Of a DNA stretch of 64,000 bases, positions 1-64,000 are shown one piece after another. Each line of letters opens with the position of its first letter. Position 1 is the first letter of the stretch. The DNA lies in assembly GCF_013283195.1 (NCBI RefSeq), contig NZ_JABEKT010000001.1, positions 904,795-968,794 on the forward strand, read 5' to 3'. This stretch comes from Ensifer adhaerens. Its GTDB lineage: Bacteria > Pseudomonadota > Alphaproteobacteria > Rhizobiales > Rhizobiaceae. Under the pieces are notes generated by a model. That model searched no databases and was not told the DNA's origin. It was given only the letters and a program-made list of their open reading frames with translations. Made by a program: the position numbers and the translations under genes.

Positions 1-747
1 GCCGGCGTCTGGCTCGGCGAACAATGGGTGAAATATGTCGGCCATCCCGGTGCGCTCGGCGAACTGGTCCAGCTCGTCAGCGGTTCCAACATCGGCAACA
101 TCTATCGCGGCGTGCTGGTCATCGGCGCTTCGGCGTTTCACGCCTTTCTGACACTGCTCTTCATGCTGATCACGCTGTTCTTCGTCTATCGCGACGGACA
201 TTCCTTCTCCAAGCAGCTCGACCATCTTGGCGAGCGCATCTTCCCGATGCGCTGGGAGCGGCTGTCGCGCGTGGTGCCGCTGACGATCAGCTCGACGGTA
301 ACAGGCATGGGCATCATCGCGATCGGCGAGGGCATCGTGCTCGGCGTCGCCTATTGGCTGGCGGGCGTTCCCTCACCGGTCACGCTCGGCATCATCACCG
401 GCCTGATGGCGCTGATCCCCGGCGGTGCGCCGCTCTGCTTCACGCTGGTTTCCGTCTATCTCGTTGCCAGCGGTTCGCCGGTTCACGGCATCGCGCTGTT
501 TGCCTGGGGCACGACGGAACTCTTCATCGTCGACAAGACCTTGCGTCCGCGCCTCGTCGGCGGCCCGATCAAGCTGCCCTTCCTGCCGACCTTTTTCGGC
601 CTTGTCGGCGGGGTGAAGACTATGGGCTTTCTCGGCCTGTTCGTCGGCCCGGTGCTGATGGCGCTGCTCGTCGCCATCTGGCGCGAGTGGATGCGCGAAG
701 TGACCAGCGAAGCCGCACCGACGGTCAGCCCGATCATCAAGGGCTGA
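1..747 (+). CDS. AI-2E family transporter (5'-truncated)
   Basis: The reading frame is open from base 1 (it reads AGVWLGEQWVKYVG before any start codon), so the N-terminus lies outside the window. The visible 248 residues contain several strongly hydrophobic segments and the C-terminal pattern of the AI-2E/PerM family: a long helix pair around GIITGLMALIPGGAPLCF, then PFLPTFFGLVGGVKTMGFLGLFVGPVLMALL near the end. Family members are inner-membrane permeases of about 350 residues. Substrates range from AI-2 export to ion antiport, so the substrate here is unknown. It reads towards the kdp genes with about 140 bases between them. No terminator is obvious in that gap. Confidence 0.85.
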   Translation, partial: AGVWLGEQWVKYVGHPGALGELVQLVSGSNIGNIYRGVLVIGASAFHAFLTLLFMLITLFFVYRDGHSFSKQLDHLGERIFPMRWERLSRVVPLTISSTVTGMGIIAIGEGIVLGVAYWLAGVPSPVTLGIITGLMALIPGGAPLCFTLVSVYLVASGSPVHGIALFAWGTTELFIVDKTLRPRLVGGPIKLPFLPTFFGLVGGVKTMGFLGLFVGPVLMALLVAIWREWMREVTSEAAPTVSPIIKG

Positions 748-884
748 TGGTGCCGATCTGCCAGCCGCCTTTGGGCGGCGGCAGTGTCCTTATCTTTTCC
801 TTATGCCCGCGCAAAACCATCCCAATCGATAATTGACCCGCCGAGGGTGCATCATCCGGCCATAACCAGTCCCGGAGAATGCAC

Positions 885-968
885 ATGTCCGATCTACTTT
901 TTCTCGCCGCCGGCATCGGCGGCCTTGTCGTGTTTGCGCTCTATGCGCGCACGCTCAGCCGGCTCTAG
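885..968 (+). CDS. 27-residue hydrophobic small protein upstream of kdpF
   Basis: The ORF runs from ATG (885) to TAG (968), preceded by CGGAGAAT as a good ribosome-binding site. The product is one hydrophobic helix (LLFLAAGIGGLVVFALYA) followed by a basic tail ending RTLSRL. It has the size and architecture of KdpF but is a separate ORF nine bases before the real kdpF. I infer a small membrane protein co-translated with the Kdp complex. It could be a second KdpF-like stabilising subunit or only a leader ORF. No family assignment can be made from sequence alone. Confidence 0.5.
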   Translation: MSDLLFLAAGIGGLVVFALYARTLSRL

Positions 969-977
969 GAGGCATCG

Positions 978-1064
978 ATGTTCGAAGCCTTCGTTGGCAT
1001 CTCCGTCGCGGCCGCACTGGCGGTCTATCTCATCGTGACTCTCGTTCGGCCGGAACGGTTCTGA
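978..1064 (+). CDS. kdpF: K+-transporting ATPase subunit F
   Basis: A 28-residue single-helix peptide beginning MFEAFVG and ending LVRPERF. This is the usual KdpF form: one transmembrane helix followed by an RPE(R/K)F-like tail. GGAGGC lies directly upstream of ATG 978. KdpF is a lipid-like stabiliser of the KdpABC potassium pump in the inner membrane. It is the first recognisable subunit of the operon and is separated from kdpA by 108 bases that hold a tandem repeat. Confidence 0.85.
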   Translation: MFEAFVGISVAAALAVYLIVTLVRPERF

Positions 1065-1070
1065 CCCCAG

Positions 1071-1144
1071 GGTCGAGACTTCGTACCCGGGTCGAGACTT
1101 CGTACCCCGGTCGAGGCTTTGTACGGGGTCGAGACTTCGTACCG
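1071..1144 (+). repeat. Four-copy 18-19 bp tandem repeat between kdpF and kdpA
   Basis: The unit GGTCGAGACTTCGTACCC starts at about 1071, 1090, 1109 and 1127. Copies 1, 2 and 4 keep GGTCGAGACTTCGTAC; copy 3 reads GGTCGAGGCTTTGTAC. There are no spacers between units, so it is not a CRISPR. It lies in the transcribed region between kdpF and kdpA. The core TCGAGACTT recurs in both arms of the hairpin after kdpE. Confidence 0.9.
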
Positions 1145-1172
1145 TCCGGTCGTCTTTCGTGGAGAATTCCTC

Positions 1173-2882
1173 ATGTCTATTATCGGGTGGCTGCAGATCG
1201 GCCTCCTCTTTCTCGCCGTCTTGCTTGCGATCAAGCCGCTTGGCCTCTACATGGCCCGGGTTTTCGCCGGCGAGCGCAACTTCCTCTCTCCGGTGCTTGG
1301 ACCCGTCGAGCGCGGGCTCTATCTGGCGGCCGGCGTTGATGCGAAGAAGGAGCAAGGCTGGCTCGCCTATACGCTGTCGATGCTCGCCTTCAGCGCTGCC
1401 GGCTTCGTGCTTCTCTACGCCATCCTGCGCTTCCAGGGGTCGCTGCCGGTGAACCCTCAAGGCTTTGCCGACGTGCCGGCGGACCTCGCCTTTAACACGG
1501 CGGTCAGCTTCCTCACCAACACCAACTGGCAGTCCTATGGCGGCGAGACCACCATGAGCCATTTCAGCCAGATGGCTGGGCTCACGGTGCAGAACTTCGT
1601 CTCTGCAGCGACCGGCATCGCCATTGCGCTTGCCGTGACCCGTGCCTTTGCCCGTTCCGGTGCGGCAACGCTCGGCAATTTCTGGGTCGATCTGACCCGT
1701 TCGACGCTCTACGTCCTCCTGCCGCTGGCCGTCGTCGTTGCACTCGCCTTCGTGGCGATGGGCATGCCGCAAACCTTCAATGGTTCCGTCAGCGCCACCA
1801 CGCTCGAGGGCGTACAGCAGACGATCGCGCTCGGCCCGGTCGCAAGCCAGGAGGCGATCAAGCAGCTCGGCACCAATGGCGGCGGCTTCTTCAACGCCAA
1901 TGCGGCGCATCCGTTCGAAAACCCGAGCGCGCTCAGCAACTACCTGTCGATCTTCGCAATGCTGTCGATCACCTCGGCACTGGTCTACACCTTCGGCCAG
2001 ATGGTCGGTGACCGCCGCCAGGGCTGGGCCTTCATCGCCGCCATGGCGACCCTTCTGATCGCCGGCATCGGCGTCATCTATTGGGCGGAAAGCTACGGCA
2101 ACCCGATCCTGCACGGCCTCGGCCTCGAAGCTTCGCTCGGCAATATGGAAGGCAAGGAAGTTCGCTTCGGCCAAGCGATGTCGGCAGCCTATGCCGGCGT
2201 CACCACCGGTATCTCGACCGGCGCGGTCAACGGCATGCACGGCTCCTTCACCGGCATCGGCGGTCTCGTTCCAATGCTCCTGATCCAGCTTGGCGAAGTG
2301 CTGCCAGGCGGTGTCGGCTCCGGCCTTTACGGCATGGTCGTCTTCGCGATCCTCGCCGTCTTCGTCGCCGGCCTGATGGTCGGGCGCACGCCCGAACTGC
2401 TCGGCAAGAAGATCGAGGGGCGCGAGATGAAATACGCCATGCTGGCGATCCTCATCCTGCCGGCCTCGATACTCGGCTTCACCGCGATCTCGGCTGTCAT
2501 GCCCTCGGCCGTCGCCAGTATCGGCACCTCAGGTCCGCATGGTCTGTCGGAGATCCTTTACGCCTACACCTCGGCCACCGGCAACAACGGCTCCGCCTTC
2601 GGCGGCCTCTCGGCCAACACGCCCTGGTACAACACCACGCTCGGCTTTGCGATGCTGCTCGGCCGCTTCGCCTATGCGATCCCGGTTCTGGCGATTGCCG
2701 GCTCGATCGCCGCCAAGACCCGCGTTCCAGCTTCCACGGGAACCTTCCCGACGCACACGCCGCTCTTCGTTGGCCTGCTCATCGGCATCATCCTCATCCT
2801 CGGGGGCTTGCAGTATTTCCCGGCCCTCGCGCTCGGTCCCATCGTCGAGCAATTCGCCATGCTCTCGGGCCAGACCTTCTGA
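1173..2882 (+). CDS. kdpA: K+-transporting ATPase subunit A
   Basis: 569 residues, starting MSIIGWLQ at ATG 1173 behind GTGGAGAATT. An upstream in-frame GTG at 1119 lies inside the tandem repeat and is rejected. KdpA is the K+-binding, potassium-channel-like subunit of the KdpFABC P-type pump. The four pseudo-repeat filter regions are visible: [46 protein letters not shown] and [13 protein letters not shown]. About ten hydrophobic segments fit the family, and the length is close to E. coli KdpA (557). It is followed by kdpB after 11 bases. Confidence 0.97.
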
Positions 2883-2893
2883 AGGAACAGACC

Positions 2894-5020
2894 ATGTCTT
2901 CGAAACCCGTCGCCCCGAGCTTACTCGATCCGGCGATTATCCTGCCGGCCTTCAAGGCCGCATTCACCAAGCTCGACCCGCGCCAGCTCATCCGCAATCC
3001 GGTGATCTTCGTCACCGAGGTGGTGGCCGCCATGGTCACGGTCTTCTTCATCCGCGATCTGGCTACCGGGACCGGAAGCCCGCTGTTCTCAGGGCAAATT
3101 GCCGCCTGGCTGTGGTTCACGGTGCTGTTTGCCACCTTCGCCGAGGCCGTCGCCGAAGGGCGCGGCAAGGCGCAGGCCGACAGCCTGCGTCGCACCAAGT
3201 CCGAGTTGATGGCCCGCAAGCTGGTCTCGGCGGAAGGTCGTGAAACCCAAACGATCGCCGCCACCTCGCTGAAGGTCGGCGACCTCGTGCTCGTCGAAGC
3301 CGGCGAATTGATCCCCGGCGACGGCGACGTCGTCGAGGGCGTCGCCTCGGTCAACGAAAGTGCGATCACCGGTGAATCCGCGCCTGTGATCCGGGAATCC
3401 GGCGGCGACCGATCCGCCGTCACCGGCGGCACCCAGGTGCTGTCCGACTGGATCAAGGTGCGCATCGGCACGGCACCGGGCGACACCTTCGTCGACCGCA
3501 TGATCGCGCTCATCGAAGGCGCGCAGCGCCAGAAAACCCCGAACGAGATCGCGCTGTCGATCCTGCTGTCCGGCCTGACGCTGGTCTTCCTCGTTGCCGT
3601 CGTGACGCTTTGGGGTCTTGCCGGCTACTCCGGCACGGTTCTGTCGGTCACGGTTCTTTCGGCCCTGCTCGTCACCCTGATCCCGACCACCATCGGTGGC
3701 CTCCTGTCGGCCATCGGCATCGCGGGCATGGACCGGCTGGTGCGCTTCAACGTCATTGCCACATCAGGCCGCGCAGTTGAGGCGGCCGGTGACGTCGACA
3801 CGCTGCTGCTCGACAAGACAGGTACCATCACCTTCGGCAACCGAATGGCCGCCAATTTCATGCCGGTTCCAGGCGTCACCGATGCCGAACTGGCCGATGC
3901 GGCGCTGCTGGCAAGCCTTGCCGACGAGACGCCGGAAGGCCGCTCGATTGCTGCGTTGGCAACCGGTGAATTTGGCCGCCAGACGCCATCTGTCACTCTG
4001 CCCATTTCTGGTAAGCAGGCGAACCGTGAGGTCGTGGCTCTGGCCGTCGGTGGCGGCTCCGTTCAGTCAGGGGCATTGGCAATCGATGCTGTCGTGCCCT
4101 TTGCCGCCGAAACGCGCCTGTCGGGCGTCGACTTCGCCGGTCGTCGACTGCGCAAGGGGGCTGTCGATTCGATCCTGAAGTTTGCAGGCGTTCGCGACGA
4201 GAATGTGCCGGCCGAATTCCGCCGCGCCGTCGACCAGGTCGCACGCACCGGCGGCACGCCGCTCGCCGTTACCGACGGCAACCGCCTGCTCGGCGTCATC
4301 CACCTCAAGGACGTGGTCAAGCCCGGCATCAAGGAGCGTTTTGCAGCCCTTCGCGCCATGGGCATCCGCACCGTCATGGTGACCGGCGATAACCCGGTGA
4401 CGGCAGCGGCGATCGCGTCGGAAGCCGGTGTCGACGACTTCCTCGCCGAGGCGACACCGGAAGACAAGCTTGGCTATATCCGTAAGGAGCAGCAGGGCGG
4501 CCGCCTGATCGCCATGTGCGGCGACGGCACCAACGACGCGCCGGCGCTTGCCCAGGCAGACGTCGGGGTGGCGATGCAGACCGGCACGCAGGCGGCGCGC
4601 GAGGCGGCCAACATGGTCGACCTCGATTCGAGCCCGACGAAGCTGATCGAGATCGTCGAGATCGGCAAGCAACTGCTGATGACGCGCGGCTCGCTGACGA
4701 CCTTCTCGATCGCCAACGACGTGGCGAAATACTTCGCCATCATCCCGGCGCTGTTCATCACCACCTATCCGGCGCTGGCGGCCCTCAACATCATGGGCCT
4801 GACATCGCCGCAGTCGGCGATCCTGTCGGCGGTGATCTTCAACGCCTTGATCATTGTCGCGCTCATCCCGCTGGCGCTGAAGGGCGTCAAGTACCGCCCT
4901 GTTGGTGCCGCAGCACTCCTGCGCCGCAACCTGCTGGTCTACGGCCTCGGCGGCCTGATCCTGCCCTTTGCCGGCATCAAGCTCGTCGACGTCGTCGTCT
5001 CCGCTCTCAATCTGGTGTAA
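2894..5020 (+). CDS. kdpB: K+-transporting P-type ATPase subunit B
   Basis: 708 residues from ATG 2894 ([13 protein letters not shown]), preceded by GAAGGAACAG. The much longer open frame upstream only reads through kdpA in another frame. It is the catalytic ATP-hydrolysing subunit. The phosphorylation motif DKTGTIT has its aspartate at residue 307, the same number as in E. coli KdpB. The actuator motif ITGES and the hinge motif [19 protein letters not shown] are present. KdpB drives K+ uptake with KdpA and KdpC. It is translationally close to kdpC (2 bases). Confidence 0.97.
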
Positions 5021-5022
5021 TC

Positions 5023-5592
5023 ATGTTGAACCAACTTCGCCCCGCAATCGTCATGGCCCTGCTGTTGACCGCGATCACCGGCCTTGCCTATCCCTTCGCC
5101 ATCACCGGCGTCGCCCAGGCCTTGATGCCGGCGCAGGCCAATGGCAGCCTGATCCGCATCGACGGCACCGTCGTCGGCTCCGATCTGATCGGGCAGAATT
5201 TCGCCGCCGACAAATATTTCTGGCCGCGCCCCTCCGCGACTGGGCCCGAACCCTACAATGCCGGCGGCTCGACCGGCTCCAACCTCGGCCCGACCTCGGC
5301 CAAGCTGAAGGAGCGGGTGGCCGCCGATGTCGAGAAGCTGCGCGCCAGCGGTGTAACAGGCGAGATTGCCGCCGATGGCGGCACGGCGTCGGGCTCCGGC
5401 CTCGACCCGCATATTTCGCCGACCTTCGCCCGCGAGCAGGTGTCGCGTGTTGCCAAGGCTCGAGGGGTTGCCGAAGCCGACGTGGTGACGTTGGTGGAAC
5501 AGGCAACGGAAGGTCGTCTGTTCGGGATCATAGGCGAGCCGCGCATCAATGTGCTAGAACTCAACCTTGCTCTGGATGCCCGGAGAAGCTGA
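5023..5592 (+). CDS. kdpC: K+-transporting ATPase subunit C
   Basis: 189 residues from ATG 5023, two bases after the kdpB stop. One N-terminal membrane helix ([21 protein letters not shown]) is followed by a soluble domain with the family signatures [25 protein letters not shown] and [11 protein letters not shown]. KdpC stabilises ATP binding in the KdpFABC pump. The next gene, kdpD, starts 33 bases on. Usual length for the family. Confidence 0.96.
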
Positions 5593-5625
5593 GTGCGAAG
5601 CCTGAGATGCCACCAGAGATCTTGA

Positions 5626-8322
5626 ATGCCTGAAACCGATCGCGAATCGAAAAGCCGCCCCGACCCGGATGCCCTGCTGGCGCTGGCCGGGCAGGGGCGA
5701 AGGGGAAAGCTGACGGTTTTCCTCGGCGCAGCCCCAGGCGTGGGCAAGACCTATACCATGCTGACGCGCGCGCGTCGGCTGAAGTCCGACGGCGTCGACA
5801 TCGTCATCGGTCTGGTGGAGACCCATGGGCGCGGCGAGACCGCTGCGCTCGTCGAAGGACTGGAGATACTGCCGCGCCGCGATGTGAACCATCGCGGCCG
5901 CGTGCTTTCTGAATTCGACCTCGACGCTGCGCTCGCCCGCCGCCCGAAGATCATCGTCGTCGACGAACTGGCGCATAGCAATCCGGAGGCCAGCCGCCAT
6001 CCCAAGCGCTTTCAGGATGTGGAAGAGCTGATTGCCGCCGGCATCGACGTCTGGACGGCGCTCAACATCCAGCATCTGGAAAGCCTGTCCGATGTCGTCG
6101 CCCAGATCACCGGTGTTGCGGTGCGCGAGCGCGTACCCGACACGGTTCTCAGCCGTGCCGACGACGTGTTGCTGGTCGATCTGCCGCCGGCCGAACTCAT
6201 CGAACGGCTGAACCAAGGTAAGGTCTACCTACCCGACAGCGCCAAGCGCGCCACCGAGCGCTTCTTCCGCCTCGGCAATCTGACGGCGCTGCGCGAGCTG
6301 GCGCTCAGGCGCACCGCCGACCGGGTCGATGACCAGATGGTCGACTATCTCAAGCAGAACGCCATCGAAGGGCCCTGGGCCAGCGGCGAGCGCCTGTTGG
6401 TCTGCATCGGCCCCGATCCGCTGTCGGAAAAGGTCGTGCGCACTGCCAGCCGCCTGGCTTCCGGGCTGAACGCACCCTGGATCGTCGTCTTCATCGAGCG
6501 GGCCGACCGTGAAAGCGGCGACGGCGAGGCGGCGAAAAGGCTCGACGAGACCTTCCGTCTTGCCGAACAGCTCGGTGCGGAGACCCGCCGCATCGTCGGC
6601 AACGATTTCGTCGAAGAGATCCTCAAGCTTGCGCGCCGTGAGCACGCGACGCAGATCGTCATCGGCACGAAGCGCCAGCCTTTCCCGATGCGTCTCTTCC
6701 GGCAATCGCTTCCCGATGCACTGGCCGAGCGCATCACCGGTGTCGGCATTCATCTCGTGACCGACAAGGAACAGCCGCGCGCGAAGCGAAACGTCACCGG
6801 CAAACGGAAAATGCCCGAGGGTTTTGGGCGGGCACTTGCCATTGCCGCCGCCACCGTGGCAGCGGCAACGGCGCTCGGCGTGCTCATCGAGCGTTTCATC
6901 ATCCTGCCGAACATTTCGCTGCTGTTCCTCCTGGCGGTGCTGGCATCGGCAACCTATGCCGGCCACGTCTCGGCAATCGCGGCAGCCCTTCTTTCGGTGC
7001 TTGCCTACAACTTCTTCTTCATCAATCCGGTCGGCACCTTCACCGTGGCGGAGCCGCACGAAGTCTTCGCGCTGTTCATTTTCCTGGTTGCCGCAGCCCT
7101 TGCCGGCAGCCTAGCTTCCCGGGTGCGCGAACAGGCAAAATCCGCCCGGCGCCGTGCGGCGGCAACGCAGGCGCTCTATGACTTCTCTCGCAAGCTCTCG
7201 GGCACGGCAAATGTCGACGACGTGCTCTGGGCAGCAGTCACCCAGATGCAGACGACGCTGAAGCGCAATGTCGCGGTGCTGCTGCCGGAGGAGGGAGACC
7301 TGCGCCTGAAGGCCGCCTGGCCGCCGGATACCGAGCTTGATGTCACCGACACCATGGCCGCACGTTGGGCCATGGACAAGAAGGAGGCGGCCGGAAACGG
7401 CACCGGTACGCTACCGAACAGCCCGTTCCATTTCCGGCCGCTGACGAGCCCGCACGGCGTCGTCGGCGTCTGCGGTTTCGCGCAGGCCGGCAAGCCGCTG
7501 GAGATCAACGAGGAGCGGGCGCTCGCTGCCATCCTCGACCAGACGGCGATCGCGATCGACCGGGCTCGCCTTTCGCGCGAAAGCCTGGATCACGCCGCCA
7601 AGCTGGAAGGCGAGCGGTTTCGCGCCGCCCTTCTGTCATCGATCTCGCACGATCTGCGCACGCCGCTTGCCACCATAACCGGCGCCGTTACCAGCCTGCG
7701 CCAGCTCGGCGACCGCATGCCGCCGGAAAGTCGCGATGACCTCTTGCAATCGATCGAGGAAGAGGGTGGCCGGCTCACCCGTTTCGTCGCCAATCTGCTC
7801 GACATGACCCGCATCGAAGCGGGCACGGTCAATGCCAAGCGCGATTGGGTGGATGTCGCCGATGCGGTGCGCGCTGCCGTTGATCGGGCGCGCAAGTATT
7901 TTCCGGACCGCGAGATCGAGACCAGCATCGCGCCGGAACTGCCGTTGATGCGCGGCGACAGCGTACTTTTGGGCCAGGTACTCTTCAACCTGCTCGACAA
8001 TGCCAATAAATACGGCGGCGACGAGCCGATCAGCATCTATGCCAGACGCGACGGCAACGACATCGTCTTGTCGGTCACCGATCTCGGCAAGGGAATCGCT
8101 GAGCGCGATCTCGAACAGGTCTTCGAAAAATTCTTCCGCCGGGGCAAGGTGGACGGCCGCACACCGGGCACCGGTCTCGGACTGTCGATCGCCAAGGGAT
8201 TCGTCGAGGCCATGGGTGGCCGCATCAAAGCCGAAAGCCCGGCATTGAGACGTCGCGGTACGCGCATCTCCATGCGCTTCCCTGCCGCCGAAGCTGAAAT
8301 ATCTGAAAAGGACCGTGCATGA
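5626..8322 (+). CDS. kdpD: Osmosensitive K+ channel sensor histidine kinase
   Basis: 898 residues. Domain order: KdpD N-terminal ATP-binding domain (Walker A GAAPGVGKTYTM near residue 30-43, Walker B IIVVDELAHSN), a universal-stress-like domain (to about 370, ending IVIGTKRQP), four membrane helices at about 400-500, a GAF-like region, then HisKA (SSISHDLRTPLAT, His675) and HATPase (NLLDNANKYGG, DLGKGIAE, GTGLGLSIAKG). It senses K+ limitation and phosphorylates KdpE. The C-terminus overlaps kdpE by four bases (ATGA), indicating translational coupling. Confidence 0.96.
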   Translation: MPETDRESKSRPDPDALLALAGQGRRGKLTVFLGAAPGVGKTYTMLTRARRLKSDGVDIVIGLVETHGRGETAALVEGLEILPRRDVNHRGRVLSEFDLDAALARRPKIIVVDELAHSNPEASRHPKRFQDVEELIAAGIDVWTALNIQHLESLSDVVAQITGVAVRERVPDTVLSRADDVLLVDLPPAELIERLNQGKVYLPDSAKRATERFFRLGNLTALRELALRRTADRVDDQMVDYLKQNAIEGPWASGERLLVCIGPDPLSEKVVRTASRLASGLNAPWIVVFIERADRESGDGEAAKRLDETFRLAEQLGAETRRIVGNDFVEEILKLARREHATQIVIGTKRQPFPMRLFRQSLPDALAERITGVGIHLVTDKEQPRAKRNVTGKRKMPEGFGRALAIAAATVAAATALGVLIERFIILPNISLLFLLAVLASATYAGHVSAIAAALLSVLAYNFFFINPVGTFTVAEPHEVFALFIFLVAAALAGSLASRVREQAKSARRRAAATQALYDFSRKLSGTANVDDVLWAAVTQMQTTLKRNVAVLLPEEGDLRLKAAWPPDTELDVTDTMAARWAMDKKEAAGNGTGTLPNSPFHFRPLTSPHGVVGVCGFAQAGKPLEINEERALAAILDQTAIAIDRARLSRESLDHAAKLEGERFRAALLSSISHDLRTPLATITGAVTSLRQLGDRMPPESRDDLLQSIEEEGGRLTRFVANLLDMTRIEAGTVNAKRDWVDVADAVRAAVDRARKYFPDREIETSIAPELPLMRGDSVLLGQVLFNLLDNANKYGGDEPISIYARRDGNDIVLSVTDLGKGIAERDLEQVFEKFFRRGKVDGRTPGTGLGLSIAKGFVEAMGGRIKAESPALRRRGTRISMRFPAAEAEISEKDRA

Positions 8323-9011
8323 GCGTGGAGCGCATCCTCGTTGTCGACGACGAACCCCAGATCCAGCGCTTCCTGCGACCGGCCCTGAGCGCTGCCGGAT
8401 ATGACGTGCTGGAGGCCTTGACCGGAACCGAGGCGCTGAAGGCGGCCGCGACCACCGCGCCCGACGTGGTCATCCTCGATCTCGGCCTTCCCGACATGGA
8501 CGGCAAGGACGTCATCGCCAACATCCGCGCCTGGTCGCAGGTGCCGATCATCATCCTGTCGGCGCGCGACCGGGAGAGCGAAAAGATCGCCGCCCTTGAC
8601 CTTGGCGCCGACGATTACATCGAAAAACCCTTCGGGATCGGCGAGCTGACGGCGCGCATCCGCGCTGCCCTTCGCCACCGCATCCAGATGGAGGGCGGGC
8701 ATACCCAGCTTTCGGCCGATGGCGTGGCGATCGATACGATCAAGCGTCTGGTGACGCGTGATGGCGAACCGGTGCGTCTGACGCCGAAGGAATATGATCT
8801 GCTGGTCATGCTGGCGCACCATGCCGGACGCGTCGTCACCCACAAGACGCTGCTGACCTCGGTCTGGGGCGCGGCGCACGGCGAAGATCTGCATTATTTG
8901 CGCGTCTTCATCGGCCAGTTGCGCGGCAAGATCGAGCGCGACCCGGCCGATCCCAAGATCATCCGAACGGAACCGGGCGTCGGCTACCGCTTCGTCGGCG
9001 ACGGCGACTGA
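8319..9011 (+). CDS. kdpE: Response regulator of the kdp operon
   Basis: 230 residues of OmpR/PhoB type. The receiver domain has the acidic pair D10-D11, phospho-acceptor Asp54 (VVILDLGLPDMDG) and the lysine in DDYIEKPFGIGEL. The C-terminal winged helix contains LTPKEYDLLVMLAHHAGRVV and GVGYRFV. It presumably activates kdpFABC at low K+. It is the last gene of the operon, followed immediately by a perfect inverted repeat. Confidence 0.96.
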   Translation: MSVERILVVDDEPQIQRFLRPALSAAGYDVLEALTGTEALKAAATTAPDVVILDLGLPDMDGKDVIANIRAWSQVPIIILSARDRESEKIAALDLGADDYIEKPFGIGELTARIRAALRHRIQMEGGHTQLSADGVAIDTIKRLVTRDGEPVRLTPKEYDLLVMLAHHAGRVVTHKTLLTSVWGAAHGEDLHYLRVFIGQLRGKIERDPADPKIIRTEPGVGYRFVGDGD

Positions 9012-9047
9012 TATCAAGTCTCGATGTTCTATCATCGAGACTTGATA
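9012..9047. terminator. Perfect 15-bp inverted repeat between convergent kdpE and DUF900 gene
   Basis: The arm TATCAAGTCTCGATG (9012-9026) is exactly complementary to 9033-9047, with the six-base loop TTCTAT. It starts on the base after the kdpE stop codon and lies between convergent genes. There is no T-run, so it is either a factor-assisted bidirectional terminator or a protein-binding palindrome. Confidence 0.65.
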
Positions 9048-9088
9048 CGAGGCCGCCAGGTCCGCCCAGCGGTCAGGCGCCATGGGGA

Positions 9089-10363
9089 TCAGTTGGCCGC
9101 AACCGGCTTTGGTTTCTCGCCTGCGAGCGTTTCGCCGACGACGATCTTTTTCTTCGCTGCCGGCCGCGGATTTTCGATGATGTTGACCGGTGCGGACAAC
9201 GTCGTCGCGGCGACATTGCCGACGCCTCTCGCCGTGCCGGCGACAACGGCGGCGATGCCTGTTCCCACGGAAATGTTCGAGTCGGTCAGCGTCTGGCCCT
9301 TGATCAGGCGTTGGCCGATCAGCTGCACGATTTCCGGGCTCTCGGCGAATTTTCCATGGTGCAGCCCGTCGTCGGTCTCGACCTTGGTCAGGTCGATGGC
9401 GGTGATGCCGGATTTTTCAAGGTCCGTACGATAGGGTTCCTTCGACGGGTCGATGGCGCCAAGGCGCGAAACGTCACCGGAAATGAAGCTCGAAAGCGCC
9501 AGAGCACGATCGTCCTGCGAGACGAAGATGGTGAATTTCGGCTTCTTCTTGCCCATCTCCACCCATTGCTTGGCAAAGACGTCGAGGTCGATATCCGGCG
9601 AGGCCAGGATCACGTTCTGGATCTTTGACGGCACGTTGCCGTCGCGAATGCCCATCTGCCGGAGCGATTCCATCGTCAGCCATGTACCCATGGAGTGGGC
9701 GAGGATGGTGATGTCCTTGACGTTGGGGGCCTGCGAAAGGATGCGTAGCGTGTCCTCGAGCGCGGTGCGCGAGTAGTTGGTGCTTTCCTTGTCGTAATTG
9801 TACTCGAACACATTGGCGCGCGAAGGCCACGTGAACAGGATCGGCGTCGTCTGGGCGCCGGAATCGTGGATGATCTGCGCCAACCGGAAGACCGAATCCT
9901 CGTAGCGGTTGTTGAAACCGTGAACGAAGACGAAGGCGTGGCCGCCGACATTGTGCTGCTTGAACCATTCACGGCCGTCGGCGAGCGTGTCCAGTTCCCG
10001 AACCCGCGTCACCGCAAAGTCGGTCGCCGGATCGGGCGGCAGCTTGCGCGGCCATTGCACCGTGCCGGCCTTGCGCACGGTGTCGGGCGGGATCGAGACC
10101 GCGACGTCGGTCATGAAGGTGTTGGCGTCCCGCTCGCCCGAAAACAGTGTCGCGGGGTCGCCCGAAGGCTGCCTTGTGGTTGCGACCAGCATCTCCACCT
10201 GCGCGGTTTTCGGTGTCTGTGCGGTGAGCGCAACCGGGGTCATGACGCCCTCGGGTTTTCCGGCGCAAGAGGAAAGCCCCAGCGACAGGGCAACAGCCGC
10301 CGCGATTGCCATCATTCTTCGCGTCCGTGCCGACGAGATCGTAACACGCGCATTGTCAATCAT
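9089..10363 (-). CDS. Alpha/beta hydrolase of the DUF900 type, putative lipoprotein
   Basis: 424 residues if ATG 10363 (MIDNARVT) is used; a TTG at 10384 would add seven. The N-terminus has a basic stretch, a hydrophobic helix and LSLGLSSCAG, a possible lipobox. Residues about 60-330 fit the DUF900 alpha/beta-hydrolase family: AFVFVHGFNNRYEDSVFRLAQI, then the nucleophile elbow ILAHSMGTWLTME and ASPDIDLDVF. The C-terminal 80 residues are Ala/Pro/Lys-rich. It is likely an envelope-bound hydrolase of unknown substrate. It converges on kdpE. Confidence 0.8.
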   Translation of the reverse strand: MIDNARVTISSARTRRMMAIAAAVALSLGLSSCAGKPEGVMTPVALTAQTPKTAQVEMLVATTRQPSGDPATLFSGERDANTFMTDVAVSIPPDTVRKAGTVQWPRKLPPDPATDFAVTRVRELDTLADGREWFKQHNVGGHAFVFVHGFNNRYEDSVFRLAQIIHDSGAQTTPILFTWPSRANVFEYNYDKESTNYSRTALEDTLRILSQAPNVKDITILAHSMGTWLTMESLRQMGIRDGNVPSKIQNVILASPDIDLDVFAKQWVEMGKKKPKFTIFVSQDDRALALSSFISGDVSRLGAIDPSKEPYRTDLEKSGITAIDLTKVETDDGLHHGKFAESPEIVQLIGQRLIKGQTLTDSNISVGTGIAAVVAGTARGVGNVAATTLSAPVNIIENPRPAAKKKIVVGETLAGEKPKPVAAN

Positions 10364-10651
10364 CGGCGCCCCACGCAGAAACAAGACCGAGCCGCATCAG
10401 ACTGTGCGTTCGCGACAGCGCGATGACACCACTCCATGCCGGCAGATGCAAGCGGGTATTTCGCCATGTCTCGCGCTATGGTTTTGCTTTGAGATTGCGC
10501 CGGCTCGGCCGGGTCTCTCTGCGTGGCGTCTCCATCGGTCTCGCCGGGCAGGTGACCGCGGTATCTGCCGCGACAGGGCGAGCGTCGCCCACGAAATGCA
10601 TTTGGTCACCGTCGGCGGCGTGAGCGGTTCGGGCGGCGCCTTTGTTGCCGA

Positions 10652-11002
10652 TCAGGACGCGGTGGCAGGCAGAGGCAGGTTGATCGCCGGGCCGGGGCCG
10701 ACGCCGTGCTGTCGGCGGACCTGCCGCGACGCGCTGCCGTCGAACAGTGACATCGGCAAGGTCCCGGTCAGGATCCAGCGATAGGGCGAGCGGGCATCCG
10801 GCTCGCGCACCTGATACGGTATTGAATTGAGCGGCAACACGTATTCCGGCCGGCGCAGGCCAGCCTCCCTGTTGCCGAGCCATGTCAGCACGACCAGCAC
10901 TTCGCCGCCGATCTCAAGCGCTGACAAGGAACAGGTCCGGCCGGCGACATTGGCCTGAACGGCATCCTCGTGAACTTGAAAACGGCTAACTTTAAGCGAC
11001 AT
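10652..11002 (-). CDS. Conserved-looking hypothetical protein, 116 aa
   Basis: Starts MSLKVSRFQVHEDAV at ATG 11002 behind AAGGAAGC with good spacing. Base composition is like its neighbours. No membrane helix or signal peptide. The sequence mixes beta-strand-like stretches (ALEIGGEVLVVLTWLG, YRWILTGTLPMSLF) and ends in a Pro-rich tail. I do not recognise the family. The 288 bases between it and the hydrolase start hold short overlapping ORFs but nothing I can support as a gene. Confidence 0.55.
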   Translation of the reverse strand: MSLKVSRFQVHEDAVQANVAGRTCSLSALEIGGEVLVVLTWLGNREAGLRRPEYVLPLNSIPYQVREPDARSPYRWILTGTLPMSLFDGSASRQVRRQHGVGPGPAINLPLPATAS

Positions 11003-11119
11003 CGTTCGGCTTCCTTGAAATGGACCTCTTGCCAGCCGCTCGTTCGCAGCAAGGCGCGCCGGCCTTCGGCCAGCTTCAGACTTTCATCCCGCTACAGTGC
11101 TCATTTCTTTGAAGGAAAA

Positions 11120-11195
11120 TGGTGCCGCTTAGCAGACTCGAACTGCTGACCCCATCATTACGAATGATGTGCTCTACCGACTGAGCTAAAGCGGC
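11120..11195 (-). tRNA. tRNA-Thr (anticodon CGT)
   Basis: The minus strand folds as a cloverleaf: acceptor arm GCCGCTT/AAGCGGC, D-arm AGCTCAGTCGGTAGAGC, anticodon arm CATCA-TTCGTAA-TGATG, T-arm with TTCGAGTC, and encoded CCA at 11120-11122. The anticodon CGT reads ACG (threonine). No partial duplication of its 3' end was seen nearby, so there is no sign of an integrated element here. Confidence 0.95.
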
Positions 11196-11273
11196 CCTGA
11201 GGCGGTTCCGCGAAAAGACCGCGGAACGAAGTGTGAGGCGCTGATAAACGCAAAGCGCCAAGATTTCAAGCCA

Positions 11274-12296
11274 TCAGTTTCGAGAACTTGAAAATTCCTT
11301 GTTGGCAGCGATCGTCGGCGCGGGGTGGAGCCCGAGACGGGCGCGTGCGGCATCGTATTCGCGCTCCCAGCGATCGACCATATGTGCGACCGAGGTGATC
11401 TTGCGCACGGCGCCGATGCCCTGGCCGCAGCCCCAGATGTCCTTCCAGGCCTTGGCGCCCTCGGTTGCCTGGGCAAAATCCATCTTCGACGGATCCGCTT
11501 CCGGCAGGTTTGCCGGGTCCATGCCGGCGGCTGCGATCGATGGTTTCAGGTAGTTGCCATGGATTCCGGTGAAGTAGTTGGAATAGACGATGTCGGCGGC
11601 ATTGCTGTCGACGATCATCTGTTTGTAGGCGTCGCTGGCGCGCGCTTCTTCCGTGGCGATGAAGGGCGAGCCGATATAGGCCATGTCGGCGCCCATGGCC
11701 TGGGCGGCGAGGATGGCGCCGCCATTGGCGATCGCGCCTGAGAGAAGCAGAGGGCCGTCGAACCAGGAGCGGATTTCCTGGACGAGGGCGAACGGGGAAA
11801 GCGTGCCGGCGTGGCCGCCGGCGCCGGCGGCAACGGCGATCAGCCCGTCAGCACCCTTGCGGATCGCCGAATTGGCGTGGCGATTGTTGATGACGTCATG
11901 CAGCACAATGCCGCCATAGGAATGAATGGCGGCGTTGACCTCCGGCACGGCGCCAAGCGAAGATATGACCACCGGCACCTTGTACTTGATGCAGAGCATC
12001 AGATCGTGCTCAAGGCGGGTATTGGATTTGTGGACGATCTGGTTGACGGCAAAGGGCGCGGCCTTGCGGCCAGGGTTCCGGGTGTCGTGGTCGGCGAGCG
12101 TCTCGGTGACTTCGGCAAGCCACTCGTCGAGTTGCGATTGCGGGCGGGCGTTCAATGCCGGAAAGGAGCCGACCACGCCAGCCTTGCACTGCGCGATCGT
12201 CAGCTTGGGATGCGAGATGATGAACAAAGGTGCGCCGACAACCGGCAGTCTCGTCGTTCCGGAAAGAATTGGCGGCAGCGACATCGAGTTCTCCAT
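11274..12296 (-). CDS. Nitronate monooxygenase / 2-nitropropane dioxygenase family FMN enzyme
   Basis: 340 residues from ATG 12296 (MENSMSLPPIL); MSLPPIL at residue 5 is an alternative. It is a TIM-barrel flavin enzyme. The N-terminal PVVGAPLFIISHP, central DGLIAVAAGAGGHAGTLSP and GGAILAAQAMGADMAYIGSPF are the family's FMN-binding blocks. Members oxidise alkyl nitronates, and some relatives act as enoyl reductases, so the true substrate is uncertain. The gene is monocistronic. A 26-bp operator shared with the beta-oxidation operon lies 11 bases before the start, which suggests fatty-acid or branched-chain amino-acid control. Confidence 0.85.
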   Translation of the reverse strand: MENSMSLPPILSGTTRLPVVGAPLFIISHPKLTIAQCKAGVVGSFPALNARPQSQLDEWLAEVTETLADHDTRNPGRKAAPFAVNQIVHKSNTRLEHDLMLCIKYKVPVVISSLGAVPEVNAAIHSYGGIVLHDVINNRHANSAIRKGADGLIAVAAGAGGHAGTLSPFALVQEIRSWFDGPLLLSGAIANGGAILAAQAMGADMAYIGSPFIATEEARASDAYKQMIVDSNAADIVYSNYFTGIHGNYLKPSIAAAGMDPANLPEADPSKMDFAQATEGAKAWKDIWGCGQGIGAVRKITSVAHMVDRWEREYDAARARLGLHPAPTIAANKEFSSSRN

Positions 12297-12306
12297 CCCG
12301 TAGAAG

Positions 12307-12332
12307 TTTTGACGTTTGCGTAAACGTCAAAA
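12307..12332 (-). promoter_or_regulatory. Operator palindrome before nitronate monooxygenase gene (copy 1)
   Basis: Arms TTTTGACGTTT and AAACGTCAAAA flank GCGT. The identical 26 bases, in the same orientation relative to the gene, occur at 47789-47814 before the acyl-CoA dehydrogenase operon. The GACGTTTxxxxAAACGTC form resembles motifs I recall for proteobacterial LiuR/FadR-type regulators of fatty-acid and branched-chain amino-acid catabolism. The cognate regulator is not in the window. Confidence 0.8.
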
Positions 12333-12568
12333 TAGATAGCAGCAAGTTGCGCGCTTGCAAAGATGCGGATTTTCGTGGCGGCGATGGTGGTCGGGCAGTT
12401 TTCCCCGACGTTGCCGGGGTCGCCCGCGCGTCGGACTTGCGGATTTTGAAAGCAGCGGTTACGCAATTGTTAACAAAACCAACGGCGTGCATCCGGAATT
12501 AACCGATAAGAGCTTGCGGATGACAAAGAAGGCGCCGATCGAAATGACGAGCGCCGGCGGGGCTACGG

Positions 12569-12672
12569 CATAATCCTTTAAATCGGATCCGATTTAAGGC
12601 TAGGATTATGCAGCAGATTTAAAGCGTTACAGCGTCCTTTGCGCGCCAGATTTGACGCGCGGTGTTGTAAGG
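12569..12672 (+). repeat. Dispersed rhizobial palindrome-plus-hairpin repeat, copy A
   Basis: Begins with the perfect 20-bp palindrome TTAAATCGGATCCGATTTAA (12578-12597), followed by ATTATGCAGCAGATTTAAAG and then an imperfect hairpin (TTACAGCG..GCGCG / CGCGC..GTTGTAA). It ends 26 bases before the GTG start of the next gene and points in the same direction. Related copies lie at 53911-54010 and, inverted, 55016-55116. Confidence 0.85.
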
Positions 12673-12697
12673 CCCGGTATGCACAGAAGGATTTGAC

Positions 12698-13873
12698 GTG
12701 AGCGGACTCGAGACTGCAATCCGAAATGCGCTGGAGCGCTCCGACAGGACCAACGCCGAGACGCGGGCGCGCATCTATCAATCCGCGCGCCAGGCGCTCG
12801 AAACCGGGCTGCAGAAGCAGGGGATCGAGGACCAGAACGTCGTCGCCCAGCAGCGCCATCGGCTGGAAGCGGTCATCCACGCGATCGAGACCGAGGAGCG
12901 CGCAGCCCTGAAGGCGCGCCCGGCGCCGGCCCCGTCTGTCAGCCTCGATGATGCTGTCGCACCGCGCGCTGCGGCAGCGGCAAGGTCCGAGCCGCAGCCG
13001 TCCGCGCCTTCCGATGGCCGCCGCGAGCCGGCTTTTGCCGGCCAGACGCCGCGCGACGGACAGAATGACGGTGGACTTGGTGGCCTTCGTGCCGACCGCG
13101 ACGGCCCTGTTGTCTCTACGGCTGCGGCCGGCGAGGTTGCGGCCAGGCAGTCGAATGAAGGCAGGGGAGCGGTCGCGCCGGACGTGCGCGCAACCGACGG
13201 CCGCAAGCGTCGACGCAAGCGCGGCAGCCTGCTGTCGCTCGCCATGGTCGTCGCGACGCTGCTGGCTGCTGTCGTCGCCGCCGTCTGGTGGGTCGAGACC
13301 AACAATCTTCTGCAGTCGCCGGCCGCGCGCGACACCAATGTCGCCAATCCGCCGGCAACCGTGGCGTCACAGGATTTCGACGGGGCTGCCGGTCTGCCGA
13401 CGCTCGGCGCCCAGGAAGGCTTCACCGGCGATTGGGTCGAGGTGTACACGCCCGGCAAGACAGGGGCGATCACGCCCGGCCCGCAGGCGACTGCCGAGCC
13501 TGTCAATGACGACGGCGGCCAGCGCGTCTTGTTGACCTCTGGCGATGCCGATGCGGACGGCGACGTGACCATCGAGATTCCGGCGGCGATCCTGGCCGAA
13601 CTTTCGGGCAAGACGTCGACGCTGGCGCTGACGGTACAGGCCACGCCCGGCAAGTCGACAGAGTTCGCGGTGGAGTGCAACTTCTCTTCACTCGGTGAGT
13701 GCGGCCGACACCGTTTCACCCTGCATGATGAGCGGGTCGACATGCTGTTCAAGGTGACGTTCGACCGAAGCCTCGCGCCAAGCGCTGCCGGGCAGATCGT
13801 CATCAACAGCGACATCAGCGGCGGCGGCAAGGGCTTGAACCTTTACGCCATCCGCGTCCTGCCGGGCCAATAA
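12698..13873 (+). CDS. Single-pass membrane protein with long disordered linker, function unknown
   Basis: 391 residues from GTG 12698, with AGAAGGA upstream. Residues 1-75 are a helical, coiled-coil-like segment rich in Arg/Gln/Glu (MSGLETAIRNALERSDRTNA...). Residues 75-170 are Ala/Pro/Gly-rich and probably disordered. A basic stop (RKRRRKRG) precedes one membrane helix at about 175-198. The last 150 residues form a beta-rich, presumably periplasmic domain with one cysteine pair (VECNFSSLGECGRH). I do not recognise a named family. It lies downstream of repeat A and converges on ppk2. Confidence 0.75.
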   Translation: MSGLETAIRNALERSDRTNAETRARIYQSARQALETGLQKQGIEDQNVVAQQRHRLEAVIHAIETEERAALKARPAPAPSVSLDDAVAPRAAAAARSEPQPSAPSDGRREPAFAGQTPRDGQNDGGLGGLRADRDGPVVSTAAAGEVAARQSNEGRGAVAPDVRATDGRKRRRKRGSLLSLAMVVATLLAAVVAAVWWVETNNLLQSPAARDTNVANPPATVASQDFDGAAGLPTLGAQEGFTGDWVEVYTPGKTGAITPGPQATAEPVNDDGGQRVLLTSGDADADGDVTIEIPAAILAELSGKTSTLALTVQATPGKSTEFAVECNFSSLGECGRHRFTLHDERVDMLFKVTFDRSLAPSAAGQIVINSDISGGGKGLNLYAIRVLPGQ

Positions 13874-13905
13874 GCCTGCACGAAAGGCCGGCTCGCGGGC
13901 TTCGG

Positions 13906-14805
13906 CTATTTCAGGAAGCCGGGGCCTGAACCGACGATCTTGTCGTCGATCTCGCCGATTGCATCCTTGTCCTTGCCCTCGTAATCGAGCTTGGACAGGA
14001 TGTGGCGAATGAGATTGATCCGTTCGCGTCGTTTGTCGTTGCCTCGCACGATTGTCCACGGCGCATGGTCCGTGTGGGTCGCCTTCAGCATCTGGTCGCG
14101 CTTCTCGGTGTAGTCGTCCCATTTGTTAAGTGCTGCGATATCCATCGGCGACAGCTTCCAGATCTTCAACGGATCATGGCGACGGTCGTGAAAGCGCTTG
14201 AGCTGCATTTCGCGGCCGATATCGATCCAGAATTTGAACAATTGAATGCCCTCGTGCACGATCATCTTCTCGAAGCGCGGCACCTGCTTGAGAAATTGTT
14301 CGTGCTGCTCTGGCGTGCAGAAGCCCATGACCGGCTCGACGCCGGCGCGGTTGTACCAGGAGCGGTCGTAGAGCACGAGTTCGCCCGCTGTCGGCATGGT
14401 CGCGATGTAGCGCTGGAAGTACCATTGCCCACGCTCGGTCTCGGTCGGCTTCGTCAAGGCGACCACGCGGGCCCAGCGGGGATTAAGGTTGCTGCTGGTG
14501 GCATGGATGGCGCCGCCCTTGCCGGCCGCGTCCCGGCCCTCGAACAGCGCGATGATGCGCTTGCCGGTCGCCTGCTGCCAGAGCTGCAGCTTGACCAGTT
14601 CGATCTGAAGCGTTTCCAGCGTCTTCAGGTAGTCGTCGTCGTCGTCGAGCTTCTTCTTGTAGGGAAAGCCGCCGGAGGCAAAGGCCGCCTCGTCGATCCA
14701 CTTCGGCAATTCCGGGTTGTCGACGTCGAAGAGCCGCTTCTTGCCGCCGATATCGAGCTCCACCGCCCGGCTTTCGGTCTTCGTTGCCGCCTGCGTTGAC
14801 GCCAT
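13906..14805 (-). CDS. ppk2: Polyphosphate kinase 2
   Basis: 299 residues from ATG 14805 ([11 protein letters not shown]), with GAGGAAGACC upstream; a longer frame start at 14856 is less likely. It is a PPK2-family enzyme transferring phosphate between polyphosphate and nucleotides. The Walker A-like [15 protein letters not shown] (about 87-100), the lid/Walker B region [21 protein letters not shown] and [19 protein letters not shown] are all present. It sits head-to-head with phoR, separated by 132 bases, which fits a role in phosphate storage. No clear PHO box was found in that gap. Confidence 0.93.
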
Positions 14806-14937
14806 GTGGTCTTCCTCCAGCCCGAGCGATTTCCTGTGAGGAGGCCACAATTGCATTGCGGATTCAAGCGCGTCGTGAAAATCATGTCATGAAGCGTCGT
14901 TATCTCTCGACCATTTGAGGCCGGGAGGAAGACCAAA

Positions 14938-16209
14938 GTGATTCATGAGGATATGGTGCTGGACGGTTCCAAGGCGTTCTGGCGGACGCTCGTGCCGCGG
15001 TTGAAGGCGGAGCGCTGGCTGCTCGGCCTGACGGCGCTGCTGGCAGTCCTTGCGACCATTGCTGGCATTCATTTTCTCGCTGTCCTGCCGTTCTGGATCG
15101 TGCTTGCCGCCGCCCTGCTCAACCGCAGTGCGCCCTCGGCGCTGCCAAAGGCCGCAAAAGCGGCCAAGGTGGCAGCCGTGACGGGTGGCGCCAGCGACGC
15201 GCTGATCCCGGCCTTGAACGCGCTTGATATGCCGGTTCTGGTCGTGGCGGTCGATGAAACCGTCGTCTTCCAGAATATCGCGGCCGAAAAGGCTTTCGGC
15301 ACCATTCCGCCCAACAGCTATCTCGCAGCCCGCGTCCGTTCGCCCGGCATTCTCGATATGGTTCGCGAGACGATCGCGACCGGCAAGATCAACCAGATCG
15401 AACACACCGAGCGTCTGCCGTCCGATGCGGTCTACGTGGTCAGGGTGGCGCCCGCCGAAATTGGCGGCGACGGTCCGTGGAGCCGGGTCTTCCTGCTCAC
15501 CTACCGCGACATCTCGCAGGCCCGCCGCATCGATCGCATGCGCTCGGATTTCGTTGCGAATGCCAGCCACGAGCTGCGCACGCCGCTGGCATCGTTGCGC
15601 GGCTTCATCGAGACGATGCAAGGCCCGGCGCGCAACGATCTGAAGGCGCAGGAAAAGTTCTTCGGCATCATGCACGAGCAGGCGACGCGCATGAGCCGGC
15701 TTGTCGACGACCTCCTGTCTTTGTCGCGGCTGGAGCTGAAATCCCACATCGCACCTGACGATACGATCGACCTACGCCCGCTGCTCGGCCATGTCCGTGA
15801 CAGTCTTGCGCCGCTTGCGAGCGATCTCGACGTGACGATCACGCTGACGATGCCGGATAGTCCCGTTGTCGTTCAGGGGGACCGCGACGAGCTGACCGAG
15901 GTGTTCGAGAACCTGATCGAGAACGCCTGCAAATACGGCCAGGAAGGCAAGAAGGTCGATGTCGAGCTTTCCGGCGGCGAAGGCGGGCAGGCCGAGGTCG
16001 TCGTCAGAGACTATGGCCCCGGCATTCCTGCCGAACATGTGCCGCGCATCACCGAGCGGTTCTACCGCGTCAATGTCGAGGCGAGCCGCTCGAAAAAGGG
16101 TACCGGTCTCGGCCTTGCGATCGTCAAGCACATCCTGACCCGCCATCGCGCGCGGCTCCTGATCCACTCGGAGCTGGGCAAGGGCACGGTGTTTACCGTG
16201 CGTTTTTGA
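14938..16209 (+). CDS. phoR: Phosphate regulon sensor histidine kinase
   Basis: 423 residues from GTG 14938; GGGAGGAAG lies nine bases upstream. Two adjacent N-terminal membrane helices (about residues 22-60), a PAS-like region (residues about 85-185), HisKA with FVANASHELRTPLASLRG (His211) and HATPase with NLIENACKYG, DYGPGIPAEH and GTGLGLAIVKHIL. The close membrane helices with little periplasmic loop are typical of PhoR, which reads the state of the Pst transporter through PhoU. It is placed directly upstream of the PHO box and pstS. Its partner phoB closes the locus. Confidence 0.95.
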   Translation: MIHEDMVLDGSKAFWRTLVPRLKAERWLLGLTALLAVLATIAGIHFLAVLPFWIVLAAALLNRSAPSALPKAAKAAKVAAVTGGASDALIPALNALDMPVLVVAVDETVVFQNIAAEKAFGTIPPNSYLAARVRSPGILDMVRETIATGKINQIEHTERLPSDAVYVVRVAPAEIGGDGPWSRVFLLTYRDISQARRIDRMRSDFVANASHELRTPLASLRGFIETMQGPARNDLKAQEKFFGIMHEQATRMSRLVDDLLSLSRLELKSHIAPDDTIDLRPLLGHVRDSLAPLASDLDVTITLTMPDSPVVVQGDRDELTEVFENLIENACKYGQEGKKVDVELSGGEGGQAEVVVRDYGPGIPAEHVPRITERFYRVNVEASRSKKGTGLGLAIVKHILTRHRARLLIHSELGKGTVFTVRF

Positions 16210-16270
16210 CATATTGGCGCTGGATAACGTTGCGCTGTTCATTTTTCATTATGATTTTCAATGACATGAG

Positions 16271-16303
16271 CTGTCATAAATGTTTCGCGAAACTGACATA
16301 AAA
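16271..16303 (+). promoter_or_regulatory. PHO box array upstream of pstS
   Basis: Three consecutive 11-bp units: CTGTCATAAAT, GTTTCGCGAAA and CTGACATAAAA. The first and third match the half-site CTGTCAT-N4 of the rhizobial PHO box and the middle one is degenerate. A further inverted half-site, ATGACAT, lies just upstream (16261-16267). It sits 100 bases before the pstS start and is the expected PhoB binding site. Confidence 0.8.
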
Positions 16304-16403
16304 GGTGTGGCTATCGGCGGCTAGTTAGGGGCAGCCGATCAGACGGCGAAGAGCGCTGCAACGCTTGGCGCACTCAACACAAGCCCATTCCGGGAGAACT
16401 TTT

Positions 16404-17438
16404 ATGAAAGCTCTTAAACTCACTGTCGCGGCGCTCGTCGCATCCGCCGCGTTCGCTGGCGTGGCTGTCGCGCGCGATCAGGTTCAGGTCGCCGGCTCCT
16501 CGACGGTTCTTCCCTACGCAAAGATCGTCGCCGAGACGTTCGGCGAGACCTTCCCGGACTTCAAGACCCCGGTTGTTGAATCCGGCGGCTCCTCGGCTGG
16601 CCTGAAGGAATTCTGCAAGGGCGTCGGCCCTGACACCATCGACATCGCCAACTCCTCGCGCAAGATCAAGGACAGCGAAGTCGAGGCCTGCAAGGCCGCC
16701 GGCGTCACCGAAATCCAGGAAATCCAGATCGGTTACGACGGTATCGTTTTCGCAACCGACGCCGGCAATGCCGACCTCGCTCTGAAGCCCGTCGATCTCT
16801 ACAAGGGTCTGGCTGCTGAAGTCGTCGTCGACGGCAAGCTCGTCGCCAACCCCTACAAGAAGTGGTCTGAAGTCAACGCCGCTCTGCCGGACGCCGATAT
16901 CGCCGCCTTCATCCCGGGCGAAAAGCACGGCACGCGCGAAGTCTTCGAAGAGAAGATCCTGGCTGCAGGCTGCAAGGAAGCCGGCGCCCTCGACGTCATC
17001 AAGGCTGCCGTTGCCGATGAAAAGCAGCAGCACAGCAAGTGCGTCGCAGTCCGCAAGGACGGCCTGGCTGTCGACATCGACGGCGATTACACCGAAACGC
17101 TGGCGCGTATCGCCGCCAACAAGAACGGCATCGGCGTCTTCGGCCTGTCTTTCTATGAAAACAACGCCGACAAGCTGAAGGTCGCCACCGTCAACGGCAT
17201 CGTTCCGTCGACCGAAACGATCGCTTCCGGCGAATACCCGGTTTCGCGCCCGCTCTACTTCTACGTCAAGAAGGCGCACCTCGGCGTTATCCCGGGCCTC
17301 AAGGAATATGTTGAGTTCTTCCTCGACGATCAGATGATCGGCCCGGAAAGCCCGCTTGCCGAATACGGCCTCGTCGCTGCTCCGGATGCCGAGCGCGAAG
17401 AGATCCGCAAGGCTTTCGCAGCCGGCAACATGCTCTGA
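16404..17438 (+). CDS. pstS: Phosphate ABC transporter substrate-binding protein
   Basis: 344 residues from ATG 16404 (MKALKLTVAALVASAAFAGVAVA), behind CGGGAGAAC. An upstream GTG at 16365 is rejected because it would bury the signal peptide. Type I cleavage is likely after AVA-R. The phosphate-binding loops are visible: AGSSTVLPYAK, ESGGSSAGLKEF, SSRKIKDSE and GEKHGTREVFEEKIL. The periplasmic protein delivers Pi to PstCAB. It is the first gene after the PHO box, and the strong hairpin after it can explain higher expression than the membrane subunits. Confidence 0.96.
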   Translation: MKALKLTVAALVASAAFAGVAVARDQVQVAGSSTVLPYAKIVAETFGETFPDFKTPVVESGGSSAGLKEFCKGVGPDTIDIANSSRKIKDSEVEACKAAGVTEIQEIQIGYDGIVFATDAGNADLALKPVDLYKGLAAEVVVDGKLVANPYKKWSEVNAALPDADIAAFIPGEKHGTREVFEEKILAAGCKEAGALDVIKAAVADEKQQHSKCVAVRKDGLAVDIDGDYTETLARIAANKNGIGVFGLSFYENNADKLKVATVNGIVPSTETIASGEYPVSRPLYFYVKKAHLGVIPGLKEYVEFFLDDQMIGPESPLAEYGLVAAPDAEREEIRKAFAAGNML

Positions 17439-17447
17439 TACTGACAA

Positions 17448-17477
17448 GCCCCGGCGCGACATTGCTCGCGCCGGGGC
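17448..17477 (+). terminator. Strong hairpin between pstS and pstC
   Basis: The 12-bp perfect stem GCCCCGGCGCGA / TCGCGCCGGGGC has a six-base loop and starts nine bases after the pstS stop. With no T-run it is more likely a 3'-end stabiliser or partial terminator than a full stop. It would allow PstS to be made in excess. Confidence 0.7.
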
Positions 17478-17534
17478 ATGCCTCCATCCGAACTGCCGGC
17501 AGCGCCTTGAGCGCCACGCCGCGGAGACGTGCCG

Positions 17535-19019
17535 ATGAGTACTTCATTTCTTCTTTTGCTCATTGTTTTAATTGGCTTTATTTCTTATTTTGCGGGCCGT
17601 GCGCGCTCCTTCGCGCAGGCTGGCGGCAAGCTCTCCAATCTGCATTCCTTGCCCGGCTATCATGGCAGTTACGTTGCGATCTGGGCGATCCTCCCGGCAG
17701 CCCTGGTGCTCGGTGCCTGGCTCGTCGCTGCACCTGTCTATATCGACTCCAGCACCCGGGCGGTGTTGCCAGAAACGGTGCAGGCGCAGGGTGGCGCGAC
17801 TGTCGAACTGGCACTTGGCCAGGTCAAGTCGGTTGCCGGTGGACTGAAGCGGCTGACGGCCGAAGAAGTTTCCGCGCTTGAAAGCGGTTCGGCCAATCTT
17901 CGCTCCACGCTTGCTGCCAAGGGCGTGGCCCTGGCGGGTGAGGGTGAGCCCTACATGATCACTGCTGCCCAGCATTTCAACGCGATGACCGTCACCAATC
18001 GCTGGCTGATGAGCGCGGTCGTGCTGCTGATCGCCATTGCCGGCGGCGTTTATGCCATCCGCAACATCGCCACCCGTTTCCGCGCTCGCAATCAGGTCGA
18101 GCGCGTCATGCTCGGCGCACTGGTCGTCGCCTCGTCGATCGCCATCCTGACCACGGTCGGCATCATCGCTTCGATGCTGTCGGAAGCGGGCCGCTTCTTC
18201 ACCATGGTTTCGCCCTTCGAGTTCTTCTTCGGCACCGTCTGGGACCCGCGGTTTGCGGCTGCAGGCAGTGGCGGCGCCTCCGGCCAGTTCGGCCTGATCC
18301 CGCTGCTCGCCGGCACGCTCTACATCGCCTTCGTCGCCATGCTCTTCGCGGTGCCGATCGGTCTTTTCGCAGCCATCTACATGGCGGAATATGCAAGCCC
18401 GCGCCTACGTTCGACGGCAAAGCCGCTGCTGGAAGTGTTGGCGGGCATCCCGACCATCGTCTACGGTTTCTTCGCACTCGTGACCGTCGGCCCGTTCCTG
18501 CGCGATATTTCCGCCCAGCTGAACGGTCTGGTCACCGGCAACTATCAGAACTTCATCCAGGCACAGAGCGTCCTCACCGCCGGCATCGTCATGGGCATCA
18601 TGCTGATCCCGTTCGTTTCCTCGCTGTCGGACGACATCATCACCCAGGTGCCGCGGGCGCTGCGTGACGGATCGCTCGGTCTCGGTGCCACCCGTTCCGA
18701 AACGGTCAAGAAGGTCATCCTTCCCGCAGCACTTCCGGGCATCGTCGGCGCACTGCTGTTGACCGCCTCGCGCGCCGTCGGCGAAACGATGATCGTGGTG
18801 CTGGCCGCCGGTGTCGCCGCCCGCATGCAGATCAATCCCTTCGAGCCGATGACGACGGTGACGGTCAAGATCGTCAACCAGTTGACGGGCGACCTTGAGT
18901 TCACCTCGCCGCAGACGCTGGTCGCGTTTGCGCTCGGCATCACGCTCTTCGTCATCACGCTCGGCCTCAACATTTATGCGCTCTACATCGTGCGCAAGTA
19001 TCGGGAACAGTACGAATGA
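17535..19019 (+). CDS. pstC: Phosphate ABC transporter permease PstC
   Basis: 494 residues from ATG 17535 (GCGGAGA upstream); an in-frame GTG at 17529 is possible. Unusual length comes from an N-terminal extension: one helix at 3-21, a second at about 45-63, a soluble segment, then the core six-helix permease. The EAA loop region is ALRDGSLGLGATRSETVKKVILPAALPGIVGALLL. Long PstC proteins of this kind are normal in rhizobia. It forms the Pi channel with PstA. The stop overlaps the pstA start (ATGA). Confidence 0.95.
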   Translation: MSTSFLLLLIVLIGFISYFAGRARSFAQAGGKLSNLHSLPGYHGSYVAIWAILPAALVLGAWLVAAPVYIDSSTRAVLPETVQAQGGATVELALGQVKSVAGGLKRLTAEEVSALESGSANLRSTLAAKGVALAGEGEPYMITAAQHFNAMTVTNRWLMSAVVLLIAIAGGVYAIRNIATRFRARNQVERVMLGALVVASSIAILTTVGIIASMLSEAGRFFTMVSPFEFFFGTVWDPRFAAAGSGGASGQFGLIPLLAGTLYIAFVAMLFAVPIGLFAAIYMAEYASPRLRSTAKPLLEVLAGIPTIVYGFFALVTVGPFLRDISAQLNGLVTGNYQNFIQAQSVLTAGIVMGIMLIPFVSSLSDDIITQVPRALRDGSLGLGATRSETVKKVILPAALPGIVGALLLTASRAVGETMIVVLAAGVAARMQINPFEPMTTVTVKIVNQLTGDLEFTSPQTLVAFALGITLFVITLGLNIYALYIVRKYREQYE

Positions 19020-20338
19020 CCGACATCGCTTCCCCGGCCGTCCGGATCTCCACCCGTCCCGCATCCGCAAAGCGTGATATCGGCATCAAGCGCCGCTACG
19101 CCGCCGAGCGTCGGTTCCGTGCCTATGGCATCGGCGCCATAAGCCTCGGTCTATTCTTCCTCGCCCTGTTGCTGTGGACCGTGTTCTCCAACGGCTACAC
19201 CGCGTTCCAGCAGACGACGATCACGCTGCCGATCGAATTCACCGAAAAGGTCATCGACCCCAAGGGTGAGCGTACGACCGACGGCAAGGTGCTAATGACC
19301 GCCAACTATCCGCTCCTGGTGCGCGATGCGTTGATCAAGCAGCTCGGTATCGACGCAAGCAAGCGTCCGCTGGTCAAGCAGGCGACCGACATGGTCTCGG
19401 CGAGTTCCCGCACGCTGTTGCGCGACATCGTTGTCGCCGACCCCTCGGTCATCGGCAAGACCATACCGGTGACGTTGCTCGCAGAAGCCAATGTCGACTC
19501 CGCCTTCAAGGGGCAGATCGACCTGGCGGTCGACCAGAGCAAGCGCAAGGTCAAGGACCAGCAGGTCACCTGGATGAACGAGCTGGCCAGCGCCGGCGTC
19601 CTGAAGAAAAGCTTCAACACCGGCATCTTCACCTTCGGTGCGTCCAGCCGTCCGGAAGCCGCCGGTGTGGGTGTTGCCGCTCTGGGCTCTCTCTACATGA
19701 TGCTGATCGTGCTGGTGCTGTCGCTGCCGATCGGTGTCGCCGCCTCGATCTATCTCGAAGAGTTTGCGCCTAAGAACAGGCTGACCGACCTGATCGAGGT
19801 CAACATCAACAATCTCGCTGCCGTGCCGTCGATCGTCTACGGTCTCCTCGGTCTGGCAGTCTTCATCAACTTTGCCGGCATGCCGCGGTCTGCGGCGGTC
19901 GTCGGCGGTCTGGTGCTGACGCTAATGACGCTGCCGACGATCATCATCGCCACCCGCGCGGCGTTGAAGGCGGTGCCACCGTCGATCCGCTCGGCAGCTC
20001 TCGGTCTCGGTGCGTCGAAGATGCAGACCATCTTCCATCACGTGCTTCCGCTGGCGATGCCTGGCATTCTGACCGGCACGATCATCGGCCTTGCCCACGC
20101 ACTTGGCGAAACCGCGCCGCTGCTGTTGATCGGCATGGTCGCCTTCGTCGTCGACTATCCCGGCTCGCCGATGGAACCGTCAACGGCCCTGCCAGTGCAG
20201 ATCTACATGTGGGCCAACGAAGCGGAACGCGCCTTCGTCGAGCGCACATCCGGTGCAATCATCATTCTTCTCATCTTCCTCGTCGTCATGAACCTTGGCG
20301 CCATTCTGTTGCGACGTCGCTTTGAGCGCCGTTGGTAG
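19016..20338 (+). CDS. pstA: Phosphate ABC transporter permease PstA
   Basis: 440 residues, overlapping pstC by four bases. A cytoplasmic basic N-terminus and one helix (about 40-62) precede a long periplasmic segment (to about 210), followed by the permease core. The EAA loop is [40 protein letters not shown]. The DUF3333-type N-terminal extension is typical of alphaproteobacterial PstA. Partner of PstC in the inner membrane. Confidence 0.95.
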
Positions 20339-20351
20339 TGAGGTAATTACT

Positions 20352-21167
20352 ATGAACATCATGTCAGAAGCAGCAGTCGAAAAAGCCTTGGATCAGAAAA
20401 TGAACACCGTGCCCTACAAGATGATCGGCAAGGATGTGTCGGTCTATTACGGCGAGAAGCGCGCGCTTTTCGACGTCAATCTCAACATCCGCGAGAACAC
20501 GGTGACCGCGCTGATCGGCCCGTCGGGCTGCGGCAAGTCGACCTTCCTGCGCACGCTGAACCGCATGAACGACACCATCGAGAACTGCCGCGTCACCGGC
20601 AAGATCACGCTCGATGAAGACGATATCTACGATCCGACGATCGACGTCGTCGAACTGCGCGCCCGCGTCGGCATGGTGTTCCAGAAGCCGAACCCGTTCC
20701 CGAAGTCGATCTACGACAACGTCGCCTACGGCCCGCGCATCCACGGGCTTGCCCGCACCAAGTCGGAGTTCGACGATGTCGTTGAAACCAGCCTGCAGAA
20801 GGCTGGCTTGTGGAACGAGGTGAAGGACCGCCTGCAGGAGCCCGGCACCGGGCTTTCCGGTGGCCAGCAGCAGCGTCTGTGCATCGCGCGCGCCGTTGCC
20901 GTCAGCCCGGAAGTGATCCTGATGGACGAACCGTGCTCGGCGCTCGACCCGATCGCGACGGCCAAGGTCGAGGAGCTGATCCACGAACTGCGCACAAACT
21001 TCACCATCGTCATTGTCACCCACTCGATGCAGCAGGCAGCGCGCGTTTCACAGCGCACCGCCATGTTCCATCTCGGCAATCTTGTCGAGGAGAACGATAC
21101 CGACAAGATGTTCACCAATCCGGATGACCAGCGTACCCAGGACTACATCATGGGCCGCTTCGGCTGA
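20352..21167 (+). CDS. pstB: Phosphate ABC transporter ATP-binding protein
   Basis: 271 residues from ATG 20352 ([11 protein letters not shown]), with GTGAGG upstream; the second ATG at 20361 is an alternative. Complete ABC ATPase: Walker [11 protein letters not shown]-loop VFQKPNPFP, signature LSGGQQQR, Walker [14 protein letters not shown] and H-loop IVIVTHSM. It energises phosphate import through PstCA and participates in PhoR signalling. 13 bases after pstA. Confidence 0.97.
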
Positions 21168-21223
21168 TCGCCGAAGCTCGCCTTCACCCCGTTTCCTGAA
21201 CGCGCCCGCAAGGATCACAGATT

Positions 21224-21934
21224 ATGTCCATGCACATAATGTCCGCCTATGACGAAGAACTGAAATACCTGACACGCCGCATCTCCGAGATGGGCGGCAT
21301 TGCCGAGCAGATGGTGGGCGAATCCGTCCGCGCGCTGGTCAATTCCGACCTCGCCTTGGCGCAGAAAGTGATTTCCGACGACACCATCCTCGATGAAGCC
21401 GAGCGCCAGATCGGCGAAAAGGCGATCATCACCATTGCCAAGCGTCAGCCAGTCGCTGCCGACCTGCGCGAGATCATGGGGTCGATCCGCATCGCCTCCG
21501 ATCTGGAGCGCGTCGGCGACCTCGGCAAGAACAACGCCAAGCGCGTCATCGCCGTTGCCGGCTCCGGCATCCCGCGCAAGCTGGCGCGTGGCCTCGAGCA
21601 CCTGGCCGAACTTGCGCTCGTGCAGCTCAAGGAAGTCCTCGACGTCTACGCCTCGCGCTCGCCGGAGAAGGCCAACAGCATCCGTGAGCGCGACGAGGAG
21701 ATCGATGCGATCTACACCTCGCTGTTCCGCGAGCTGCTCACCTACATGATGGAAGATCCGCGCAACATCACGCCCTGCACGCATCTTCTGTTCTGCGCCA
21801 AGAACATCGAGCGCATCGGCGACCATGCCACCAACATCGCCGAGACGATCTATTACATGGCGACGGGCGCCCAGCCGGAAGGCGAACGTCCGAAGGACGA
21901 CAATACGTCGACGCTGGGTGCCGTAAAGGACTAA
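21224..21934 (+). CDS. phoU: Phosphate signalling protein PhoU
   Basis: 236 residues from ATG 21224. All-helical protein made of two three-helix PhoU repeats, each with the metal-binding pattern: DLREIMGSIRIASDLERVGDLGKNNAKR and THLLFCAKNIERIGDHATNIAE. It links Pst transport state to PhoR and damps the regulon. Fourth gene after pstS, 56 bases after pstB. The following 198 bases to phoB contain no obvious gene. Confidence 0.96.
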   Translation: MSMHIMSAYDEELKYLTRRISEMGGIAEQMVGESVRALVNSDLALAQKVISDDTILDEAERQIGEKAIITIAKRQPVAADLREIMGSIRIASDLERVGDLGKNNAKRVIAVAGSGIPRKLARGLEHLAELALVQLKEVLDVYASRSPEKANSIRERDEEIDAIYTSLFRELLTYMMEDPRNITPCTHLLFCAKNIERIGDHATNIAETIYYMATGAQPEGERPKDDNTSTLGAVKD

Positions 21935-22132
21935 GCCCGGATACGTTCGAGTGCCTGCTTTTGAACCTCATCCGGTCGCAGCCACGGTTGCGGCCCCGCT
22001 TTGCTGTGTCTGTAGCCACCCGATTTCGCGCGTGCGTTTGAAATCGCCCGGAACGCTTCAGATGCTATATGTTCGAGCATCACGTCGCGTTCGATCGAAC
22101 ACGGGATGCTCTGGGTAAGGAGACGTTACCTG

Positions 22133-22816
22133 ATGTTGCCGAAAATCGCCGTTGTCGAAGACGAAGAGGCGCTGAGTGTGCTCTTGCGCTATAACCTCGA
22201 AGCCGAGGGTTTCGATGTCGATACGATCCTGCGTGGGGATGAGGCCGAGATCCGTCTGCAGGAGCGCCTGCCGGATCTCTTGATCCTCGACTGGATGCTG
22301 CCGGGTGTTTCCGGCATCGAGCTTTGCCGACGCCTTCGCCAGCGCCCGGAGACCGAGCGCCTGCCGATCATCATGTTGACGGCGCGGGGCGAGGAGAGCG
22401 AGCGGGTTCGCGGCCTTGCCACCGGTGCCGACGACTATGTGGTCAAGCCGTTCTCGACCCCTGAGTTGATGGCCCGCGTCAAGGCGATGCTGCGGCGTGC
22501 CAAGCCCGAAGTTCTGTCTACGCTGCTGCGCTGCGGCGATATTGAACTCGACCGCGAAACCCACCGGGTGCATCGCCGCACGCGCGAGGTCCGCCTCGGT
22601 CCGACGGAATTCCGCCTGCTCGAATTTCTGATGTCCTCTCCGGGTCGGGTTTTCTCGCGGTCGCAGCTTCTCGACGGCGTCTGGGGCCACGATATCTATG
22701 TCGACGAGCGCACCGTCGATGTGCATGTCGGCCGCCTGCGCAAGGCGCTGAATTTTTCGAGCATGCCGGATGTCATCCGCACCGTTCGCGGTGCCGGCTA
22801 CTCGCTCGAGAGCTGA
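22133..22816 (+). CDS. phoB: Phosphate regulon response regulator
   Basis: 227 residues from ATG 22133 (MLPKIAVVEDEEAL), nine bases after TAAGGAGA. The frame ATG at 22106 would start inside the leader and is rejected. Receiver domain with E10-D11-type acidic pocket, phospho-acceptor in LILDWMLPGVSG and the lysine in DDYVVKPFSTPEL. Winged-helix C-terminus with GPTEFRLLEFLMSSPGRVFSR and RTVRGAGYSLE. It binds the PHO box upstream of pstS. The wide gap after phoU suggests an additional own promoter. Confidence 0.96.
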   Translation: MLPKIAVVEDEEALSVLLRYNLEAEGFDVDTILRGDEAEIRLQERLPDLLILDWMLPGVSGIELCRRLRQRPETERLPIIMLTARGEESERVRGLATGADDYVVKPFSTPELMARVKAMLRRAKPEVLSTLLRCGDIELDRETHRVHRRTREVRLGPTEFRLLEFLMSSPGRVFSRSQLLDGVWGHDIYVDERTVDVHVGRLRKALNFSSMPDVIRTVRGAGYSLES

Positions 22817-22830
22817 GCCATTCATCCAAT

Positions 22831-22857
22831 AAAAAAGGGGCCGCGCGGCCCCTTTTT
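22831..22857. terminator. Bidirectional rho-independent terminator after phoB and gcrA
   Basis: The GGGGCC-GCGC-GGCCCC stem is flanked by AAAAAA on the left and TTTTT on the right, so it can end transcription in both directions. It lies between the convergent phoB and gcrA stops. Confidence 0.92.
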
Positions 22858-22877
22858 CATGTGTTGTCTTCGAAGCC

Positions 22878-23402
22878 TTAGCGAGCGCGGCGGCGCTCGG
22901 CGGACGGCTGGTAGGCAAGCCGCGCATGGAAAGTGCAATAGGGCGAAGCTTCCGGAGAGTCGTTGCCGCAGAAGTGGAACTCTTCCTTCAGCGGGTCGCC
23001 GATCGGCCACTTGCAGGTGCGCTCCGTCAACTGCGTCAGCTCAAGGCGGCGCGACATCGGCACGACCACATCCGTCCGAACGCTGAAATCCTGTTCGGCA
23101 ACGAAATCGACTTCGACCTCTTCCTTGAGGACGGTGGCGCCAGCCGGGCGGGTAACCGTGCGGGTGGTGACGCGCGAAGCGTAGTTCGGAGCGCGCGGCG
23201 CCGAGGTGGCCGGGCGCTGCTTCGGCCGGGTCGCGGCGGCTGTGCCGCCAGCCTTGGCCCTGCCGGGCAGGCTCAGCCGGTGAACCTTGCCGATGACCGC
23301 ATTGCGGCTGACGCCGCCAAGCTGTGCCGCGATCTGGCTCGCGCTCAGGCCCTCGGACCAAAGCTTCTTCAGTTTTTCCACCCGCTCGTCAGTCCAGTTC
23401 AT
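22878..23402 (-). CDS. gcrA: GcrA family cell-cycle regulator
   Basis: 174 residues from ATG 23402. The N-terminal helix-turn-helix MNWTDERVEKLKKLWSEG, then SASQIAAQLGGVSRNAVIGKVHRL, is the GcrA signature. A basic Pro/Ala/Thr-rich linker (50-115) follows, and the C-terminus carries the sigma-70-interaction region with CKWPIGDP and FCGNDSPEASPYCTFHARLAYQP. GcrA acts with RNA polymerase at promoters bearing CcrM-methylated GANTC. Several GANTC sites lie upstream of this gene. Confidence 0.95.
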   Translation of the reverse strand: MNWTDERVEKLKKLWSEGLSASQIAAQLGGVSRNAVIGKVHRLSLPGRAKAGGTAAATRPKQRPATSAPRAPNYASRVTTRTVTRPAGATVLKEEVEVDFVAEQDFSVRTDVVVPMSRRLELTQLTERTCKWPIGDPLKEEFHFCGNDSPEASPYCTFHARLAYQPSAERRRAR

Positions 23403-23437
23403 TTCTGCACTCTCCGTTCTCAGCGTTGGCGATGACA

Positions 23438-23585
23438 GAATCCCTCACCACGCTCCGGACAGGCTCCGGAGCTGCAACGCGATAACACTTTTGGTGACTA
23501 GGTCCGCCGCATGCGTCTAGTAATTGAACGTTAACCTACTGACCGGCGGACTCCGTGGCAAGAGTCCGCGGAATCACGCCGAATC
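23438..23585. promoter_or_regulatory. Cluster of five GANTC methylation sites between gcrA and argD
   Basis: GANTC pentamers start at 23438, 23549, 23562, 23571 and 23581; four fall within 37 bases. Two of them form the arms of an 8-bp inverted repeat, GCGGACTC / GAGTCCGC (23546-23569). GANTC is the CcrM methylase target in alphaproteobacteria. Placement next to gcrA fits cell-cycle control of gcrA, argD or both. Confidence 0.6.
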
Positions 23586-23702
23586 GATTTCTTGGTTTTC
23601 CCCAACTTGCTCGGTGGGCGTTGTATTTTTGCAAGCCCTGCCGGGTGATTTTTTCGTCGCATGGATGAGCCCGGTCCGACCGCACTGCAAGGCTTGGTTT
23701 TG

Positions 23703-23731
23703 TTGACATTGCGCTGCGAAATAGGAATAGT
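23703..23731 (+). promoter_or_regulatory. Possible sigma-70 promoter upstream of argD
   Basis: TTGACA at 23703-23708 and AATAGT at 23726-23731, separated by 17 bases. A perfect -35 with a fair -10 facing argD, about 90 bases before its start codon. Predicted from sequence only. Confidence 0.45.
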
Positions 23732-23737
23732 GCCTGC

Positions 23738-23765
23738 GCCGCCGCAAGGCGGCATTTTTAATTTT
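23738..23765 (+). terminator. Terminator-like GCAA-loop hairpin in the argD leader
   Basis: The GCCGCC-GCAA-GGCGGC stem-loop is followed by ATTTTTAATTTT. The form is that of a rho-independent terminator, yet it lies 58 bases before the argD start. It is either an attenuator, a 5'-end stabiliser or the 3' end of a small RNA from the gcrA-argD gap. Confidence 0.6.
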
Positions 23766-23822
23766 CTGCCGCGCTTAACAGGGCGCGGATCGATGCCGAT
23801 AGCAATGAAGGAGAGGCTCGCC

Positions 23823-25022
23823 ATGACTGCAACCACGCCGCTTTACGACACCTACATGCGTGCGCCGTTGCGTTTCGAGCGAGGAGAGGGCGTCTGGCTG
23901 ATTGCCGAAGACGGCACGCGCTATCTCGACTTCGCCGCCGGCGTCGCCGTCAACTCGCTTGGCCATGCGCATCCGCATCTGGTCGAGGCGCTGAAGGCGC
24001 AGGCCGAGAAGGTCTGGCATCTGTCGAACCTCTACGAGGTTCCCGGCCAGGAGAGCCTCGCACGCCGGCTGGCGGCAGTGACTTTCGCTGATCGTGTCTT
24101 CTTCACCAATTCCGGTGCTGAAGCGCTTGAATGCGCGATCAAGACCGCTCGTCGCTACCACTATGCCAAGGGCAATCCGGAGAAGTTCCACGTCATCACC
24201 TTCGAGGGCGCCTTCCACGGACGCACGATCGCGACGATCGCCGCCGGCGGCCAGCAGAAGTATATCGAGGGATTTGGCCCGAAGGCTCCGGGTTTCTATC
24301 AGGTGCCCTTCGGCGACATCGCGGCGGTCAAGGATGCGATCACCGACGAGACGGCGGCGATCCTGATCGAGCCGATCCAGGGCGAGGGCGGCATCCGCCC
24401 GGTCACCAAGGAGTTCATGCAGGAACTGCGGGCCCTTTGCGACGAATACGGCCTGTTGTTGATCCTCGACGAGGTCCAGACCGGCGTCGGCCGGACCGGC
24501 AAGCTTTTCGCCTATGAATGGGCTGGCATCCACCCGGATATCGTCGCTGTCGCCAAAGGCATCGGCGGCGGCTTTCCGCTCGGCGCGTGCCTCGCGACGG
24601 AAGAGGCGGCTGCCGGCATGGTCGCCGGTACACACGGTTCGACCTATGGCGGCAACCCACTTGCCATGGCGGTCGGTAACGCCGTGCTCGACGTCATCCT
24701 GGCCGACGGTTTCATGGAGCATGTCCGCGACGTCGCCCTGGTCTTCCGCCAGGGGCTCGCGTCGCTCAAAGATCGTTTCCCCGATGTGATCGAGGATATC
24801 CGCGGCGACGGGCTGATGCTCGGCATCAAGGTCAAGGGGCCTTCGGCGGATCTCCTGAAGGCAATCCGTGCCGAGAAACTGCTGGCCGTTCCGGCCGGCG
24901 AGAACGTGTTGCGTCTGCTGCCGCCGCTGACCGTGACGGCCGAAGAGGCGCGTGAGGGTCTGGCGCGCATCGAACGCGCAGCTGAAGCGGTGAGAAGCGC
25001 GAGCGGCACTGCCGCAGCCTAA
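23823..25022 (+). CDS. argD: Acetylornithine aminotransferase
   Basis: 399 residues from ATG 23823 ([18 protein letters not shown]), preceded by GAAGGAGAGG. The open frame runs upstream to 23661 but lacks conserved sequence there. Fold-type I PLP class III aminotransferase: [44 protein letters not shown] and the PLP lysine in [13 protein letters not shown]. It converts N-acetylglutamate semialdehyde to N-acetylornithine in arginine synthesis and may also serve lysine synthesis. argF follows after 128 bases. Confidence 0.94.
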
Positions 25023-25150
25023 TTTTTGAACCCGGAGATCGGCAGCGATTTTCCTAAGGGTCCATGCGTGAACCCGAGGCGTCGAAGCGTTTTTTAGTCT
25101 TCGACCCCGGCCGCGCTTCAGGACCATTCTGAGGACAGGAATTGACTACG

Positions 25151-26068
25151 ATGGCAGGCACAAGACACTTCATCGATCTTTCGGCCATGACGGCAGCGGA
25201 TCTCAGGACGATCATTGACGACGCGCGCGTGCGAAAGACGGCGACCAAGGCCGGAACCGCCGAAAAGCCGCTCGCCGGCAAGATGCTGGCGATGATCTTC
25301 GAAAAGCCGTCCACCCGTACCCGCGTTTCCTTCGATGTCGGCATGCGCCAGCTCGGCGGCGAGACCCTGTTTCTCTCTGGCACCGAGATGCAGCTCGGCC
25401 GCGCCGAGACCATCGGCGATACCGCCAAGGTGCTGTCGCGCTACGTCGACGCGATCATGATCCGCACCACCGATCACCGCCGGCTTCTCGAACTTGCCGA
25501 ACACGCGACCGTGCCTGTCATCAATGGCCTGACCGACGACACGCATCCCTGCCAGATCATGGCCGACATCATGACCTTCGAGGAGCATCGCGGCCCGGTG
25601 AAGGGCAAGACCATCGCCTGGACCGGTGACGGCAACAATGTGCTGCATTCGCTCATCGAGGGCTCGGCCCGTTTCGGCTACCGCATGAACATGGCGGTGC
25701 CGCTCGGCTCCGAGCCGCATGACAAGATCCTCAACTGGGCGCGCAACAACGGCGGCGAGGTCCTGCTGTGCCACGAGGCCGAACAGGCCGTTGCCGGTGC
25801 CCACTGCGTCGTCACCGACACCTGGATCTCGATGAACCAGGAGCATCGCGCCCGCGGCCACAACGTCTTCCAGCCCTTCCAGGTCAACGAGGCCTTGATG
25901 AAACACGCCTCGTCGGACGCCCTGTTCATGCACTGCCTGCCGGCACACCGCGGCGAGGAGGTGACCGACGAGGTCATCGACGGCCCCCAGTCGGTGGTGT
26001 TCGACGAGGCGGAGAACCGGCTGCATGCGCAGAAGTCGATCATCGCCTGGTGCATGGGGCTCGTCTGA
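25151..26068 (+). CDS. argF: Ornithine carbamoyltransferase
   Basis: 305 residues from ATG 25151 ([11 protein letters not shown]), with GGACAGGAATTG upstream; the TTG at 25142 is too close to that site. Signature motifs: carbamoyl-phosphate loop [22 protein letters not shown], the ornithine-side DTWISM and the catalytic [14 protein letters not shown]. It makes citrulline from ornithine in the cytoplasm. Same strand as argD, forming an arginine pair. The gap between them contains a small inverted repeat (GTCGAAG / CTTCGAC) but no clear terminator. Confidence 0.96.
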
Positions 26069-26309
26069 CCGGCGAGCGCGCCCCTTGAAATTTGCCGCGT
26101 GCGACCCGATTTAGGCCGCATGCGGGACGTTCCTGGGTCGAAACCACGGACGCACCCTGACGACAGGCAGGGCATGACGGGCCGGAAAATGGCACATGCC
26201 TGCTGGACAAATCCGTTTATGGCGGGATCAAATAGGATGACGGGCAGGCTGCGCCGGGGGATGTTCATGTCCTTCGCGCGGCCTTCTCCGGTTACGTAAG
26301 GAGCTGCAG

Positions 26310-27299
26310 ATGACTGAGATGGCGCCCGGACTTGGCGAATTCGATTTTGCCGGTGACGACCATGTCGTGCCCTTCCAGGTGGAAGGCCTCGATGTTCGCG
26401 GCCGCGCGGTCCAGCTCGGCCCGATGCTCGATGCCATCCTTGAGCGCCACAACTATCCGCTTCCGGTCGCCCGGCTCGTCGCCGAGACCGTGGTGCTGAC
26501 TGTGCTGCTCGGCACGTCGCTGAAGTTCGACGGCAAGCTCATCGTCCAGACGAAGAGTGACGGTCCCGTCGATCTCGTGGTCGCCGATTTTGCCACGCCC
26601 GACAAGGTGCGCGCCTATGCCCGCTTCAACGAGGAAGCGCTTGCCGATGCCTTGAAGGACGGGCGCACGCAGTCGCACGAACTGCTCGGCAAGGGCATTC
26701 TCGCCTTCACCATCGACCAGGGCGCCCATACCCAGCGCTATCAGGGTATCGTCGCGCTCGATGGCGCCACGCTCGAGGAAATTGCCGGCGTGTATTTCCG
26801 CCAGTCGGAGCAGATCCCGACCAAGGTGCGCCTCGGCGTCGCCGAATTGCTCGACCGCGACGAGAACGGCAAGCCGCGCCATCGCTGGCGTGCCGGCGGC
26901 ATGGTCGCGCAGTTTCTGCCGGATGCACCGGACCGCATGCGCCAGCCGGATCTTTCGGGCGGCGACGGTGACGACAACGACGATCTCTTCGACGAGGACG
27001 ATCTGTGGGCGGAAGCCAAGGTCATGGTCGAGACGATCGATGCCGACGAGCTGACCGATCCGATGGTCGGCACGGAGCGCCTTCTCTATCGGCTGTTCCA
27101 CGAACGCGGCGTTCGCGTTTATCAGCCGCAGGCCGTCTATGATCGCTGCAGCTGCTCGCGCGAAAAGATCCGTTCGGTACTGACCGGGCTGCATGCCGAC
27201 GACATCGAGAGCACGATCGAGGACGGCTTGATCAAAGTGACGTGCGAGTTTTGTTCGACCACCTATCGCTTCGAGGCGAGCGAAGTCCGCCAGCAGTAA
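26310..27299 (+). CDS. hslO: Redox-regulated chaperone Hsp33
   Basis: 329 residues from ATG 26310, with AAGGAGCTGCAG upstream. The N-terminal Hsp33 domain ends near residue 200. An acidic insert rich in Asp (GGDGDDNDDLFDEDD) is followed by the C-terminal redox switch with the zinc cysteines CSC and CEFC (DRCSCSREKIRSVL ... VTCEFCSTTYRF). It is a cytoplasmic holdase activated by oxidation. The first zinc pair is CxC and the second CxxC, as in the family. The 241 bases before it hold no convincing gene. Confidence 0.95.
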   Translation: MTEMAPGLGEFDFAGDDHVVPFQVEGLDVRGRAVQLGPMLDAILERHNYPLPVARLVAETVVLTVLLGTSLKFDGKLIVQTKSDGPVDLVVADFATPDKVRAYARFNEEALADALKDGRTQSHELLGKGILAFTIDQGAHTQRYQGIVALDGATLEEIAGVYFRQSEQIPTKVRLGVAELLDRDENGKPRHRWRAGGMVAQFLPDAPDRMRQPDLSGGDGDDNDDLFDEDDLWAEAKVMVETIDADELTDPMVGTERLLYRLFHERGVRVYQPQAVYDRCSCSREKIRSVLTGLHADDIESTIEDGLIKVTCEFCSTTYRFEASEVRQQ

Positions 27300-27303
27300 G
27301 ACC

Positions 27304-27402
27304 AGAGCATTTTCAGGAAAAGTGCGAAGCGGTTTTCCGTACGGAAATGCGCCAGAGCAGACATGTCGAGCGGCGTTTCCGTTCAAATCGGAAACGCTCG
27401 AT
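27304..27402. repeat. Rhizobiales intergenic repeat with hairpins
   Basis: Begins AGAGCATTTTCAGGAAAAGT, continues with a CGGTTTTCCGTACGGAAA palindrome and ends with the perfect hairpin GCGTTTCCG-N7-CGGAAACGC (27373-27397). I recall near-identical sequences scattered through Rhizobium, Sinorhizobium and Brucella genomes. It fills the gap between convergent hslO and apaG and may act as their terminator. Confidence 0.7.
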
Positions 27403-27403
27403 C

Positions 27404-27796
27404 CTAGTTCAGGGTTCGCACGAGCCCTGGTGAATCGAGCGAGAAGGCGGGGATGGCCACGTTGAAGTGTTCTCCGCCTTCCGATTCCATGCTGTAGTGG
27501 CCGAACATGACGCCAGACGGCGTATCGAGCGGGCATCCGGAAGAGTATTCGTAGGTGTCGCCCGGGTTCAGCAACGGCTGCTCGCCGATGACGCCGGGTC
27601 CGCTGACCTCGTCCACCTGACCGTTCTCGTCGGTAATATGCCAGTAGCGCGTCATCAGCCGGACCGCCTCGGTCGAATGGTTGGCGATGACGATGCGGTA
27701 GCCCCAGACATAGCGGCTGTCATCCGGATCAGATTGCTCTTCCAGATAGTACGGCTCCACCGTAACTTCTATGTCGCGAGTGAGCGCGCGATACAT
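27404..27796 (-). CDS. apaG: ApaG family protein (Co2+/Mg2+ efflux-associated)
   Basis: 130 residues from ATG 27796 ([23 protein letters not shown]); a GTG three codons earlier is possible. Single immunoglobulin-like beta-sandwich domain with the family motifs [56 protein letters not shown]. ApaG is linked genetically to divalent cation efflux and Ap4A metabolism, and its molecular role is unsettled. Usual length about 130. Confidence 0.93.
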
Positions 27797-27907
27797 GGGC
27801 AACACCTTGTTTCAAGTCTTTCAGGGTATTCTACAGCAATATGGTTTCGTCAAGAATAACGGCAGGATTGCATGCGTTGCCTGCAACACGGCGGGAAGGC
27901 TGCGCCG

Positions 27908-28522
27908 ATGCTTGATGGCGCGGTGAGAAAACATCTGGATCCGATGCTGGATCGCGTGGGCGCCGCGCTCGCCCGCGGGGGTATCAGCGCCAATGCTGTC
28001 ACGATCGCCGGCCTGGCGCTCGGCCTCGTTGCCGCTGCCCTGATAGCCGGGCAATTCTATCTCGCAGGCGCCATCCTTATCGTCGTCAGCCGGCTTTGCG
28101 ATGGGCTCGACGGCGCCGTGGCGCGAGCAACGCGCAAGACGGATTTCGGCGGTTTCCTCGATATCGTGCTCGACTTCGTCTTCTATGGCGCCATCCCGCT
28201 TGGCTTCATCCTCACCGATCCGCAGGCCAATGGGCTCGCCGGCGGGCTGCTGCTCTTCTCGTTCTACGTCAATGGTGCGAGTTTTCTTGCCTATGCCATC
28301 ATGGCCGAGAAGCGAGCGATGACGACGGATGTGCGGGGGGAAAAGTCGCTCTACTTCACCACAGGGCTCGCCGAGGCGACCGAGACGATCGCCGTCTTCC
28401 TGGCCTTCTGTCTGTTCCCGGCGTGGTTTTCGGTACTGGCGACGCTGTTTGCCGTCGTCTGCCTCTACACGGCGCTCTCGCGCATCATGCTCGCGCGAAT
28501 GGGTTTTCGCGACCGGCAGTAG
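27908..28522 (+). CDS. CDP-alcohol phosphatidyltransferase family protein
   Basis: 204 residues from ATG 27908 (MLDGAVRKHLDPMLD), with GGGAAGG upstream; an ATG at 27872 would add 12 residues. Membrane enzyme of phospholipid synthesis type: catalytic motif LCDGLDGAVARATRKTDFGG followed by FLDIVLD, matching DGx2ARx8-9Gx3Dx3D, and five to six hydrophobic helices. The alcohol acceptor (glycerol phosphate, inositol, choline and others) cannot be told from sequence. It diverges from apaG and converges on metZ. Confidence 0.85.
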   Translation: MLDGAVRKHLDPMLDRVGAALARGGISANAVTIAGLALGLVAAALIAGQFYLAGAILIVVSRLCDGLDGAVARATRKTDFGGFLDIVLDFVFYGAIPLGFILTDPQANGLAGGLLLFSFYVNGASFLAYAIMAEKRAMTTDVRGEKSLYFTTGLAEATETIAVFLAFCLFPAWFSVLATLFAVVCLYTALSRIMLARMGFRDRQ

Positions 28523-28547
28523 TGGCCGCCCGCTGTCTGGGCGGCCA
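28523..28547. terminator. Hairpin between convergent CDP-alcohol transferase and metZ
   Basis: TGGCCGCCC and GGGCGGCCA form a perfect 9-bp stem with a seven-base loop, starting on the base after the upstream stop. There is no T-run, so termination is inferred from position. Confidence 0.6.
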
Positions 28548-28562
28548 TCCTGTCCGTCGATG

Positions 28563-29747
28563 TCAGGCCTTGACGCTCTTCAGCGCGCGGGCAAAGTCCT
28601 CGACGATGTCGTCGCTGTCCTCGATGCCGGCGGAGAAACGCACGGTGCCGGCGGAGATGCCGAGTTCGTCGCGCGCCTCGTCGGTCAGGTTCTTGTGCGT
28701 CGTCGTTGCCGGATGCGTGATCAGGCTCTTGCTGTCGCCGAGATTGTTGGAAATGCGGGCGATCTGCAGTGCGTTCTGCAGCGCGAAGGCCGCGTCCTTG
28801 CCGCCCTTGAGTTCGAAGGCGACGAGGGTCGAGCCGCCGGTCATCTGCTTGGCGATGATGTCGGCCTGCGGGTGGTCCTTGCGGCCCGGGTAGATCACCT
28901 TGGCGACCTGAGGCTGCTCGGCCAGGAAGTCGGCGACGCGGCGGGCATTCTCCGTCTGCTGCTTGACGCGCAGCGGCAGGGTCTCGATGCCCTTCAGCAG
29001 CGTCCAGGCGTTGAACGGCGACATTGCCGGGCCGGTGTGGCGGAAGTAATCGTGCAGATGCTCGTTGATCCAGTCCTTGTCGGACAGCACCACGCCACCG
29101 AGGCACCGGCCCTGGCCGTCGATATGCTTGGTGGCCGAGTAGACGACGATATGAGCGCCCAGTTCAAGCGGCTTCTGGAACAGCGGCGTGGCGAAGACGT
29201 TGTCGACCACGACCTTGGCGCCGATCTGGTTGGCCAATATGGCAACGCCGGCAATGTCGATGACTTCGAGCGTCGGGTTGGTCGGGCTTTCCAGGAAGAA
29301 GACCTTGGTGTTCTTCTGGATTGCCTTTTCCCAGTTGGCGAGATCGCGTCCATCGACCAGCGTGCATTCGATGCCGTATTTCGGCGCCAGCGTCTCGACC
29401 ACCCAGCGGCAGGAGCCGAAGAGGGCGCGAGCAGCAACGATGTGATCGCCGGCCTTCAGCTGGCAGAGAATGGCGGCGGCGACTGCGGCCATGCCCGATG
29501 CCGTGGCGCGCGCATCTTCGGCGCCTTCCAGCATGCACATGCGCTTTTCGAACATGTCGTTGGTCGGGCTGCCGTATCGGGCATAGATGAAGCCTTCGGT
29601 CTCGCCCTTGAAGCGCGCTTCCGCCGCCTCGGATGTCTCGTAGACGAAGCCCTGGGTGAGGAAGATTGCTTCGGACGTCTCGCCGTGCTGGGAGCGGGTC
29701 GTTCCGCCGTGGACGAGTTGGGTTGCCGGGCGCCAGTTTTTGCTCAT
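28563..29747 (-). CDS. metZ: O-succinylhomoserine sulfhydrylase
   Basis: 394 residues from ATG 29747 (MSKNWRPATQLVHGG), with GAAGGTGACC upstream. Cys/Met-metabolism PLP enzyme: YARYGSPTNDMFEKRM, EGAEDARATASGMAA, ESPTNPTLEVIDI, VVVDNVFATPLFQ and the PLP lysine in YSATKHIDGQGR. The HIDGQGR block and long GVVLSDKDW stretch fit MetZ rather than MetB or MetC. It makes homocysteine directly from O-succinylhomoserine and sulfide. The SAM-II riboswitch in its leader shows control by S-adenosylmethionine. Confidence 0.94.
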   Translation of the reverse strand: MSKNWRPATQLVHGGTTRSQHGETSEAIFLTQGFVYETSEAAEARFKGETEGFIYARYGSPTNDMFEKRMCMLEGAEDARATASGMAAVAAAILCQLKAGDHIVAARALFGSCRWVVETLAPKYGIECTLVDGRDLANWEKAIQKNTKVFFLESPTNPTLEVIDIAGVAILANQIGAKVVVDNVFATPLFQKPLELGAHIVVYSATKHIDGQGRCLGGVVLSDKDWINEHLHDYFRHTGPAMSPFNAWTLLKGIETLPLRVKQQTENARRVADFLAEQPQVAKVIYPGRKDHPQADIIAKQMTGGSTLVAFELKGGKDAAFALQNALQIARISNNLGDSKSLITHPATTTHKNLTDEARDELGISAGTVRFSAGIEDSDDIVEDFARALKSVKA

Positions 29748-29768
29748 GTGACGGTCACCTTCAAAAAC

Positions 29769-29809
29769 AAAAAAACCGGCCGCGTGAAGGGCCGGTTTGA
29801 TACCCGGCC
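29769..29809 (-). terminator. Riboswitch expression platform: terminator/antiterminator segments
   Basis: Three complementary six-base segments occur in order of transcription: GGCCGG (29804-29809), CCGGCC (29790-29795) and GGCCGG (29776-29781), followed by seven T. Segments 2 and 3 make a rho-independent terminator; segments 1 and 2 make the competing stem. They lie directly between the aptamer and metZ. Confidence 0.85.
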
Positions 29810-29811
29810 TT

Positions 29812-29864
29812 TTTAGCTACTTGTTTAACGTGGCTGCAAGCCGACCGGCCAAATCACCACGGGA
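29812..29864 (-). ncRNA. SAM-II riboswitch aptamer upstream of metZ
   Basis: Read on the minus strand, the leader contains CCCGTGGTGATTTG, then CGGCTTGCAGCCACG and TTAAACAAGTAGCTAAAA. This matches the SAM-II (metA element) pseudoknot core known from alphaproteobacterial metA and metZ leaders. High SAM should favour the ligand-bound fold and lower metZ expression. The element is followed by a terminator whose first segment begins three bases after the aptamer. Confidence 0.93.
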
Positions 29865-29944
29865 TAAAGCTCCAATACTGCTTGGGTGCGCTTGCGTCAA
29901 TTCCTGGAGTTTGGTTTTGTCTCGCAACTGAAAAGAGGATCGAA

Positions 29945-31042
29945 ATGGGCCGCGAGACTGGGATTTTGGCCGACCGCGCGATCGCCGCGCTGTTTGAAGC
30001 CGGACGCTTGAAAAGCGAGAAGGCGCTGGATGCCGATCAGATCCAGCCGGCAAGCCTCGATCTGCGCCTCGGCGCCAAGGCGTTTCGCGTGCGTGCAAGC
30101 TTCATGCCGGGCCCGTCGCACCTCGTTGCCGACAAGCTTGATCGGCTGAAGCTGCATGTCGTCGATCTCTCCGAAGGTGCGGTGCTGGAGACCGGCTGCG
30201 TCTATATCGTGCCGTTGATGGAGAGCCTGGACCTGCCGGAAACCATGTCGGCGTCCGCCAACCCGAAGAGCTCCACCGGTCGCCTCGACATCTTCACCCG
30301 CGTCATCACCGATCGCGCCCAGGAGTTCGACAAGATCCCGGCCGGCTATCGCGGACCGCTCTATCTCGAAATCAGCCCGCGCACCTTCCCGATCGTCGTC
30401 AGGCGTGGTTCGCGCCTTTCGCAGATCCGCTTCCGCACCGGCCAGGCGCTGCTCTCCGAGCAGGAACTGCTGGCGTTGCATGAAAGCGACGTGCTGGTTG
30501 CAAGCGAAAAGCCCAATGTCAGCGGCGGCGGCATCGCGCTGTCGATCGATCTCAAGGGCACCGGTCCGGACGGGCTGATCGGCTATCGCGGCAAGCACCA
30601 CACCGCCGTCGTCGATGTCGACAAGAAGGCGCAGCACGCGGTCTTCGACTTCTGGGAGCCGCTCTATAGCCGCGGCCGTGACGAGCTGATCCTCGATCCC
30701 GACGAGTTTTACATTCTGGTGTCGCGCGAAGCCGTGCACGTTCCGCCGCTTTATGCTGCCGAGATGACCCCGTTCGATCCGCTGGTCGGCGAGTTCCGCG
30801 TGCACTATGCCGGCTTCTTTGACCCGGGCTTCGGGCATGCGTCAGCCGGCGGAACCGGCAGCCGCGCCGTACTCGAAGTGCGCAGCCACGAGGTGCCCTT
30901 CATCCTCGAGCATGGCCAGATCGTCGGTCGGCTGGTCTATGAGCATATGCTTGAACGTCCGGCAGGGCTTTACGGCCTCGGTCTCGGCTCCAACTATCAG
31001 GCGCAGGGCCTCAAGCTCTCCAAGCATTTCCACGCGGAGTAA
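29945..31042 (+). CDS. dcd: 2'-deoxycytidine 5'-triphosphate deaminase, two-domain form
   Basis: 365 residues from ATG 29945 (MGRETGILADRAIAALFE), with AGAGGATCG upstream. About twice the usual Dcd length (about 190), because two dUTPase-like domains are joined. The first (to about 180) has IQPASLDLRLGAKAFRV and SANPKSSTGRLDIFTRVITD; the second has VSREAVHVPPLYAAEMTPF and FDPGFGHASAGGTGSRAVLEVRSH. This form is normal in Rhizobiales. It deaminates dCTP to dUTP for thymidylate supply. It diverges from metZ; the riboswitch lies in the shared gap. Confidence 0.92.
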   Translation: MGRETGILADRAIAALFEAGRLKSEKALDADQIQPASLDLRLGAKAFRVRASFMPGPSHLVADKLDRLKLHVVDLSEGAVLETGCVYIVPLMESLDLPETMSASANPKSSTGRLDIFTRVITDRAQEFDKIPAGYRGPLYLEISPRTFPIVVRRGSRLSQIRFRTGQALLSEQELLALHESDVLVASEKPNVSGGGIALSIDLKGTGPDGLIGYRGKHHTAVVDVDKKAQHAVFDFWEPLYSRGRDELILDPDEFYILVSREAVHVPPLYAAEMTPFDPLVGEFRVHYAGFFDPGFGHASAGGTGSRAVLEVRSHEVPFILEHGQIVGRLVYEHMLERPAGLYGLGLGSNYQAQGLKLSKHFHAE

Positions 31043-31122
31043 CAGAAAAAGTGCCGTTGCGCGTCGGCGCGGCGCAACGGTGCTTGACAGATGCATGCGG
31101 TTGAGGAAGTTTCCGAAACGCT

Positions 31123-31197
31123 GCGGGTGTAGTTCAGTGGTAGAACGCCAGCTTCCCAAGCTTGATGTCGTCGGTTCGATCCCGATCACCCGCTCCA
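31123..31197 (+). tRNA. tRNA-Gly (anticodon CCC)
   Basis: Acceptor GCGGGTG/CACCCGC, D-arm with GTTCAGTGGTAGAAC, anticodon loop TTCCCAA on stem CCAGC/GCTTG (one C-T mismatch), T-arm with GGTTCGATCC and encoded CCA at 31195-31197. A TTGACA at 31084 lies 39 bases before it and is a plausible -35. There is no strong -10. Confidence 0.95.
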
Positions 31198-31382
31198 CTT
31201 TTCTCTTCAATAACAGCCAGCCCGGCTTTAAGCCGGCATCCCTGCGTGCGACGGACCGACCCGCAGCGCGCCGAAGCCAGTAGCCAGCCCGGTTCCATCC
31301 GGCTAATCTCCGCGTCACCCATGAATCATCCGCGGCTTTGCAGGCCGTATGGCATCACGAAGAGACGCGCTGGCCCTTGCCC

Positions 31383-32216
31383 ATGAAAATTCACCGACTG
31401 CTGGCCCTCTGCGTCTATCTGATCGCGGCGCCGCTTGCCGCCCAGCCCAAGGACCTGCCCAATCTGTTCGATGCGCGTGAGCGCATCGCTAAGCCGGACC
31501 TTACCGGCCTTGCGCGGCTCAGGTTCCTGACGACGGTGGATTTCCCGCCGTTCAACTTCATCGACCAGTCGGGCAAGCTTTCGGGCTTCCATGTCGACCT
31601 GGTGCGCGAGATCTGCCGCGAACTCGATATCGAAGCCAAATGCCAGATCCAGGCGGTGACCTATGCCGAGCTGCTGCCGGCGCTGGAAGAAGGCCAGGGC
31701 GAGGCGGTCGCAGCCGGCATCGCCGTCAGTCCGGAACTGCGCCAGCGCTTCGGCTTCTCCAGGCCGTTCATGCGGCTTCCCGCGCGCTTCGCCGTCAACA
31801 CCAAGGCGGCCGGCGCGGTCACGGACCCATCGGGCCTCAAGGGCAAAGTGGTCGGCGTTGTTTCCGGCACCACCCACGAGGTGATGTTCAGGGCTTTCTT
31901 CCCCAAGCTCGAGGCCAAGGTCTTTCCGGATCGTGATGCGATGCTCGCCGCCCTGCAGAAGGGCGAGGTAGCGGCCGTCTTTTCCGACGGCATGCAGCTT
32001 TCCTTCTGGGTGTCGGGCGGCGCTGCTGCGGGATGCTGCGGGCTTGTCGATGGTGCCTATTTCTCACAGCGCTTTCTGGGGGAAGGCCTGACGATCATGA
32101 ACCGAAAGGCCGAGCCGGCGCTGACGCAAGCGATCGATCACGCCCTGCTGGCTCTTTCACGCAGCGGCAGGCTCGACGAGATTTACCTGCGCTATTTCCC
32201 GAACGGCATCTACTGA
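31383..32216 (+). CDS. Amino-acid-type ABC transporter substrate-binding protein
   Basis: 277 residues from ATG 31383 (MKIHRLLALCVYLIAAPLAAQ), a clean signal peptide. Family 3 solute-binding fold: LRFLTTVDFPPFNFIDQSGKLSGFHVDLVREIC, then AAGIAVSPELRQRFGFSRPFM and the closing GLTIMNRKAEPALTQAIDHAL. Two extra cysteines (AAGCCGLVDG) are unusual. No permease or ATPase gene is adjacent, so it is an orphan binding protein or serves a transporter elsewhere. Ligand unknown. Confidence 0.85.
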   Translation: MKIHRLLALCVYLIAAPLAAQPKDLPNLFDARERIAKPDLTGLARLRFLTTVDFPPFNFIDQSGKLSGFHVDLVREICRELDIEAKCQIQAVTYAELLPALEEGQGEAVAAGIAVSPELRQRFGFSRPFMRLPARFAVNTKAAGAVTDPSGLKGKVVGVVSGTTHEVMFRAFFPKLEAKVFPDRDAMLAALQKGEVAAVFSDGMQLSFWVSGGAAAGCCGLVDGAYFSQRFLGEGLTIMNRKAEPALTQAIDHALLALSRSGRLDEIYLRYFPNGIY

Positions 32217-32271
32217 AGCCCGTATGTCGTCCGCGCAAAACCGCTGCGCACTTTTGCGCAACATGTTTTGA

Positions 32272-33084
32272 TCAGTTACGCCGGAACGGCAGGAGCAACG
32301 ACCACAACAACCTGGTCGGCGCACTGCGCCCATAGTCGGTGAGCCCCGTTTCGATCGCCTCGTCGCCCCGTCTGGGCCGGTCGGTATAGGTCGAGAACAG
32401 CCGGTCCCAGATCGCCAGGTTGAAGCCGTAGTTCGAATCTGTCTCCGAGCGCTCGGTCGAGTGGTGGATGCGGTGCATGTCGGGGGTGACGATCAGCGGC
32501 CGCAGTGCCCGGTCGAGGCGGGGCGGCAGCCGCAGATTGGCGTGGTTGAACATGGCAGCAGCGTTGAGCACGATCTCGAATAAGAGAACGGCGACGGCAG
32601 GCGCCCCGAGCGCGACGATGATCGCGATCTTCCAGGCCATCGAGACGATGATCTCCAGCGGATGAAACCGCAAAGCCGTGGTCAGATCGACGCCCGGGTC
32701 GGCGTGATGGACCCGGTGCATCCGCCAGAAGAGCGGAACCTTGTGAAAGGCGACGTGTTCCAGCCAGATGGCAAAGTCGAGCACGACGAAGGCGATCACG
32801 CCGGCGACGAGCGGGGGAATGCTCAGTGCAGGTAGCAGACCGTATCCCCGCGCCCCGGCCCAGAGTGCCGCACCGGTCGCCGCAGCCGGGAAGATCAGCC
32901 GCAGCGAAAGCGAAGACAGGACCAGAATGGAGAGGTTGGTAAGCCAGCGGCGTGCCTTCAGCGCCTTTTGCAACTCCGGCCGCTCCAGCCGCGGGTGCCA
33001 AAGTTCGAGCACCGCCATGGCGGCAAAGACCGAGAGAAAGGCCGCAAGGCGCCACAGGGGTTCTGTCACGCCGAAAAGCTGCAT
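32272..33084 (-). CDS. Sterol desaturase / fatty acid hydroxylase family protein
   Basis: 270 residues from ATG 33084. Four or more membrane helices and the histidine clusters of the di-iron family: LEHVAFHKV (HxxxH), FWRMHRVHHAD (HxxHH) and MHRIHHS, with an additional FNHANLRL. Such enzymes hydroxylate or desaturate lipids in the membrane. Bacterial substrates are mostly unknown, with carotenoids, hopanoids or ornithine lipids all possible. Monocistronic by spacing. Confidence 0.85.
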   Translation of the reverse strand: MQLFGVTEPLWRLAAFLSVFAAMAVLELWHPRLERPELQKALKARRWLTNLSILVLSSLSLRLIFPAAATGAALWAGARGYGLLPALSIPPLVAGVIAFVVLDFAIWLEHVAFHKVPLFWRMHRVHHADPGVDLTTALRFHPLEIIVSMAWKIAIIVALGAPAVAVLLFEIVLNAAAMFNHANLRLPPRLDRALRPLIVTPDMHRIHHSTERSETDSNYGFNLAIWDRLFSTYTDRPRRGDEAIETGLTDYGRSAPTRLLWSLLLPFRRN

Positions 33085-33181
33085 CCGTTACGCCCTCGCT
33101 GCCGTCTTTCTGTGAAGCGATATCATGCTTCGGCGGCGCTGCGCCAAGACACGTTGACGTGAGCAGGTCGCGTGGGCGCCG

Positions 33182-33592
33182 TTACTTGCGAAAACGGGCA
33201 AGAGCACCGCGCTCGATTGCAGCGCAGGTAAGCTTGTCGAGGCCCAGGCGATCGCGCAGCAGCTGAAGCAAACGGATTTCCTCGTTGCGGATGCGCTGGT
33301 CTGCGGCCGCAATCTCGACGGCAAGTGCATAGGCGGTTTCGTGCAGCCGCTCGGGCAGGGCTTCGCGCACGATCTCGAGCACGATGTCGAGACCCTCGGG
33401 GGCGGCGAGTTGTGCGGCGCATTCGTGGCCGACGAGCACGAGCTGGTCCTCGTCGAAGCCTTCGAAGGCGGGAAGAAACTGCACCAGCCTGCCGATGCGC
33501 GCGAACTCGTCGTCGCTCATCTCCCGGTCGACCGCCGACATCATCACCATGACATAGACAAGGGCTTCGTGCTGGCTGAGGCTGGGGGGCAT
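33182..33592 (-). CDS. TerB-like (tellurite resistance TerB) domain protein
   Basis: 136 residues from ATG 33592 (MPPSLSQHEALVYVMVMMSAVDREMSDDE). The frame is open further upstream but without conserved sequence. All-helical TerB/DjlA fold: acidic residues in SAVDREMSDDEFARIGRLV and IAAADQRIRNEEIRLLQLLRDRL may bind metal. The function is not established for stand-alone TerB proteins. It follows the SNase-like gene on the same strand with a 50-base gap. Confidence 0.8.
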   Translation of the reverse strand: MPPSLSQHEALVYVMVMMSAVDREMSDDEFARIGRLVQFLPAFEGFDEDQLVLVGHECAAQLAAPEGLDIVLEIVREALPERLHETAYALAVEIAAADQRIRNEEIRLLQLLRDRLGLDKLTCAAIERGALARFRK

Positions 33593-33642
33593 GACGGCTT
33601 TCCGGCAAGTGGTTGCAAAGAACTGGTGTGCTTCGCCGTTCC

Positions 33643-34476
33643 TTACAAGTCCGGTGCCGGTTCGTCCATCGTCGCTGCCGCGCTCGGATCGTCGAACGGC
33701 ATCGGCGTCTGGCGAAAATCGCGCGGATCGTCGCCGTAAAATCCGACCTTTGCCTTGCGCGCCGCTTCGGCTTGCTCTTCGAGCGCCGAGCCGGCCAACG
33801 GCGTCGCCCAGCCGTTGGCGACGAGCCAAGCTGCCAGGTCCTGGCCGCCGACGGTGCAGTGCGCGGTGACGGTGTCGCCCGTTCCGTCGCCGGGAATGTC
33901 GCAGCTGACCGCCCGGGCGCGCAGGAAATTGCGAAACGCCGTGCGGGCGACCATGCCGCAGGGCCAGCTCTTGCCGCCGCTTTCGCAGGTCCGTTCCGCC
34001 GCCTCCGGCTCGATGCTGTCGAGCTGCAACGTCATCTTGTCGAAGCGGATGAGACCGGCGGCGAGCGCCACCGGCTGCAGGAGGATCGTCGGCGCCTGCG
34101 GCTTGTCCTTGGACGTGTCCGACAGTGGTTTGCGCGGCTCGATGCGTTCGAGCGGCTTCGTCGTCACTTCGTCGGGCAGCCCGAACTGCTGCGGTTCGAT
34201 TGCGCGGGCTGTGGTCTCGGTAGCGTGGGAGCTGCTTTTGCCTTGGCTGCCTGCATCGGGCGCCGTGTCGGCTCCCTGGGGGTCGGACATGTCGAACGGC
34301 ACGTCTTCAGGCGCGACCGAAGGTTCCGCTTCCCCCATGTCGGGCGTTTCCAGCACGAAGTCCGGCGAGGCAGAACTTTCGCGGTCGCGGATCGTCGCAG
34401 CACCCGCATAGAGGATGCCGGTATAGAGCGCCAGGGCGGCAATCCCGCCTGCAAGAGTGATCAGTTGCTGCCGCAT
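33643..34476 (-). CDS. Membrane-anchored thermonuclease-like (SNase) protein
   Basis: 277 residues from ATG 34476. One N-terminal membrane helix (LITLAGGIAALALYTGILYAG), a disordered Ser/Pro/Glu-rich linker (30-130), then an SNase-like OB-fold domain (about 140-250). The domain includes GLIRFDKMTLQLDSIEPEAAERTC, WPCGMVARTAFRNFLRARAVSC, DTVTAHCTVGGQDLAAWLVANGWA and EEQAEAARKAKVGFYG. Four cysteines suggest a disulfide-bonded periplasmic domain. Not all catalytic residues of staphylococcal nuclease are evident, so nuclease activity is uncertain. It lies 13 bases after the S24 repressor gene on the same strand. Confidence 0.75.
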   Translation of the reverse strand: MRQQLITLAGGIAALALYTGILYAGAATIRDRESSASPDFVLETPDMGEAEPSVAPEDVPFDMSDPQGADTAPDAGSQGKSSSHATETTARAIEPQQFGLPDEVTTKPLERIEPRKPLSDTSKDKPQAPTILLQPVALAAGLIRFDKMTLQLDSIEPEAAERTCESGGKSWPCGMVARTAFRNFLRARAVSCDIPGDGTGDTVTAHCTVGGQDLAAWLVANGWATPLAGSALEEQAEAARKAKVGFYGDDPRDFRQTPMPFDDPSAAATMDEPAPDL

Positions 34477-34489
34477 CAGGAAAGATGTC

Positions 34490-35134
34490 CTATTGGCTGG
34501 CCCAGATGATTCGGGCGATCCATTCGACTTCGCTCATTTCGAAACTCCGGTTGGGATGTTCCGGGTTGAGCGATAGCAGTTCGATGTTGCGCGGAGTATG
34601 CCGCACCAGGATTTTCGCCATGACCTCGCCTTCGCGGGTCTTGACCACGACGCGGTCGCCGCGCCGGACCTGCGCGCCAGGGTCGACGATCAGGACGTCG
34701 CCATCGCGATAGAGCGGCAGCATGCTGTCGCCCTGGATCTCCAGCGCATAGATGCCGTCGCGCCGCTCGGCGCCCGCCGGGAAATCGACGACGTCCCAGC
34801 CCTGGCCGGCGGGAAACCCGCCATCGTCGAAGAAGCCGCCGGCGCCGGCCTGGGCAAAGCCGATCAGCGGTATGGCGCCCTTGTAAGGTTCGCTTCGGAT
34901 CGCGTCCGGCCGCATCAGCGCCATGAACTGGTCGATGGTGGCGCCGGTGGCATCCAGCACCTTGGCAATCGATTCCGTCGACGGCCAGCGCTCGCGGCCA
35001 TCGGCGGACTGGCGCTTGGATTTGTTGAAGGACGTCGGGTCGAGCCCGGCGCGGCGCGCAAGCCCTGATGGCGAGAGCTGATGGCGCTCGGCCAGGGCGT
35101 CTATGGCGTGCCAGATTGTGTTGTGTGACAGCAT
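34490..35134 (-). CDS. S24 peptidase-domain transcriptional regulator (LexA/CI-like)
   Basis: 214 residues from ATG 35134. N-terminal XRE-type helix-turn-helix (TIWHAIDALAERHQLSPSGLARRAGLDPTSFNKSKR). C-terminal S24 protease domain with the serine of QGDSMLP (Ser137) and the lysine of VMAKIL (about 174). The region IPLIGFAQAGAGG may hold the self-cleavage or linker site. It is a repressor possibly inactivated by RecA-stimulated cleavage. No phage genes are around. A near-palindromic TTGGCCAGTAGATTAGCCAA (35179-35198) upstream is a candidate operator. Confidence 0.88.
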   Translation of the reverse strand: MLSHNTIWHAIDALAERHQLSPSGLARRAGLDPTSFNKSKRQSADGRERWPSTESIAKVLDATGATIDQFMALMRPDAIRSEPYKGAIPLIGFAQAGAGGFFDDGGFPAGQGWDVVDFPAGAERRDGIYALEIQGDSMLPLYRDGDVLIVDPGAQVRRGDRVVVKTREGEVMAKILVRHTPRNIELLSLNPEHPNRSFEMSEVEWIARIIWASQ

Positions 35135-35316
35135 GAATGTCTGGTCCGGGCAGGTGAGCGACGGCCGCTATGCCTGTGTTGGCCAGTAGATTAGCCAAGC
35201 GCGCCGGGATGGTAAAGAACAAGGAGGAAAATAATCCTTGTCCGCTCCGATTGAAATAGAGTTTCCTGCTTCTATAGTCCTTATCGTTGCTTGGGTTTGG
35301 CCGGCGAGGGGCTGAT

Positions 35317-36405
35317 GTGTTGGCGGTGCTGAAATCCGAACGTCTGCTGCTCGCCGCGTTCCTTGCCGCGGTCGCCGGTTTTGTGCTGGAACACCGCGTG
35401 CTTGAGATGGGGCAGACCGCTTCCCTTGTCGGGGCGGCAGCGCTGGTGGCCGCCATCGTGCTGGCGTCGATGCGGGTTGCGCACCATGCCGAAGTTCTGG
35501 CGGCAAAGGTCGGCGATCCCTATGGCACGATGATCCTGACGCTTTCCGCCGTGCTGGTGGAAGTGATCATCCTGGCGATCATGATGACCGGCGAGAGCTC
35601 TCCAACGCTGGTGCGCGATACGATCTATTCCGCTGTGATGCTCGATATCAACGGCATTCTCGGTCTCGCCGCATTGCTTGGCGGGCTGAAACATGGCGAA
35701 CAGCCCTACAACGACAATTCGGCGCGCACCTATAGTGTCATGATCCTGACGGCGATGGGGATTTCGATGGTCGTGCCGGAATTCGTGCCGGCCTCGAAAT
35801 GGCATTTCTATTCGGCCTTCACCATCGGCGCGATGATCATGCTCTACACGCTGTTCCTGCGCATGCAGGTGGGGGTGCACAGCTACTTCTTCAGCTACAG
35901 CTATCCCAGGGAAAAAAGTGACGGAAATGCCGCTGCCGACGAACCTGACGAGCCGGTCGTGCCGTCGATCATCATCCTTCTGCTCGGCGTGGTGGTGATC
36001 GGCGTGCTTGCTGAAATCATGTCGGGGCTTCTGAATTCAGGGCTCAAGGGAAGTGGTGCGCCGCCGGCGATCGCCGCCATTGTCGTTGCGGCCATCTCGG
36101 CATCCCCGGAGATCATGACGGCCATGCGCGCGGCACTTGCCAATCGCATGCAGGCCGTCGTCAATATCGCGCTGGGCGCCTCGCTATCGACCGTTATCCT
36201 CACCGTTCCGGTGATGGAAGCGATCGCTCTTTACACCGGTCAGCCCTTCATCATGGCGATGTCGCCGGCGCAGACGGTGATGGTGGCGATCACGCTGATC
36301 GTCGCGGCGATCAACCTCAATGACGGCCAGACCAACGCCATAGAGGGCATGACGCATTTCGTGCTGTTTGCCGCCTTCGTCATGCTCTCGATCATCGGTT
36401 TGTAG
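35317..36405 (+). CDS. Calcium/proton antiporter (ChaA-like, CaCA family)
   Basis: 362 residues from GTG 35317, six bases after GAGGGG; TTG 35287 is an alternative. About eleven membrane helices. The two inverted alpha-repeats are visible: LTLSAVLVEVIILAIMMTGE in the first half and AISASPEIMTAMRAALANRMQAVVNIALGASLSTV in the second, each with the conserved acidic residue. An acidic cytoplasmic loop (DGNAAADEPDEP) separates the halves. Exports Ca2+ (perhaps Na+ or K+) against protons. Its stop is three bases from the convergent hxlR-type gene. Confidence 0.88.
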   Translation: MLAVLKSERLLLAAFLAAVAGFVLEHRVLEMGQTASLVGAAALVAAIVLASMRVAHHAEVLAAKVGDPYGTMILTLSAVLVEVIILAIMMTGESSPTLVRDTIYSAVMLDINGILGLAALLGGLKHGEQPYNDNSARTYSVMILTAMGISMVVPEFVPASKWHFYSAFTIGAMIMLYTLFLRMQVGVHSYFFSYSYPREKSDGNAAADEPDEPVVPSIIILLLGVVVIGVLAEIMSGLLNSGLKGSGAPPAIAAIVVAAISASPEIMTAMRAALANRMQAVVNIALGASLSTVILTVPVMEAIALYTGQPFIMAMSPAQTVMVAITLIVAAINLNDGQTNAIEGMTHFVLFAAFVMLSIIGL

Positions 36406-36408
36406 CCG

Positions 36409-36918
36409 TCAGGCGACAACGCCCTCCAGGGTCTTCCTTGCGATGACATCCTCATAGGCTGCCTGCAGGGTGGCGCGCACGCGCGGCGGGCCGTCGAGGG
36501 GCAGGCCGAGATGCTCACATCGAAGCTCGTCCATGAAGCGGTCCCAGAGATCGGGGCCGCCGGTTTCCATCAGTTCGGCCCGGATGCTGAGCTCTTCGCT
36601 GACAGCTAAGTAGCGTCGCCCCCAGGCGCCCAGATGCGCCATGATCGGCACCAGCGCGATGGTCATTTCGGTGAGGCTGTAGATCGCCTTCTGCTTGTGC
36701 GTCGGGTCGTCGGTCTTGGTCAGCATGCCCTCGTCGACCAGCATCTTCAGCCGATCGGCGAGAATGTTCGAGGAGATGCCTTCCTGCGATCGCAGCAGTT
36801 CGCGAAAATGCCTTTTGCCGCCGAAGATCATGTCGCGGATGATCAGCAGGCTCCATTTGTCGCCGAAAACCTCGAGCGAGAGATTGATCGGGCAGCCGGA
36901 GCGATGATCGTCTTTCAT
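36409..36918 (-). CDS. HxlR-family transcriptional regulator
   Basis: 169 residues from ATG 36918. Winged helix of HxlR type: CPINLSLEVFGDKWSLLIIRDMIFGGKRHFREL, then GISSNILADRLKMLVDEGMLTK and KAIYSLTEMTIALVPIMAHLGAWGRR. A single cysteine (Cys9) at the start of the domain matches redox- or aldehyde-sensing HxlR proteins. The extra 60-residue C-terminal part is helical. It is divergent from an SRPBCC gene across two inverted repeats, so it probably controls both. Confidence 0.9.
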   Translation of the reverse strand: MKDDHRSGCPINLSLEVFGDKWSLLIIRDMIFGGKRHFRELLRSQEGISSNILADRLKMLVDEGMLTKTDDPTHKQKAIYSLTEMTIALVPIMAHLGAWGRRYLAVSEELSIRAELMETGGPDLWDRFMDELRCEHLGLPLDGPPRVRATLQAAYEDVIARKTLEGVVA

Positions 36919-36933
36919 GGGGACCTCTTCAAA

Positions 36934-36993
36934 ACTGCTTGCATTATTGCAGCAGTGGAATTATCTTGCAACTGCTTTTGAAATGAAAGCAGT
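36934..36993. promoter_or_regulatory. Two inverted-repeat operators in the hxlR-SRPBCC divergent region
   Basis: Two 23-bp units start at 36934 and 36971. The second is perfect: ACTGCTTT and AAAGCAGT around seven bases. The first, ACTGCTTGCA ... TTGCAGCAGT, is imperfect. Spacing of 37 bases between unit starts. They are probable binding sites of the adjacent HxlR protein. Confidence 0.7.
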
Positions 36994-37065
36994 TTTCGAT
37001 GGGGCGAATGCGGGCGATGGAACGCGTGCGCCGGCCCTTCAGGACGGAGCGTGGAGGAGACAATC

Positions 37066-37539
37066 ATGAGCGTAAATTCCGTGGAACATGCGAGCTTCAC
37101 CATCGAGCGGGTTTTCAAGGCGACGCCCGAGCAGGTCTTTCGTGCCTTTGCCGATCCGGCAGCGCACGACCGGTGGTTCGTCAAGGCCGATGGTTGGCCC
37201 GTTGCCGAATACAGCCACGACTTCCGCGTCGGCGGACGCGAGAGCGGCCGGTTCAGCAAGGACGGCAAGACCTTCTATACCAACGACACTATCTACCTGG
37301 ACATCGTCGAGAACCGGCGCATCATCTCGGCCTATACAATGGCGGAGAACGAGCGGCGGATTTCTGCTTCGGTGGCAACGGTCGATATCCAGCCGCATGG
37401 TGCCGGCGCGCGCATCGTCTTCACCGAGCAGGCGGCCTTTCTCGACGGGTTCGACAAGGTTGAGTATCGCCGGCAAGGTTGGGAAGAATTGATCTCGGCG
37501 CTTGGCACCGAACTGGGCGAGGCTCAGGCTGCCGCCTGA
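37066..37539 (+). CDS. SRPBCC family (AHSA1-like) protein
   Basis: 157 residues from ATG 37066 (MSVNSVEHASFTIERVFKA), preceded by GGAGGAGA; an earlier start at 37051 overlaps that site. START/Bet v1-like fold with the AHSA1 pattern: FKATPEQVFRAFADPAAHDRWF, FRVGGRESGRF, AYTMAENERRISAS and FDKVEYRRQGWEELISAL. Such proteins bind small hydrophobic ligands, and the ligand is unknown. Likely regulated by the divergent HxlR protein. Confidence 0.85.
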   Translation: MSVNSVEHASFTIERVFKATPEQVFRAFADPAAHDRWFVKADGWPVAEYSHDFRVGGRESGRFSKDGKTFYTNDTIYLDIVENRRIISAYTMAENERRISASVATVDIQPHGAGARIVFTEQAAFLDGFDKVEYRRQGWEELISALGTELGEAQAAA

Positions 37540-37557
37540 TCCGATTGGCGGCTCGTG

Positions 37558-38139
37558 TCAGGCGAGGGCGGCCAGCGCGCTGCCGGCAATGCCGAAGGAA
37601 AACACGGCGAGGCAGACGGCGGCAATGCGGCGCGGCAGACGCGACGTTCGCGCGCCACGCGAGAGCTGCACGAGCATCGCTCCGGCGCCGATCCAGAGCG
37701 AACCGCCGACAACGACCAGCAGCGAAAACCCGGCAATCCAGGGCAGCGTCGCTGCAAGGCCCGTCTGCGGCAGAAGCACCAGTGCCACGATCAGGGCCTT
37801 GGGATTGAGCAGCGTCGTCACGAACACGTGCCGAATGGTGATCTCGGTCGAGGTCCGGCTGTCGTCGCCGGTGGTCCAGAGTGCGTAGGCAAGGAAGAGC
37901 ACCCAGCAGGCCGCAACGATCCTGAGCGCCAGCCCGATCTGCGGATGTGCCGCCAGAAACGGTGCCAGCAACGCCACGGCCGGAATGATCACCGAGAGAT
38001 AGCCGCCGAGTTCGCCCAGAAGCAGCGGCGTCGAGCGCTTGAAGCCGGCGGATGCTCCCGAAAGCCAAAGCAACGTGTTGGTCGGGCCGGGTGTGGCCAG
38101 AAGCACGAGGGCGGCGAGGGTGAAGGCGAGCGGCTGCAT
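37558..38139 (-). CDS. LysE/RhtB family exporter
   Basis: 193 residues from ATG 38139. Six hydrophobic helices. N-terminal signature LAALVLLATPGPTNTLLWLSGASAGFKRSTPLLLGELGGY with the typical PGP motif, and TTLLNPKALIVALVLLP in the middle. Amino acid or small-metabolite efflux in the inner membrane. It converges on the SRPBCC gene with 18 bases between stops. Confidence 0.87.
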   Translation of the reverse strand: MQPLAFTLAALVLLATPGPTNTLLWLSGASAGFKRSTPLLLGELGGYLSVIIPAVALLAPFLAAHPQIGLALRIVAACWVLFLAYALWTTGDDSRTSTEITIRHVFVTTLLNPKALIVALVLLPQTGLAATLPWIAGFSLLVVVGGSLWIGAGAMLVQLSRGARTSRLPRRIAAVCLAVFSFGIAGSALAALA

Positions 38140-38443
38140 CTTTGAAGACCCGGTTTCGCGGCAATAGAGCCGTCATCTACAACATTGCGCGTCAATCTGC
38201 ATACCGTCCAGTTGGCGCGGGACTGAGACATTCTGCGGCACCCGGGACGGGCGACCCCGCCCCGTTTCTCCCTCTGTAGCGACGAGGTCGGCCCGAGGTC
38301 TTGATCTCCATCAAGTCCTGGCCGTAGCGCCACACCAAGATTTCGCGACAGGGCTGGCTGTCGGCACCTCTTCCACGCGCAACGGCGGCACGCTATCAGA
38401 CGGGCGCTGCCGCCTTCTCTCCCGGCTGCCTTCGGGGTTTTCC
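38140..38443. other. Intergenic region, no gene seen
   Basis: 304 bases between the divergent LysE and EamA genes. Short ORFs here lack ribosome-binding sites and conserved sequence. No strong hairpin or operator stands out. It presumably carries the promoters of both exporters. Confidence 0.5.
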
Positions 38444-39346
38444 ATGAACAAGACAGTGCTTTCCGGCATCGTGATGACGACGTTTTCCTATTTCCTGTTC
38501 TCGCTGCAGGATGCGTCGGTCAAATGGCTGGTGGTCGGCTACTCGGTCTGGCAGATCCTGTTCACCCGCAGCATCACCATTCTCCTGCTTTGCCTGGTGA
38601 TCGGCCGGGGCAAGCTCGTGCGCCGGGCGATCTCGTCGCCCGTCATCAAGCCGCTGTTCGTGCGCAACCTGTTGCTGCTCGCCGCCTGGCTCTCCTATTT
38701 CAATGCCGCCCGCGATCTCGGTCTCGCCGAGATGACGACGCTCTACTATGCCGCGCCGATCGTGGTGACGCTCTTGGCCGTGCCGATCCTGAAGGAAGAC
38801 GTGCCGCCGATCCGCTGGTTCGCGGTGCTGCTCGGCTTCGTCGGCGTGTTGATTGCCTGCGATCCGCTCGGAACCGGCATGAAACTGTCTCTGCCGGTCT
38901 TCCTGGCGCTGATGGCCGCCGTCTTCTGGGCGATTGGCACGGTGATGCTGCGCAAGACCGCCCTTCAGGAAACGACGCTGACGCAGATGACGATCTCCAA
39001 CGTCTTCTTCATCGGCATGACCGGTGTTGCCGTCGGCTTCTTCTGGACGCCGCCGGCGCTGTTCGACGTCGCGCTGATGGCGGGTACCGGCGTCATTGCC
39101 GGCATCGGGCAATATGCGATGTTTGAGGGCATGCGGCGGGCACCGATCTCGGTGATTGCCCCGTTCGAATACACCTCGCTCGTCTGGGCCTTCGGGCTCG
39201 GCTTCCTGATCTGGGGCGATATTCCCGCCACCAACGTCTTTGCCGGCGCCGGGCTGATCTTTATCGCGGGGGTGACGATCATCGTCGGCGAGCGTCTTGC
39301 GCATCGGCGTGCTGTTGCCGTTCAGGGTGTAGGCCCCCAGGCGTAA
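38444..39346 (+). CDS. EamA/DMT superfamily transporter
   Basis: 300 residues from ATG 38444. Ten membrane helices in two EamA repeats. N-terminal half: SYFLFSLQDASVKWLVVGYSVWQILFTRS and YFNAARDLGLAEMTTLYYAAPIVVTLLAVPILKEDV. C-terminal half: ISVIAPFEYTSLVWAFGLGFLIWGDIPATNVFAGAGLIFIAG. Drug/metabolite exporter of unknown substrate. A perfect palindrome follows four bases after the stop. Confidence 0.9.
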   Translation: MNKTVLSGIVMTTFSYFLFSLQDASVKWLVVGYSVWQILFTRSITILLLCLVIGRGKLVRRAISSPVIKPLFVRNLLLLAAWLSYFNAARDLGLAEMTTLYYAAPIVVTLLAVPILKEDVPPIRWFAVLLGFVGVLIACDPLGTGMKLSLPVFLALMAAVFWAIGTVMLRKTALQETTLTQMTISNVFFIGMTGVAVGFFWTPPALFDVALMAGTGVIAGIGQYAMFEGMRRAPISVIAPFEYTSLVWAFGLGFLIWGDIPATNVFAGAGLIFIAGVTIIVGERLAHRRAVAVQGVGPQA

Positions 39347-39350
39347 CGGC

Positions 39351-39368
39351 CGACGCCTGCAGGCGTCG
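39351..39368. terminator. 18-bp perfect palindrome between convergent genes
   Basis: CGACGCCTGCAGGCGTCG, followed four bases on by AAAAAA, lies between the EamA and methyltransferase stops. The A-run would serve as a U-run for the minus-strand gene only if upstream of the stem on its own strand, so the terminator role is inferred mainly from position. Confidence 0.45.
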
Positions 39369-39405
39369 CATCAAAAAAGGAAAAGCAGCCGGGGCTTCTG
39401 GTCTT

Positions 39406-40242
39406 TCAGCGTCCCGAGGCCTCCCGCATGCCGGGAATATGACCGCTCACCCGGAAGAACAGGTGCGAGATGACTAGGACCGAGGGATCGGCGAGGTGCC
39501 GATCCAACGCCTGTAGTTCGACTTCGAGTTCGGCGCGGCCGATGAAGCCTTCATCGACAAGGCCCTCGCGGACATTGGCGATGAAATCGCGCAGGATCGG
39601 CCGCCGGTCATGCCCGGGCGGATAGACGTGGACGACCGCATCCGTGCTGAGCGCCTCGACGCCAGCCTCGCGGAAGAGCCGCTGTGTGCGGCGGCCGATA
39701 TGCAGGTCGATGCCGCGCGCCGCCGAATACGCGACATAGGCGGCCAGAAGCCGATCCCAGGCGGCAAGCGGCGGATCGCAGACATGGGCGAGGAAATCGG
39801 CCTCGAAGCTGGCGATCCAGCCGCCCGGTTTCACCAGGGAAACCATCTCGCGCACGATGCGTTCCGGCTCGGGCACGTTTACGAGCACCAGGCGCATATG
39901 GGCACCATCGAAGGAACCGCGCGGCAGGCCGGTGGCGTAGGCGTCACCCTCTCGCACCTCGACCTGTCGCAAGGCATGGCTCGCGACGAACCGACGCGCC
40001 AGCTCGACGAAGTGGGCGTCGCGCTCGATGCCAAGCACAGAGCCGGTCGGCCCCACGCGTTTGCCGAGCAGGTGCAGCACGCCGCCGGGACCGCAGCCGA
40101 GATCGAGCACGCGTTCACCCGGTCGAATACCGATCCGCTCGAGCTGTTGGTCCGAGTCTGGGGCGAGATTGGCGATCTGCCGTTTCAACCGTTCTTCCTC
40201 GGGCCCGGCGCGTCCAAGCAGATAGAGATCAGGCTCGCTCAT
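39406..40242 (-). CDS. SAM-dependent methyltransferase
   Basis: 278 residues from ATG 40242 (MSEPDLYLLGRAGPEEERLKRQ). The longer open frame to 40428 has no conserved sequence. Class I fold: motif I VLDLGCGPGGVLHLLGKRVGP, acidic GIERDAHFVELARR, motif near GDAYATGLPRGSFDGAHMRLVLVNVPEP and KPGGWIASFEADF. Resembles UbiE/ArsM-type small-molecule methyltransferases. The substrate is unknown. 203 bases from the TetR gene, same strand. Confidence 0.85.
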   Translation of the reverse strand: MSEPDLYLLGRAGPEEERLKRQIANLAPDSDQQLERIGIRPGERVLDLGCGPGGVLHLLGKRVGPTGSVLGIERDAHFVELARRFVASHALRQVEVREGDAYATGLPRGSFDGAHMRLVLVNVPEPERIVREMVSLVKPGGWIASFEADFLAHVCDPPLAAWDRLLAAYVAYSAARGIDLHIGRRTQRLFREAGVEALSTDAVVHVYPPGHDRRPILRDFIANVREGLVDEGFIGRAELEVELQALDRHLADPSVLVISHLFFRVSGHIPGMREASGR

Positions 40243-40445
40243 GGCGTCTCCCCCTCTGGTCGAGAGCAGGATGCGCCTGCACAATTCGCCCGTCAACGTT
40301 CGCGGCGTCGGCGGATTCTGGTTAGTGCGAAGGTCGTGGCGCACTGCTCGCGCGTGTCTCTGGGCCCGCAACTCCTTGCTCCGTTCGGAGGCCAAAGCCG
40401 CGTTGACGACAAACAAGCCGAGCGTCATGGCTTGCTCGTTTGGTC

Positions 40446-41078
40446 CTAGAGGCGCAGGAGCGCCAACGCCGCCTTGATCCGCGGACGGATATCCGTCGCC
40501 GGAACCGGGGCCACCAGACCGAGTGCCATGCGTCGCAGTGGTTCGGCGATCACCATGGACAGGATCAGGTCGCTCGCCATCGTCGCATCGGCCACATCGA
40601 GGAGGCCGCGCGCCTTGTGACGGGCGAGCCAGTCGGCCAGCAGCGCTCGCGAACGCTCGACCCCGTTGCGATCGTAGATCGAAAGGATCTCCTCTCGCGC
40701 CGGGATGTCACCGACGAGCAGCCGGAACAGTCCGACTGCGTCCTCGCAAAGCACCCGCTGCGCAATGGTCGACAGGATCGCCTCCAGGATCGCCGGCACC
40801 TCTTCGGCACTTGCCGCCTCGGTCGTGAAAGCGGGCAGGAACGTATCCGTCCAGTTTTTCACGATCAGGCCGAACAGCGCCTCACGATCGCCGGCAAAGC
40901 GGTAGACCGTCTTCTTGGCGACGCCGGCCTGTCTGGCGACCGCCTCCATCGTCATCGCGGCATAGCCGTGCTGGAGCATCAATTTCGTTGCGGCAGCGAT
41001 CACGGCTGCGGCGAGTGCCTCTTCCGGCCTTGCCGGCCGGCCCCGTCGTTTTTGCGTCTCCGCCTCTGTCGTCGGCAA
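40446..41078 (-). CDS. TetR/AcrR family transcriptional regulator
   Basis: 210 residues from ATG 41078. N-terminal basic RRGRPARPEE, then the TetR helix-turn-helix AAAVIAAATKLMLQHGYAAMTMEAVARQAGVAKKTVYRFAGDREALFGLIV. C-terminal ligand domain of the TetR_C type. Divergent from a DAPG-hydrolase-like gene. A 27-bp perfect palindrome lies 46 bases upstream of its start, so it most likely represses both genes and responds to a phenolic or related ligand. Confidence 0.9.
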   Translation of the reverse strand: MPTTEAETQKRRGRPARPEEALAAAVIAAATKLMLQHGYAAMTMEAVARQAGVAKKTVYRFAGDREALFGLIVKNWTDTFLPAFTTEAASAEEVPAILEAILSTIAQRVLCEDAVGLFRLLVGDIPAREEILSIYDRNGVERSRALLADWLARHKARGLLDVADATMASDLILSMVIAEPLRRMALGLVAPVPATDIRPRIKAALALLRL

Positions 41079-41123
41079 AGCATGGCTCCGTTTGACAAAT
41101 CTCGCCGACAGGCATAGTGGATA

Positions 41124-41150
41124 TTTAGGAAACGTTCAACGTTTCCTAAA
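41124..41150. promoter_or_regulatory. 27-bp perfect operator palindrome, TetR/DAPG-hydrolase region
   Basis: Arms TTTAGGAAACGTT and AACGTTTCCTAAA flank a single central C. It lies 28 bases before the plus-strand start and 46 bases before the tetR start. TTGACA at 41092 is close upstream. The expected binding site of the adjacent TetR protein. Confidence 0.85.
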
Positions 41151-41177
41151 TGGATTTCTCACATAAGAGGATGAAAC

Positions 41178-41876
41178 ATGTCTGTCAGTACCGATCACGC
41201 CCGCGCCGGTATCGGCTTTGTCACCGACTTACTGGATCCTGCGCCGATGCGGCTCGAAACCGGCATCAGCCGGCTCGAGACCGGCGCCCTCGTGGTCGCC
41301 GTCAGGACCGAGCTTCCCGGCTGCAAGGGCCGAATGCTCGATTGGTGGTTCAAGCATTTCGACACAACGGAACATCTGTCCTGGTGGCACCCGCTCGATC
41401 ACGTCGCCCACAACGGCTGGGACGCGCATCGCATCAAGGGAGAGCGTTATGTCGGCGCCACCATCCGCGCGGTCGAGAGTCTCGGCGATATTCCGCCGGT
41501 GCCCGCAGTCATCAAGTTTCATGAACCGGGCGAGGTTTTTGGTCAGAGAATGTTCGACCAGGCGATGACGACCGGCCGCGCCTCCGCCGCCGTTTACGCC
41601 CGCATTGGGTTCGGCGAGCAAGTGCGGCTGGATGAAAACGGCGATCCGCGCGACGGCCAGATGGTGCATGTCGTGCGCGATACCGACCAGGGCGCGGTGC
41701 TGCGCAGCCGCTTTGTTCTCGGCGTGGACGCTGGCGTAAGCCATCCTGTGCCGGATGCCATAGGCCTCGGCCTCCTGCAGCACTGCTACACCGAGTTCAG
41801 CTATCTCGCCAAAGTGCTGCCGTCGCTCTACTGGGCCGATCCGGCCAATCGCGCTGATGTGCCGGTATTGTGGTAG
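41178..41876 (+). CDS. DAPG hydrolase (PhlG)-like family protein
   Basis: 232 residues from ATG 41178, with AGAGGATG upstream. Fits the 2,4-diacetylphloroglucinol hydrolase-like family: LDWWFKHFDTTEHLSWWHPLDHVAHNGWD in the middle and conserved histidines in VIKFHEPGEVFG, MVHVVRDTDQG, DAGVSHPVPDAIGLGLLQHCYTEFSYL. PhlG is a zinc enzyme that cleaves a C-C bond in the antifungal DAPG. Whether this protein attacks DAPG or another acylphenol is unknown. No phl biosynthesis genes are present. Divergent TetR control. Confidence 0.78.
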   Translation: MSVSTDHARAGIGFVTDLLDPAPMRLETGISRLETGALVVAVRTELPGCKGRMLDWWFKHFDTTEHLSWWHPLDHVAHNGWDAHRIKGERYVGATIRAVESLGDIPPVPAVIKFHEPGEVFGQRMFDQAMTTGRASAAVYARIGFGEQVRLDENGDPRDGQMVHVVRDTDQGAVLRSRFVLGVDAGVSHPVPDAIGLGLLQHCYTEFSYLAKVLPSLYWADPANRADVPVLW

Positions 41877-41909
41877 CCGAGGGCAGGTTATCCGTGCCCC
41901 GAAACGAAA

Positions 41910-41931
41910 ACAGGCTCCGCGAGGAGCCTGT
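41910..41931. terminator. Hairpin after DAPG-hydrolase-like gene and fadJ
   Basis: ACAGGCTCC-GCGA-GGAGCCTGT, a perfect 9-bp stem with a four-base loop, preceded by GAAAACGAAA-type A-rich sequence, which gives a U-rich tail on the minus strand. It lies between the convergent genes and best fits the end of the beta-oxidation operon. Confidence 0.65.
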
Positions 41932-41954
41932 CTGCATGTTTGCCCAGAGGCTGC

Positions 41955-44171
41955 TTACGCCGCCTGCTTCTTTTCTCCATAGGGGTCGAAGCGGCCGTAG
42001 AAGGTCTCGCCACGCTCGGCCATTTCCTTCAAGAGCGCTGTCGGCTTGAAGTGGCTGCCATAGTCCTTGGCAAGCTTCTCGCACAGCGCGACGAAGGCCT
42101 TGGCGCCCATGCCGTCGATATAGGAGAGCGTGCCGCCGGTGTAGGGCGCAAAACCGAAGCCGAGGATCGAGCCGACGTCGGCTTCGCGCGGGTCGGTGAC
42201 GATGCCTTCTTCCATGGTGCGGGCCGCTTCGAGCGCGATCGTTGCGAGGAAGCGGCTCTTCAGCACCTCGACATCGATCTTGTCGGCGTTCTTCTGCGGA
42301 TAGAGCGTCTTCAGCTCCGGCCACAGATACTTCTTCGCCGGCTTTGCCGGATACTCGTAGAAGCCCTTGCCGTTCTTGCGGCCGCGGCGGTCGAGATCGT
42401 CGACCATCTTGTTGATCAGCGCCATGTGCTTGGGATCGACGGCCTTTTCACCGAGATCGGCGACGGTGGCCTTCAGGATCTTCTGGCTGAGGTCGATCGC
42501 CACTTCGTCGTTGAGCGACAGCGGCCCGACCGGCATGCCGGCCATCTTGGCGGCATTTTCGATCATCGCCGGCGGCACGCCTTCGATCAGCATGTCATAG
42601 GCTTCGTGGATGTAGCGGAAGACGCAGCGGTTGACGTAGAAGCCGCGCGTGTCATTGACGACGATCGGCGTCTTCTTGATCGCGGCGACATAGTCGAGGG
42701 CGACGGCGAGCGCCTTGTCGCCGGTTTCCTTGCCGAGGATCACTTCCGTTAGCATCATCTTTTCGACTGGCGAGAAGAAATGGATGCCGATGAACTGGCC
42801 GGCGCGCTTGGAGTTCTTCGCAAGGCCGGTGATCGGCAGCGTCGAGGTGTTGGATGCAAAGATCGTGCCTTCGCCGATCACAGCCTCGACCTTCTCGATC
42901 ACGTCCTTCTTGACCTGGCGGTCTTCGAACACGGCTTCGACGACGAGGTCGACAGTCTTCAGGTCGTTGTAGTCGGCAGATGGCGTGATGCGGGAAAGCA
43001 GCGCTTCGCCCTCTTCCTTGGTCAGGCGGCCCTTGCCGACGGAATCCTTGACCAGGCCTTCCGAATGAGCCTTGCCCTTTTCGGCCGCTTCCATGTCGCG
43101 GTCGATCAGCGTCACGGCGATACCGGCGGCAGCGGTCACATAGGCGATCGAGGCGCCCATGAAGCCGGCGCCGACGACGCCCACATGCTTGAACTCGGAT
43201 TTCGGCACGCCGGCGGGGCGGCGGGCGCCCTTGCCGAGTTCCTGCATCGAGACGAACAGCGAACGGATCATCGAGAAGGCTTCGGTCGTCTGCAGGATCT
43301 CGGTGAAGTAGCGCTGCTCGATCTTGAGCGCGGTGTCGAAGGGAACCTGCAGGCCTTCATAGACGCATTTGAGGATCGCGATGGCGCCGGGATAGTTGCC
43401 TTGCGTCTCGCGACGCAGGATGCCGGAAGCGGCCGGCCAGAGCTGGGCGGACGCCGGCGTCCAGATACCGCCGCCGGGCACCTTGTAGCCCTTTTCGTCC
43501 CAGGGCTGGACCGGCTTCAGGCCGTTCTTGATCATTGCCTTGGCGGCATCGACCAGCTTGTCGGGGTCGGCCACTTCATGCACCAGGCCCATCGCCTTGG
43601 CGCGGGCTGCCGTCAGCGACGAGCCTGTCGTCATCATCTGCAGCGCGTCCTGCGCATTGGTCAGGCGCGGCACGCGCTGGGTGCCGCCGGCGCCCGGGAA
43701 AATGCCGACCTTGACTTCCGGCAGCGCGATCTTGACCGACTTGGAGTTCGAGGCGACACGGCCGTGGCAGGCGAGCGAAAGCTCGAAGGCGCCGCCCATG
43801 CAGGTGCCGTTGATCGCCGAAACCCATGGCTTGCCGCAGGTTTCGAGCTTGCGGAAGAGACCGGTCATCCGGCCGACGAGGTCGAAAAGCTTCTGGGCGG
43901 CATTGGCCGGATCCTTCTTCTTTTCTTCCTGCTGGAAGGTGAACATCGACTTGATCATCGAAAGGTCAGCGCCGCCGGAGAACGACGACTTGCCCGACGT
44001 GAAGACGACGCCCTTGACGGCGGCATCGGCCGTCGTCGCGTCGACGATGGCGTTCAGCTCTTCCATCACCTCCTGGGTGAAGACGTTCATCGACTTCTCG
44101 GGCATGTCCCAGGTGACAAGGGTTATGCCGTCGGCATCGGTCTCGATCTTGAAATTGGTATAATTCGTCAT
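41955..44171 (-). CDS. fadJ: Fatty acid oxidation multifunctional enzyme (enoyl-CoA hydratase / 3-hydroxyacyl-CoA dehydrogenase)
   Basis: 738 residues from ATG 44171 (MTNYTNFKIETDADG). The open frame upstream belongs to another frame of the lipoprotein gene. N-terminal crotonase domain (to about 190: SGKSSFSGGADLSMI, INGTCMGGAFELSLACH). NAD-binding 3-hydroxyacyl-CoA dehydrogenase domain with VVGAGFMGASIAYVTAAAG, then the helical C-terminal domain (FYVNRCVFRYIHEAYDML, YPAKPAKKYLWPEL). It catalyses the two middle steps of beta-oxidation. Last gene of the acyl-CoA dehydrogenase-thiolase-lipoprotein operon. FadB and FadJ cannot be told apart here. Confidence 0.92.
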   Translation of the reverse strand: MTNYTNFKIETDADGITLVTWDMPEKSMNVFTQEVMEELNAIVDATTADAAVKGVVFTSGKSSFSGGADLSMIKSMFTFQQEEKKKDPANAAQKLFDLVGRMTGLFRKLETCGKPWVSAINGTCMGGAFELSLACHGRVASNSKSVKIALPEVKVGIFPGAGGTQRVPRLTNAQDALQMMTTGSSLTAARAKAMGLVHEVADPDKLVDAAKAMIKNGLKPVQPWDEKGYKVPGGGIWTPASAQLWPAASGILRRETQGNYPGAIAILKCVYEGLQVPFDTALKIEQRYFTEILQTTEAFSMIRSLFVSMQELGKGARRPAGVPKSEFKHVGVVGAGFMGASIAYVTAAAGIAVTLIDRDMEAAEKGKAHSEGLVKDSVGKGRLTKEEGEALLSRITPSADYNDLKTVDLVVEAVFEDRQVKKDVIEKVEAVIGEGTIFASNTSTLPITGLAKNSKRAGQFIGIHFFSPVEKMMLTEVILGKETGDKALAVALDYVAAIKKTPIVVNDTRGFYVNRCVFRYIHEAYDMLIEGVPPAMIENAAKMAGMPVGPLSLNDEVAIDLSQKILKATVADLGEKAVDPKHMALINKMVDDLDRRGRKNGKGFYEYPAKPAKKYLWPELKTLYPQKNADKIDVEVLKSRFLATIALEAARTMEEGIVTDPREADVGSILGFGFAPYTGGTLSYIDGMGAKAFVALCEKLAKDYGSHFKPTALLKEMAERGETFYGRFDPYGEKKQAA

Positions 44172-44182
44172 GGTTCTCCCCC

Positions 44183-44596
44183 TCAGTAGAGAATGGGTTC
44201 GATGCGCAGCGAGATGTTCGATCCGCCGCTGTAACGTTGTTTGGTGGTGTTGGTGGCGATCAGCCTGCCGTCGCGCTCGACGCGGATGGTGAAGCCCGCA
44301 TCGACCGCCTTGTCGAGTTCGGGTTTCGGCACCTGCAGCACAAAGGGCACGCGGTTCGCCTTGCCGTCGCTCGACACGGAAGTCTCGGCAATCAGCTTGG
44401 CGGCCACATCCATCACGCCCTGCTCCTCGAGCCGGATGGTGACGGTGCCGGCCGGAACCGGGCCATTGGCGACATTGGTGATCGCACCGGTCAGCGTGAA
44501 GCTGTCGCCGCCTTCCTCCTCGTCGGACACGCAAGCCGAGACTGCAAGCAGCCCCAGGCTCATCAGTCCGAGAAGTGTGCGGCGGGTCGCATCCAT
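44183..44596 (-). CDS. Small lipoprotein of YbaY/YscW type
   Basis: 137 residues from ATG 44596 (MDATRRTLLGLMSLGLLAVSACVSDEEE). Signal II peptide with lipobox VSAC, then an acidic stretch and one beta-sandwich domain: FTLTGAITNVANGPVPAGTVTIRLEEQG ... NRVPFVLQVPKPELDKA ... FTIRVERDGRLIATNTTKQR. This pattern fits the YbaY/YscW (pilotin-like) lipoprotein family. It starts two bases after the thiolase stop and ends 11 bases before fadJ, so it is co-transcribed with beta-oxidation genes. Its role there is not known. Confidence 0.75.
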   Translation of the reverse strand: MDATRRTLLGLMSLGLLAVSACVSDEEEGGDSFTLTGAITNVANGPVPAGTVTIRLEEQGVMDVAAKLIAETSVSSDGKANRVPFVLQVPKPELDKAVDAGFTIRVERDGRLIATNTTKQRYSGGSNISLRIEPILY

Positions 44597-44598
44597 CG

Positions 44599-45807
44599 TC
44601 AGACCCTTTCGATGATCGTGGCGGTGCCCATGCCAGCGCCGATGCACAGCGTCACCAGCGCGGTGTTGAGATCGCGCCGCTCCAGCTCGTCGAGCACGGT
44701 GCCGAGGATCATTGCGCCGGTCGCGCCGAGTGGATGGCCCATGGCGATCGCGCCGCCGTTGACGTTGATCTTGTCGTGCGGAATGTCGAAGGCCTGCATG
44801 TAGCGCAGCACGACCGCGGCGAAGGCCTCGTTGAGCTCGAAGAGGTCGATGTCGGAGAGCTTCATGTCGGCGCGCTTGAGCAGCTTCTCGGTCACATCGA
44901 CCGGGCCGGTCAGCATCAGCGCCGGATCGGAGCCGATATTGGCGAAAGCGCGGATGCGGGCGCGGGGTTTGAGCCCCATGCTTTCGCCGCCGGCCTTGGA
45001 GCCGAGCAGCACGGCGGCAGCACCGTCGACGATGCCCGAGGAGTTGCCGGCATGGTGCACGTAGTTGATCTTCTCGATTTCCGGATGTGCCTGGATCCCG
45101 ACGGCTTCAAAGCCGCCCATTTCGCCCGGCATCTGGAACGACGGGTTGAGCGAGGCGAGCGCCTGCATGTCGGTGCCGGGACGCATGTGCTCGTCGCGGT
45201 CGAGAATGGTGAGGCCGTTCTGGTCCTTGAACGGCACGACCGATTTCTTGAAGTAGCCCTTTTCCCAGGAATGGGCGGCGCGCTTCTGGCTTTCGACGGC
45301 ATAGGCATCGACGTCGTCGCGGCTGAAACCGTATTTGGTGGCGATCAGGTCGGCGGATACGCCCTGCGGCATGAAATAGCCCGGCAGGTTGACGGAGGGA
45401 TCCATGAACCAGGCGCCGCCGGACATGCCGAGACCGACGCGCGACATCGATTCGACGCCGCCGGCAATGACAATATCGTCGGCGCCCTGGGCGATCTTCG
45501 CCGCGCCGAAGTTGACGGCATCGAGACCCGATGCGCAGAAGCGCGAGATCTGCATGCCCGGCGCGCGGGTGGAGTAACCTGCCTCGAAGGCGGCTGCCTT
45601 CGGGATCACCGCGCCCGCATCCATCACCGGATCGACGCAGCCCATGATGATGTCGTCGACGGTCGCCGTATCGAGCCCGTTGCGGTCACGCACGGCCTCC
45701 AGCATCTTGGCCGCAAGGCGAACGGACGGCACTTCGTGCAGCGATCCGTCCTTCTTGCCACGGCCGCGCGGCGTGCGCACGTGGTCGTAAACGAAGACTT
45801 TCGTCAT
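44599..45807 (-). CDS. fadA: Acetyl-CoA C-acyltransferase (thiolase)
   Basis: 402 residues from ATG 45807 ([23 protein letters not shown]). Thiolase motifs: acyl-enzyme cysteine in [45 protein letters not shown] and the second cysteine in [13 protein letters not shown]. The [14 protein letters not shown]-terminus resembles FadA/FadI-type 3-ketoacyl-CoA thiolases more than acetoacetyl-CoA thiolases. Cleaves 3-ketoacyl-CoA in the last step of beta-oxidation. 64 bases after the acyl-CoA dehydrogenase. Confidence 0.92.
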
Positions 45808-45871
45808 GTCTCATCTCCCTTTCGGCAGCACCATCCGGTGCCGCCCGTCAAACAGTTTGAAATCGAACGGC

Positions 45872-47668
45872 TCAGAACGCGGCCGCGTCGAGCGCCATCA
45901 CGGTGTCGGCGCCGGTCTCGATGCGGGCCTTGCGCAGCGCCGTTTCCGGCAGGATCCTTTCCATGAAGAAGGTCGCGGTGATCAGCTTGTTCTTCAGATA
46001 GTCCGCGCGTGCTGTTTCGCCAGAGGCCAGTTTTTCCTCTGCCGTCTTGGCGATCTTCGCCCACATGTAGCCGAGCACCACGAGGCCGAAGAGGTGCATG
46101 TAGTCGGTCGAGCCGGCACCCGCATTGTCGGGCTTGGCCATGGCGTTCTGCATGAACCACATCGTGGATGCCTGCAGGTCGTTGAGGCCCTTCTTCAGCG
46201 CCTTGGTATAGGTGGCGAGCTTCTCGTTGCCGCGGTTCGCCTCGCAGAAATCGCCGATTTCCTTGAACAGCGCCATGACGGCGCGGCCGCCGTTCAAGCC
46301 CAGCTTGCGGCCGACGAGGTCGAGCGCCTGGATGCCGTTGGCACCTTCGTAGATCATCGCGATGCGGGCATCGCGGACATACTGGCTCATGCCATGCTCT
46401 TCGATGTAGCCGTGGCCGCCGAACATTTGCTGCGCCATGACCGCGTGGTCGAAGCCTTTGTCGGTCAGCACGCCCTTGAGGATCGGCGTCATCAGGCCGA
46501 GGATGTCGTCGGCCGACTGGCGGTCCGCCTCGTTGTCGGAACGGTGGGCGATATCGGACTTGAGCGCGGTCCAGAGCGTGAAGGCGCGGCCCGCTTCGTT
46601 GAAAGCGCGGATCGTCATCAGCGTGCGGCGCACGTCCGGATGGACGATGATCGGATCGGCCTTCTTGTCGGGCGCCTTCGGGCCGGAAAGCGAGCGGCCC
46701 TGGATGCGGTCGCGGGCATAGTTGGCGGCGTTCTGGTAGGCGGTTTCGGCGATCGACAGGCCCTGGAGGCCAACGCCGAGCCGGGCTTCGTTCATCATCA
46801 CGAACATGGCGTTGAGGCCCTTGTTCTCCGTGCCGATGAGGTAGCCCTCGGCTTCGTCATAGTTCATGACGCAGGTCGAGTTGCCGTGGATGCCCATCTT
46901 GTGCTCGATGGCGCCACAGGAAACGCCATTCCGCTCGCCCGGTTCGCCGTCACCGTTCAACTTGAACTTCGGCACGATGAACAGCGAAATGCCCTTCACG
47001 CCTTCCGGCGCGCCCTCGATACGGGCGAGCACCAGGTGGATGATGTTGTCCGACATGTCGTGTTCACCGGCGGAGATGAAGATCTTCTGGCCGGAAATCT
47101 TGTAGGCGCCGTTCCCATTTGGAACGGCCTTGCTGCGCAGGAGACCGAGGTCGGTGCCGCAATGCGGCTCCGTCAGGTTCATGGTGCCGGTCCAGGTGCC
47201 GTCCACCATCTTCGGCAGATAGGCCTGCTTCTGCTCATCAGAGCCGTGCACCAGGATCGCGGCGATCGCGCCCTGGGTGAGGCCGGGATACATCGTCAGC
47301 GCCATGTTGGCGGAAGACATGTATTCGCCGACGGCGGTGTGCAGCGTGTAGGGCAGGCCCTGGCCGCCGAATTCCTCCGGCACGGAAAGCCCGAGCCAGC
47401 CGCCTTCGCGGTAGAGGTCGAAGGCCTGCTTGAAGCCCTTGGGCACGCTGACCGAACCGTCCTCACGCCGCTTGCAACCTTCCTGGTCGCCGGAAAGGTT
47501 GACTGGGAACAGCACTTCTTCCGCAAGCTTGGCAGCTTCGCCGACGATCGCCTCGATCATGTCGGGCGTCGCATCGGCAAAGCCGGGCAGGTTGTTGTAT
47601 CGCTCGATGCCGAGCACGTCGTTCAGAATGAAGAGGGTATCGTCGACCGGTGCCTTGTAGGTGGGCAT
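45872..47668 (-). CDS. Acyl-CoA dehydrogenase, long form
   Basis: 598 residues from ATG 47668 ([19 protein letters not shown]), with GCGAGGAAAGA upstream. The frame runs on to 47884 through the operator and is rejected there. FAD acyl-CoA dehydrogenase with a short N-terminal extra domain and a C-terminal helical extension, about 200 residues longer than classical enzymes. Motifs: [50 protein letters not shown] and the catalytic glutamate in [14 protein letters not shown]. First step of beta-oxidation. First gene of the operon behind the 26-bp operator. Confidence 0.93.
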
Positions 47669-47788
47669 TCTTTCCTCGCCTTTTTCGCTTTCGGATCGCC
47701 GCCTCCACGTGGCCGACGTCCGGTTGCAACATGCCGGATGCACCGCCATCGAAGGGCGGCCTCGCATCGTTGGCAGGATGCTACAAAA

Positions 47789-47814
47789 TTTTGACGTTTG
47801 CGTAAACGTCAAAA
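47789..47814 (-). promoter_or_regulatory. Operator palindrome before the beta-oxidation operon (copy 2)
   Basis: The same 26 bases as at 12307-12332 (arms TTTTGACGTTT / AAACGTCAAAA, centre GCGT), 121 bases before the acyl-CoA dehydrogenase start. The exact repetition before a second catabolic gene supports a shared repressor or activator. Confidence 0.85.
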
Positions 47815-48101
47815 ATACCGCCCGATCGAAGTTTCGTTTTTCGCTGGTCGGGCGCTGAAGTCGCTGCCACGCCGCACTCTCCATCGCCTACCCCTGCCAA
47901 ATCGTTAAAAAATCCGCAGCGGTTAACCGGTTGTTTACCACGTTTAATGAAAGGTGCGTGTTGAGATGGTCAAAGCTGCAACCGGTCCGGTCCTCGCATT
48001 GTTGTAGCTTTGCCCACGTCGGAAGTGCCGCAGGGGTGAAGGAAGCCGTTTCCTTCCGTGGCGACTTTCGAGATGGCCGACGGACAGGGGCGAAGAGCAC
48101 A

Positions 48102-51100
48102 ATGAATGGATCGCGATCAAATCCTCAGCGCGCTGGCACCCAGAGCTATGGCGAGCGACCCTCGCTGGACGCCCTGAACCGCACGATCGAGGGTCTGGAG
48201 GCCCGGATCGAAGGGTTGATGAACAGCGCGAGCCGTGAACAGCCGGCCCGTCCGGCCGAGCGCGAACGTGTCGCTCCCCGCGACATCCCGTCCCCGCGTG
48301 ATGCCGTTTCCGAGATCATGCAGCGCCAGCGGGCCTTGAGCACGTCGCGCGAGCGGCCGCCTCTGAGAGACCGCGTGCCGCAGCGCGAGCCGGAACGCCT
48401 GGCCCATCGTGAGCCCGAGCGTTACGTCGACGATATCAGGTCGCAGCCTGCCCGCGCCCCCGTCGCCCGGCCACAAGCTGCCGTCAACGATATCGCCGAG
48501 GCGCTTGTCGGCCTGCGCCAGGATCTGAAGCGCGACATCACCGATGGCCTCACCCGCGAAATGAACTCCCTGCGCGCCGAAATTCGCGGCATCAAGGCGC
48601 AGGCCGAGGATCACAGCTTCGCCGAGGACGTGCGCGGCGACATGCAGCGCCTTGCCGACAGCATCCAGCAGCTCGGCCGCCAGGCATCGCCCGCCCAGGC
48701 CGATGCGCTGCGTGGCGATTTCGACGATCTGCGCACGATGATCGACGGGTTGGCGCGCGAAGACAGCGTTCGCCGGATGGAAAGCCGCTGGAACGGCGTC
48801 GAGGATCGGCTGATCGCCTTCGATCAGAACCGCGATGACGAGCTGGTGGCGCTGGCCTACAGGCTCGACGAAATCAAGTCGCAGATTGGTGCGCTCGGCA
48901 ACAGCTCTGCAGTCGACGTGCTTGAAGACAAGATGATCGCGGTTGCCCAGGCAATCGAGATGCTCGGCCGCCAGATACAGCCCGATGACCGTCGTCTGGT
49001 GTCGCAGTTTGCCGATCTGGATGCGCGCCTCGACGAAATCAGCCGGGCGATCGCCGCCAACAGCCGCACCGCCAGCAGCGCGGACAGCGGGTTTACCAAT
49101 CGCCTGGAGAGCCGCCTTGGCGATCTCTCGCGGCAGATCGACGGCCTTTCACGCCCAGTTGACACCGGTCTTGGTGCCCGCCTGGAGGCGCTGGCTGCCC
49201 GCGTCGAGGATCTCGCCAGCGAGAAAGCGGCCGCCGGCCTCGAAGAGCGCCTGGATCAGCTTTCCCTGATGATGGAGCGCAGCCACCGCAACGCCCAGCC
49301 GGATCTGACCGGTTACCTCAACGACATTTCCCGCAAGATCGAGGCCCTCGACCAGGGCAGCGTCAACGACGCGCTGGCCGAGCGGCTCGACTATCTTGCC
49401 CGCCGCATCGACGACCTCGACACGCTGAGCGCCCAACCGGTCTCCGATCCGCGTTTCGACCGGCTGGAAGACCGTCTCGCCGGCATCGCCCAGCGGCTGG
49501 AAGAAACCTATGCGGCGCCCTTCGACGACCGCGCCGCCCTGCACAATCTCGAAGCGCAGATCGCCAATCTGTCGACCCTCGTCAGCCAGCCTCGTGCCGA
49601 GGCCGCTGCCATGCCGGTGGAATTCGAGAGCCGCATGAATGCGCTCGAAGATTATTTCGCCACCAGCGACGAGTACATCGTCGAGGCCGCCCGTCAGGCG
49701 GCCGAAGCGGTGATGGAGGCCTACTCCAAGCGCGGCATGCCGCAGTCGTCAGGTGGCGGCGATCTCGCGGCGATCTCGGCCCTCGCCGACGACCTGCGCA
49801 CCCTTGAAGATCTGAGCCGCTCCAGCGAGGAGCGCACGGCGCGCACCTTCGAGGCGCTGCACGAAACCCTCGTTCATATCGCCGACAAGCTCGAGCGTAT
49901 CGAGGGACGCGAGCCCGCCATGGCTTCGGCGCATTACGAGGCGCCGGTGGCGCGCGAAATGCCTGTCATGCCCAAGGCGATGCAGCCGGAATTCACCGAT
50001 CCGTTCACGGGCGCCGACCTCGATGATCGCTATCAGGATCTGAAGCGCAATGTCCGCGCCCTGCAGGCGGAAGACGACGGCGTCATCGCCGCCGCGACCG
50101 CCTTTGCCGGCGACGACGGCCAGGTTTCGACCATCGAGCCCGATGGCGGGCGCGAACAGCCGGCTTCCCCCCGCACCGGCCTGCTTGCCGGTCTGACCCG
50201 GCGCTTCTCGGCAAAGCGCGCCGAACCGGCTCCGGAGCAGACAAGACAGCTGGTCGAGCCCGCCCCGTCCATCGACCCCTCGGAGATGCTTGCGCCGGAA
50301 GAGGCCAATCAGTTGCTGGAGCCCGGCTCCGGCGTTCCCGACGTCAAGAAGATCCTCGAGCGCGTGCGCGCCGGCCAGATGAACCGTGGCGGCAAACAAC
50401 CTGCTGACGGCGACAAGGCCGACTTCATTGCAGCGGCCCGCCGGGCAGCACAGCTGGCGGTCGAGGAAGCCGATACGCTCAACAAGACCAAGGACGGTGG
50501 GGCTGCCAGCGGCATCGGTGGTGCCTTTGCCCGTCATCGCAGGCCGATCCTGATGGCCGTCGGCGCCGTGCTGCTGGCGATCATGTCCTATCCGCTCGTC
50601 GGCACCATGCTGAAGGGCAGCAATGCGCCCGCTGCCGAACCGGTGGCGATCATCGAACAGAACGCAAGCCCCGTCGTCGAGCAACCAGCTGTCGCCAAGC
50701 CAGCGGAGATCGCCGGCAACGAGGCGCCGGCAGCCGCCGCCGTTGCGACCCAAACACCGCTCGAGGCGTTGCCGCCACTTCCAGGCGCGGCGCTCGATGA
50801 GGTCGAGCAGTCGTCCAGCGCCGTCCAGACACCTGCCGTCTCGACCCTGCCGGCAGACACACCCGCATCGACGACGGTGGCTCACGAAGCGCAGGCTCCG
50901 CTGCTTCAGCCGGTGCCGGAGGTCAAGCAGCCGACGGCCGCTTCCACATTCCAGGCAGCCCCTGCCGATGCCACGCGGGCAGGAACCTTCGCGCCGGTCA
51001 CTAAGCCCGCCGACGTCGTTCTGCCTGAGGGCTTCGGCCCCGTTGCACTGGTGACGGCTGCCAAGGGCGGCGACCCGCTGGCATTCTATGAAATCGGCGC

Positions 51101-51869
51101 GCGCTTCACCGAAGGTCGCGGCGTCAAGGAAGATCTGGCGGAAGCCGCCAAATGGTATCAGCGCGCTGCCGACGCCGGGGTCACCCCGGCCGATTATCGC
51201 CTTGCCAGCATGTACGAAAAAGGCTCCGGCCTGACGCGCGACGCGGCCAAGGCCAAGGCCCTTTATCTGAAGGCCGCCGGTCAGGGCAACGCCAGCTCCA
51301 TGCACAACCTCGCTGTCATGCTGGCCAGCGGTCGCGATGGTGCGCCGGATTTCGCCGAGGCGACAAAGTGGTTCGCCAAGGCGGCCGAACTCGGCGTTCG
51401 CGACAGCCAGTTCAACCTCGCTGTCCTCTATGCCCGCGGCAATGGCGTGCCGCAGGATCTCGAATCTTCCTACAAGTGGTTTGCCGCTGCCGCCCGCGAG
51501 GGCGATCTCGACGCAGCCGCCAAGCGCGACGAAGTCGCCAAGGCGATGAAACCCGAGCAGCTTTCGAGCGCCAAGGCCAAGGCTGACGCCTGGAAGCCGC
51601 AGGCGGTCGACGCCAAGGCGAACACGGTTGACGTGCCGGATGCCTGGGTCGGCCCGGCCAACAAGACCGCCTCGATCGACATGAGCAAGGCCATCCGCAA
51701 CATTCAGGCGATCCTCAACAACAACGGCTTCGACGCCGGCAAGCCGGACGGCCAGATGGGCAAGAAGACGGTTGCCGCGATCAAGGCTTTCCAGACATCC
51801 GTCGGCCAGGAGCCGACAGGTGAAATCACCGACCAGCTGGTGAAGGAATTGCTCAAGCGCAATTCCTGA
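48102..51869 (+). CDS. podJ: PodJ-like polar localisation protein with Sel1 repeats and peptidoglycan-binding domain
   Basis: 1255 residues from ATG 48102 (MNGSRSNPQRAGTQSYGER). The frame upstream to 47931 lacks a plausible start site. Residues 40-700 are largely coiled coil with recurrent RLDxLxxRIDDL heptads. One membrane helix at about 813-835 (RRPILMAVGAVLLAIMSYPLVG) divides cytoplasm from periplasm. A Pro/Ala-rich linker, four Sel1-like repeats (about 986-1150: YEIGARFTEGRGVKEDLAEAAKWY and on) and a PG_binding_1 domain (1196-1254, IRNIQAILNNNGFDAGKPDG) follow. PodJ organises the cell pole. The assignment rests on architecture and on recalled S. meliloti gene order. Confidence 0.85.
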   Translation: MNGSRSNPQRAGTQSYGERPSLDALNRTIEGLEARIEGLMNSASREQPARPAERERVAPRDIPSPRDAVSEIMQRQRALSTSRERPPLRDRVPQREPERLAHREPERYVDDIRSQPARAPVARPQAAVNDIAEALVGLRQDLKRDITDGLTREMNSLRAEIRGIKAQAEDHSFAEDVRGDMQRLADSIQQLGRQASPAQADALRGDFDDLRTMIDGLAREDSVRRMESRWNGVEDRLIAFDQNRDDELVALAYRLDEIKSQIGALGNSSAVDVLEDKMIAVAQAIEMLGRQIQPDDRRLVSQFADLDARLDEISRAIAANSRTASSADSGFTNRLESRLGDLSRQIDGLSRPVDTGLGARLEALAARVEDLASEKAAAGLEERLDQLSLMMERSHRNAQPDLTGYLNDISRKIEALDQGSVNDALAERLDYLARRIDDLDTLSAQPVSDPRFDRLEDRLAGIAQRLEETYAAPFDDRAALHNLEAQIANLSTLVSQPRAEAAAMPVEFESRMNALEDYFATSDEYIVEAARQAAEAVMEAYSKRGMPQSSGGGDLAAISALADDLRTLEDLSRSSEERTARTFEALHETLVHIADKLERIEGREPAMASAHYEAPVAREMPVMPKAMQPEFTDPFTGADLDDRYQDLKRNVRALQAEDDGVIAAATAFAGDDGQVSTIEPDGGREQPASPRTGLLAGLTRRFSAKRAEPAPEQTRQLVEPAPSIDPSEMLAPEEANQLLEPGSGVPDVKKILERVRAGQMNRGGKQPADGDKADFIAAARRAAQLAVEEADTLNKTKDGGAASGIGGAFARHRRPILMAVGAVLLAIMSYPLVGTMLKGSNAPAAEPVAIIEQNASPVVEQPAVAKPAEIAGNEAPAAAAVATQTPLEALPPLPGAALDEVEQSSSAVQTPAVSTLPADTPASTTVAHEAQAPLLQPVPEVKQPTAASTFQAAPADATRAGTFAPVTKPADVVLPEGFGPVALVTAAKGGDPLAFYEIGARFTEGRGVKEDLAEAAKWYQRAADAGVTPADYRLASMYEKGSGLTRDAAKAKALYLKAAGQGNASSMHNLAVMLASGRDGAPDFAEATKWFAKAAELGVRDSQFNLAVLYARGNGVPQDLESSYKWFAAAAREGDLDAAAKRDEVAKAMKPEQLSSAKAKADAWKPQAVDAKANTVDVPDAWVGPANKTASIDMSKAIRNIQAILNNNGFDAGKPDGQMGKKTVAAIKAFQTSVGQEPTGEITDQLVKELLKRNS

Positions 51870-52116
51870 TCCGGCAGGGTTCGACGCCGCAATAAAGCCG
51901 CAGAACCGGGCCACAGGCTCTGCGGAGCCGAAGCTGTCCGCCATGTCGCTGAAAAGGTTGACAGCTCCGGTTGAGGAGCGCATGACGGAAGCCTATGCCA
52001 CCTCGCCTTCGGGAGGGGTGTCGGCTTTCTAAGATAATCCCCCTTCTGTGGTGAATAGCTTGCCACTGTGACGTTTTCGCCCGCGCCGCGGGCCGTTGGC
52101 ATATCGAGGTCCCGGC

Positions 52117-53043
52117 GTGTCGATCTATCTGCCCATCGCAGAGTTGTCGGTGAACATACTCATCATCCTCGGCATGGGTGCGGCCGTTGGCTTTCTGTCG
52201 GGCATGTTCGGTGTCGGCGGCGGATTCCTGATCACGCCTCTCCTGATCTTCTACAACATCCCTCCCGTCGTCGCCGTTGCGACCGGCGCCAACCAGGTTG
52301 TGGCCTCCTCGATCTCCGGTGCCATCACCCACTTCCGCCGCGGCACGATCGACATCAAGCTCGGCACGGTGCTCTTATGCGGCGGTCTGGCGGGTGCGAC
52401 GGTCGGCGTCTGGTTGTTCTCGCTGCTCCGCCGCGTCGGCCAGCTCGATCTCGTCATCTCGCTGCTCTATGTTGTACTGCTCGGTTCGGTCGGCAGCCTG
52501 ATGCTGTGGGAGAGCGTGCGTGCCATGCGCAAGGCGGCCAACAACCAGGCGACACCGCTTCGCCGTCCCGGGCAGCACAATTGGGTGCACCGGTTGCCGC
52601 TGAAGATGCGGTTCAAGAAATCGAAGATCTATCTGAGCGTCATTCCCGTCGCGACCCTCGGCTTCTGCATCGGCATCCTGACGTCGGTCATGGGTGTCGG
52701 CGGTGGCTTCATCATGGTACCGGCGATGATCTATCTGCTGCGCATCCCGACCAACGTCGTCGTCGGCACCTCGCTTTTCCAGATCATCTTCGTCTCCGCC
52801 TACACGGTCATCGTCCAGGCCTCGACCAACTACACCGTCGATATCGTTCTTGCCTTCGTGCTGATGATCGCAGGTGTTATCGGCGCGCAATATGGCGTTC
52901 GCGTCGGCCAGAAGCTGCGCGGCGAGCAGCTGCGCGCGTTGCTGGCGCTGCTCGTGCTTGCCGTCGGCATCCGCCTGGCGATCGAACTGGTCATTCCGCC
53001 GAAGGACGTCTACTCCGTCGTATCCGCGGGGTTCGGCTTCTGA
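52117..53043 (+). CDS. TauE/SafE family sulfite/anion exporter
   Basis: 308 residues from GTG 52117 (MSIYLPIAELSVNILIILG), with CGAGG upstream; a start at 52096 is possible. Eight to nine membrane helices and two family repeats: GFLSGMFGVGGGFLITPLLIFYNIP and GILTSVMGVGGGFIMVPAMIYLLRIP. Substrate class includes sulfite, sulfoacetate and related anions. Its stop overlaps the next start by one base (TGATG), so the two are translationally coupled. Confidence 0.9.
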   Translation: MSIYLPIAELSVNILIILGMGAAVGFLSGMFGVGGGFLITPLLIFYNIPPVVAVATGANQVVASSISGAITHFRRGTIDIKLGTVLLCGGLAGATVGVWLFSLLRRVGQLDLVISLLYVVLLGSVGSLMLWESVRAMRKAANNQATPLRRPGQHNWVHRLPLKMRFKKSKIYLSVIPVATLGFCIGILTSVMGVGGGFIMVPAMIYLLRIPTNVVVGTSLFQIIFVSAYTVIVQASTNYTVDIVLAFVLMIAGVIGAQYGVRVGQKLRGEQLRALLALLVLAVGIRLAIELVIPPKDVYSVVSAGFGF

Positions 53044-53846
53044 TGCTCCGTCTCGCTCGCATCGTCCTTGCTGTCACGACGTTCGCCTTCGCCGCTCCGA
53101 CCTTCGCCCAGCTGCAGGACGAGAATGCCAACGACTTCACCGAAAAGCTGGAGATCGGCATCTCGACTGACGAGATCGCCATTACCTCGGATTTCCGCGG
53201 CGCCGACCTGACGATTTTCGGTGCGGTCGACGGCTTCGACCCCAACCTGCTGGCGCAGGGCAAGTACAACATCATCGTCTCGCTCGAGGGCCCGAAGGAC
53301 AATGCGACGGTGCGCAAAAAAGAGCGCGTCTTCGGCATCTGGGTAAACACCAGCTCCATGACCTTCGAGCTGGTGCCGGAATCCTATTCGCTGTCGAGCA
53401 CGCGTGACATCGAGACCATCGCGCCCCCGGGCGAGATGGGCAACATGGGCATCGGCGTCGACCATATGCGGCTGGTGCCGCTCGGTTTCGTCGGCGACGG
53501 CAGCAATCTCGGCGAATTCCGCAATGCCTTCCGCCGTATCCGCGAGACCAGCGGCGTCTATGAGCGCGATCCGGGCGGCGTGCAATTCATCAGCTCCAGC
53601 CTGTTCAAGGCATCGGTGCGCCTGCCGGCCAACGTGCCCAACGGCGTGCATGTCGTGCGCGCCTATCTCTTCCGCGACGGCACCTTCGTCGCCGCCAAGG
53701 CGCTGCCGCTCCGCGTGGTCAAGACGGGTGTGGAGCAGGTGATCACGCAGACAGCGCATGAGCAACCGTTCTTCTACGGCCTGTTTGCGGTGCTGCTCGC
53801 CGTCATCACCGGTTGGGGCGCAAGCCTGCTCTTCCGCAAGGATTAG
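53043..53846 (+). CDS. TIGR02186-type protein, exported and membrane-anchored
   Basis: 267 residues from ATG 53043. Signal peptide MLRLARIVLAVTTFAFAAPTFA. The periplasmic part is beta-rich: EKLEIGISTDEIAITSDFRGADLTIFGAV, then KKERVFGIWVNTSSMTFELVPESY and NVPNGVHVVRAYLFRDG. One C-terminal membrane helix (FFYGLFAVLLAVITGWGASLLF) ends in RKD. This matches the alphaproteobacterial family regularly found next to TauE/SafE. It is probably an accessory of the exporter; mechanism unknown. Confidence 0.85.
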   Translation: MLRLARIVLAVTTFAFAAPTFAQLQDENANDFTEKLEIGISTDEIAITSDFRGADLTIFGAVDGFDPNLLAQGKYNIIVSLEGPKDNATVRKKERVFGIWVNTSSMTFELVPESYSLSSTRDIETIAPPGEMGNMGIGVDHMRLVPLGFVGDGSNLGEFRNAFRRIRETSGVYERDPGGVQFISSSLFKASVRLPANVPNGVHVVRAYLFRDGTFVAAKALPLRVVKTGVEQVITQTAHEQPFFYGLFAVLLAVITGWGASLLFRKD

Positions 53847-53910
53847 TCCCTGAGGTCGCCGGCCGCCGTTCCCTTTTGTGCGATGGACGGCTAAAGAAGG
53901 CCTGCTGCAT

Positions 53911-54010
53911 CTTTCCTTAAGTCGGAATCGATTTAAGGAGAAAATCATGCCGCAGGTCTAGAGTGCTACAGCGGCCTTGGTGCGTCATATTTGAAGCGCG
54001 GCGTTGTAGG
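53911..54010 (+). repeat. Dispersed palindrome-plus-hairpin repeat, copy B
   Basis: CCTTAAGTCGG/AATCGATTTAAGG (imperfect palindrome, 53915-53938), then AAAATCATGCCGCAGGTCTA and GTGCTACAGCGGCC ... GCGCGGCGTTGTAGGG. Same order of parts as copy A. It ends 20 bases before the start of the small Lrp-like gene, in the same orientation. Confidence 0.85.
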
Positions 54011-54030
54011 GCAGAAACAGAGGAAATTCC

Positions 54031-54267
54031 ATGAAACCGATTTTCGTCCAGTTGCAGTGCGCTCCCGGCAAGACCTACGAGGTTGCCGACGAGATCTACC
54101 GCAAGGAGATCGTTTCGGAAATGTATTCGACAAGCGGCGACTACGACCTCTTGCTCAAGATCTACATCGAAGAAGGCCAGGATATCGGCAAGTTCATCAA
54201 CGACAACATCGCCACGGTTCCGGGAATCTCGCGGTCGCTGACGACGCTGACCTTCAACGCATTCTGA
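54031..54267 (+). CDS. Stand-alone Lrp/AsnC ligand-binding (RAM) domain protein
   Basis: 78 residues from ATG 54031, with CAGAGGAAATTCC upstream. The whole protein is one RAM/AsnC effector domain: FVQLQCAPGKTYEVADEIYRKEIVSEMYSTSGDYDLLLKIYIEEGQDIGKFINDNIATVPGISRSLTTLTF in outline. There is no DNA-binding domain. Such small proteins form oligomers that bind amino acids or related effectors and may act with full-length Lrp proteins. Converges on pdeM with seven bases between stops. Confidence 0.88.
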   Translation: MKPIFVQLQCAPGKTYEVADEIYRKEIVSEMYSTSGDYDLLLKIYIEEGQDIGKFINDNIATVPGISRSLTTLTFNAF

Positions 54268-54274
54268 CGGATGC

Positions 54275-55000
54275 TCAAGCGATCAGGTTCGTAAAGCGGA
54301 CCGAATAGATCCGGTCGCGGCCGAGCATATGCGCGACCAGCCTGGCGCGGTCGAACAGGCCGGTCATCGCCCGATGGCGCAGGTCGAGACCGCCGGTAGT
54401 GACACCGAAGGCCGGCATCAGCATGCGCGTTCCGTCGGTGGCAAAACAGGCGCGCCGCACCGACTTCTCCCGCCGGACGACGGTTGCCGCCGGATGCAGA
54501 TGGCCGGCGATTTCGCCCGCGGCCTCGCCTCGCGACGGTTCATGGCGAAAGATAAGACCGGCGTGCCGGAACTCGTCCAGCGAAATGCCGGGCAGGCAAC
54601 AGGCGCCATCGGGGTCGTGGTTGCCGTTGATCCAGATCCATTCCCGCCCCATGGCCATCGCGGCGATCATGTGACGGAACGTCTCGGGCATGGCAACGGA
54701 TCCGACCCGGTCATGAAAATTGTCGCCGAGGCTGATCACCAGTTTCGGATCGTGGCGGCTGATCGCCGCTTCCAGAACGCGCAAGGTGGCAAGCGTGTCG
54801 TAGGGCGGGAGCATCATGCCGCGTCGCGCGAAGGCCGCTCCCTTTTCCAGATGCAGATCGGAAACGACGAGTGTTCTCGTCTCGGGCAGATAGAGGCTGC
54901 CGAGCGGATCGCAGACCGCTTCGACGCCGTGGACGATGGCGCGCGCCGAAACCAGCGTGCTGTCTGCGGGAGCTGATAATGCGTGGGCCAGCCTGTGCAT
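54275..55000 (-). CDS. pdeM: Ligase-associated DNA damage response endonuclease PdeM
   Basis: 241 residues from ATG 55000 (MHRLAHALSAPADS); a GTG at 55012 is possible but too close to AAGGA. Calcineurin-like metallophosphoesterase: LVVSDLHLEKGAAFARRG, LVISLGDNFHDRVG, WIWINGNHDPDG and GEIAGHLHPAATV supply the two-metal ligands. Members work with a DEXH helicase, an exonuclease and an ATP-dependent ligase in bacterial DNA repair. The helicase lies upstream on the same strand, separated by repeat C. Ligase and exonuclease genes are not in the window. Confidence 0.9.
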   Translation of the reverse strand: MHRLAHALSAPADSTLVSARAIVHGVEAVCDPLGSLYLPETRTLVVSDLHLEKGAAFARRGMMLPPYDTLATLRVLEAAISRHDPKLVISLGDNFHDRVGSVAMPETFRHMIAAMAMGREWIWINGNHDPDGACCLPGISLDEFRHAGLIFRHEPSRGEAAGEIAGHLHPAATVVRREKSVRRACFATDGTRMLMPAFGVTTGGLDLRHRAMTGLFDRARLVAHMLGRDRIYSVRFTNLIA

Positions 55001-55015
55001 GCGTTTCTTCACTGT

Positions 55016-55116
55016 CCTTCCAGCGCCGCGCGTCGGATAGGACGCGCAAGGGACGCTGCAACATTTTGGATCTGCTGCCTACTTCCCTAGATCGGATCGG
55101 ATTCAAGGAACTATGC
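55016..55116 (-). repeat. Dispersed palindrome-plus-hairpin repeat, copy C (inverted)
   Basis: On the minus strand it reads TTCCTTGAATCCGATCCGAT, then GGCAGCAGATCCAAAATG and TTGCAGCGTCCCTTGCGCGT ... GACGCGCGGCGCTGGAAGG. Same layout as copies A and B. It ends 16 bases before the pdeM start, in pdeM orientation, and lies between the helicase stop and pdeM. Confidence 0.85.
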
Positions 55117-55150
55117 AGTCGTGTGTTCACGAGAACACGGGGGGCGCATC

Positions 55151-57742
55151 CTATAGTGGTTCGGCGCCCATCGCCTCGTTGATCAGGTCGTCGGCGGCCT
55201 CCGATAGCAGGAAGTCCTGCGCCTCGCCCTGAACCGCCTCCTTGCCGATTTCGAGCATCACGGGCACGGCGAGCGGCGAAATCCGGTCGAGCCGGCGATG
55301 GGTGATGTGGCCCTTGATTCGCTTCAGCATATCCCCGAGACGGCCGATGTCCAAAAGCCCCGTTGCCGCATCGTTGCGCGTTGCCTCGAGCAGCAGGTGG
55401 TCGGGCTCGTGCGCGCGCAATACGTCGTAAATGAGGTCGGCCGAGACGGTCACCTGGCGGCCGGTCTTCTCCTTGCCGGGATGTCGCTGGTCGATCAGCC
55501 CGGCAATGACGGCGCAGTTGCGGAAGGTCCGCTTCAAGAGAAAGGATTCGTTCAACCAGGCTTCGAGATCGTCGCCGAGCATGTCCTCGTCGAAGAGGTC
55601 GGCAAGCGCTTTCCGCCGCAGCTGGAACGTCGCGCCGAGATCGTCCAGAGCCCAGACGGCAAGCGAGTAGTCGGTGGCGACGAAACCGAGCGGCTTCAGG
55701 CCGGCACGGTCGAGCCGGCGGGTGAGCAGCATGCCGAGCGTCTGGTGCGCCAGCCGTCCCTCGAAGGCGTAGATCACCATGTAGTGGCGGCTGCCGCGGG
55801 GAAAGGTCTCGATCAAAAGCTCGTCTTCGCGCGGCAGCATCGAGACATTCTTCTGCAGCGACAGCCAGTCGCGCACCTGTTCGGGCAGGGCCGCGCGCCG
55901 CGCCGGATCGGCGAGCATCTTGCGCACCTGCTCGGCGAGGTAGGTCGACAGCGGAAACTTACCGCCGGCATAGCTCGGCACCTTCGGGTCGAAGGAAAAC
56001 GCCTGGCTGACGAGACACTCGCTTTCGCGGATGCCTTCGAAGCGCAGCACCTTGCCGGAAAACAGGAACGTATCGCCCTGCGACAGCATCTCGAGGAAAT
56101 ACTCCTCGACCTTGCCGAGCGACATGCCGCCACGGCCAAGCGAGCCGCGCTGGTTGCGCTTCACCATGCGCACGTTCAGCATCGGCGATTCGACGATGGT
56201 GCCGACATTGAGCCGGTATTGCTGTGCGACCAGCGGGTTGGAAACGCGAAAGAGGCCCTCCTTGGTCCTGCGGATACGGGCATAACGCTCATAGGTCTTC
56301 AGTGCATAGCCGCCGGTCGCGACGAAATCGATGACGCGCTCGAAGGTTTCCCAGGGAAGTGAGGCATAGGGCGAGGCGCTGGTGATCTCTTCGTACAGCG
56401 ACAGCGGATCGAAGGGGGCTGCGCAGGCCATGCCGAGCACATGCTGGGCAAGCACGTCGAGCGCGCCCTTGCCGACAGGAGGCGTATCCTGCGCGCCGAT
56501 ATAGTTGGCGTCGAGGGCCGCCTGGCACTCCATCACCTCGAAGCGGTTGGCCGGCACCAGGATCGCCTTGGAAGGTTCGTCCATGCGGTGATTGGCGCGG
56601 CCGATGCGCTGGGCAAGTCGGCTTGCCCCCTTCGGTGCGCCGACATGGACGACGAGGTCGACATCTCCCCAGTCGATACCGAGGTCGAGCGTCGAGGTGG
56701 CAACGACCGCGCGCAGGCGGTTCTCCGACATCGCCGCCTCGACCTTGCGCCTCTGGGCGACATCGAGCGAGCCGTGATGAAGCGCGATCGGCAGGTTGTC
56801 TTCGTTGATGGTCCAGAGTTCCTGGAACAGAAGCTCCGCCTGACTGCGGGTGTTGACGAACAGCAGGGTGGTGCCGTGCTCCTTGATCGCTTCGTAGACA
56901 TCCGCAATGGCGTAACGTGCCGAGTGTCCCGCCCAGGGCACGTGCTCGTCGGTGCGCAGGATGGAGATCTGCGGTTTGGCGCCGCCCTTGACGGTCACGA
57001 GGCCGGCCAGGCCGGCTGTGTCGGGCGACTGCGGCGCCAGCCAGTGCTGCAGATCCATCGGATCAGCAACCGTCGCCGAAAGCCCGATCGTCTGCAGCGA
57101 CGGCGCCAGTCGGCGCAGCCGGGCAAGGCCGAGCGACAGCAGATGCCCACGCTTCGACGTGACCAGCGAATGCAGCTCGTCGAAGACGACGTAACGCAAA
57201 TCCTTGAAGAAGCGCTCGGCCTCGCCGTTGGCAAGCAGCAGCGCCAATTGCTCCGGCGTCGTCAAGAGAATGTCGGGCGGGTTGAGTTTCTGGCGCTGGC
57301 GCTTGGCCTGCGGCGTGTCGCCGGTGCGGTTTTCGACGCGCACCGGCAGACCCATCTCGTCGACCGGCTTCATCAGATTGCGCTCGATATCGACGGCCAG
57401 CGCCTTCAGCGGCGAGAGATAGAGCGTGTGAATGCCCCTGAAGGCCGAGCCCGGCGGAATTTTTCCGCGACGGGTAAGGTCGACGAGGGAAGGGAGAAAG
57501 CCTGCGAGCGTCTTGCCCGCTCCGGTCGGCGCGATCAGAAGCGTGCTTTCGCCAGCCTCCGCCCGTGCCAGCAGTTCCAGCTGATGGGCGCGGGGTTGCC
57601 AGCCCTTTTCGCCGAACCAGCGAAGGAAAGGGGTGGGCAAGGTTAGCGCATCGCCTTGCGGGCGCGGGGAATCGATCCTGTTCACGGAGAACAAAGGTAG
57701 ATCAAATCCGGCAAAAGAGAAGACCGGAGCCTGGGCGATCAT
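55151..57742 (-). CDS. Ligase-associated DNA damage response DEXH box helicase
   Basis: 863 residues from ATG 57742 (MIAQAPVFSFAGFDLPLF). Longer frames overlap the divergent Rrf2 gene; a GTG at the VNRIDSP codon is another candidate start. Lhr-like superfamily 2 helicase: LLIAPTGAGKTLAGFLPSL, SPLKALAVDIERNL, VFDELHSLVTSKRG, IGLSATVADP, LLFVNTRSQAE and VATSTLDLGIDWGDVDLV / QRIGRANHR. The large C-terminal region (from about 430) is of the Lhr-core type. It probably unwinds DNA for the PdeM nuclease. pdeM follows on the same strand after repeat C. Confidence 0.93.
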   Translation of the reverse strand: MIAQAPVFSFAGFDLPLFSVNRIDSPRPQGDALTLPTPFLRWFGEKGWQPRAHQLELLARAEAGESTLLIAPTGAGKTLAGFLPSLVDLTRRGKIPPGSAFRGIHTLYLSPLKALAVDIERNLMKPVDEMGLPVRVENRTGDTPQAKRQRQKLNPPDILLTTPEQLALLLANGEAERFFKDLRYVVFDELHSLVTSKRGHLLSLGLARLRRLAPSLQTIGLSATVADPMDLQHWLAPQSPDTAGLAGLVTVKGGAKPQISILRTDEHVPWAGHSARYAIADVYEAIKEHGTTLLFVNTRSQAELLFQELWTINEDNLPIALHHGSLDVAQRRKVEAAMSENRLRAVVATSTLDLGIDWGDVDLVVHVGAPKGASRLAQRIGRANHRMDEPSKAILVPANRFEVMECQAALDANYIGAQDTPPVGKGALDVLAQHVLGMACAAPFDPLSLYEEITSASPYASLPWETFERVIDFVATGGYALKTYERYARIRRTKEGLFRVSNPLVAQQYRLNVGTIVESPMLNVRMVKRNQRGSLGRGGMSLGKVEEYFLEMLSQGDTFLFSGKVLRFEGIRESECLVSQAFSFDPKVPSYAGGKFPLSTYLAEQVRKMLADPARRAALPEQVRDWLSLQKNVSMLPREDELLIETFPRGSRHYMVIYAFEGRLAHQTLGMLLTRRLDRAGLKPLGFVATDYSLAVWALDDLGATFQLRRKALADLFDEDMLGDDLEAWLNESFLLKRTFRNCAVIAGLIDQRHPGKEKTGRQVTVSADLIYDVLRAHEPDHLLLEATRNDAATGLLDIGRLGDMLKRIKGHITHRRLDRISPLAVPVMLEIGKEAVQGEAQDFLLSEAADDLINEAMGAEPL

Positions 57743-57769
57743 GCGGCGATTGACCAGTTGTCGAATCGC

Positions 57770-57784
57770 GGATAAAAAATATCC
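57770..57784. promoter_or_regulatory. Inverted repeat upstream of the Rrf2 gene
   Basis: GGATA-AAAAA-TATCC, 20 bases before the rrf2-type start and 28 bases from the divergent helicase start. AT-rich in a GC-rich region. A possible operator or promoter element of the Rrf2 gene. Confidence 0.5.
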
Positions 57785-57804
57785 ATGATTAAGAGGGTGG
57801 GCGA

Positions 57805-58308
57805 ATGAAACTCGGGGACGGTGTCGAGCAGGCAATCCACAGCGTGACCATGCTGAGCTGTCTTCAGCCCGGCAGCACGCTGTCGGCGGCAGCTCTTGCC
57901 GAATTTCATGGGGTGTCCACGAGCTATCTCCTGAAGCACCTGCAGGCGATGTCCGGGGCAGGGCTGCTTGAAGCGGTCCCCGGCCCGAAGGGCGGCTATC
58001 GGCTCGCTCGCCTTCCGGCAAAGATCAGCCTGCTCGATATCGTGCTCGCGGTCGAAGGGCCGGAACCGGCGTTCCGCTGCAACGAGATCCGATTGCGCGG
58101 TCCCAATCCCTATGCCTGCAAGCCGAAGGCGCCGTGCACGATCAACGTCGCGATGCTGAAAGCCGAGCAGGCTTACCGTGCCGAGCTTCGGCGCGTGACC
58201 ATCGCCGACATCAAGCAAGATCTGGGCGCCCTGGACGACGGCAGCATCTCGGCGCGAACCAACACATTCCTGGCGGCCAACGAGCGCAAATCGGCCGCCG
58301 GCGCCTGA
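57805..58308 (+). CDS. Rrf2 family transcriptional regulator
   Basis: 167 residues from ATG 57805, with AAGAGGGTGGGCG upstream. Rrf2 winged helix: MKLGDGVEQAIHSVTMLSCLQPGSTLSAAALAEFHGVSTSYLLKHLQAMSGAGLLEAVPGPKGGYRLAR in outline. It contains cysteines at the end of the domain (FRCNEIRLRG, YACKPKAPC) where Fe-S or redox-sensing family members carry their ligands. It is followed 32 bases on by an AhpD-like gene, so it probably regulates that oxidative-stress protein. Confidence 0.9.
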   Translation: MKLGDGVEQAIHSVTMLSCLQPGSTLSAAALAEFHGVSTSYLLKHLQAMSGAGLLEAVPGPKGGYRLARLPAKISLLDIVLAVEGPEPAFRCNEIRLRGPNPYACKPKAPCTINVAMLKAEQAYRAELRRVTIADIKQDLGALDDGSISARTNTFLAANERKSAAGA

Positions 58309-58340
58309 AACCTCGATCCAGCTACCTGAAGGAGAAGACC

Positions 58341-58805
58341 ATGCATCCGCGTTTGAACCCCGTCAAAGCCGCCCCTGACGCTTACAAGGCTGCGGCCGCT
58401 TTCGACAACTACATCATCAAGGACTCAGGGCTGGAGCCGCGCCTGATCCACCTGATCAAGCTGCGCGCCTCGCAGATCAACGGCTGTGCCTATTGCATCG
58501 ACATGCATGTGAAGGAGGCGCGCCATAGCGGCCTCAGCGAGCAATGGATCCACCTGATCTGCGCCTGGCGCGAATCGCCGATCTACGACGCCCGCGAACG
58601 CGCGGTGCTGGCCTGGACCGAAGCGCTCACCAACCTGGCCCAGACCGGCGCGCCCGACGCGGATTTCGAACCGCTGAAGGAGCATTTCGACGAGGCAGAG
58701 ATTACCAAGATCACCATGGCCATCGGCGTCATCAATGTCTGGAACCGCGTTGCCGTCGGCTTCCGCTCGCAGCACCCGGTCGATGCACCGGCAAAGGCCG
58801 CCTGA
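58341..58805 (+). CDS. Carboxymuconolactone decarboxylase family (AhpD-like) protein
   Basis: 154 residues from ATG 58341, with GAAGGAGAAGACC upstream. All-helical AhpD/CMD fold with the CxxC active site in INGCAYCIDMHVKEARHSG, as in alkylhydroperoxidase AhpD. The rest is WIHLICAWRESPIYDARERAVLAWTEALTNLAQ and ITKITMAIGVINVWNRVAVGF. Likely a thiol peroxidase or its reductase. Co-transcribed with the Rrf2 gene and closed by a good terminator. Confidence 0.9.
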   Translation: MHPRLNPVKAAPDAYKAAAAFDNYIIKDSGLEPRLIHLIKLRASQINGCAYCIDMHVKEARHSGLSEQWIHLICAWRESPIYDARERAVLAWTEALTNLAQTGAPDADFEPLKEHFDEAEITKITMAIGVINVWNRVAVGFRSQHPVDAPAKAA

Positions 58806-58827
58806 GACCATCCATCATCGAACAACG

Positions 58828-58857
58828 AAAGCCCCGGTCCTGGATGCCGGGGCTTTT
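58828..58857 (+). terminator. Rho-independent terminator after the AhpD-like gene
   Basis: AAAGCCCCGG and CCGGGGCTTTTT form the stem around TCCTGGATG-type loop. The T-run follows on the plus strand and an A-run precedes, so it may also serve the convergent YitT gene. Confidence 0.85.
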
Positions 58858-58870
58858 TCGTTTCGGCGTC

Positions 58871-59506
58871 TCAGAGTGCGATGTACCGATCGGCGCGGTG
58901 GTTGATGGCGACGAACAGGTTGAGCACGACCGCGCCGAGCACCGACCAGGCGACGACCGAGGGGCTGGTGACGCCGAAGGCGGCGACCAGAACGACCATG
59001 TCGATCGCCAGCTGCACCAGCCCGGCGCGAACGCCGAAGCGCTCCTGTAGATAAATGCCGAGAATGCCGACGCCGCCGAGGCTGGCGCGGTGGCGGTAGA
59101 GTGCCAGCAGGCCGTAGCCGAGAAGCAGTCCGCCGATGAGGGCCGCCCATGCCGGGTGGATGTCACCGATCTGGAACAGGCGCGACTGGATGTCGGTCAG
59201 GAACGAGGTCACGCCGATGGCGATGAAGGTCTTGACCGTGAAGGCCGGTCCGAGCCGTTTCCAGGAGAGATAGAAGAACGGCAGGTTGAGCAGGAAGAAG
59301 GCAAGGCCGAAGTTCACGCCCGTCGCATAATGCAAGAGGAAGGCGACGCCGGCAGTGCTGCCGGTGAGCAGGCCGGCGCTGGCGAGGAAATAAAGGCCGA
59401 GCGCTGCAATTAGGCTGCCGGAGAAAATACCCTGCAGGTCCTCGATCGGCGTGTGCCGGGTCGGGCTGGTGTTCCAAAGACCGAAAACGCTGCTGCTCAG
59501 AGCCAT
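58871..59506 (-). CDS. YitT family membrane protein
   Basis: 211 residues from ATG 59506 (MALSSSVFGLWNTSPTRHTP); the frame extends to 59545 without support. Five to six membrane helices of the YitT/DUF161 type: IFSGSLIAALGLYFLASAGLLTGSTAGVAFLLHYATG, then FFLLNLPFFYLSWKRLGPAFTVKTFIAIG and a GGVGILGIYLQERFGVRAG loop. It lacks the usual C-terminal DUF2179 domain. Transport function suspected but not shown in the family. Confidence 0.85.
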   Translation of the reverse strand: MALSSSVFGLWNTSPTRHTPIEDLQGIFSGSLIAALGLYFLASAGLLTGSTAGVAFLLHYATGVNFGLAFFLLNLPFFYLSWKRLGPAFTVKTFIAIGVTSFLTDIQSRLFQIGDIHPAWAALIGGLLLGYGLLALYRHRASLGGVGILGIYLQERFGVRAGLVQLAIDMVVLVAAFGVTSPSVVAWSVLGAVVLNLFVAINHRADRYIAL

Positions 59507-59563
59507 GGCAAAAACCTCGATTGCGATGGCCAAGCAATGCTGCAATGCACAAAAACAATCAAG

Positions 59564-59594
59564 AAAAATACGTCAGTAATGCTGACGTATTTTT
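59564..59594. terminator. 13-bp perfect inverted repeat between methyltransferase and yitT-type gene
   Basis: AAAAATACGTCAG and CTGACGTATTTTT with the five-base loop TAATG. It lies 20 bases after the methyltransferase stop and 58 bases before the YitT start, both on the minus strand. The T-run on that strand suits a terminator; the TACGTCAG...CTGACGTA core could equally be an operator. Confidence 0.65.
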
Positions 59595-59613
59595 GCGAAC
59601 CAGCCCTGCGTTT

Positions 59614-60552
59614 TTAGAGAGGCTTGCGGGCGAGAAACAGGATGCCGGTGATCGGCTGGCCTGCATCCATGCGGATGACGGTCCGCTCCACGGCCACCAT
59701 TTCCAGGCCGTGTGAAGCGAGAAGGTCGCGGACATAGGCCTCGCTGTGCGCGTAGCGCAGCGACGGGCGCAGGACGAAGCCATCCACCGCGCCGGCATCC
59801 TCAACCGAGAAGGCAAACAGGCCCTGGCTGGAAAGCAGTTCGCCGACGATCCCGGCGACGCCATCGAGACCGCCGAGATACATCAAGACGTCGGCCGCAC
59901 TGACGAGATCGGCGCGAGCGACGGCGAAATTGCCGAAGACACCGGATTGTTCGGGAGGCTGAGAAAGATCGGCCCGCGCCAGCCGGTCATAGACGGCCTT
60001 CGTCTCTGCCTTCGCCAACATGTTGGCGGAAATGTCGAAACCTTCGAGAAATGCAGCACGCTCGCGGATGCGCTCGCCGAACAGCCCGGTGCCACAACCG
60101 AGGTCGACCACATGCTCGAAATGCGCGCCCGCCGTCGATCGTTCGATCAACGCGGCAAGTTTTTCCGGCACGGTGTAGTCGAGCTTCTCGACCAGCGCAT
60201 GGTCAAAGCGATCGGCGTAGTCGTCGAACAGCCGCTCGACATAGAGGCTTGGCGGTTGTTCCGGCATCTCGGTGGCACCCAAGAGCGCCAGTTTCAGCCC
60301 CGCGCCAAAAATGTCTTTCGGGTTGAGGACCAAGGTTTTGCGCAGCGCATCGATCGCCGCCTCTTTCCGGCCCGATTTTTCCTCATAGTCCGCCAGCCGG
60401 AACCAGCCGGCAGCCCACTCGGGTACGCGCTCGAGCGCTTGGCCCATGAGATCGGCCGCACTCTCGGGCTCGCCGGCCTCGGCAAGCATTTTTGCGTAGT
60501 CGGCGCGGCGGTCGGCGATCAGGTCGCCGGAGGAGAGCTGGTTGAGCGTCAT
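59614..60552 (-). CDS. TPR-containing SAM-dependent methyltransferase
   Basis: 312 residues from ATG 60552 (MTLNQLSSGDLIADRRADYAKML); the longer frame upstream is not conserved-looking. Residues 15-95 resemble two TPR units (AGWFRLADYEEKSGRKEAAIDALRKTLVLNPKD). The C-terminal two thirds are a class I methyltransferase with VVDLGCGTGLFGERIRERA, GFDISANMLAKAETK and DVLMYLGGLDGVAGIVGELL. Protein or small-molecule substrate unknown. Divergent from a small membrane protein gene. Confidence 0.85.
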   Translation of the reverse strand: MTLNQLSSGDLIADRRADYAKMLAEAGEPESAADLMGQALERVPEWAAGWFRLADYEEKSGRKEAAIDALRKTLVLNPKDIFGAGLKLALLGATEMPEQPPSLYVERLFDDYADRFDHALVEKLDYTVPEKLAALIERSTAGAHFEHVVDLGCGTGLFGERIRERAAFLEGFDISANMLAKAETKAVYDRLARADLSQPPEQSGVFGNFAVARADLVSAADVLMYLGGLDGVAGIVGELLSSQGLFAFSVEDAGAVDGFVLRPSLRYAHSEAYVRDLLASHGLEMVAVERTVIRMDAGQPITGILFLARKPL

Positions 60553-60619
60553 CAATGTGAGATGTTGGTTGCGATCAGCGCTTCTGACGCCGGGCTGGGC
60601 AAAACACAAGCGGAATCTG

Positions 60620-60644
60620 AAAGGCGGGCGGATGCCCGCCCTTT
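60620..60644. other. Hairpin in the divergent gap before the DUF6460-type gene
   Basis: GGCGGGC-GGAT-GCCCGCC flanked by GAAA and CTTTCC, 60 bases before the small membrane protein start. Shape of a terminator, but it lies between divergent genes, so it may be a leader hairpin of the plus-strand transcript. Confidence 0.45.
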
Positions 60645-60705
60645 CCGGTGACTTGCGAGGGTGCGAATGGCAGCTTATGTGAAGGGAAACAGGAGTATTT
60701 CGCCG

Positions 60706-60972
60706 ATGTCGGACGGAGTGAACAGATTTTTGGGGGATTCGCCGCTGCGCGTCCTCGTCAAGCTCGTCGTGGTGTCGATCCTCGTCGGCTTCGTCATGAC
60801 CGTTTTCGGCTGGTACCCCGCCGATATCTATTTCGGCATCCGCAACTTCCTGCTCGATCTCTGGCATACCGGCTTTTCTGCTCTCGGTCGTGTTGGCGAT
60901 TATCTGCTCCTGGGGGCTGCCATCGTCATTCCGGCGTTTATCATCCTGCGTGTGATGAGCTACCGGCGGTGA
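60706..60972 (+). CDS. Small two-helix membrane protein, DUF6460-like
   Basis: 88 residues from ATG 60706 (MSDGVNRFLGDSPLRVLVKLVVVS), with CAGGAG ten bases upstream; the frame is open back to GTG 60661. Two membrane helices (VLVKLVVVSILVGFVMTVFGW and YLLLGAAIVIPAFIILRV) around a short amphipathic stretch DIYFGIRNFLLDLWHTGF. Ends RVMSYRR. Matches a rhizobial family of unknown function as I remember it. Two bases before the next gene. Confidence 0.75.
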   Translation: MSDGVNRFLGDSPLRVLVKLVVVSILVGFVMTVFGWYPADIYFGIRNFLLDLWHTGFSALGRVGDYLLLGAAIVIPAFIILRVMSYRR

Positions 60973-60974
60973 AT

Positions 60975-61478
60975 ATGAAGGACCAACTTTTCGTCATCGA
61001 GCGGCGCGCTCTTTTGCGCGCCGGCGCCGTCCTGTCGCTCGGCATGCTCGCCGGCTGCACGACATCCAACGTCCTGACGCCGGCAACCGGCACCGGCAGC
61101 GACCAGACGGCAGTGAGCCTCGGTTATGTCAATGCGCTGCGCAAGACCAAGGGCCTGCCGCCACTGGTGGCCGACAAGGCCGCTTCGGTTGCAGCCATGA
61201 ACCAGGCCGCGCGGATGGCCAAGGTCGGCAAGATGCAGCATCTGATCGGTTGGAACGACAGCTTCTACAACCGGATGAAAAGCGACGGCGTCACCTTGCC
61301 GGCTGCCGAAAACATCGCCGTCGGCCAGGACGACGCCGAGCGCGCCTATGACGCCTGGTATAGGTCGCCGAAGCATCTGGAAAACATGCTCGGCAACTAT
61401 CGCGGTCTCGGCGTCGCCGTGGTGCAAAACGCCGCTTCCGGCAATCGACCCTATTGGGCCATGGTGCTTTCGGGCTGA
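60975..61478 (+). CDS. CAP (SCP/PR1) domain lipoprotein
   Basis: 167 residues from ATG 60975, two bases after the preceding stop; a GTG at 60969 overlaps it. Signal II peptide with lipobox LAGC (LLRAGAVLSLGMLAGCTTSN). CAP domain: LGYVNALRKTKGLPPLVADKAASVAAMNQAARMA, KMQHLIGWNDSFYNRM, AENIAVGQDDAERAYDAWYRSPKHLENMLG and a final RPYWAMVLSG. Secreted CAP proteins are thought to act on surfaces or lipids; no enzyme role is certain. Probably one operon with the small membrane protein. Confidence 0.88.
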   Translation: MKDQLFVIERRALLRAGAVLSLGMLAGCTTSNVLTPATGTGSDQTAVSLGYVNALRKTKGLPPLVADKAASVAAMNQAARMAKVGKMQHLIGWNDSFYNRMKSDGVTLPAAENIAVGQDDAERAYDAWYRSPKHLENMLGNYRGLGVAVVQNAASGNRPYWAMVLSG

Positions 61479-61508
61479 CTGCCTGTTTTTCTGTCTACGG
61501 CAGATGCT

Positions 61509-61717
61509 GCCCCTCATCCCCCTGTCGGGACCTTCTCCCCGCAAGCGGGGCGAAGGGGCGATGCCGCGCCGTTTCGCCTGCCATCGGCATGTCGCGCTTG
61601 TTTCAGAAGCCTTTTCGATAGAGCGGCAGCCCTGCCTGCAAACGGACCATACCGCGGGTAGCTGCAGCCGGTACATGTTCCCTCTCCGCGCGCGGGGAGA
61701 GGGTTAGGGTGAGGGGC
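61509..61717. repeat. Rhizobial intergenic mosaic repeat (RIME-like)
   Basis: Starts GCCCCTCATCCCCCTGTC and ends GGGTTAGGGTGAGGGGC, giving terminal inverted repeats GCCCCTCA / TGAGGGGC. It contains two internal palindromes: CCTTCTCCCCGC-AAGC-GGGGCGAAGG and CCCTCTCCGCGCGCGGGGAGAGGG in part. I recall the same blocks as very frequent rhizobial intergenic repeats. It fills most of the 350-base gap before the MATE gene. No coding evidence inside. Confidence 0.7.
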
Positions 61718-61828
61718 TTTGCGCCGTTGCGTTGGTGTCGATTGCAACGGTCTCTCGCGACACCTTGCGTCCGCCTATGATCTTTCCCTAAAACGGTCGT
61801 CCCGCACTCATTCCGCCGGAACCGTTCG

Positions 61829-63187
61829 ATGACCGCTGCTTCTCCCGCTTCGCCGAGCGATCCCGCCGGGCCATTCCATGTTACCCACCGGTTGATCCTT
61901 GCGATCGCGCTGCCGATGACGCTCGGTTTTCTCACCACGCCGTTGCTCGGTCTCGTCGATACGGCGGTCGTTGGCCGCATGGGGCAGGCGACGTTGCTCG
62001 CCGGGCTCGCGGTCGGGGCGATCATCTTCGATCTGATTTTCACCACGTTCAATTTCCTGCGCGCTGCCACAACGGGTCTCGTCGCACAGGCCTATGGTCG
62101 GGGTGACCGGCGCGAACAGCAGGCCGTGTTCTGGCGCTCGCTGGTCATTGCGCTTACCGCCGGTGTTGCGGTCGTCGCCCTGTCACCGCTGTTGCTTGCC
62201 GGTGGTCTCTGGCTCATGGACCCGCCTGCAGAAGTGGCGGCTGTGACGCGCACCTATTTCCTTTGTCGCATGCTCTCGGCTCCGGCGGCACTCGCCAACT
62301 ATGCCATCCTCGGCTTTGTGCTCGGCCGCGGCCAAGGCACGACCGGGCTGTTGCTGCAGGCCCTGATCAACGGGGTCAACATCGTGCTGTCGATCCTGCT
62401 CGGGCTGGTTTTGGGCTGGGGGGTCCTGGGTGTCGCGATCGCAACCGTCACCGGCGAGGTCATCGGCGCCATGGCCGGCTTTGCCATCGTCTATAGCCGT
62501 TTTGACAGAAAGGACGCGCCGAGCTGGGCGATGATCTTCGACCGCGAGCGGCTCCGGCCGCTGTTCGGGCTTAACCGCGACATCATGATCCGCTCCTTCG
62601 TTCTCGTCGCGGCCTTCGCGCTCATGACACGCATAGGCACTGCTTTCGGCCCGGTGACGTTGGCTGCGAATGCGGTGTTGATGACCGTTTTTCTTGTCGC
62701 CGGCTACTATCTCGATGGCCTTGCCAACGCTGCCGAGCAACTGATCGGCCGTTCGATCGGCGCCCATTACCGTCCTGCCTTCGATCGGGCGCTGAAGCTG
62801 ACGATGACCTGGTCGCTCGGCCTTGCCGTCGTGACAACCGTGGCGCTTCTGCTTTTCGGCCACGGGCTTGTCGACCTCCTGACGACGGCGCCGGATGTCC
62901 GCGCGGTCGCTTACGCGTATCTGCCCTGGGCCGCCCTGACGGCGATGACCGGCGCGCTTGCCTTCCTGATGGATGGGGTCTTCATCGGCGCCACCTGGTC
63001 GCGCGACATGCGCAACATGATGTTGGCGGCGCTTACCGGGTATGTCGCGGCCCTGGCGATCCTTGTGCCCGCCTTCGGCAATCACGGCCTATGGGCGGGG
63101 CTCAACCTGTTCCTGTTGATGCGCGGCCTGTTCCTGCTCGCCAGAATTCCGGCAAAAGCCGGTCAGACCTTTCGCTCGGCCCAGTAG
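61829..63187 (+). CDS. MATE family efflux transporter (DinF-like)
   Basis: 452 residues from ATG 61829. Twelve membrane helices in two MatE halves: ILAIALPMTLGFLTTPLLGLVDTAVVGRMGQATLLAGLAVGA in the first and GLNRDIMIRSFVLVAAFALMTRIGTAFGPVTLAANAVLM in the second. The VDTAVVGRMG and YYLDGLANAAEQLIGRSIGA motifs place it in the DinF branch. Sodium- or proton-driven multidrug efflux. The 3' end overlaps the convergent pyrD stop by 25 bases. Confidence 0.92.
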   Translation: MTAASPASPSDPAGPFHVTHRLILAIALPMTLGFLTTPLLGLVDTAVVGRMGQATLLAGLAVGAIIFDLIFTTFNFLRAATTGLVAQAYGRGDRREQQAVFWRSLVIALTAGVAVVALSPLLLAGGLWLMDPPAEVAAVTRTYFLCRMLSAPAALANYAILGFVLGRGQGTTGLLLQALINGVNIVLSILLGLVLGWGVLGVAIATVTGEVIGAMAGFAIVYSRFDRKDAPSWAMIFDRERLRPLFGLNRDIMIRSFVLVAAFALMTRIGTAFGPVTLAANAVLMTVFLVAGYYLDGLANAAEQLIGRSIGAHYRPAFDRALKLTMTWSLGLAVVTTVALLLFGHGLVDLLTTAPDVRAVAYAYLPWAALTAMTGALAFLMDGVFIGATWSRDMRNMMLAALTGYVAALAILVPAFGNHGLWAGLNLFLLMRGLFLLARIPAKAGQTFRSAQ

Positions 63188-64000
63188 TCGAGGCGGCTGT
63201 CGCGCAGATCGCGGATCGATGTCAGCCCCTCGCGATCGCAGAGATCGGAAAGCCCGCGCACGATCCTTCCTGGAAGCGCCGGTCCTTCGTAGACCATGCA
63301 GGAATAGAGCTGCACCAGATCGGCGCCGGCGCGGATCTTCTCCGCAGCGGTTTCGGCCGAGCTGACGCCGCCGACGCCGATGATCGGCAGGACAGGGCCG
63401 ACGCGTTTGCGCATGCGGGCAAGAACAGCCGTCGATTTTTCAAACAGCGGCTTGCCGGAAAGGCCACCAGCTTCCTTCGCCTGGGCTTGGTCCTTGAGGC
63501 CATCGCGCGCGAGCGTCGTGTTGGAAACGATCAACCCGTCGAGCTTGTGCGCCAGTACCTCGGCGGCGATGTCGTCCATGCCTTCTTCGGTCAGATCGGG
63601 TGCGATCTTGAGGAAGACCGGCACGTGCCTGTTGCTGCGCGCGGCTTCCTCGTCGCGTGCGGCAAGCACGGCCGAGAGAAGTGCCGAGAGACTTTCGCGC
63701 GCCTGCAGGTCGCGAAGGCCCGGCGTGTTCGGCGAGGAGATGTTGGCGGTGAAATACTTGGCGACCGAATAGAAGGTGTGAATGCCGCTGACATAGTCGC
63801 CGATACGGTCGGCGCTGTCCTTGTTGGCGCCGATATTGACGCCGATTAGCGCGCTGCGCGAGCATGCCTTGAGGCGCGCCAAGGCGGCGCCATGGCCCTC
63901 GTTGTTGAAACCGAGGCGATTGATCACCGCTTCGTCTTCAACCAGGCGGAAGATGCGCGGCTTGTCGTTGCCCGATTGCGGGCGCGGCGTCACCGTGCCG
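63163..64000 (-). CDS. pyrD: Dihydroorotate dehydrogenase, quinone type (5'-truncated by window)
   Basis: The frame is still open at base 64000, reading GTVTPRPQSGNDKPRIFRLVEDEAVINRLGFNNEGH, so about 80 N-terminal residues lie outside. Class 2 PyrD motifs follow: IGVNIGANKDS, NISSPNTPGLRDLQ, VFLKIAPDL, LIVSNTTLARDGL, GGLSGKPLFEKS, IIGVGGVSSAETAAEKIRAGADLVQLYSCMVYEGPALPGRI. It oxidises dihydroorotate to orotate at the inner membrane in pyrimidine synthesis. Its stop lies inside the end of the convergent MATE gene. Confidence 0.95.
   Translation of the reverse strand, partial: GTVTPRPQSGNDKPRIFRLVEDEAVINRLGFNNEGHGAALARLKACSRSALIGVNIGANKDSADRIGDYVSGIHTFYSVAKYFTANISSPNTPGLRDLQARESLSALLSAVLAARDEEAARSNRHVPVFLKIAPDLTEEGMDDIAAEVLAHKLDGLIVSNTTLARDGLKDQAQAKEAGGLSGKPLFEKSTAVLARMRKRVGPVLPIIGVGGVSSAETAAEKIRAGADLVQLYSCMVYEGPALPGRIVRGLSDLCDREGLTSIRDLRDSRLDYWAERKV

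Follow-up and report, generated by a model that had tools for sequence, protein, structure and literature searches.

The 64-kb window, by which we mean the whole stretch of Ensifer adhaerens DNA that was analysed, contains three dispersed copies of a repeat, identified below as RIME1, one of them in inverted orientation (Table 1). Such a repeat, consisting of a palindrome, a linker and a GC-rich hairpin, had been predicted from the letters of the sequence, and the places of the copies, the order of their parts and their shared sequence were all borne out, with the complete plan present in each copy; only the predicted extents were slightly narrow, as a covariance model of ten own-genome copies (R1) gave a somewhat wider element. 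A search of both strands of the 64 kb with the palindrome pattern, allowing up to six substitutions, returned these three copies only. The element measures about 103-105 bases (104-105 model bases plus flank) and has two stems. Its first hairpin exceeds the 20-base palindrome owing to an outer stem, GCATAATT / AATTATGC, which extends the inner palindrome TTAAATCGGATCCGATTTAA and carries a bulge on the 3' side. The element ends, CTGCATAATTCC and CAGCGCCGCGC, have only C[TA]GC (TAC[TA]GC) in common and no further inverted repeat. When five copies were folded singly as RNA and compared with 200 dinucleotide shuffles each, four beat every shuffle, and for the third window copy 2 of 200 shuffles folded as well or better (z of the five copies -3.2 to -7.7). 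By eye, all three window copies seem to directly precede a start codon of the same orientation; our script called the gene for two of them, and genome-wide no such rule was found. The window also harbours a SAM_alpha riboswitch at 29792-29870 on the reverse strand (85.7 bits).

Table 1. Positions of the RIME1 copies and of the parts of copy 1 within the 64-kb window.
Feature	Position	Strand	Remarks
RIME1 copy 1	12565-12669	+	covariance model R1, 111.3 bits; flanks C-TA-[element]-TA-A
Copy 1, first (left) hairpin	12568-12611	+	GCATAATCC...GGATTATGC around TTAAATCGGATCCGATTTAA
Copy 1, linker	12612-12626	+	AGCAGATTTAAAGCG
Copy 1, second (right) hairpin, GC-rich	12627-12670	+	TTACAGCG...CGGTGTTGTAA; 12670 is a flank base
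RIME1 copy 2	53904-54008	+	103.4 bits; ATG at 54031 downstream on the same strand
RIME1 copy 3	55019-55119	-	92.5 bits; 4-base bulge missing from the first hairpin; decayed ends

By location, size and architecture, the three repeats are Rhizobium-specific intergenic mosaic element 1 (RIME1). This element was reportedly first described by Osteras, Stanley and Finan in 1995 and is said to have been known from rhizobia since, as an element of 108 bases (105-108) that contains two large palindromes and lies between chvI and chvG in R. meliloti and NGR234; it reportedly occurs in several copies and is confined to the Rhizobiaceae. The identification follows from the presence of a copy in the S. meliloti chvI-chvG gap, the reported place of first description: in strain Ak57, R1 matches L217:3897-4000 with 96.3 bits, and chvI and chvG are annotated on either side. 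Just upstream of this copy lies a second palindromic repeat, which we take to be, probably, RIME2. The record in question (L217, CP090106.1 48989-55708) is titled S. meliloti plasmid pSymB, yet with 3.72 Mb, chvI/chvG and leuA it is probably the chromosome. Comparison with known rhizobial repeat families, which the original prediction had proposed, led to RIME1, with the same gap, size, pair of palindromes and spread in the Rhizobiaceae and no difference found, the two being compared by description and not letter for letter. Among 80 chvI loci of named genomes, R1 gave nine matches in eight loci at E ≤ 0.1; matches directly downstream of chvI occurred in Rhizobium sp. CCGE 510 (57.4 bits), Aureimonas altamirensis (53 bits) and, weakly, two Mesorhizobium (28.0 and 26.7 bits). 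In Sinorhizobium sp. 8-89 and K101, R1 matched nothing between chvI and chvG. As a family RIME1 is not new, and what we add to it is its mobility, its target, its bursts and apparent stop-codon insertions; as only open-licence papers were searched, we do not claim that the literature never treats RIME1 as mobile.

At Rfam gathering scores, no family was assigned to the window repeats. At a loose limit, the alignment of RF02600 (Brucella sRNA CI27, BASRCI27) extends over the entire element, and the first hairpin is built in the same way; a copy of genome G011, a member of the genus, scored 33.9 bits (E 4e-6), the window 25.2 bits and a third match 22.0 bits, all below the gathering score of 59.8. 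This alignment suggests kinship with Brucella repeats. Bru-RS elements are listed in PMC2267715 as intergenic sequences of 103-105 bases with a conserved stem-loop, and Bru-RS1 and Bru-RS2 are, as described there, like RIME1 in length, intergenic siting and stem-loop, a likeness by description and not by sequence; the link between Bru-RS and CI27 is our inference.

With copy 1 as query, BLASTN returned 24 matches in the own genome at E ≤ 10, the self-match and some reverse-strand self-matches counted, the best non-self match having an E of 9.8e-24. R1 returned 130 matches at E ≤ 10 in this genome of 7.07 Mb, a number in which a single copy was sometimes also read from the reverse strand; stricter filters and E ≤ 0.01 left 79. 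Across 41 genomes 21 matched R1, comprising all 16 of the genus (own included) with 44 to at least 96 matches each, three of nine from other genera of the same family, and two of 16 from other families with one weak match apiece. In a wider draw, in which at most 26 candidates were scored per genome, 60 of the 151 genomes of the (GTDB) family matched, in 48 of 109 genera, and a plasmid collection yielded 270 matching records, including Rhizobium (173), Sinorhizobium (78) and Agrobacterium (14). According to a passage of PMC2573895, rhizobial genomes contain dozens of such intergenic repeats, of unknown function. In genome G011, and likewise in G137 (4.1 Mb), which belongs to another genus, all 150 scored candidates matched, giving at least 150 matches and well over a hundred copies in each, with 94.5 bits as the lowest score in G011; there, 258 left and 318 right end patterns were found as compared to 0 and 7 for reversed-pattern controls. 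Both genomes carry near-identical copies at unrelated sites, which look like recent RIME1 bursts in two genera.

RIME1 is mobile, as sites that hold a copy in some genomes are empty in others. A site in an ABC-permease/histidine-kinase gap (site 1) is filled in R. ruizarguesonis and R. beringeri and empty in the other four records read, the empty sequence being CCCA/AGG (slash, insertion point) and the filled ones CCCA-[element]-TA-AGG in R. beringeri and CCTA-[element]-TA-AGG in R. ruizarguesonis. Beside a DUF1810 gene (site 2), two records are empty with GAGC-TA-GC and two R. leguminosarum plasmids are filled, with the element in opposite orientations at the same TA (L222:515-618, reverse; L223:501-605, forward), meaning that either this TA received two insertions or the element was inverted in situ; in both filled copies the element's left dinucleotide is CA and the right one TA. 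At chvI-chvG (site 3), the empty GCTAGCGC of K101 stands against CTA-[element]-TA-GCGC in S. meliloti, as read by eye where the alignment did not resolve, and in a fourth pair of filled and empty sites the sequences were too diverged to be interpreted. The two empty sequences of sites 2 and 3 are CTAG and fit a TA duplication; a simple TA duplication does not predict the CA at sites 1 and 2. The filled/empty polymorphism already contradicts the view that RIME1 was dispersed long ago by recombination or gene conversion and no longer moves, a view with which the mostly diverged own-genome copies would agree; clean empty sites in close relatives and the near-identical copies that G011 and G137 carry at unrelated sites likewise speak against it, and we regard it as extremely improbable.

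Flanks were read from young copies in the two burst genomes. Among 71 distinct young copies of G011, 65 have a left-hand and 69 a right-hand TA, with Y preceding on the left in 67 and R following on the right in 69; the 32 young copies of G137 have TA on the left in 28 and on the right in 32, with Y in 32 and R in 26, and in none of these 32 was a direct repeat longer than TA found. The common pattern is Y-TA-[element]-TA-R, flanks other than TA being commoner on the left (10/103) than on the right (2/103; Fisher p 0.033). ISY100 made a normal TA duplication in 34 of 39 products (PMC2170065), and IS711, which is associated with Bru-RS repeats, appears to duplicate the TA of YTAR (PMC2266754), insertion habits that the RIME1 flanks resemble.

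Taken as a whole, the explanation that we consider best, and likely, is that RIME1, with its roughly 103 bases and a hairpin at each end, is a non-autonomous mobile element, the double-stranded DNA of which would be moved in trans by a candidate TA-target transposase. This enzyme would prefer Y-TA-R sites and leave TA on either side, as IS630/Tc1 elements and IS711 do, and diverged copies such as those in the window would mostly decay in place. The alternative is a single-strand HUH mechanism like that of IS200/IS605 or REP/RAYT, in which the end hairpins would be recognised, the left YTA would be the target and the right TA would belong to the element, so that no true duplication would arise. 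Such a mechanism would fit a hairpin at both ends without inverted terminal repeats, the more variable left flank, young stems far less variable than loops, and the conversion of an empty CA into CA...TA at site 1; site 2 leans the same way, and the CA left flanks of both filled copies at site 2 lower our confidence in the double-strand reading and raise it in the single-strand one. The two empty CTAG sites, which fit a TA duplication, stand against a single-strand route, as does the lack of PF01797 (Y1, the RAYT/IS200-type transposase) in all 16 genomes of the genus, G011 included, a family that was detected in five of 14 control genomes. IS200/IS605-type (HUH) passengers are expected to be biased in orientation relative to replication, and no such bias was observed for RIME1 in G137 (55:61), G011 (37:25) or the own genome, G000 (24:18). 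For this count the leading strand was taken from twenty 20-kb samples per genome and the copies from sampled contigs (82 of 150 in G011, 121 of 150 in G137 and 57 on contig C1 of G000), 40 of the 260 copies used having unclear skew (5 in G137, 20 in G011 and 15 in G000). The absence of PF01797 together with that of a replication-strand bias favours a double-strand TA-target transposase acting in trans, and we hold the single-strand mechanism to be unlikely.

None of the three transposase families searched (PF01797, PF13358 and PF13340) yielded a member with RIME1-like ends. Ten PF13358 loci, nine in G011, G013 and G000 and one in G137, were inspected for an IS630 parent, several being fragments or cut by contig ends, and none had RIME1 ends; in G013, three IS630 copies occupy CTAG sites, yet the only end that can be read before the contig stops, GTGTCCCGTCAC, is unlike RIME1. 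Similarly, six DUF4096 (PF13340) loci in G000, G011 and G013 lacked RIME1 ends, and the TA-flanked ends of the DUF4096 element L296 of G011, GGGTCAGGAC, are unlike those of RIME1. A larger element, suggested by pairs of left ends about 2.4 kb apart on two G011 contigs, was dismissed when reading of the sequence led to unrelated insertions. Among the G011 loci sampled, 83 of 90 left ends have a right end, and the sequence around the seven orphan left ends revealed no larger common element. In one further G011 copy (L288, G011:C6:162485, forward), RIME1 is interrupted between GCGTTA and GGTACATTC near a contig end, perhaps by a repeat-targeting insertion sequence.

TA-target miniature elements normally carry terminal inverted repeats. 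RIME1, unlike these, has none that link its two ends, which argues against an IS630/IS711-type MITE, and no parent element was found for it among the transposase loci inspected. RUP and Correia elements, as listed in PMC2229807, are short and have TA at their termini, as RIME1 does. REP/REPIN sequences with RAYT are small intergenic palindromes of high copy number, as is RIME1, which differs in having two unlike hairpins in fixed order and in the lack of a Y1 transposase in the 16 genomes of its genus. By definition REP/REPIN sequences bear a one-sided GTAG tag, and such a tag is not evident in RIME1.

The complementary arm changes noted in the three window copies had been taken as a hint of selection for RNA or DNA structure. 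A covariation test on whole-genome alignments, as had been proposed, demonstrated that changes on both sides of a pair exceed those in shuffles. In the own genome (54 matches, 51 of them distinct), 22 of the 29 pairs were double-changed as compared to 13.5 in shuffles, with 88.1% of cells paired (shuffled, 81.2%) and 103 double-changed cells (shuffled, 34); among 41 matches (40 distinct) from other genomes and records, the numbers were 21 of 29 pairs against 7.6, 96.1% against 85.7%, and 87 cells against 12.5. Both alignments were fitted to the model, and as the copies were mostly picked by model score and model-aligned, intact stems are favoured. Complementary changes are thus real genome-wide, and the right hairpins of different genera are distinguished by compensated pairs; the example originally cited, TTACAG/TTGTAA versus GCTACAG/GTTGTAG, depends on a base that lies immediately beyond the segment inserted. 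This pair shows no coupling in the young copies of G011 (T-A 30, T-G 32, C-A 4, C-G 1, T-T 2, G-G 1); outside these copies, a C is matched by a G in 10 of 11 cases in the own genome and in all 12 from other genomes.

The G011 set has 19 pairs with double changes, 26 of its 30 double-changed cells stemming from 12 lower-scoring copies and only four from 65 distinct young copies. For the 75 young copies with the highest scores, a choice biased to intact stems, differences affect 0.8% of stem positions and 7.0% of the others, gaps included. Among own-genome copies, the 26 most diverged of those tested differ at 23% of stem positions and 38% of the remainder, with 112 of 720 pair cells broken; diverged own-genome copies keep pairs in 84% of cells, as compared to 75% expected from independent arms. 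At site A12, where the reference strain was compared with six further records, two had lost the first hairpin (both picked for shorter matches), and WSM1325 carries compensated changes. The simplest reading is that structure is strongly constrained as long as the lineage is mobile and that copies afterwards decay, for the most part neutrally. Structural constraint during the mobile phase would fit better than selection after insertion, which may nonetheless contribute, given the biased sampling.

It might be argued instead that selection for a host function such as mRNA stability, termination or an sRNA conserves the copies as structured RNAs or regulatory hairpins. The covariation would fit this, as would the pairs retained in diverged copies, the sub-threshold whole-element matches to RF02600 and a passage on meliloti in PMC2873474; in addition, own-genome copies often lie between co-directional genes (34/46 against 122/221 background gaps, p 0.021). 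However, orientation relative to genes is not consistent, diverged copies decay, the first hairpin is gone in two of the six further records at one site, and it is the youngest copies that show the strongest stem constraint. A constraint on mobility would fit the stem conservation better than a host RNA function, which we consider quite improbable.

Genes were called with a simple codon-usage script and counts of gene context are therefore rough; duplicates, copies with less than 700 bases of flank and copies without a gene call on both sides were left out. Copies avoid the interior of genes, overlapping them in 0 of 50 cases in G000, 0 of 69 in G011 and 1 of 29 in G137 (1/148), as compared to 29%, 26% and 18%, respectively, of YTAR sites within genes. 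In G011, six of 59 copies terminate the right-hand gene exactly 23 bases inside the element, the predicted proteins ending in YSAARQI (four), YSAARQT (one) and YSTARQI (one). The codon before insertion, as deduced from the left flank, would have been TAG in four and TAT in one; in the remaining one the left flank is TG, which makes the codon uncertain. At least four of the six look like insertions into a stop codon, in which the right end of the element would provide an in-frame stop. Stop codons are not preferred, as 10.3% of sampled G011 YTAR sites are stop codons; no case was entered from the left end, and none was found in G000 or G137. Gaps between converging genes are strongly enriched for copies in G011 (30/59 against 42/226 gaps; this replaces 27/60 obtained with window-trained codon usage), an enrichment absent in G137 (5/25) and G000 (5/46). 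In one G011 copy (L136, G011:C1:216256, forward) the second RIME1 hairpin is replaced by a GC-rich hairpin and a T-run, like an intrinsic terminator, and on the right flanks of L095 and L097 RIME1 directly adjoins a common motif, GTTTCCGGTT..., possibly a second repeat family. A linker mini-ORF, AAGGA...ATG CAG CAR NTT TAA, was considered and dropped, the stop at codon 5 of this four-codon frame being kept mainly in young copies (61/71 in G011 and 31/32 in G137, as compared to 10/50 own-genome and 9/40 other copies); AAGGA precedes the frame in 63 of 69 cases in G011 and, by the same test, in 0 of 32 in G137.

More tentatively, and with rather less confidence than we have in the TA-target reading, it might be speculated that mobile two-hairpin elements with a TA target form a wider class in the alphaproteobacteria, with RIME1, recently active and lacking inverted terminal repeats, as its best-preserved branch and Brucella CI27/Bru-RS as diverged relatives. 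The transposase would then read two different end hairpins, and the in-frame stop of the right end would soften insertion into stop codons.

The filled and empty sites, the exact flanks and the genomes with fresh copies make the mobility of RIME1 directly testable and narrow the search for its mobiliser. Selection on mobility would explain the conservation of the stems without a host function, and the apparent insertion into stop codons, with the short tail that it adds, may represent a simple route by which repeats alter proteins.
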